From Candidatus Omnitrophota bacterium (GTDB lineage Bacteria; Omnitrophota; JACPQZ01): a stretch of 24,797 bases of DNA. The stretch lies in contig JACPQZ010000028.1 of the NCBI GenBank assembly GCA_016190205.1, positions 1 through 24,797 of the forward strand. The letters run 5' to 3'. The position numbers and the translations under genes are program-made. The stretch's first letter is position 1. Every line of letters starts with the position of its first letter. Shown in pieces: positions 1 to 24,797 of the stretch. The notes under the pieces are model-generated. The model worked only from the letters and a program-made list of their open reading frames with translations, was not told where the DNA came from and ran no database searches.

Positions 1-37
1 GTACGGGATGAGGGCAACTGATCCCAGCCATTGGTAC

Positions 38-66
38 TTGAATGCGTCTTAAGATGAGCTTAGAAT
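38..66 (+). promoter_or_regulatory. Sigma70-like promoter upstream of the first response regulator
   Basis: TTGAAT (38-43) and TAGAAT (61-66) are separated by exactly 17 bases and match the -35 and -10 consensus at 4/6 and 5/6 positions. Transcription would start near 73, giving a very short leader before the ATG at 93, which has a TGAGGGG Shine-Dalgarno at 78-84. Bases 1-37 show no recognisable gene. This is prediction by consensus only. Confidence 0.45.
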
Positions 67-92
67 TGTGGGCAATGTGAGGGGTAAGAGTC

Positions 93-470
93 ATGGCTGA
101 CAAGAAGAAAATCCTGTTAGTGGACGATGTTGTAACCTTTGCGAAGCTCATCCAGGTCTCACTGGAACAGACGGGGGAATTTGAGGTGCGCATTGAGAAA
201 AGGGGGGCCTTTGTCGTACCCGTGGCGCAGGAGTACCGGCCTCATGCCATTCTGCTGGATGTCATGATGCCGCATATGGACGGCCCCGCGGTGGCCAGGA
301 CCCTTCAGGAAGACGAGAAGACCGCCCGGGTCCCGGTCGCCTTTTTGACATCGATGGTCTCCAGGGACGAGACGGGTCCGGAGGGGCGCGTCATCAGGGG
401 CTTTCCCTTCATGGCCAAGCCCGTCACCCCTCAGGAAATCAGAAACTTCGTGAAGAAGCTGGTAGGATAA
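93..470 (+). CDS. Single-domain response regulator (CheY-like receiver)
   Basis: A 125-residue protein that is only a receiver domain. The acidic pair is D11-D12, the phospho-acceptor is D56 in LLDVMMP, the conserved Thr is T86 and the conserved Lys-Pro is K109-P110, so all catalytic residues are present. There is no output domain, so it should signal by protein contact, as CheY or Spo0F do. It starts at an ATG with TGAGGGG eight bases upstream and a sigma70-like promoter at 38-66. prfB begins 11 bases after its stop, so the two may be co-transcribed. No partner kinase is adjacent; the kinases at 13135 and 15262 are 12-15 kb away. The family call is firm, the pathway unknown. Confidence 0.9.
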   Translation: MADKKKILLVDDVVTFAKLIQVSLEQTGEFEVRIEKRGAFVVPVAQEYRPHAILLDVMMPHMDGPAVARTLQEDEKTARVPVAFLTSMVSRDETGPEGRVIRGFPFMAKPVTPQEIRNFVKKLVG

Positions 471-481
471 ACGAGCGGCCC

Positions 482-1610
482 ATGAGCGCTGAAATTTTAA
501 ATAGACTTCAAGACCTCTCCGTGCGCCTTAAAGAGGTAAGGGGGTATCTTTGACCTCGACACGAGCTCAAAGAGAATCGGGGAGCTCGAGTCGGAGATAG
601 CCTCCCCTGATTTTTGGAACAGGGGTTCCAGGGCGCAGGAGGCGATCTCGGAGCTTAAGGCATTAAAGTCCCGCGTTACGCCCTTCCAAAAAATTGATAA
701 GTCCCTCACAGAGCTGAAGGATCTAGCTGCCCTGACAGGGGATGACCCCGCCATTTTAGAAGAGCTTTCGGGCGAGGTGGACCGCCTTCAAAAAGATCTC
801 AAAGAGCTCGAGACCACCCTTCTTTTCAGGCGGACCGAAGACGAGGAGAACGCCGTCCTTTCTCTCAATTCCGGGGCCGGGGGAACCGAGTCCTGCGACT
901 GGGCCGCCATGCTTTTGCGAATGTATGTCCGCTGGGCCCAGTCCAAGGGCTATGAGGTAGAGGAGGTGGATTCTCTCCCGGGCGAGGAGGCGGGCCTAAA
1001 GAACGCGACCTTGATCGTCAAGGGCGAGTGGGCCTACGGCCGCTTGAAGAGCGAGAATGGGGTCCATCGCCTGGTCCGGATCTCCCCCTTCGATTCCAAC
1101 AAGCGCCGCCACACCTCCTTCGCTTCCGTGGACGTTATCCCCGAAGAAAGAAAAGACATTGAGATCGTCATAAATCCTTCGGACTTGCGGATCGACACCT
1201 TCCGCGCCGGGGGGCATGGGGGCCAGCACGTAAACGTGACGGATTCCGCCGTCCGGATCACCCACCTCCCCACCGGACTTGTGGCCCAGTGCCAGAACGA
1301 GCGCTCCCAGCACAAGAACAAGACCTCGGCCATGCGCGTCTTGAGGGCACGGGTATATGAGTATGAGCTTAAGAAACGCGAGGACCGCCTGGCCAAACAC
1401 TACGGGAACAAAATGGAAATTGCCTGGGGAAGTCAAATCCGCTCGTATGTCCTTCATCCGTACAATATGGTCAAAGATCACCGCACCCAGGTTGAGACCT
1501 CGAATGCCCAAGTTGTTCTGGACGGAGACCTGGATGCGTTTTTAGAAGGTTATTTGAAATATGATGCAGCGAAGGCGGCTGACAAAAAAAGCAAAAAGGG
1601 ATCCGGTTAG
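482..1610 (+). CDS. prfB: Peptide chain release factor 2, with +1 programmed frameshift
   Basis: RF2 reads UAA and UGA stop codons and triggers release of the finished peptide. The gene is in two frames: ATG at 482 opens a 23-codon frame ending in an in-frame TGA at 551-553, and reading resumes +1 at GAC 552, running to 1610. The joined product is about 375 residues, usual for RF2 (about 365). The stop-recognition tripeptide SPF is at about S201-P202-F203 and the catalytic GGQ at about 246-248. The frameshift cassette matches the E. coli site. A caller ignoring the shift would start at 777 and lose the N-terminal helical domain. secA starts directly after the stop codon. Autoregulation through RF2 levels is known for this family. 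Confidence 0.96.
539..554 (+). promoter_or_regulatory. prfB programmed +1 ribosomal frameshift site
   Basis: The 16 bases AGGGGGTATCTTTGAC hold an internal Shine-Dalgarno (AGGGGG), three bases, the slippery CTT codon (548-550) and the in-frame TGA (551-553) followed by C. This is the well-known bacterial RF2 cassette: when RF2 is scarce the ribosome slips from CTT to TTT and continues in the +1 frame. Confidence 0.96.
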
Positions 1611-4181
1611 ATGGGACTCGTGGGCTACATAGCGAGAAAGATTATCGGCACCCAGAGCGAACGCATCCTGCGCGGCATCCGGCCCATCGTGGCCCAGGTG
1701 AGCGCCCTGGAGCCTCAAATGCAGAGCTTGAGCGCGGAGGGGCTAAAGGGTAAGACGGATGAATTCCGCTCCCGGCTTGCGAAGGGAGAGGTCCTCGACG
1801 CCATTTTGCCCGAGGCCTTTGCCGCCGTCCGCGAGGCGGCGCGCCGGACGATTAACATGCGTCACTTCGACGTACAAATCATGGGCGGGGTGGTCCTCCA
1901 CCGGGGGATGATTGCGGAGATGGCAACAGGAGAGGGAAAGACGCTGGTCGCGACTTTGGCGGCGTACTTAAATGCCCTTGCGGGAAAGGGGGTGCACATT
2001 GTGACCGTCAACGATTACTTGGCCCGGCGCGACCGGGACTGGATGGGGCCGGTGTACGAGTATCTGGGGCTTACGGTCGGGGCCATCCAGCATGACATGG
2101 ATCCCGAGACCCGCCGCCGGGCGTATCAATCGGACATCACCTATGGGACCAACAATGAGTTCGGCTTCGATTACCTGCGCGATAACATGGTGATCCGCGC
2201 GTCCGATCGCGTCCAGCGGCCGCTCTATTATGGAATCGTGGACGAGGTGGACTCCATCCTGGTCGATGAGGCCCGCACCCCGCTGATTATTTCCGGGCCG
2301 GCGGAGGAGTCCACCGAAAAGTATTACACGATCGACCGCGTGGTGAGGCGCCTCGCGCAGGCAGAGGACTACGAGTTCAGCGAAAAGGACCATACCGTCA
2401 ACCTCACGGAGCAGGGCATCAAGCGCGCGGAGGAGGCGTTGGGGATTGAAAATCTTTACGACGACCGGCACGTGGACCTCGTGCACCACATCACCCAGGC
2501 CCTGCGGGCCCACACCCTCTACAAGCGGGATGATGAGTACGTGGTCAAAGACGGTCAGGTCATTATTGTGGACGAGTTCACGGGGCGGCTCATGCCGGGG
2601 CGGCGCTTCTCCGAGGGGCTGCACCAGGCCCTTGAGGCCAAGGAGGGCGTGACGATCGAGCGCGAAAACCAAACGCTCGCCACGATCACATTTCAGAATT
2701 ACTTCAGGATGTATAAGAAACTCGCCGGGATGACCGGGACGGCGGAGACCGAGGCGCAGGAATTTCACGAGATCTATAAATTGGAAGTGGTCGTCACTCC
2801 GACCAACCGGCCTCTGGTCCGTACCAATTACCCCGACGTCGTCTACCGGACAGAGGCGGAGAAATTCCGCGCCGTCGTGCGCGAGATCGCGGAGCTTCAT
2901 CAAGCCGGGAGGCCGGTCCTCGTGGGCACGATCTCCATCGAAAAGAGCGAGCGTTTAAGCTCGCTCTTGAGAAGTCAGGGGATCGTGCATTCGGTCTTAA
3001 ATGCCAAATACCATGAGCAGGAGGCCGAGATCATCGCGCGGGCCGGGGCGCGCGCGGCGGTAACAATAGCCACCAACATGGCCGGCCGGGGGACGGACAT
3101 TGTGCTGGGCGACGGGGTGGCCGGACTGGGGGGGCTCCATGTGCTGGGGACCGAGCGTCACGAGGCGCGCCGCATCGACAACCAATTGCGCGGCCGCAGC
3201 GGGCGCCAGGGCGACCCGGGCTCGAGCCGCTTTTACCTTTCTCTGGAAGACGACCTCATGCGCATCTTTGGCTCCGACCGGATATCGGGCCTCATGCAAA
3301 GACTCGGTATGGAGGAGGATGTCCCTATCGATCATCCCCTTGTCACCAAAGCCATCGAGACGGCACAGCGCCGGGTCGAAAACCGGAACTTCGACATCCG
3401 CAAGCACCTTCTCGAGTACGACGACGTGATGAACCGCCAGCGGGAGATCATTTATAAGGAACGCAATTCCTTTCTCGACGGCCAGGGGGTGCGCGAGCGC
3501 ACCCGCGAGATGATGGAGGAAGTGGTGGAGGAGGTCGTCCTCCGTCACGCCGATCCGGATTTAAGGCGGGACGATTGGGATCTCGTGGGTCTCGGGCACT
3601 GGCTGGAGCACAGGCTGGGGACGCTCTTTGATGTGAAAGTGTTGGAGGGGAAGACCGCCGAGGAGATTTATGATACCTCAATCGCCGCGGCCTTGAAGAC
3701 GTATGAGGAAAAAGAAACGGGTCTGGGCCCCGAGAGGCTGCGTTTTCTAGAGCAGGTCGTGGCCCTCCAGATCATCGATACCCGCTGGAAGGAGCACCTC
3801 TATGCCATGGACTGCCTGCGGGAGGGGATCGGTTTGAGGGCTTGGGGGCAGAGAAATCCGCTCACGGAATTTAAGCATGAGGGGTTTCAGATGTTTGATA
3901 CCATGATCTCAAACGTCAAGTCCCAGGTGGTCGAGCTTATCCTAAAAATCAAGTCCGTGCACGAGGAGGAGCCGCGTCCTATGCTGCGTCCGGCCCCGCG
4001 CGAGTTTGTGCACCCGGAGGCGGAGCGGATGGGAGGCGGGACCGCGCGGAACGGCTCGAGCGCGCTAAAGGCAGGTCCCCCTCAAACACGGACCGTCCGG
4101 AACCCTGTGGCCAAGGTGGGACGCAACGAGCCGTGCCCCTGCGGGAGCGGGAGGAAATACAAGAAGTGCCACGGCCGCTAG
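1611..4181 (+). CDS. secA: Preprotein translocase ATPase SecA
   Basis: SecA is the ATP-driven motor that pushes unfolded preproteins through SecYEG. The 856-residue length is normal. Walker A ATGEGKT is at 105-111, the Walker B/DEAD-type DEVD at 211-214, followed by the SecA signature around DEARTP, and motif VI ([13 protein letters not shown]) lies further on. The C-terminus has the zinc-binding SecB/lipid-contact tail, with C842, C844, C853 and H854 as likely ligands. The ATG abuts the prfB stop with no gap, and the lnt start lies inside its 3' end. An intact zinc tail suggests SecB or membrane-phospholipid contacts are retained. Confidence 0.98.
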
Positions 4182-5584
4182 TCGGACTTTTAGGCTGGGT
4201 GGGCCTTGTGCCGCTCATATGGGCCGCCACGCGGTGCACCCCCAGCCGGGCCTTCTCGCTGGGTTACTTCGCAGGACTCCTCTTTTTCTTAGGGACTCTC
4301 TATTGGGTGAGTTACGTCTCTATCGCGGGCACTCTCCTTTTGGTGTGCTATCTGGCACTTTATCCGGCAGCCTTTGCCCTGGGCTGCCAAATGTTAAACG
4401 GATTTAAGCCGCTCTTCTTCTGGCTTTGCGTTCCCACCCTTTGGGTGGCTTTGGAACTAGTGCGGGGGATACTCTTCACTGGTTTTCCTTGGGGACTCCT
4501 GGCCTACACGCAGTCTAAGTTCCTTCCCGTTATCCAGATTGCAGATGTGTTCGGCGCGTACGGGGTGAGCTGGCTTGTGGCGGCAGTGAACGCTGCGATT
4601 TTTCTTGTCATCGTCAGGTGCGAGCGGGCAAAAGCAACAGTCATGCTAACCACTTTTCTTCTCACTGCCTCTCTGGCCTACGGGTATCTTTCTCTTCATG
4701 CGCCTTCACAATCGGGGCCCGAGGTCGCGGTGGTTCAAGGCAATATCCCCCAGGAAGAGAAATGGGAACCTGATTACGCGGCTCACATCCTGGGCCGGTA
4801 TGACGAGCTCACGCGGCTTGCGCGCGAGAGGCATCATCCGGATCTTATCATCTGGCCCGAGACAGCTTTTCCAGGGTATTACCCGAATGATCCGCAATCA
4901 GGCACCCTAGCCGCTCTGGCGCAGAATTTGGAGACGCCCCTTCTCATAGGCTCCCCGGTTCTCGAGGAGGGCCGGGTCATGAATAGCGCCCTCCTTTTTA
5001 ACCAGGATGGGGCGCTCGTGACGCGTTACGACAAGATCCACCTGGTTCCCTTTGGGGAATACCTGCCTCTTGGCGGATTGTTTTCGTTTCTCAAGTCTTA
5101 CGATCCCCGCATTGGGGAATTTTCCCCAGGGACGGAATTTACGGTTTTCGAAACCGGCGGAACGGCCTTTTCTATCCTCATCTGCTTTGAGGACATCTTC
5201 CCGGGCCTTGCCCGGCAATTTGTGCGCAGGGGGGCGCGTTTCCTGGTCAATATCACGAACGATGCCTGGTTTGGTGACACCGCCGCCCCTCACCAGCATC
5301 TTGAGGCTTCCATCTTTCGGGCGGTGGAGAACGGGGTGAGTGTCGTCAGGTCTGCCAATACGGGGGTCTCGTGCGTCATAGATCCCTGGGGTCGCGTGAC
5401 CGCGCAGGTCGCAGAGACGCCTGGCGGCAAGCTCACCTTTGTGGAGGGAGTCTCGAGCGCACGGTTATACATGCGAGACCCTACCTGTTACACCCGAGTG
5501 GGAGATATCTTTGCCTGGACCTGCCTTGCGGGAACCATCCTTGCGCTGGGTCTAAGTAAATTTGTAAGACTACGTAATATATGA
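4133..5584 (+). CDS. lnt: Apolipoprotein N-acyltransferase
   Basis: Lnt N-acylates the lipid-modified N-terminal cysteine of lipoproteins in the inner membrane, the last maturation step in most diderms. The N-terminal third is strongly hydrophobic with several membrane segments, and the C-terminal half is a nitrilase fold with the Glu-Lys-Cys triad: E243 (WPETAFPG), K301 ([14 protein letters not shown]) and C351 (ICFEDIFP). The start is uncertain. GTG 4133 overlaps secA by 49 bases, and the first ~20 residues are charged, not a membrane segment. GTG 4199 is an alternative in the same frame. Compared with E. coli Lnt the first membrane helix seems short or missing. The -35 of a promoter for ftsH lies inside its 3' end. 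Confidence 0.93.
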
Positions 5585-5590
5585 TACAAT
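5562..5590 (+). promoter_or_regulatory. Sigma70-like promoter for ftsH
   Basis: TTGTAA (5562-5567) and TACAAT (5585-5590) are spaced by 17 bases, with 4/6 and 5/6 consensus matches. The -35 is inside the end of lnt and the -10 just past its stop (5582-5584). Initiation near 5597 would give a leader of about 40 bases before the ftsH GTG. ftsH would then head a transcription unit running toward nnrD. Confidence 0.5.
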
Positions 5591-5639
5591 AACAGTTTGC
5601 ATCCAAGCCTTCCGGACTTCACACACGAGGACAGATAGA

Positions 5640-7571
5640 GTGTCAGCCCAACAGCAGCCAGGAAATAAAAGCCAGAAACAGAAACTCCCCGTGAAGGGAC
5701 CTACAAAGGGTGTGATGATGTGGGTTCTTTTGGGGCTGGTCATGCTTTATCTTTGGGTGGCCGCCGTAGCCCTCGAGCGCTCCACCCGCGCGATTCCGTA
5801 TAACCAGTTTTTCCATATCGTCTTGGAGAACCCCCAGACGCAGAAAATCCGCAGTGCCGCCCTGGACGGAAACCGCGTCGTGGGAGAGCTGGACGACGGG
5901 ACTCCGTATACCGTATATATCCCGGAAGGTGATGTGGATCTCATCCCCACCCTGCGCAACCATGTCCCTGAATTTACCATCAGACCCCCCTGGGCCTGGG
6001 CGAATCTCTTTTATTCCTTCGCGCCCATGCTCTTATTCGTATTCCTCTTTTGGTTTTTGATCTACCGCGGGGCCCAGCAGGGGGGAGGGCGCATCCTCTC
6101 TTTCGGAAAAAGCCACGCCAAGCAGTTTTCCCAGGATAAGGTGCGCTTCACCTTCGCAGATGTGGCTGGGGTGGACGAGGCCAAGGAGGAGCTCCAGGAG
6201 ATCATTGAGTTTTTGAAGGACCCCAAGAAGTTTCAAAAGCTCGGGGGCCGCATCCCGAAGGGTGTCCTCTTGATGGGCCCTCCGGGTACAGGCAAAACGC
6301 TCTTGGCAAAAGCCGTGGCGGGCGAGGCGCATGTCCCGTTCTTTTCCATCTCGGGTTCGGATTTCGTGGAAATGTTCGTCGGGGTTGGCGCCTCACGCGT
6401 TCGTGATCTTTTTGAACAGGGCAAGCGCGCGGCGAAGGCAAGCGGGCGGGGGGCGATCATCTTTATCGACGAGATCGATGCGGTGGGGCGCCTCCGCTTT
6501 GCCGGGATAGGCGGCGGACATGACGAGCGCGAGCAGACTTTAAATGCCTTACTCGTAGAGATGGACGGTTTTGATACCCAGGTAGGGGTGATCCTTTTGG
6601 CAGCGACCAATCGCCCCGACGTGTTGGATCCGGCGCTTGTGCGACCCGGCCGCTTTGACCGTCAGATCGTGATTGACAGGCCCGACATCGTGGGTCGGGA
6701 GGAAATCCTTAAAGTCCACACGCGCAATATCCGGCTGGATAAAGATGCGGACCTTAAAAAAATCGCGCGCCAGACCCCTGGTTTTTCGGGCGCGGATCTC
6801 GCAAGCCTGGTGAATGAGGGAGCGCTTTTGGCGGCCCGGAGGGATAAGAAGGCGGTCCAGATGGTGGAGTTGGAATCTTCCATCGAGCGCGTCATGGCCG
6901 GCCCGGAGCGCAAATCGCGGGTCATCAGCAAGCAGGAAAAAGCGATTGTGGCGCACCATGAGGCGGGGCACACCCTCGTGGCGCTCTTGGTGCCCAAGGC
7001 TGATCCCGTGCACAAGGTGAGCATCATCCCGCGCGGCACAGCGGCCCTGGGTTACACCCTGCAGACCCCGATCGAAGACCGGTACCTCGTCTCAAAGAGC
7101 GAGCTCTTAGACAAGGTGACGGTGCTCTTGGGCGGGAGGGTGGCGGAGGAACTTATCTTCAGCGAAATTACCTCGGGGGCGCACAACGATCTCGAGGTCG
7201 CGACCGATATGGCTCACCGGATGGTGTGCGAGTTCGGGATGAGCGACAAGCTGGGCAACCTCACCCTGGGCCGCAGGGATAAACAGGTCTTTCTCGGCCG
7301 CGACATCATGCAGGAAAAAAATTACAGCGAGACCACGGCGGTCCTCATTGATCAGGAGGTCCGGCGGATCATCGACTCCTGCTATCAACGGGCGCGGGGT
7401 ATCCTCACGGAGAATTTGGAAAAACTGAAATCCCTGGCGTCCCAGCTCCTGGAGAGAGAGGTTCTGGACGGGGAAGAGGTACGCCGCATCGTCGCGATTT
7501 CAGGAAATGGACCCTATGGTGAAAACGAGCAAAACCCGGAGGCGTCCGGAGGCGAACCTCCTCAAGCCTGA
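5640..7571 (+). CDS. ftsH: ATP-dependent zinc metalloprotease FtsH
   Basis: FtsH is a hexameric membrane AAA+ protease that degrades membrane and regulatory proteins. The 643-residue protein has a membrane segment at about 25-45, a periplasmic domain to about 120 and a second segment at about 123-143. The AAA module follows: Walker A GPPGTGKT (213-220), Walker B IIFIDEID (273-280) and the second region of homology around [17 protein letters not shown]. The zinc site is HEAGH (H440, E441, H444), with D517 in GAHNDLE as third ligand. The start is a GTG at 5640 with a GAGGA Shine-Dalgarno at 5626-5630. folP begins inside its 3' end. The tail is polar and glutamate/proline-rich. Confidence 0.98.
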
Positions 7572-8415
7572 TCCCACCGCAAGCGCGCCCTCTCAAAGTC
7601 TGCGCACGCAGGTCGTCGGCATTTTAAACGTGACGCCCGATTCCTTCTGGGACGGAGGGCGGTATACGTCATTGGGCACGGCCCTCGCCCGTGCGGAGGA
7701 GATGGTGCGCGAGGGCGCCGACTGGGTGGATGTGGGAGGGTCGTCCAGCCGTCCGGGCGCCGCGGAGGTCCCTTACGAGGAAGAACGCGCGCGTGTCCTT
7801 CCGGTTCTTAAAGGCCTCGTCAAGTCGCTCCCCATTCCCCTTTCGCTGGACACAAGCCGGTATGAAATCATTCAAGAAGCCCTGGATTTGGGCGTCCGGA
7901 TGATTAATGATATCCGCGCCCTGCGTTCGGATGAAAGGCTGCCGGCCTTGGTCGCGCGTTATGAGGCCTTCGTGGTTCTCATGCACATGCAGGGTGAGCC
8001 CCGGACGATGCAGGAACGGCCGCACTACACGGATGTCGTGGGCGACATCAAGGCCTTTTTTGAGGAACGCGTGGCCCTGGTTCAGTCGGCGGGGGTGCGC
8101 TCTGATAAAATCATCCTCGACCCCGGGATCGGTTTTGGCAAGACGGCAGGGCATAACCTTGAAATCTTAAGACGCCTTGCGGCATTTGGCCGCTTGGGGT
8201 ATCCCCTCATGGTGGGACCCTCGCGCAAATCGGTCATCGGCCAGGTGCTCGATGTCCCCGCCGGCGAGCGTCTTCACGGCACCTCCGCCCTCGTCGCCCT
8301 CTCCATCCAGGCGGGGGCGCGTTACGTGCGCGTGCACGATGTGCGGGAGATGGTCCAGGTGGCCCGTATGACCGATGCTGTTGTTGCGGCATCTACACGA
8401 AATAACATCATATGA
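7507..8415 (+). CDS. folP: Dihydropteroate synthase
   Basis: DHPS condenses 6-hydroxymethyl-7,8-dihydropterin diphosphate with p-aminobenzoate in folate synthesis. Signatures in order: [67 protein letters not shown] and RVHDVREM. The residues differ from usual DHPS at several places: Trp where Ser follows TPDSF, and GGSSSRPG in place of the common GGESTRPG in a loop that contacts pABA. The start is ATG 7507 or 7516; AGGA at 7502-7505 is better spaced for 7516. Either way the gene overlaps ftsH by 56-65 bases. Downstream lies repeat element A. Confidence 0.93.
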
Positions 8416-8551
8416 GATACCAGAAACCAGTAACCAGTTACCAGATAGAATTCAGAAACCAGAAACCAGAAAAAGCCAGTTTTAAATCCTGGATTTCCCT
8501 GGTTTCTGGTATCTGGTATCTTCTGGTTTCTGGTAACTGGATTCTGGTAAC
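8416..8551 (+). repeat. 136-bp CCAG-heptamer element, copy A
   Basis: The gap between folP and cdaA is filled by runs of CCAGNNA heptamers on the left and their complements on the right, centred on AAATCC-T-GGATTT at 8484-8496, so the transcript can fold into a long imperfect hairpin. Copy B (10398-10533) is its reverse complement over the whole length with about ten mismatches by hand alignment. Bases 8465-8540 (76 bp) match 10409-10484 exactly. Some units (CCAGTAA) put a TAA stop in one frame, so this element is not coding. Confidence 0.93.
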
Positions 8552-8565
8552 TCAAAAGGGTGCAC

Positions 8566-9354
8566 ATGGTTTCCCTGCTTAGTTTCTTAAAGCCCTTCGT
8601 TGAAATCGCGATCATCTGGTTCATCCTCTACATCATTATTCTTTTTATCAGAGGGACGCGCGCGGTGCAGGTCCTGGCCGGCATGGGGGTCCTCATTCTG
8701 GCCTCCTTCCTGGCCCAGCGGCTGGGGCTCGACGCCATTAACTGGGTTCTCACCAAGGTCTTCGCCTTTGGCGCAGTCGCGTTTCTGATCCTCTTCCAGC
8801 CCGAGCTCCGGAAGGGTCTCGCGCGCATCGGCCAGAGGCAATTTTTCTGGGAGAGGACCCAGGCGAGCCGCACGGTGGATGCCGTGGTCAAGGCCGTCGG
8901 GGAGCTCTCCCGAAAGAAGATCGGCGCCCTCATCGCCCTGGAAAGGACCATTGGTCTGCGATCCTTCGCTGAAGATGCCATTCCGCTGGATGCCGCCGTG
9001 ACGCAGGAGCTTTTAGAGACCATCTTCATGCCGAATACCCCGCTCCATGACGGGGGGGTGGTGATTCAGGAAGAGCGCGTCGCCGCCTGCGGCTGTCTCT
9101 TTCCGCTGACCCAGAGCGAGTCTGTCTTGAGCACCCTGGGCACGCGCCACCGGGCCGCGCTGGGTCTCGCCGAGGAAACGGACGCCATCTGCGTGGTGGT
9201 GAGTGAAGAGACGGGCACCCTTTCCGTTGCCGTGGACGGACGTCTGATGCGGGATCTGGACCCGGCTAAGGTGCGCGAGCTCCTCAACCAGTTCTACCGG
9301 CCGACCCGTGAGGTGAAGAAAGGAATTCGACCGCTCGGGGCCGCTTCAGCGTGA
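8566..9354 (+). CDS. cdaA: Diadenylate cyclase CdaA (c-di-AMP synthase)
   Basis: CdaA joins two ATP into cyclic di-AMP, which controls K+ and osmolyte transport and cell-wall balance. The 262-residue protein has three N-terminal membrane segments within about 10-80, then a DAC domain. The two catalytic motifs are LHDGGVV (about 160-166, where DGA is the more usual form) and GTRHRAALG (about 192-200). The ATG at 8566 follows AAGGG at 8556-8560; an in-frame GTG at 8560 is an alternative. The stop overlaps the GTG of ybbR (GTGA), so the two are translationally coupled, as is usual for cdaA with cdaR/ybbR. Confidence 0.94.
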   Translation: MVSLLSFLKPFVEIAIIWFILYIIILFIRGTRAVQVLAGMGVLILASFLAQRLGLDAINWVLTKVFAFGAVAFLILFQPELRKGLARIGQRQFFWERTQASRTVDAVVKAVGELSRKKIGALIALERTIGLRSFAEDAIPLDAAVTQELLETIFMPNTPLHDGGVVIQEERVAACGCLFPLTQSESVLSTLGTRHRAALGLAEETDAICVVVSEETGTLSVAVDGRLMRDLDPAKVRELLNQFYRPTREVKKGIRPLGAASA

Positions 9355-10349
9355 ATCCACTCCCTTCGTTTTTCCGGCATAACGTGCTCCTCAAGGGTAT
9401 TTCGCTCGCACTCGCGATCGTGGTGTGGGCCTATATCGTGGGCGAGCAGACCCAGGAGACGGAGGTTACGGTCCCGCTTCAGATCAAGCTCCCGGAGGAC
9501 CGGACGCTCGTATCCCAGACCCACGACGCCCTCTTCGTCGCCATACGCGGCTCGCGCTCGGCAATCGACCGGGCTGATGCGAGACCTGTCACCTGCGTCT
9601 ATTCCATCGGCAAAGAGGCTCCCGTCGGCCAGTACGTTTTTGAAATCACCCGCGATCACTTTCGTACCCCGCCGGGTGTATGGATTGTGAGCGTCAAGCC
9701 GTCGGTCGTGACGGTGGAGCTTGACCGTTTGATTACGAAACGCCTCCCGGTCAAAGCCAGGCTTTACGGAAAGCCGGCTGAAGGCTACCAGGTGCCGGGG
9801 GATAAGGTGCGGGTCAATCCCGACGCGGTGCTTGTCACCGGACCCGAGGGGGTCTTGAACAAGTTGGAGCATGTCTTGACGCAGGATGTTTCTGTGGTTG
9901 GGCAGACGAGGCCGTTTTTCCGTCAGGTGGAGCTTGAGCCCATACCCGGCGAGAAGAAGCGTGAAGAAGAGGTCCTGGTGGATGTCACCGTTCCGGTGGA
10001 GCCGGTCGTGCTGCGCGAGACGCTTAAAGAAATACCCGTCAGGGTCCTCGCCTCGGGAAGGAGCGCCCTGCTCGCGCAGGCTGATCCTGAAAAGGTGGAC
10101 CTCGTGGTTTCGGGGTCGGAGAAGGCGATACAGGATCTTCGTGCTAACGGCCTGCTCGCATACGTTGAAGTTGTGGGTCTGCAGAAGGGGCGTTACGAGC
10201 TGCCCCTCAAGCTCGTTCTTCCTCCGGAGGTGACCCTTATTTCGAATCTCCCGGTCATCACGGTGACGCGCGGACAAGATCTCGCAGCGCCTCCTCCTGC
10301 CCCTCCCCCGGCCGGGCCCGTGTCTCCGGATATTAAACTGGGAGAGTAG
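9351..10349 (+). CDS. YbbR-domain protein (CdaR-like regulator of diadenylate cyclase)
   Basis: 332 residues with one N-terminal membrane segment at about 14-32 (KGISLALAIVVWAYIV) and an extracytoplasmic part made of about three YbbR-type beta domains. A proline-rich tail (APPPAPPPAG) ends the protein. In Firmicutes the homologue CdaR binds CdaA and tunes c-di-AMP output; the immediate GTGA overlap with cdaA supports that role here. The usual third gene, glmM, is missing: 10350-10540 holds only repeats, and pdxJ follows. Confidence 0.9.
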   Translation: MNPLPSFFRHNVLLKGISLALAIVVWAYIVGEQTQETEVTVPLQIKLPEDRTLVSQTHDALFVAIRGSRSAIDRADARPVTCVYSIGKEAPVGQYVFEITRDHFRTPPGVWIVSVKPSVVTVELDRLITKRLPVKARLYGKPAEGYQVPGDKVRVNPDAVLVTGPEGVLNKLEHVLTQDVSVVGQTRPFFRQVELEPIPGEKKREEEVLVDVTVPVEPVVLRETLKEIPVRVLASGRSALLAQADPEKVDLVVSGSEKAIQDLRANGLLAYVEVVGLQKGRYELPLKLVLPPEVTLISNLPVITVTRGQDLAAPPPAPPPAGPVSPDIKLGE

Positions 10350-10353
10350 CGCG

Positions 10354-10388
10354 TCGTGGATCGTGGATCGTGATTCGTGAATCGTAGA
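10354..10388 (+). repeat. TCGTGNN heptamer array (5 units)
   Basis: Five consecutive heptamers start five bases after the ybbR stop: TCGTGGA, TCGTGGA, TCGTGAT, TCGTGAA, TCGTAGA. The same family recurs at 11764-11791, and a single TCGTGGA supplies the stop context of the GspI-like gene at 21218. Units with TGA make the array non-coding. Confidence 0.9.
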
Positions 10389-10397
10389 CCGAAAAAA

Positions 10398-10533
10398 GAT
10401 ACCAGATACCAGTTACCAGAAACCAGAAGATACCAGATACCAGAAACCAGGGAAATCCAGGATTTAAAACTGGCTTTTTCTGGTATCTGGTTTCTGGGAT
10501 CTATCTGGTATCTGGTTACTGGTTTCTGGTTAC
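10398..10533 (-). repeat. 136-bp CCAG-heptamer element, copy B (inverted)
   Basis: This is the reverse complement of the element at 8416-8551, with a 76-bp perfect match (10409-10484 against 8465-8540). Its centre is the near-palindrome around 10453-10465. It ends seven bases before the pdxJ ATG and leaves no recognisable Shine-Dalgarno for that gene. Together the two copies bracket cdaA and ybbR (8552-10397). Confidence 0.93.
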
Positions 10534-10540
10534 TCATAGC

Positions 10541-11293
10541 ATGAAGCACGTTGCCTTGGGAGTAAACGTCGATCACGTGGCCACGGTGCGCGAGGCACGG
10601 GGCGGGAAGGAACCTGACCCTGTGTGGGCCGCCACGCTCGCCCAGCTCGGCGGCGCGGACGGGATAACGGTGCATCTGCGCGAAGACAGAAGGCATATCC
10701 AGGATCATGATGTGCGCCGTCTTAAGGATGTGGTTCAGGTGAAGCTTAACCTGGAGATGTCTGTGGCGCCCGATATTGTCCGGGCCGCGTTAAGCGTCCG
10801 GCCCGATCAGGCGACGCTCGTCCCGGAGCGCCGGCAGGAACTCACCACGGAGGGGGGGCTGGATGTGGTGCGCGGTGCCGTGCGTATCGGCCGTGCGGTC
10901 GGAGCACTTAAAAAGCGGAATATCGCCGCCAGCCTTTTTGTGGAACCCCTCAAAAAGCAGGTCGAGCACGCGGCCCGGATGGGTGCCGCGGCCGTGGAGC
11001 TCAATACAGGCCGGTACGCCAATGCGCCGTACGGGTCCCGGCGCGCGCAGGAAGAACTTAAGACTTTGAAAGAGGCAGCTGACCTGGCGGCCGGCCTGGG
11101 TCTTAAAGTATACGCAGGGCATGGTCTCAATTACATCAATGTCCGCGAGGTGGCGGCGATTCCGGAAATCGAGGAACTCAACATCGGTCACTCCATCGTA
11201 TCCCGCGCCCTTTTCGTCGGCTTAAGCCAGGCTGTTCGAGAGATGGTTCAGATGATCCAGACGGCGGACAGGGTTCTTATGAGAGATGAGTGA
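10541..11293 (+). CDS. pdxJ: Pyridoxine 5'-phosphate synthase
   Basis: PdxJ condenses 3-amino-1-hydroxyacetone 1-phosphate with deoxyxylulose 5-phosphate in the DXP-dependent vitamin B6 route. The 250 residues match the usual length. Visible signatures are GVNVDHVATVREARGG (H12), GITVHLREDRRHI (H45, R47), LNLEMS (E72), LTTEGGLDV and AGHGLNY. The ATG at 10541 sits seven bases beyond repeat copy B, and no AGGAG-like site is evident. In Desulfobacterota this gene commonly follows glmM and precedes acpS; here glmM is replaced by repeats. Confidence 0.96.
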   Translation: MKHVALGVNVDHVATVREARGGKEPDPVWAATLAQLGGADGITVHLREDRRHIQDHDVRRLKDVVQVKLNLEMSVAPDIVRAALSVRPDQATLVPERRQELTTEGGLDVVRGAVRIGRAVGALKKRNIAASLFVEPLKKQVEHAARMGAAAVELNTGRYANAPYGSRRAQEELKTLKEAADLAAGLGLKVYAGHGLNYINVREVAAIPEIEELNIGHSIVSRALFVGLSQAVREMVQMIQTADRVLMRDE

Positions 11294-11357
11294 TGCGAAA
11301 GGCAGCACAGCACTCATCACACACCACTCACGACAGACGTTTGTTATAGAGGGTACG

Positions 11358-11750
11358 ATGGCACAGTCAGCGCTTTACGGCACGGGTGTGGACATCGTGG
11401 AGGTAGAGCGCCTTGAGGAGGCCCTGGACCGGTGGGGAGAGCGCTTCTTGAAGCGCGTCTTTACGAAAGGAGAGATTGAGTACTCCCGCAAGATGCGTTT
11501 TCCGGCGATGCATCTAGCCGCGCGCTTTGCCGTCAAAGAGGCTGTGCGCAAGGCTTTTGGGGATCACTGGGATAACCGAGCGGGCTGGACGGATATCGAA
11601 GTCATTAACCACGCCTCCGGCCGGCCGGATGTCCGCCTGCGCGGTGCGGCGGAAAAGCTTAAAGTCAGCCAGCGCATCGGAAACATTGTCTTGAGCCTCT
11701 CTCACACGCGCCGTTTCGCCGTAGCGAGCGTGGTCATGGAACGAAAGTAG
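11358..11750 (+). CDS. acpS: Holo-[acyl-carrier-protein] synthase
   Basis: AcpS transfers 4'-phosphopantetheine from CoA to apo-ACP. The family motifs are GTGVDIVEVERL near the N-terminus (D12), FTKGEIEYSR, AARFAVKEAVRKAFG with the Mg-binding Glu (E61), and LSLSHTRRFAVASVV. The chosen ATG follows GAGGG at 11349-11353 and gives 130 residues, normal for AcpS. The frame is open back to an ATG at 11286 overlapping pdxJ, but the extra 24 residues are unlike the family. The short 11294-11357 gap holds a degenerate 7-periodic stretch near 11311-11331. Confidence 0.93.
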   Translation: MAQSALYGTGVDIVEVERLEEALDRWGERFLKRVFTKGEIEYSRKMRFPAMHLAARFAVKEAVRKAFGDHWDNRAGWTDIEVINHASGRPDVRLRGAAEKLKVSQRIGNIVLSLSHTRRFAVASVVMERK

Positions 11751-11763
11751 CGCGGGGCGAGGA

Positions 11764-11791
11764 TCGTGAATCGTGATTCGTGAATCGTGAC
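11764..11791 (+). repeat. TCGTGAN heptamer array (4 units)
   Basis: Four heptamers TCGTGAA, TCGTGAT, TCGTGAA, TCGTGAC belong to the same family as 10354-10388. The likely GTG start of nnrD at 11780 is inside the third unit, so the repeat contributes a start codon. Confidence 0.9.
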
Positions 11792-12655
11792 AGCGGATTC
11801 AGACCGACTTCATTAAGGCGTTTCCTAAAGCGCCCCGTGGACTCACACAAAGGGGACTACGGCCGGCTCCTTGTGATCGCTGGTTCCCGTGGTATGGGCG
11901 GAGCGGCTTACATGGCGGCGCTCTCCGCTTTGCGCGCAGGATGCGGTCTTGTTCATCTTGCAATCCCTGCCGGTCTCAACCCCATTCTTCAGAGACGGGC
12001 ATTCGAAGCCGTGACCCACCCCCTCCCGGAGACGCCCACAGGTTCTATTGCCGTGAACAGCTTGGGGATCATCCGCGCATTGGAGCGGCAGGCGGATGCC
12101 GTATGTCTGGGCCCGGGTCTTTCCACGCATGCCGGGACGCGCAAGCTGGTGCACGCCCTTCTAAAAGAGCTTTCCCAGCCTCTCGTCATCGACGCGGATG
12201 GTCTCAACAATCTCGCGGGCCGGCTTGAGCTCATCTCCAGAGCCAGGTCCCCTGTCGTATTGACCCCTCATCCGGGAGAGATGTCGCGTTTGACGGGGGT
12301 ATCCACAAAAAAGGTAAGCCGGGATAGGAATGGTGCAGCCCGTAAACTCGCCCGCCGGAGCGGGGCGACCGTCCTTTTGAAAGGGCACCGAACCGTTGTG
12401 GCAAGTCCTGCGGGGCCCCTTTATATCAACCACACGGGTAATCCCGGAATGGCCACGGCGGGGAGCGGGGATGTGCTTTCCGGAATCCTGGGGGCATTCC
12501 TGGCAAAGGGCGCCCCGCCTTTCGAAGCTGCCTGCTGGGCTGCTTATATTCATGGAAGGGCGGGCGACCGCGCAGCCCGCGCCCTCGGCAAGACGGCCCT
12601 CATCGCGCGGGACCTCATCGAGTACCTGCCGCAAGTGTTTAAATCTCTCGAGTAA
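11780..12655 (+). CDS. nnrD: ADP-dependent NAD(P)H-hydrate dehydratase (YjeF C-terminal/CARKD type)
   Basis: This enzyme repairs hydrated NAD(P)H by ADP-dependent dehydration. The 291-residue ribokinase-like fold shows GDYGRLLVIAGSRGMGGAAY, LGPGLS, VIDADGLNNLA, LTPHPGEMSRL, VLLKGHRTVV and GNPGMATAGSGDVLSGIL with the catalytic Asp. It has only the dehydratase half; the epimerase domain (NnrE) often fused upstream is absent from the window. The GTG start at 11780 lies in a heptamer repeat; GTG 11837 is an alternative, but would cut close to the conserved HKGDYG motif. No Shine-Dalgarno is visible. Confidence 0.92.
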   Translation: MNRDSGFRPTSLRRFLKRPVDSHKGDYGRLLVIAGSRGMGGAAYMAALSALRAGCGLVHLAIPAGLNPILQRRAFEAVTHPLPETPTGSIAVNSLGIIRALERQADAVCLGPGLSTHAGTRKLVHALLKELSQPLVIDADGLNNLAGRLELISRARSPVVLTPHPGEMSRLTGVSTKKVSRDRNGAARKLARRSGATVLLKGHRTVVASPAGPLYINHTGNPGMATAGSGDVLSGILGAFLAKGAPPFEAACWAAYIHGRAGDRAARALGKTALIARDLIEYLPQVFKSLE

Positions 12656-12672
12656 GCTTAATCCACACGCCT

Positions 12673-12731
12673 GTCGCTAGTCGCTCGTCGCTGGTCGCTG
12701 GCAAAAAGCAGTCACTTGTCGCTAGTTGCTA
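12673..12731 (+). repeat. GTCGCTN heptamer arrays
   Basis: Four tandem units (GTCGCTA, GTCGCTC, GTCGCTG, GTCGCTG) at 12673-12700 and three diverged ones (GTCACTT, GTCGCTA, GTTGCTA) at 12711-12731, split by a short A-rich spacer. The family is the reverse complement of the AGCGACC units at 21287-21314. GTCGCTA followed by G creates TAG, so the array is not open in all frames. Confidence 0.88.
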
Positions 12732-12734
12732 GCA

Positions 12735-12872
12735 CAAAAAATCCCCTGTTTTTTAATACGATAGTACATGTTTATGCAGAACACATTTCTATGCAATTAA
12801 TAACAATATTTATCAAAAGTTGTTAATTTTAACGAACACAGTGTATTCTTTTATTAGAAATCAATTACTAAT
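12735..12872 (+). promoter_or_regulatory. AT-rich intergenic island, likely promoter of the regulator/pilus unit
   Basis: About 138 bases, strikingly AT-rich against GC-rich neighbours, end at the MerR-like start codon. The best promoter-like pair is TTGTTA (12820-12825) and TATTCT (12844-12849), spaced 18, overlapping a 12-base palindrome GTTAATTTTAAC (12822-12833) and ACACAGTGT (12836-12844). An over-long spacer with a dyad between the hexamers is typical of MerR-controlled promoters, so autoregulation is possible. It is the only substantial non-repeat gap before more than 11 kb of tightly packed genes. Confidence 0.4.
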
Positions 12873-13148
12873 ATGACAAGAGCTACTCGACCTAAGGTTT
12901 TGAACGGGACGATGGAGATTGCGCGCCTGGTCGGCATCTCTCCGGAGAGGCTGTACTACTGGGAGCGTATGGGGATTGTGGCACCTAAGCATGTTCGGCA
13001 CGGGATTCGTATATTCCGCGAGTATTCGCGAGACGACATGAAAAGGGCGCTCTACGTCAAGAACCTCGTGGACACGGAGGGGTATCGGCTCGAGCGCGCC
13101 ATCGACAAACTGCAGGAATATCTTTTGCTGGGAGATGGCGATGTCTAG
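12873..13148 (+). CDS. MerR-family-like DNA-binding protein
   Basis: A 91-residue protein with a winged-helix HTH of the MerR type: MEIARLVGISPERLYYWERMGIVAP reads as the helix-turn-helix, followed by the wing (HGIRIFREYSRDDM) and a short helix. It lacks the long dimerisation helix and effector domain of full MerR proteins, so it resembles small MerR/HspR-like regulators. No clear Shine-Dalgarno precedes the ATG. Its last 14 bases overlap the kinase gene at 13135, tying it to the two-component and pilus genes. The target is unknown; its own promoter is the simplest guess. Confidence 0.75.
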   Translation: MTRATRPKVLNGTMEIARLVGISPERLYYWERMGIVAPKHVRHGIRIFREYSRDDMKRALYVKNLVDTEGYRLERAIDKLQEYLLLGDGDV

Positions 13149-14889
13149 GACATCCGGAAAAGGTCCCGGTTATTTGTCGGATACCGCGCGCCGCCTCAAG
13201 CACGGGGTGACGGTCCTTTCCATCCTCTGCGTGCTGGCGAGCTTGACCCTCCTTTATTATGCCCACCGGTCCACCTTTGACCCGCGGTACGAAATCTGGG
13301 AAATATACATGGGGTATTTTATCGTCCTCTCCGTCATCATGTTCACCGCATTGGGACACAAGAGCTATCTTGTGATCGAGCACGAGTTCACCGAGCGCAG
13401 GCGTGCCGAGGAGATCTTGCGGAAATCCGAGGAAAAATACCGCTCCTTCTTTATTACGACCCGTGATTGCATTTACATGGTCGAAAAAAACGGGCGCTGG
13501 ATAGACGTCAATCAATCCTTCGTGCGGCTCTTCGGGTATGATTCAAAAGAAGACCTCATGCGGGTCAACATGCAGGACATGTACGTCGACGTGAATCAGC
13601 GCTGGACCCACTTAAGCCACATCGAAAAGTACGGCTATTCTGAAAATTACGAGGTGGAACTCATGCGCAAAGACGGCCGGCCGCTCACGGTCCTGGTCAA
13701 TTCCGTCCCCATCCATGACGGGGCAAAGGGCACCGTCATCGGTTACCAGGGGACCTTGAAGGACGTGACCGAGGAAAGGCGCGCCCAGCGCTTGAGGGAC
13801 GAATTCATCAGCACCGTGTCGCATGAACTCAGAACCCCCATCACCTCCATCCGCGAGGGGGTCTCGCAGGTCCTGGAGGGGATCCTGGGCCCCACCACCC
13901 CGGAGCAGAGGGAGTTTCTCTCCATGTCACTCGAGGACATTGACCGGCTTCGGCGCATTATCGATAATCTTCTGGATATTTCCAAGATTGAAGCGGGGCG
14001 CGTGGACGTAAAGCGCGAATGGGTGGATTTGATGGAGCTCGCGAAGGGCGCAGCAGCCACGTTTGAGGCCCGCTGCCGGAAGAAGGGGATCGGGATCCGG
14101 GTCTTAGGCGACTTAAGACCCGTCCGCGCCTATGTGGATCAGGATAAGGTCGTGCAGGTCTTTAGCAATTTGATAGGGAATGCCGTCAAGTTTACGGAGC
14201 GCGGCGGGATTGAGATTGGTATAGAAGAAAAAAACGCAGCCGTCGAGTGCTCCGTGAAAGACACGGGGAAGGGAATAGATCAGGAGGAGCTTCCCCGCCT
14301 CTTTGACAAGTTCCAGCAGGTGGGGCGGGCACAGGTGGCCGGAGAGAAGGGATCAGGGCTCGGTCTTTCTATCGTCAAAGGGCTTGTGGAACTCCATCGC
14401 GGCCACATTTCGGTCGAGAGCGCGCTGGGTACGGGGACGAAGTTTACCTTCACCCTCCCGCGGGTCACGGCACGGGAGTGGTTTAAGGAGTGCGTAGCGG
14501 GCGGAGTGGAGGAGTCTGTTCAAAAGGGCGATCCGCTTTCGCTCCTGGTATTTAATTTCTCCAACAGCCAGGAGCTGGAGCGGGAGCTGGGGCTCCACCG
14601 CTTATCCGAGTTTTCGCGCCGCCTGGAACGCGAAGTTTCCCAGACCTTAAGGCGGAGCGGGGACATCGCGGTGGGGGATGAGCAGGGAATTCTGGTCATG
14701 CTCCCGCAGACGCCTCGTGAGGACGCCAGGAAGGTAAGCCGGCGCATTCAAGGCCTGATCGACCATGCCTTGAGCCGGGAAGTGTCGAAGGACGCGCCTG
14801 GAGTGGTGTGTCAGGTGGCGGCATACCCGGGGGATGGAAGCACGGCCGAAGAGCTCTTACATGCCGTTCAATTTAGCGGAGGAAAATGA
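13135..14889 (+). CDS. Membrane PAS sensor histidine kinase with C-terminal degenerate GGDEF-like domain
   Basis: A 584-residue kinase. Two membrane segments lie at about 23-43 and 57-77 with a very short loop between them. A coiled linker and PAS domain follow (about 96-215). HisKA has the phospho-acceptor H230 in STVSHELRTP. The ATPase shows N-box NLIGNAVKF, G1 DTGKGI and G2 GEKGSGLGLS. After the kinase ends (TFTLP, about 450), some 130 residues resemble a GGDEF fold by layout (PLSLLVFNF, LRRSGDIAVGDEQGILVMLPQT, then AAYPGDGSTAEELLHA), but lack the catalytic GGDEF. It overlaps the MerR-like gene by 14 bases, and its TGA overlaps the next ATG. Confidence 0.9.
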   Translation: MAMSRTSGKGPGYLSDTARRLKHGVTVLSILCVLASLTLLYYAHRSTFDPRYEIWEIYMGYFIVLSVIMFTALGHKSYLVIEHEFTERRRAEEILRKSEEKYRSFFITTRDCIYMVEKNGRWIDVNQSFVRLFGYDSKEDLMRVNMQDMYVDVNQRWTHLSHIEKYGYSENYEVELMRKDGRPLTVLVNSVPIHDGAKGTVIGYQGTLKDVTEERRAQRLRDEFISTVSHELRTPITSIREGVSQVLEGILGPTTPEQREFLSMSLEDIDRLRRIIDNLLDISKIEAGRVDVKREWVDLMELAKGAAATFEARCRKKGIGIRVLGDLRPVRAYVDQDKVVQVFSNLIGNAVKFTERGGIEIGIEEKNAAVECSVKDTGKGIDQEELPRLFDKFQQVGRAQVAGEKGSGLGLSIVKGLVELHRGHISVESALGTGTKFTFTLPRVTAREWFKECVAGGVEESVQKGDPLSLLVFNFSNSQELERELGLHRLSEFSRRLEREVSQTLRRSGDIAVGDEQGILVMLPQTPREDARKVSRRIQGLIDHALSREVSKDAPGVVCQVAAYPGDGSTAEELLHAVQFSGGK

Positions 14890-15269
14890 CCATGTCCGTC
14901 AAAATCCTGGTGGTCGACGATGAACCCAATAATCTCAAAATGATCGCCTCGCGCCTCAAGGCCAGCGGATATGAAGTCCTGACGGCCGGGGACGCGGAGG
15001 GGGGTTACGAACTCGCGAGGAACTGGCGGCCGGACGTTGCGGTCACGGACTGGGAGCTCGCAGGGATGGGCGGCGATGAGTTGTGCCGAAAGTTAAAGAT
15101 GGGGCCCGATACCCACGCCGTACGCGTCATCCTTTATACCGCAAGGGTAAACCACGGAGATGAGGGGCGCGCGCGGGAGGCGGGTTGCGACGCGTTTATC
15201 CAGGCGCCGTTTAAGGCAAATGTCCTCTTGGCGAAGGTCAGGGGTCTGGTGGAGACAAGTCATGAGTGA
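14886..15269 (+). CDS. Response regulator receiver protein with altered conserved lysine
   Basis: A 127-residue stand-alone receiver. The acidic pocket D11-D12 and phospho-acceptor D55 (VAVTDWELAG) are present, as is T85, but the strongly conserved Lys before Pro is Ala (IQAPF, A107). This Lys normally couples phosphorylation to the conformational change, so the protein may act as a phosphate sink, bind constitutively, or be off. It lies between two kinases, with ATGA overlap to the first and an 8-base overlap with the second, and the three are probably co-translated. Confidence 0.88.
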   Translation: MTMSVKILVVDDEPNNLKMIASRLKASGYEVLTAGDAEGGYELARNWRPDVAVTDWELAGMGGDELCRKLKMGPDTHAVRVILYTARVNHGDEGRAREAGCDAFIQAPFKANVLLAKVRGLVETSHE

Positions 15270-16698
15270 AGGGATCATCGTCTTAAGTCACAAGGGCGCC
15301 GTCACAGTCGCAGATAAGGCGGCCCGTGCCCTCCTCAACATCGATGAGGCGGAGGTGCTGAATCGTGAGACCCTCGAGGCCAAGCTCAAAGAGCTTGACC
15401 TTTATCACGCCTATGAACAAGCCATGCTTTCGAAGGGAGAGACCGTGGTTCATCAAGCGGTCAAACCGAACCCCAAAGACGAGGCCAAACCCATCAAGAT
15501 CCGCTGTCACATCGGCTGTATGAAAGGGGCGGGTGAGGACGCGGGCGGCGTATTTTTCTTGCTCCGAAATCTGACGGAGGAACAAGAGGCTGAGCAAAAA
15601 AAGTCGGACTTTATCGGGACCGTGAGCCATGAACTTAGGACGCCCATTACGGCCATGTCGGAATTCACCTCTCTTCTCTTGGATGGGGTGGCCGGCAAGA
15701 TCAACGATCAGCAGAAAGAGTACCTCAAGGTTATCAACGAAAACGTGAAGCGCATCCGGAAGGTCGTGGACCGCATCCTGGATACTACCGACATCGAAAA
15801 GCAGAAGGTGGAGCTTAACCGCGAGGTCGTCAATATCGGGGACCTCGTGGGAGACGTCGTGAGTCTTTATAAGCCAAAGGCCGCGCAGAAGCACATCCTC
15901 CTGCGCATGACTTCCGAAGGGGTCATGCCGAATCTTTTCATCGACCGCGGGCACATCATCCAGGTCCTGGTCCATTTGCTGGATAACGCGATCAAGTTTA
16001 CCCCGGAGTGGGGAAAGATCTGGGCCTCGATTGAAGACAAGGGAAGCGAAGTCCAGATCGTCGTGAAGGACACGGGGATTGGGATTAAGGAGGAAGACGC
16101 GCGCTCGGTATTCGAGCGCTTCAGCCAGGTGGACAAAAGTTACGGGGCCGGGGCCAAGGGAGTGGGCCTGGGGCTCGCGATCTGCAAGGACCTGGTGGAG
16201 ATGCACGACGGCCGCATCTGCGTGGAGGGCGAGGAGGGGAAGGGGAGCAAGTTTATCGTGACCCTGCCTAGGCACAATCAGGAGGCCTTGATCAATGAGT
16301 GCCTGTCGGATGCGGTGAGCCTCGCCCGAAAACAGCACAAGCCGCTTTCCTACATGGTGCTTAAGGTGGATAACTACGCGGAGCTCGAGCGGGAGTATGA
16401 GAAACAAGGTGCAGACGAGCTCTTGACGGAGCTCTGGAGCGCGCTTAAGAAACACGTCGAGTCGCCGCGGGACAAGGTGGCGATCTTCGGTCAAGCCATG
16501 GCGGGGGCCATCCTTCCGCATCGAGACAAGGGAGCGGCGCTCGCCCTGCAGCGGGCGATCGAGGATTTTTTGGGAACCTCTTCGGTGAGTTGGAAAGGCA
16601 AGGCGGTCACGCCGCACGCCGTGTTTAAGGTGATTACCTATCCGGATGACGCGGCGTCAGTTGCGGAGATGAGACTGTTGGAGGAAAGGACTGCATAA
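15262..16698 (+). CDS. Soluble histidine kinase with C-terminal degenerate GGDEF-like domain
   Basis: 478 residues from the ATG at 15262, which overlaps the receiver stop; the frame is open further upstream, but that part is the receiver gene in another frame. No membrane segment is seen. The N-terminal ~110 residues resemble a small PAS sensor. HisKA has H123 (GTVSHELRTP), and the ATPase shows LLDNAIKF, DTGIGI and GAKGVGLGLA. After LPRH (about 335) another ~120 residues share the layout of the C-terminal domain of the kinase at 13135 (PLSYMVLKV, then VFKVITYPDD) and again lack GGDEF. The two kinases look like paralogues; one is membrane-bound, the other cytoplasmic. Confidence 0.88.
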   Translation: MSEGIIVLSHKGAVTVADKAARALLNIDEAEVLNRETLEAKLKELDLYHAYEQAMLSKGETVVHQAVKPNPKDEAKPIKIRCHIGCMKGAGEDAGGVFFLLRNLTEEQEAEQKKSDFIGTVSHELRTPITAMSEFTSLLLDGVAGKINDQQKEYLKVINENVKRIRKVVDRILDTTDIEKQKVELNREVVNIGDLVGDVVSLYKPKAAQKHILLRMTSEGVMPNLFIDRGHIIQVLVHLLDNAIKFTPEWGKIWASIEDKGSEVQIVVKDTGIGIKEEDARSVFERFSQVDKSYGAGAKGVGLGLAICKDLVEMHDGRICVEGEEGKGSKFIVTLPRHNQEALINECLSDAVSLARKQHKPLSYMVLKVDNYAELEREYEKQGADELLTELWSALKKHVESPRDKVAIFGQAMAGAILPHRDKGAALALQRAIEDFLGTSSVSWKGKAVTPHAVFKVITYPDDAASVAEMRLLEERTA

Positions 16699-16711
16699 AG
16701 GGAGGACTAAA

Positions 16712-17077
16712 ATGGGCAAGAAAATATTGGTGGTGGAAGACGAGCCGCACATCCGCATGAGCATGGAGGCGCGGCTTAAAGCCAACGGTTACGTGGTCGT
16801 GACGGCAGAAAACGGTCAGGAGGGGTGCGAGAAGGCGAAGACTGAAAAGCCGGATCTTATCCTTATGGACGTCATGATGCCGGGCTTGGACGGTTATCAG
16901 GCCCTCGCTAAATTGAAGGAGGGGGACAAGACCAAGACCATACCGGTCATTATGCTCACGGCCCGGGCGCAGCCGGAGGATGTGGAAAAGGCCGGAACGG
17001 GGGGCGCGACCGACTATGTCGTCAAGCCCTTCACGCCCGCGACATTACTCGAGAAGATTAAAAAGGCTATAACGTAA
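16712..17077 (+). CDS. Response regulator receiver protein (CheY-like)
   Basis: A 121-residue receiver with complete chemistry: acidic pair E9/D10, D53 in LILMDVMMPGLDG, T83 and K105-P106 (VVKPF). It has a strong Shine-Dalgarno, GGAGGA at 16701-16706, five bases before ATG. There is no output domain. Only two bases separate its stop from the PilB start, so it is in the pilus operon and is the best candidate to link the two kinases to pilus control. It could contact PilB, or an effector elsewhere, on phosphorylation. Confidence 0.93.
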   Translation: MGKKILVVEDEPHIRMSMEARLKANGYVVVTAENGQEGCEKAKTEKPDLILMDVMMPGLDGYQALAKLKEGDKTKTIPVIMLTARAQPEDVEKAGTGGATDYVVKPFTPATLLEKIKKAIT

Positions 17078-17079
17078 CC

Positions 17080-18789
17080 ATGGCTAAGACGCGCATTATT
17101 GACTTCCTGCTCGAGGAAAAGATCTTAAGCCCCGAGCAGCTTGAGGCGGCCCAGGGCGAGGAGAAGCTCACGGGGGTTTCCCTCACGCAGATCCTGGTGG
17201 CCAAGGGCTGGGTGTCTGCGGAGCAGCTTGCCCAGGCGGTGGCCAAGAAGCTCAAGCTCTCGTTTCTAAAGTTGAGCGAAATAGAGCTTGATCCCCAGGT
17301 GGTGCGGCTTATTCCGGAGGATGTCTCCCGCCGCTTCAAGGTCGTGGCCGTGAAGATGGAGGGGGACGATCTCCACGTGGCCTTTTCCAATCCCCTCAAC
17401 CTGCCGGCCGTGGATGAGCTTAAGCTTTTGACCGGATGCCCTGTGAGGCAGGTAGTCGCGACCGAGAAGGAGATCGAGCAGGCGATCGCAAAGTACTTCC
17501 GCGTTCAGGAGACGAGCAAGCAGGCCATCATTGATCTGAGGATGCAGAGGGCCAAGGAAAAGAAAGAGGCCGAGGAGGAGCCCCGGACGCCGGGGGACGC
17601 GGTGAGCACGGTGGAGGAAACGCCGGTCGTACGCCTCGTCAACCAGATCGTGCATGGCGCCATCAACGCCTCGGCGAGCGACATCCATCTCGAGCCGCAG
17701 GAGCCGGAGATGGTCGTACGTTACCGCGTGGACGGCATCCTCCACGACGTCATGCACATCCCGCATCACGTCGAGCAGGGGGTCGTCTCGCGCATCAAGA
17801 TCCTGTCCAATATGGACATCACCGAGCGCCGCCGCTCCCAGGACGGGCATATCTCGATCAGCCGCGATGGAAAGGACTATGATATCCGCGTCTCGACACT
17901 TTTAGCGATCGGCGGGGAAAAGATCGTCATGCGCATCCTCGACCGGGGCTCCATGCTCACCCGTCTGGATCAGTTGGGTCTCGAAGAGGATGACCGCAAG
18001 CTCATGGACACACTTATTCACAAACCCTATGGGATGATTTTGGTCACGGGGCCTACGGGAAGCGGAAAGACCACCACCCTAAACGCCGTCTTAAGCCAGC
18101 TGGATTCCATTCGTTCTAATATTATTACCGTTGAAGACCCTGTCGAATACCGCGTGCAGCGGGTCACCCAGGTGCAGGTGGACAGCGGAGTGGACATGAC
18201 CTTTGCCAATGCCTTAAGGACTATCCTGCGGCAGGACCCGGACGTCATTATGGTGGGTGAGATCCGGGACAAGGAAACGGCGGAGATAGCGATCCAGGCG
18301 GCTTTAACAGGCCACCTCGTGTTGAGCACCCTCCATACGAATGACGCCGCGAGCGCTGTGACGCGTCTTATCGATATGGGCGTGGAACCTTTTTTGATTT
18401 CCTCGACCGTGGTCGCGGCGGTGGCACAGCGCCTGGCCCGCGCCGTCTGCCATGAGTGCAAAGAACAGCATGCACCCACTCCAGCGGAGCTTTCCTTTTT
18501 GAAGCAGGGAGGTCTCGGGGCGAGCGAGCTTAAAGATCTCAAGCTCGCGCGCGGCCGGGGTTGTGATTTCTGCTTTAAGACCGGCTTTAAGGGGCGGGCG
18601 GCGATTTATGAAATCCTTAAGGTGAGCGACACGATCCGCGGCATGATCGTGTCGGAGAAGGATGCGGCCAAGATCAAGGAGGCCGCTGTGAAGGAAGGTA
18701 TGAGGACGCTCCAGTGGAACGGCATGAGAAAAATCCTCTCTGGGACCAGCACGCCGGAGGAGATCAAAAGGGTGGTATACGTCGAATGA
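17080..18789 (+). CDS. Type IV pilus/type II secretion assembly ATPase (PilB/GspE)
   Basis: A 569-residue hexameric ATPase that drives pilin polymerisation. The N-terminal MshEN/T2SSE_N domain covers about 5-140, followed by a charged linker at about 150-175. The motor domain has Walker A GPTGSGKT (324-331), Asp box VEDPVEY, Walker B DPDVIMVGEIRD (386-397) and His box TLHTNDA. The tetracysteine zinc site (C457, C460, C495, C498) is typical of GspE and PilB and not of the retraction ATPase PilT. Some GspE/PilB N-domains bind c-di-GMP, which would fit GGDEF-like domains nearby, but the binding motif was not verified. It overlaps pilC by an ATGA. Confidence 0.95.
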   Translation: MAKTRIIDFLLEEKILSPEQLEAAQGEEKLTGVSLTQILVAKGWVSAEQLAQAVAKKLKLSFLKLSEIELDPQVVRLIPEDVSRRFKVVAVKMEGDDLHVAFSNPLNLPAVDELKLLTGCPVRQVVATEKEIEQAIAKYFRVQETSKQAIIDLRMQRAKEKKEAEEEPRTPGDAVSTVEETPVVRLVNQIVHGAINASASDIHLEPQEPEMVVRYRVDGILHDVMHIPHHVEQGVVSRIKILSNMDITERRRSQDGHISISRDGKDYDIRVSTLLAIGGEKIVMRILDRGSMLTRLDQLGLEEDDRKLMDTLIHKPYGMILVTGPTGSGKTTTLNAVLSQLDSIRSNIITVEDPVEYRVQRVTQVQVDSGVDMTFANALRTILRQDPDVIMVGEIRDKETAEIAIQAALTGHLVLSTLHTNDAASAVTRLIDMGVEPFLISSTVVAAVAQRLARAVCHECKEQHAPTPAELSFLKQGGLGASELKDLKLARGRGCDFCFKTGFKGRAAIYEILKVSDTIRGMIVSEKDAAKIKEAAVKEGMRTLQWNGMRKILSGTSTPEEIKRVVYVE

Positions 18790-19838
18790 ACGGGATTCGG
18801 GTAAAACTAGCGGACGTACAGCTTTTTACGGAGAGGCTGGGCACCCTGCTCCACGCGGGGATCCCGCTCATACGAAGCCTTACCACGCTAGGGAACCAAA
18901 CAGAGAACGAGGCGCTCAAGAAGGTCCTGGCCGGCATTCGCAGGGAAGTGGAGGGCGGGGGGTCTTTTTCGGAGGCGCTGGCCCGGTACCCGGGTGTTTT
19001 CAACGATTACTACGTGCACCTCATACGCACGGGTGAGGCGGGGGGAATTATGGAGGGGGTGTTAGGACAGCTCGCTCGCTCCCTTGAGAAGGAAATCCAT
19101 CTGCGGGAGAGCGTGCTGAAGGCCTTCACGTACCCCGTGATCGTTCTTGTCATAGCCTGTTTGGCCGTAACCTTCCTCATGATTTTCATTGTCCCTGTGT
19201 TTGCAAAGACTTATGATATGATGCATGTTACACTTCCACTGCCCACCTTGATCCTGGTCGGGTTGAGCCGGTGGATGATCAGGTTTGGCTGGTCCCTTCC
19301 CATCATTATTTCGGGCCTCATATGGGGCTATAAGAGGTTCGGGGGCGTGCACTGGGGGAAGGTGGCGCTAGACAGGTTTAAGCTTCGGGCGCCCCTTTTC
19401 GGAGACCTTAACCGCAAGGTGGCGGTTTCGCGTTTTGTGCGGACATTGGGATCTCTTATCACTAGTGGGGTAAATATGATAGAATCTCTGCGGGTTACGC
19501 GCGAGGTTTCGGGTAATGTGGTCATATCTGCGATCGTAGCGCAGGTGGAGGCGGCTGTGAGCCAGGGAGAGCGTGTGGTTGGGCCACTCAAGAAGGCTGA
19601 CCTCTTTCCACCCATGGTGACGGAAATGTTTGCCGCCGGCGAGGAGGCAGGGGCATTGGATGAGATGCTTGGCAAGGCCGCCGATTTTCTGGACCGGGAC
19701 GTAGATCAGACTGTCGGAAGATTGGTGTCGCTTTTGGAGCCGCTCCTGACCCTTTTATTGGCCTGTCTCATCGGTTTTATCGCCATGGCGATCTATCTGC
19801 CCATGTTCGATCTCATTCGCGAGGTGGCAGTGAAATGA
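18786..19838 (+). CDS. Pilus/secretion inner-membrane platform protein (PilC/GspF)
   Basis: A 350-residue polytopic protein that couples PilB motion to pilin insertion. It has two T2SSF repeats: the first starts at FTERLGTLLHAGIPL and the second at FVRTLGSLITSGVNM, each ending in membrane helices (about 113-134 and 318-342), with a further helix near 165-180. The start at 18786 overlaps the pilB stop (ATGA); an open frame further upstream lies inside pilB and is not used. The stop overlaps an ATG at 19835 in the next gene. Confidence 0.95.
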   Translation: MNGIRVKLADVQLFTERLGTLLHAGIPLIRSLTTLGNQTENEALKKVLAGIRREVEGGGSFSEALARYPGVFNDYYVHLIRTGEAGGIMEGVLGQLARSLEKEIHLRESVLKAFTYPVIVLVIACLAVTFLMIFIVPVFAKTYDMMHVTLPLPTLILVGLSRWMIRFGWSLPIIISGLIWGYKRFGGVHWGKVALDRFKLRAPLFGDLNRKVAVSRFVRTLGSLITSGVNMIESLRVTREVSGNVVISAIVAQVEAAVSQGERVVGPLKKADLFPPMVTEMFAAGEEAGALDEMLGKAADFLDRDVDQTVGRLVSLLEPLLTLLLACLIGFIAMAIYLPMFDLIREVAVK

Positions 19839-19861
19839 TCAAATCCGGCAAAGGAGAGTCC

Positions 19862-20215
19862 ATGCGGGATAAGCAAGGGTTTACCCTCATCGAGATCCTT
19901 TTCGTGGTCGTTATTATCGGGATATTGGCGGCGGTGGTGATCCCCAGGCTTACAGAGACGCGCTCCACGGCCAATGAAAACGCCTGTGACGCCAACCTCG
20001 CCAACATCAATACCCAGATCGAGCGCTATTATTTCAATACGGGTAGCTGGCCTGCCTCAAACCTCGCCGAGATGATCCCGACCACGACGTACGATTATTT
20101 CCCCAGCGGCCTCCCCACCTGTCCGGTCACGACGAGCGAGTCTTACCGCATGAATACGACGACGCATCGTACGCATGACAACAGCTCCGTCGGAACGCAC
20201 GACCATACCCCCTAA
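19862..20215 (+). CDS. GspG/PilA-like major (pseudo)pilin
   Basis: The mature N-terminus is a classic class III signal: leader MRDKQG, cleavage before F, then FTLIEILFVVVIIGILAAVVIP. The leader is six residues, glutamate +5 is present and the 117-residue product is short. The C-terminal part has a single His-rich tail (THDHTP) that is unusual. ATG 19862 has AAGGAGAG at 19851-19858; ATG 19835 overlaps pilC but gives a nine-residue extension. The first of several pilin-like genes, with a normal leader and no heptamer, it is probably the major subunit. Confidence 0.88.
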   Translation: MRDKQGFTLIEILFVVVIIGILAAVVIPRLTETRSTANENACDANLANINTQIERYYFNTGSWPASNLAEMIPTTTYDYFPSGLPTCPVTTSESYRMNTTTHRTHDNSSVGTHDHTP

Positions 20216-20217
20216 TT

Positions 20218-20799
20218 GTGTTGGATAAGCCTAAGATTACGCGTTGCGCGTTGCGAGGTGCGGGATGCGGGGTGCGGGATGCGGATTGTGAAGGTAGCCA
20301 ATCCAAAATCCACAATTCGCAATTCGCAATTCGGAATCACTCGGCGTACACCCTGGTCGAAGTCGTATTTGTGGTGGTGATCATCGCGATCATCGCCGCC
20401 ATCGTCATCCCGCGCTCGCGGGGGAGCCTCCACACGCGTTATCTCGTCTACACCACCACCCGCCACATGGCTGCCGATTTAAGGCTCGCCCGTCGTCTCG
20501 CCATCGCTCACGGGAGCACCAATTCGAGCGGATATTCCTTCCGGATGATCGGCAGTGTTCCTTACACCGGCTGGAGGGTGCGGGATGAATCGGATGCCAG
20601 CACGGTCGGGATAGATAAAACAGTTCCCTCGGGCGTGAGCGTCTCGGGCACGCAAAGCGCGATTACCTTCAGTACGATAGGGGAAGCCAGCTATTCAGGT
20701 TCTGATTTAACCATCACGAATACGGGGACTCCCACCGTGGTGACCTACACGATCGACGTCATTCAGGCCACCGGACACGTGGCCTTCACAGAGTCTTAA
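20218..20799 (+). CDS. GspH-like pseudopilin with long heptamer-encoded leader
   Basis: 193 residues from a GTG two bases after the previous stop. The first 43 residues come mostly from two heptamer arrays, and then SAYTLVEVVFVVVIIAIIAA gives the prepilin core with E at +5 from the presumed A43/Y44 cleavage. Ala in place of Gly at -1 is tolerated by some prepilin peptidases. The mature part is a GspH/FimT-like globular domain. In-frame GTG codons inside the array could be shorter starts, but even the shortest leaves much repeat. The product should be a minor tip or core pseudopilin, usual in GspH/FimT. Confidence 0.8.
   Translation: MLDKPKITRCALRGAGCGVRDADCEGSQSKIHNSQFAIRNHSAYTLVEVVFVVVIIAIIAAIVIPRSRGSLHTRYLVYTTTRHMAADLRLARRLAIAHGSTNSSGYSFRMIGSVPYTGWRVRDESDASTVGIDKTVPSGVSVSGTQSAITFSTIGEASYSGSDLTITNTGTPTVVTYTIDVIQATGHVAFTES
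20237..20292 (+). repeat. NTGCGNN heptamer array inside a pseudopilin leader
   Basis: Consecutive units TTACGCG, TTGCGCG, TTGCGAG, GTGCGGG, ATGCGGG, GTGCGGG, ATGCGGA and TTGTGAA, all 7 bases long, begin 19 bases after the GTG of the GspH-like gene. They are read in frame as part of its leader peptide, with no stop. Confidence 0.85.
20301..20342 (+). repeat. ATTCGCA heptamer array inside the same leader
   Basis: Units ATCCAAA, ATCCACA, ATTCGCA, ATTCGCA, ATTCGGA and ATCACTC follow 7-bp spacing and run up to the prepilin core. The sequence is unrelated to the array 9 bases before it but has the same period, and it is read in frame as SKIHNSQFAIRNHS. Confidence 0.82.
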
Positions 20800-20807
20800 A
20801 GTTAGCC

Positions 20808-21227
20808 TTGAAAAAGGAAAGCGGACTCACCTTTCTGGAAATCCTGATGACGATCGTGGTGCTTACGGTCGCCCTCATCCCCATCATGCAGATCGCGCCC
20901 TTCGGCGTCAGGAACGCGCGCAACATTGAGCGGCTGACCCACTGCGTTTTTCTGGCGCAGGTTAAGGTGGATGAGATCCGCAACCGGGCTATCGATAGCT
21001 ATACGAACGGGGGCGCGGGTTACGACGAAAGCGCCACGGCCTTCAGCTCGCCTTACGCAACCTATAAATATACCGTGGCGGACAATGAGGCGGCCGACAT
21101 CAAAAACATCACGGTCACCGTTTGGTACGATGAAGATGGAGACGGCACCGTCGACAGCTACTCGGAGGCCTGGCGCGAGGATGAGGCGAGTGTCGTGCTG
21201 GATACGCGGGTTGCAGATCGTGGATAG
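20808..21227 (+). CDS. GspI/PilV-like pseudopilin
   Basis: 139 residues from a TTG start at 20808. Leader MKKESG is followed by LTFLEILMTIVVLTVALIPIM, with E at +5 and a short conventional leader with no repeat. The globular part has DEDGDGTVD near residue 106-114, a D-x-D-x-D-G pattern reminiscent of calcium-binding loops. A TCGTGGA heptamer at 21218-21224 precedes the TAG stop. It sits between GspH- and GspJ-like genes, the normal place for GspI. Confidence 0.82.
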   Translation: MKKESGLTFLEILMTIVVLTVALIPIMQIAPFGVRNARNIERLTHCVFLAQVKVDEIRNRAIDSYTNGGAGYDESATAFSSPYATYKYTVADNEAADIKNITVTVWYDEDGDGTVDSYSEAWREDEASVVLDTRVADRG

Positions 21228-21233
21228 CGTGGG

Positions 21234-21254
21234 TCGGGAAGCGGGAAGCGGGAA
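21234..21254 (+). repeat. GCGGGAA heptamer array (3 units)
   Basis: TCGGGAA, GCGGGAA, GCGGGAA lie in the short gap between the GspI- and GspJ-like genes, another family with the 7-bp period. Confidence 0.75.
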
Positions 21255-21281
21255 TCGCAAAAAAGAAACCGGTGGTTTTAT

Positions 21282-22388
21282 ATGCTAGCGACCAGCGACC
21301 AGCGACCAGCGACCGACGCAGTACGCAGTACGCAGTACGCTGTACGCTGTACGCTGTACGCTGTACGAGGCTTTTCTATCTTGGAGTCCATCCTGGTTGT
21401 AGTTTTGCTGGCGCTTATTGTGACTGCCATTTCCCCTTTCTTCGGCACGGCCTTCAGGGTTTGGCAAAGGGCGGACCGGCAGTCGGAGGTCATGGAGCGG
21501 GCCCGTTCGGGGATGGACCGCCTCTTAAAAACCATCCGGCAGGCGGGCTCGGTCTCAAGCGTCACCGGCTCGGCCGATGTCAATGGCTCCATCCAGCTTT
21601 TAGATGCCTACGGCTCCACCTTTGGCTTCCGGAGAAGCACAGGTTCAGGCGACCTGGAGTATGACCCTCCCGGTTCCCCCACCGGCACCGAGGGGAGCTA
21701 TTCCACCCTGGCCGACCGCGTGGACAGCCTCACCTTTACCTGCTACGACGTGAGTGGGACCACGACCACCACGACTGTCGCGGACATCCGCTCCATTCAT
21801 GTGGTCTTAAGCGCGTCGGACGAGGAGGATGTCGCCGGGAGCGTGCGTCTCACGGCACGGGCCACCCTGCGCAAGGATTTCGTAAGTTACGAGCTCGTCA
21901 TCAACGAAATCAATTATAATAGTACGTATTCCGGCGCGGACGAGCGGGAAAACGAGTGGATCGAAATTTATAATTATGGTTCGACTGCCGTGGACGTGAG
22001 CGGCTGGGAGATTTCGGACGATGCGCAGACGGATTCCGTTCTCGCCGCCGGGGGCACCACCATAATCCCCGCCGGTGGGTTCGCTATTATCACGGCCGAC
22101 CCCACTGATGTCTACACGAATTACAGCGTGGACGCGGGCGCCATCCGTCTGGAAGTAGATGATAACTCGATCGGGAACGGCTTAAACGACAACGGGGAGA
22201 CGATTACGCTCTTGGATGACACGGGGTCCGCGGTGGATGCCGTGACTTACAGCGATACCTGGGGCGGCGACGGGGACGGCGACACGGTGGAGCGCCGCTC
22301 CGCCACCGGCGGCTCAAGCGACGCGACCAATTGGGAGGAGTCGAGTGAGACGGGTGGGATCACCGCCGGCTCCGCCAATTCAGTGTGA
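21282..22388 (+). CDS. GspJ/PilW-like pseudopilin fused to a lamin tail domain (LTD)-like module
   Basis: 368 residues. Leader residues 1-30 are almost entirely repeat-encoded and end in Gly; cleavage G30/F31 exposes FSILESILVVVLLALIV with E35 at +5. The pseudopilin part runs to about 200 (ARSGMDRLLKTIRQAGS is typical GspJ/PilW). From about 203 an LTD-like segment begins: LVINEINYN, then NEWIEIYNYG, VDVSGWEISD, IIPAGGFAIITAD, GETITLLDDTG and AVDAVTYSD, ending TAGSANS. These are the recurring motifs of secreted bacterial LTDs. The start ATG at 21282 is two bases before an AGCGACC array. Translation of the fused frame has no stop. Confidence 0.87.
   Translation: MLATSDQRPATDAVRSTQYAVRCTLYAVRGFSILESILVVVLLALIVTAISPFFGTAFRVWQRADRQSEVMERARSGMDRLLKTIRQAGSVSSVTGSADVNGSIQLLDAYGSTFGFRRSTGSGDLEYDPPGSPTGTEGSYSTLADRVDSLTFTCYDVSGTTTTTTVADIRSIHVVLSASDEEDVAGSVRLTARATLRKDFVSYELVINEINYNSTYSGADERENEWIEIYNYGSTAVDVSGWEISDDAQTDSVLAAGGTTIIPAGGFAIITADPTDVYTNYSVDAGAIRLEVDDNSIGNGLNDNGETITLLDDTGSAVDAVTYSDTWGGDGDGDTVERRSATGGSSDATNWEESSETGGITAGSANSV
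21287..21369 (+). repeat. AGCGACC and GTACGCW heptamer arrays encoding a prepilin leader
   Basis: Four perfect AGCGACC units (21287-21314), a GACGCA junction, then GTACGCA twice, GTACGCT four times and a closing GTACGAG (21321-21369). They supply residues 3-30 of the GspJ-LTD leader. AGCGACC is the complement family of the array at 12673. Confidence 0.93.
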
Positions 22389-22398
22389 TGAAATGATT

Positions 22399-22549
22399 CG
22401 TACAGCGTACAGCGTCGTGCGTACAGCGCAACCTCGGAGCGAGCAAGATTCGTACAGCGTACAGCGCTATGCGTACTGCGTATACGCATTACGCTGTACG
22501 CAGTACGCAGTACACTTTACGCAGTACGCTGTACGCAGTACGCAGTACG
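22399..22549 (+). repeat. Dense inverted GTACGCW/TACAGCG heptamer block
   Basis: The 200-bp gap between the GspJ-LTD and PilX-like genes is nearly all heptamers. The left part (22399-22466) uses TACAGCG units, the right part (22489-22549) their complement (GTACGCA/GTACGCT), around a palindrome GCGTATACGC at 22478-22487. A 20-base direct repeat lies at 22395-22414 and 22447-22466. The transcript could fold into a long hairpin. One frame stays open here but shows no protein-like features. Confidence 0.85.
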
Positions 22550-22563
22550 AACAAGAGAGCCGC

Positions 22564-22593
22564 ATGGCTGTAAACCTGGTGAATAGACCATGA
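22564..22593 (+). other. Nine-codon ORF overlapping the PilX-like start (possible coupling peptide)
   Basis: ATG 22564, preceded by AGAGAG, reads nine codons (MAVNLVNRP) to a TGA at 22591-22593 that overlaps the ATG at 22590. It could couple translation of the next gene, whose own start lacks a good Shine-Dalgarno. It may be chance. Confidence 0.3.
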
Positions 22594-23003
22594 CGCAGTA
22601 CGCAGTACGCAGTACGCAGTACGAGCATGGTATCGCTCTTATTTTGGCGATGTTCACACTTTTATTCGTGGCCATGCTCGTGATCGCCCTCATGAACGTG
22701 GGCGGTATAGATCAGCAGATCGCGACCAACCACATCTATGACGTGCGGGCGACGTACCTTGCGGATGCGGGGATAGAAACGGCCGTGTATAATCTACGGC
22801 AAAACAGCTCCTGGTCCGGGACGGGCGGCAACGTAACGTTTCCCAGCGGCTCCACAAGTTATTACAATGTGACCGTATCGGGGGGCACGATTACCTCGAG
22901 CGGGACGGTGGGTGGATATACGAGGGAGATCGGAGCGGATTATACCTTGAGCGGTGCTTCTGCACCTTATACCGTAAGGTTGGACACATGGGTAGAGCAG
23001 TAA
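22590..23003 (+). CDS. PilX/GspK-like minor pilin with heptamer-encoded leader
   Basis: 137 residues. The leader reads MTQYAVRSTQYEHG, from a heptamer array, then IALILAMFTLLFVAMLVIALM, a typical PilX/GspK transmembrane core after the presumed G14/I15 cleavage; E+5 is absent, as is common in PilX and GspK. Residues 45-60 (DVRATYLADAGIETAVYNLR) match the PilX N-terminal helix, where an A-E/D-A pattern is usual. The mature part is far shorter than GspK, so it fits PilX-like pilin better. It ends inside the PilM-N gene start (16-base overlap). Confidence 0.75.
   Translation: MTQYAVRSTQYEHGIALILAMFTLLFVAMLVIALMNVGGIDQQIATNHIYDVRATYLADAGIETAVYNLRQNSSWSGTGGNVTFPSGSTSYYNVTVSGGTITSSGTVGGYTREIGADYTLSGASAPYTVRLDTWVEQ
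22593..22625 (+). repeat. GTACGCA heptamer array inside a pilin leader
   Basis: ACGCA, then GTACGCA three times and GTACGAG, starting three bases after the ATG. It has the same GACGCA beginning and GTACGAG end as the array at 21315-21369, so the two are likely copies of one another or were made by the same process. Confidence 0.9.
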
Positions 23004-24469
23004 ATCTGTTGCGGCAGTTGTGGGCCTTCATGCGGGCGGAGGGCCCGATTGCGGGCATTGTCATGGGCCCGGAGCACGTGTTTAAATGCACGGTTAGGAG
23101 GGAGGAGGGAGGAAGGATGATATGGGGCGAGAGGTCGGAGGCGCCTCTACCCAAGGACAGCGTGGTCAACGGTCACATCATGGATCCCGCAGCGGTGGCC
23201 CAGGTGCTTGGGCAGATGTTCCCAGGGCGCGGATACGCAGTGCGCCGGGTGGCTATTGCCCTAAATGTCCCCGGTCTTTTAAGCCGCACTTCCGACCTTG
23301 CTCCCATGGTGGGGGAGAAGTTAAAGAAGGCGCTTAAGGCCGAGGCGGACAAATATCTGCATGGAGAGGCGGCCGTGCTGGATTTATTCCATCTTGACCG
23401 GGCTCGTGTTTCCTGGGTGGCGGTTCCCCACGCCGCGGCGCAGGCGTACGCCGCCATGGCGCGCGCGGCGGGTCTCGACTTGGTTAGTCTGGATGCCTCT
23501 GCCCTAGCCGCCCTAAGGGCTTTGTCCGAAGATGTGCTCCCAGCTCGATCCAAGGATACGGTGATGGTTATTTTGGCTTCGGGTTCGCAGGCAGAGATCG
23601 TCTTGTTCAAGGAGGGCCTGCCGGTATTGAGGCGCAGCCTCTCGTCCACACAGGGTTCTGATATCATTCAAGAAGCCACTCTCACCCGGGCGTACTGGGA
23701 AGAGGAGACGCGGGGGGAGGCGATCGCAAAGGCGGTTATCCTGGATGACCACAATGAATCGGCGTCATGGGCGGAGGGGCTTCAAGAAGCGCTGGGAGGA
23801 ATTCCCGTCGAGCGGGCGGGCGTCTTAGGGACGCGGTTTGATTCCTACAATCTCTCCTGGGCTGTGGCGGCGGGGCTTGCGCTGCGTGGAGCGGTGACGC
23901 GGGCGTTTGACTTGAATCTCATTCCGCCCGAGAAGGCGGCTGTGGACAGGCGGCTTCGCTATGCGCTTGCGTCGGGCGTATATCTCGTGGCGGTGTGTGT
24001 GGCGTTTTTAGGTGTGGGACTTACGCTGTCCGCGTCGGCACGTTCCTGGCAGGTCAGGACCTTGGCCCTAGCGGGCCAGATGGGGGGTTCTCAAGATGTA
24101 GTCCAGGAGTGGGGCAGGTTAAACGCGGAGCGGGGGCAGCTTAAGAGGGCATTGGAGGAAATGGGGCGGCTGGCTGGAGAAGGTTCGAGCCCCGCCTGGT
24201 CAGAAATCATCCGTGACCTTGCCAAAAAGATTCCGGCCCAGGTTTGGCTGGAGCGTGTAGAACCGGTGGCCGGCGAGGAGGCTCTTTGTCTGATCGGAAA
24301 GGCCTATGCCCAGGAGGACGTATACCAGTACGTGCGGCTCTTGGGTGTTTCGCCTTTTTTTGTGGAGCCTACTTTAGATCGCACGGAAGGCACATCCCGC
24401 GAAGGCATGCAGGCGGTCCGGTTTATCATCACCTGCCCGGTGCGGGCTCTTTTGGAGAGGGCCCGATGA
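22988..24469 (+). CDS. PilM-PilN fusion (GspL-like pilus assembly protein)
   Basis: 493 residues combining two T4P inner-membrane partners. The N-terminal ~300 residues are a PilM/FtsA-like actin-fold domain. At 307-315 FDLNLIPPE is the PilN motif that normally docks in PilM, followed by a membrane helix at about 326-348 and a coiled-coil and periplasmic PilN domain with SEIIRDLAKKIPAQVWLERVEP. Fusion makes a GspL-like topology (cytoplasmic actin-like domain, one helix, periplasmic domain). It overlaps the pilin gene by 16 bases and the next gene by an ATGA. Confidence 0.85.
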   Translation: MGRAVNLLRQLWAFMRAEGPIAGIVMGPEHVFKCTVRREEGGRMIWGERSEAPLPKDSVVNGHIMDPAAVAQVLGQMFPGRGYAVRRVAIALNVPGLLSRTSDLAPMVGEKLKKALKAEADKYLHGEAAVLDLFHLDRARVSWVAVPHAAAQAYAAMARAAGLDLVSLDASALAALRALSEDVLPARSKDTVMVILASGSQAEIVLFKEGLPVLRRSLSSTQGSDIIQEATLTRAYWEEETRGEAIAKAVILDDHNESASWAEGLQEALGGIPVERAGVLGTRFDSYNLSWAVAAGLALRGAVTRAFDLNLIPPEKAAVDRRLRYALASGVYLVAVCVAFLGVGLTLSASARSWQVRTLALAGQMGGSQDVVQEWGRLNAERGQLKRALEEMGRLAGEGSSPAWSEIIRDLAKKIPAQVWLERVEPVAGEEALCLIGKAYAQEDVYQYVRLLGVSPFFVEPTLDRTEGTSREGMQAVRFIITCPVRALLERAR

Positions 24470-24797
24470 TCGCATTTAAGCCCCGGGACGTCCGCATTGA
24501 TCGTGAGCAGGGAATCTGGCTGGGAATCCTTTTCTTATTGACCGTGGGGATATGTTGGGTCCTCGTCCTTCCACGCGCGCAGGCGTTATCGGCCGCCCAC
24601 GCTCAATTCCGGGCGGAACGCGAGATGCAAGAAACCCGTGCTGTCAGGGCGGCGGACCTTGAGGTCTTGGAACGGGAGATCGACGAGCTGACGCGAAGAT
24701 GGGATTCCGTGAAGGGAAGGGTTCTCGCCACGGACCGGGTGACTGATTTTTTGAATGGGCTCACGAGCTTGGCAGAGGGTGAGGGCTGCCGTGTAGA
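24466..24797 (+). CDS. PilO/GspM-like pilus assembly protein, 5' part only
   Basis: The gene runs off the window. The visible 110 residues start at ATG 24466, overlapping the PilM-N stop. A membrane segment lies at about 18-35 (WLGILFLLTVGICWVLVLP), then a long charged coiled coil (about 40-82), then the beginning of a globular domain (VTDFLNGLTSLAEGEGCRV). This is PilO or GspM architecture, the partner of PilN/GspL. Downstream genes are expected to be PilP/PilQ or GspD-like. Confidence 0.75.
   Translation, partial: MIAFKPRDVRIDREQGIWLGILFLLTVGICWVLVLPRAQALSAAHAQFRAEREMQETRAVRAADLEVLEREIDELTRRWDSVKGRVLATDRVTDFLNGLTSLAEGEGCRV

Follow-up and report, generated by a model that had tools for sequence, protein, structure and literature searches.

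Heptamer arrays in the prepilin leaders of an Omnitrophota bacterium as probable arms of small IVS-like elements around IVP genes

Heptamer repeats and IVP genes in described systems

IVP/S23 proteins, the four-helix-bundle "23S intervening sequence proteins" (PF05635), have to our knowledge remained without an assigned function ever since rRNA intervening sequences (IVSs) were first described. Bacterial heptamer repeats have been noted for decades and, as far as we know, polymerase slippage has been their sole explanation. Among the closest described systems is the 23S rRNA IVS with an S23/IVP ORF, e.g., in Coxiella burnetii, which resembles the elements reported here in its complementary termini, long stem and PF05635 ORF (PMC4990558). 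Tandem heptamers (GACAGAT) lie just before the Coxiella ORF, with two or three units depending on the strain (PMC4990558). In a literature search with little coverage of subscription journals, we found a link between IVP and heptamer arrays for Coxiella only. Unlike rRNA IVSs, the elements considered here sit in operons, at positions between protein genes, and each of their two arms consists of a heptamer array whose unit is specific to the copy; IVP-less and single-arm derivatives are abundant, and arms become coding.

Other systems share part of these features. The STRR or heptameric long simple sequence repeats of Calothrix, Nostoc and Xanthomonas are likewise intergenic heptamers with several units per genome and variable copy number, but were described without a linked gene (PMC4692102), whereas position, orientation and a matched unit link the arrays here to IVP. 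The TAACTGA direct repeats of Beggiatoaceae are also heptamers located just upstream of start codons, and some lie within ORFs; they comprise one unit, are almost all direct and have no reported IVP link (PMC4679880). MITEs and REP/REPIN palindromes are similar as short dispersed intergenic inverted repeats that seem to be non-autonomous derivatives of a larger element; here, instead, we found no transposase and saw no target duplication, and the tandem-heptamer arms differ per copy. PF05635 is structurally related to Avd, the accessory protein of diversity-generating retroelements (PMC10053308), although in reading the short flanks we noticed neither a reverse transcriptase nor a template or variable repeat.

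Prepilin leaders in the window

The window, i.e., the whole 24,797-nucleotide stretch analysed, contains prepilin-like genes on the forward strand, two of which have ordinary leaders and serve as comparators. The six-residue leaders originally predicted for the GspG-like (19835..20215; ORF and profile search) and GspI-like (20808..21227; ORF) genes were confirmed from the ORFs as MRDKQG and LKKESG. The GspH-like prepilin (20218..20799; ORF, PF07963, PF12019) has, from GTG 20218, the 43-residue leader MLDKPKITRCALRGAGCGVRDADCEGSQSKIHNSQFAIRNHSA, with cleavage between RNHSA and YTLVE; an alternative start at GTG 20272 would give 25 residues. The GspJ-like prepilin, which carries a fused lamin-tail domain (21282..22388; ORF, PF00932), has from ATG 21282 the 30-residue leader MLATSDQRPATDAVRSTQYAVRCTLYAVRG, cleaved between CTLYAVRG and FSILES, while the PilX-like prepilin (22590..23003; ORF) has from ATG 22590 the 14-residue leader MTQYAVRSTQYEHG followed by IALIL. 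The lengths of 43, 30 and 14 residues in the original prediction thus hold with the upstream starts, but its description of these leaders as almost entirely heptamers was overstated for GspH, since the arrays make up only about two thirds of that leader (GspJ, about 90%; PilX, about three quarters). We recognized the type IV prepilin class III leader, with G or A at −1, a hydrophobic N terminus and E at +5. PF07963 scored above its cut-off in GspG and GspH; GspJ fell below it (15.2 bits), although its cleavage region nonetheless fits, and PilX is a weak prepilin match (PF14341, 20.1 bits, cut-off 25.5).

Tandem Repeats Finder (TRF) placed the leader arrays of GspH at 20240..20284 (TGCGGGA type) and 20300..20337 (CAATTCG type; the call itself spans 20313-20337), the two being complementary in part (fold z −2.0). 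A CGGGAAG array lies upstream of GspJ (21235..21254), whose leader is encoded by (AGCGACC)4 at 21287..21314 and by (ACGCAGT/ACGCTGT)7.4 at 21316..21367, which abuts the cleavage site. Between GspJ and PilX, also on the forward strand, TRF detected the 5′ arm of an IVP-type element, made of (CGTACAG)n blocks (22399..22482), and in inverted orientation to it a 3′ arm, (ACGCAGT/ACGCTGT)9.6 (22483..22549). This is followed by a remnant of an IVP gene's 3′ end (22548..22593), which encodes EQESRMAVNLVNRP and a stop codon and, in blastn, matches the intact IVP gene on contig C13 at 76% identity over 46 nt. The stop of this remnant overlaps the PilX start in an ATGA, and a second 3′ arm, (ACGCAGT)4.4 (22593..22623; TRF), encodes the PilX leader. 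The 46-nt remnant is all that we found of an IVP gene within the window. No IVP remnant accompanies the GspH and GspJ arrays, and Rfam gave no match in the window at the gathering threshold.

The inverted arrays could be kept as intercistronic RNA hairpins that regulate the pilin operon through RNase III cutting, mRNA ends or start-codon masking, which we consider unlikely. RNase III does cut the hairpins of rRNA IVSs (PMC4990558), IVP and the upstream gene are co-oriented at 50 of 52 loci, and strong folds are predicted at 22396-22630 (z −7.2), which encloses the PilX start and pairs its leader array with 22397-22428, and for two IVP-less inverted heptamer hairpins found by TRF, one at a junction of FolP-like and DisA/CdaA-like genes (8415..8552; fold over 8415-8556, z −10.1) and one upstream of a PdxJ-like gene (10397..10531; fold over 10397-10535, z −12.5). 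However, the predicted folds of the GspH and GspJ arrays are not significant, being at best marginally more stable than those of shuffles (z −2.0 and −1.0), and arrays are absent from most relatives' pilin operons.

The array leaders are presumably translated and cleaved. According to the alternative, the arrays are 5′ untranslated and the leaders short, with a non-standard start (CTG, ACG or ATT) near the mature N terminus or with coupling; an in-frame CTG in GspJ would give the six-residue leader LYAVRG, and upstream of several array leaders there is no good ribosome site. This reading is quite improbable in light of the absence of any ATG, GTG or TTG in the stretch from the last array to the mature N terminus, in all three window prepilins (GspH, GspJ and PilX) and of the upstream starts found elsewhere. 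In the GspK gene of contig C63, a good ribosome site (5/6 match) precedes an ATG, MSFKDKG, an in-frame element and then ERG/TILII, with 64 codons open, and at C37:11216, 97 codons are open from an ATG whose ribosome site matches at 5/6, against three and four stops in the other frames. Furthermore, an in-frame ATG lies 18 codons upstream in both array-leader prepilins of genome G122, from a second Omnitrophota family.

IVP genes, inverted arms and heptamer arrays

In a genome sample of 615 kb, taken as stretches of this Omnitrophota assembly, we counted 219 arrays of period 7, whereas each of the remaining periods under 14 had 0 to 2 and shuffled DNA had none. They comprise more than 60 units, and many of them are broken up by substitutions. 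Most are intergenic (183/219, 84%), and others code for C-terminal tails of housekeeping proteins or for signal peptides, so that leader arrays as a pilin-specific feature are not supported; we rejected a pilin-specific invention since the arrays are genome-wide and sit at the edges of genes. The idea that arrays lie where they are removed before assembly was instead supported: with categories assigned by eye, 10 of 18 prepilins and about 6 of 448 other genes have array leaders (Fisher 2.6e-12, sampled genome), and the products of those six appear to be exported, with signals of the Sec or lipoprotein type. CGCAGTA, considered as a phylum-wide repeat, was rejected, being present in only 9 of 285 genomes, a rarity due to units differing per copy.

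Could the leader arrays form a phase-variation contingency locus, where slippage by one or two heptamers would shift the frame and switch the pilin and three units correspond to seven residues? As one heptamer moves the reading frame by one base, a frame change is mechanically possible, and the pilins could be switched by slippage. In four leaders whose ATG immediately precedes the array, the array is 31 or 52 nt long, a three-unit difference expected if the frame is kept, and whole-unit differences exist between related Nostoc plasmids (one 7-bp unit in an arm) and between Coxiella strains (PMC4990558). Yet the same arrays also lie between genes and encode C-terminal tails and signal peptides, so that pilin-specific selection is not needed, and substitutions interrupt many of them; we deem this explanation very unlikely.

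The arrays are associated with IVP genes. Four of the five IVP genes of this assembly carry inverted heptamer arrays on both flanks, each copy with its own matched unit; one at C13:857-1168 matches PF05635 above the cut-off (E 6.5e-39; PDB relative, 2GSC), and the divergent copy C16 has no arms and was excluded from the wider set. That set comprised 73 IVP genes from Omnitrophota, Deltaproteobacteria, Patescibacteria, Planctomycetota and cyanobacterial plasmids, of which 60 have inverted arms compared with 11 of 338 control genes (Fisher 1.7e-47), about 13 being armless by this test. Arms match each other at 66% within elements and at 0.5% between elements. Autocorrelation of the IVP flanks is raised chiefly at lags 7, 14 and 21 in three separate sets, and some Patescibacteria arms appear 9-periodic. 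The copies in this assembly lie between protein genes and not inside an rRNA gene, and plasmid copies lie between cas, tra or other genes; we call the elements IVS-like rather than rRNA IVSs because of these positions. No IVP match was found in phages. Seven more IVP 3′-end pieces resembling the window remnant occur in the genome sample.

Ordinary local slippage, by which heptamer microsatellites would arise anywhere and persist under weak selection with a secondary IVP link, follows a 2007 proposal on heptamer repeats, as cited in PMC4692102. Heptamers are over-represented in many bacteria according to the literature, arrays gain and lose whole units, and 102 of the 219 arrays match no IVP copy in this incomplete assembly. 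The unit of one of four own IVP copies was found in the remaining 117, and inverted orientation occurs in 38 of 144 adjacent array pairs against 6.3% expected for random pairs; slippage alone is already insufficient for these inverted matched-unit pairs. Nor does it account for clustering around one gene family in several phyla, for filled and empty sites or for the IVP remnant before PilX, and we regard it as highly improbable. Array density per 100 kb is 0.75 in IVP-free and 5.2 in IVP-bearing genomes, in a small sample of stretches not chosen for IVP, a difference in the direction expected.

Filled and empty sites were found in Aulosira versus Calothrix/Tolypothrix, in Picosynechococcus 7003 versus 7002 and in Nostoc, where ATCC 53789 retains the arms at the same site with the ORF absent. 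The empty Picosynechococcus site is based on an annotated 12-nt cas10-cmr3 gap in PCC 7002 and on 92% identical flanks, with a messy alignment. The Aulosira element has nearly perfect terminal inverted repeats of 30 bp. Since none of the Aulosira, Picosynechococcus and Nostoc sites showed a target-site duplication and 12 to 17 bp of target are missing in Aulosira, insertion was imprecise or is old. Between the arms we found only the IVP ORF, with no recognised transposase or other mobility enzyme alongside it, and the IVP consensus shows no catalytic signature known to us. We infer that the element moves or once moved.

Proposed origin of the array leaders

The leader arrays are probably the arms of small IVS-like elements around an IVP gene, or what remains of such arms. 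Such an element would consist of two inverted arrays of one heptamer flanking an IVP/S23 (PF05635) gene, each copy having its own heptamer matched between both arms, and copies would lie at gene junctions within operons in the orientation of transcription. Most would have lost the IVP gene, leaving inverted or single arrays. Where a copy precedes a prepilin gene, its 3′ arm, stop-free on the coding strand, would become an extended leader whose start codon is located at the stop of the IVP gene or within the former leader, and prepilin peptidase would cleave it off; selection would not purge array leaders because the mature pilin is unchanged after cleavage. Contig C13 has an intact IVP gene directly 5′ of an array-leader prepilin, and the same arrangement occurs twice in G122 with a different heptamer. 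The expectation of array leaders at relatives' prepilins held for the two in G122 only, each directly after an IVP gene, and not for the 29 others inspected. IVP presumably binds the arms, which would function as hairpins of RNA or of single-stranded DNA.

We give even weight to, and against, a broader proposal: that IVP genes with inverted heptamer arms form a widespread and so far unrecognised group of small mobile elements, with rRNA IVSs as the special case, that this group is a main source of the heptamers over-represented in many bacterial genomes and that IVP copies or maintains a heptamer hairpin, which would explain why units differ between copies and match between arms.

IVP genes have been listed as cas-associated from their occurrence in cas loci (PMC3936711). 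One heptamer-armed element could explain heptamer repeats, IVP proteins and these cas-locus IVP genes, making each testable. Inserted DNA can turn into coding sequence where the product is removed, as in the prepilin leader, and our results suggest the arms of IVP elements as the origin of puzzling heptamer repeats in many bacteria.

Pilus operon and array leaders in the window

The window corresponds to contig C17 in a draft genome of 1.65 Mb and 76 contigs; by comparison of the GspF-like protein, its closest relatives are genomes of Candidatus Omnitrophota. According to ORF calls and profile searches, it carries an operon of the type IV pilus/type II secretion type, with GspE starting at 17080, GspF at 18714 or 18786, GspG at 19835, GspH at 20218, GspI at 20808, a GspJ fused to a lamin-tail domain at 21282, a PilX-like gene at 22590, and a PilM-PilN fusion at 22988. 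The lamin-tail domain lies at the C terminus of the GspJ-like prepilin (21282-22388), while the fusion is a single ORF (22988-24469) matching PilM in its N-terminal part, under the cut-off, and PilN in its C-terminal part. The original prediction gave the GspH-, GspJ- and PilX-like prepilins leaders of about 43, 30 and 14 residues encoded by heptamer arrays, and inspection of the sequence together with TRF recovers all three at these lengths, provided that the upstream GTG or ATG is the translation start. In each of them the distance from the end of the array to the mature N terminus is at most a few codons and contains no ATG, GTG or TTG.

Heptamer arrays and IVP genes in the genome

In 614,800 sampled bases, about 37% of this one genome, we counted 219 period-7 arrays, compared with 0 to 2 for each other period from 2 to 13 and no period-7 arrays in shuffled DNA. 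The arrays cover 1.2% of the sampled DNA and comprise more than 60 different units. With genes called here by a simple codon-based finder (476 genes, 82% coding), 183 arrays fall between genes and the other 36 touch a gene. Of the latter, most are at an edge, where they encode prepilin leaders, signal peptides, or the C-terminal tails of housekeeping proteins (AtpA, for instance), and a few are internal. Array-encoded tails, e.g., ending in NAVRSTLYAVRGKLPGDL, were observed at L137:16002-17552 (AtpA), L168:10640-11587 (IspG-like), L156:3864-4985, and L165:16030-17787, and signal peptides apparently built from arrays encoding hydrophobic residues (GIWLLVSGYFVLQ, VPRPTSYVLLLSSLLPLF) at L133:180-731, L144:16588-16860, and L135:8887-11241. 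Arrays deep within conserved enzymes, far from both ends, occur at L134:11804-11892 (HisH-like), L159:6697-6725 (KdsB-like), and L132:17557-17594, and are possibly loops or frame errors.

The genome encodes five copies of the four-helix-bundle 23S intervening sequence protein (IVP; PF05635). Four of them are flanked on both sides by inverted heptamer arrays (arms), each with a unit of its own: CGTACAG in contig C13, CGTGCTT in C21, a GTGATGAG-type unit in C31, and AGATACC in C24. Among the 219 sampled arrays, 117 have a unit belonging to one of the four copies. Inverted pairs make up 38 of 144 adjacent array pairs, versus 6.3% of random pairs, and those in the window that lack an IVP gene are predicted to form long hairpins (z of -10.1 and -12.5). 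Just before the PilX array, positions 22548-22593 hold a remnant of an IVP 3' end (76% identical), the stop codon of which overlaps the PilX ATG; seven further IVP 3'-end pieces were found in the sample, and none at the GspH and GspJ arrays. Judged from these sequences, the heptamer arrays are most likely the arms of an IVP element. In stretch L137 (1-250 and 3120-3430), the IVP 3' end and 3' arm form tandem 81-bp copies, and the 5' arm contains composite units of about 52 bp (TTCGTACAGCGTACAGCGTCGTGCGTACAGCG..GGGGCGAGCGGGA).

IVP elements in other genomes

Of 145 Omnitrophota genomes, 81 carry PF05635; the 14 control genomes all lack it. We analyzed IVP flanks in three sets, consisting of Omnitrophota; of Deltaproteobacteria, Patescibacteria, Planctomycetota, and Pontiellaceae; and of plasmids, mostly from Nostoc, Calothrix, and other cyanobacteria. 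Autocorrelation was raised chiefly at lags 7, 14, and 21 in all three. Inverted complementary arms, scoring above the best of 60 shuffles, flank 60 of 73 pooled IVP genes versus 11 of 338 control genes (Fisher 1.7e-47), and arms match (score of 15 or more) in 66% of comparisons within an element versus 0.5% between elements. In resolved cases, neighbors are co-directional with the IVP gene upstream in 50 of 52 and downstream in 40 of 44. In the patescibacterial stretches L282 and L297, the inverted arms appear to be 9-periodic (AAAGTCCGT) rather than 7-periodic.

Plasmid 2 of Aulosira laxa carries an element with 30-bp inverted ends at a site that is empty in Calothrix, Tolypothrix, and Aulosira plasmid 1; 12 to 17 bp of target are missing, and no target duplication was seen there. 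The cas10 and cmr3 genes are separated by an element in Picosynechococcus PCC 7003 but by a gap of only 12 nt in PCC 7002. In Nostoc, one place is filled in two plasmids, whose 3' arms differ by one 7-bp unit, and lacks the element in three others; a fourth plasmid, from ATCC 53789, retains inverted heptamer arms at that place but no IVP gene. These sites give good evidence that the element is gained or lost and that its arms change by whole units, but do not show how it moves. In type I-D and III-B cas operons of cyanobacterial plasmids (cas6-IVP-cas4 and cas10-IVP-cmr3), heptamer arrays or inverted arms flank annotated IVP genes; the arms are clearly inverted in stretch L307 and short in L310, and L306 has long arrays on both sides that are not inverted. 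The reported presence of IVP ORFs in cas loci (PMC3936711) may thus simply reflect element insertion.

The elements are built of the same parts as rRNA intervening sequences (IVSs), and in the IVS of Coxiella heptamers even precede the IVP ORF (S23), in two or three units depending on the strain (PMC4990558). They do not share the rRNA location, one of the traits that define an IVS, and we therefore call them IVS-like. In CPR bacteria, IVP ORFs also occur scattered among insertions in 16S and 23S (PMC11270868), and separate studies describe heptamer repeats in Calothrix, Nostoc, and Xanthomonas (PMC4692102) and in Beggiatoaceae (PMC4679880). We found no paper joining the two in the literature searched, from which most subscription journals were absent.

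Prepilin leaders and their possible origin

A PF07963 search of the genome returned 18 prepilins; the sampled set, with PilX- and GspK-like genes added and unsampled contigs left out, also numbers 18. An array is required as leader in 10 of these, versus about 6 of about 448 other genes (Fisher 2.6e-12); the latter were counted by eye and, similarly judged, all have apparent Sec or lipoprotein signals. Prepilins are therefore over-represented among array-leader genes. In two of the prepilins, the upstream ATG is preceded by a good ribosome site. One, GspK of contig C63, reads MSFKDKG, the element in frame, and ERG ahead of the predicted cleavage site and TILII, as though an ordinary leader had received the element. 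The other, C37:11216, has 97 open codons, the remaining two frames holding 3 and 4 stops. These features favor, without proving, translation through the arrays.

G122, an Omnitrophota genome from another family, provides an independent replicate of the leader. Its pilin operon contains two IVP genes, and in the prepilin directly after each of them the 3' arm (unit ACGATAT) forms the leader, namely, MQYALKKTIYDIRHTIYDRKG and MRHTIKKTIYDMRHTIYDRKG, both with a predicted cleavage site ahead of FTLIE. Another 29 prepilins were inspected in relatives that have arrays, and all lack one in the 150 bp upstream, which indicates that the array leader accompanies the element and not pilins as such.

We propose that the element would insert at gene junctions along the direction of transcription and that its arms, as RNA or as single-stranded DNA, would fold into a hairpin to which IVP may bind. 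The nearest PDB chain to IVP is 2GSC; a solved family member, Xcc0516, is assembled from five four-helix bundles, according to a title cited in PMC3936711, and the family is related to Avd (PMC10053308). The two arms of an element have matching units, which suggests copying of one arm from the other. Loss of the IVP gene from copies would leave inverted or single arrays. A 3' arm ahead of a prepilin would then be read as a longer leader and cut off by prepilin peptidase, so that it may escape purifying selection, and later slippage could alter leader length or frame.
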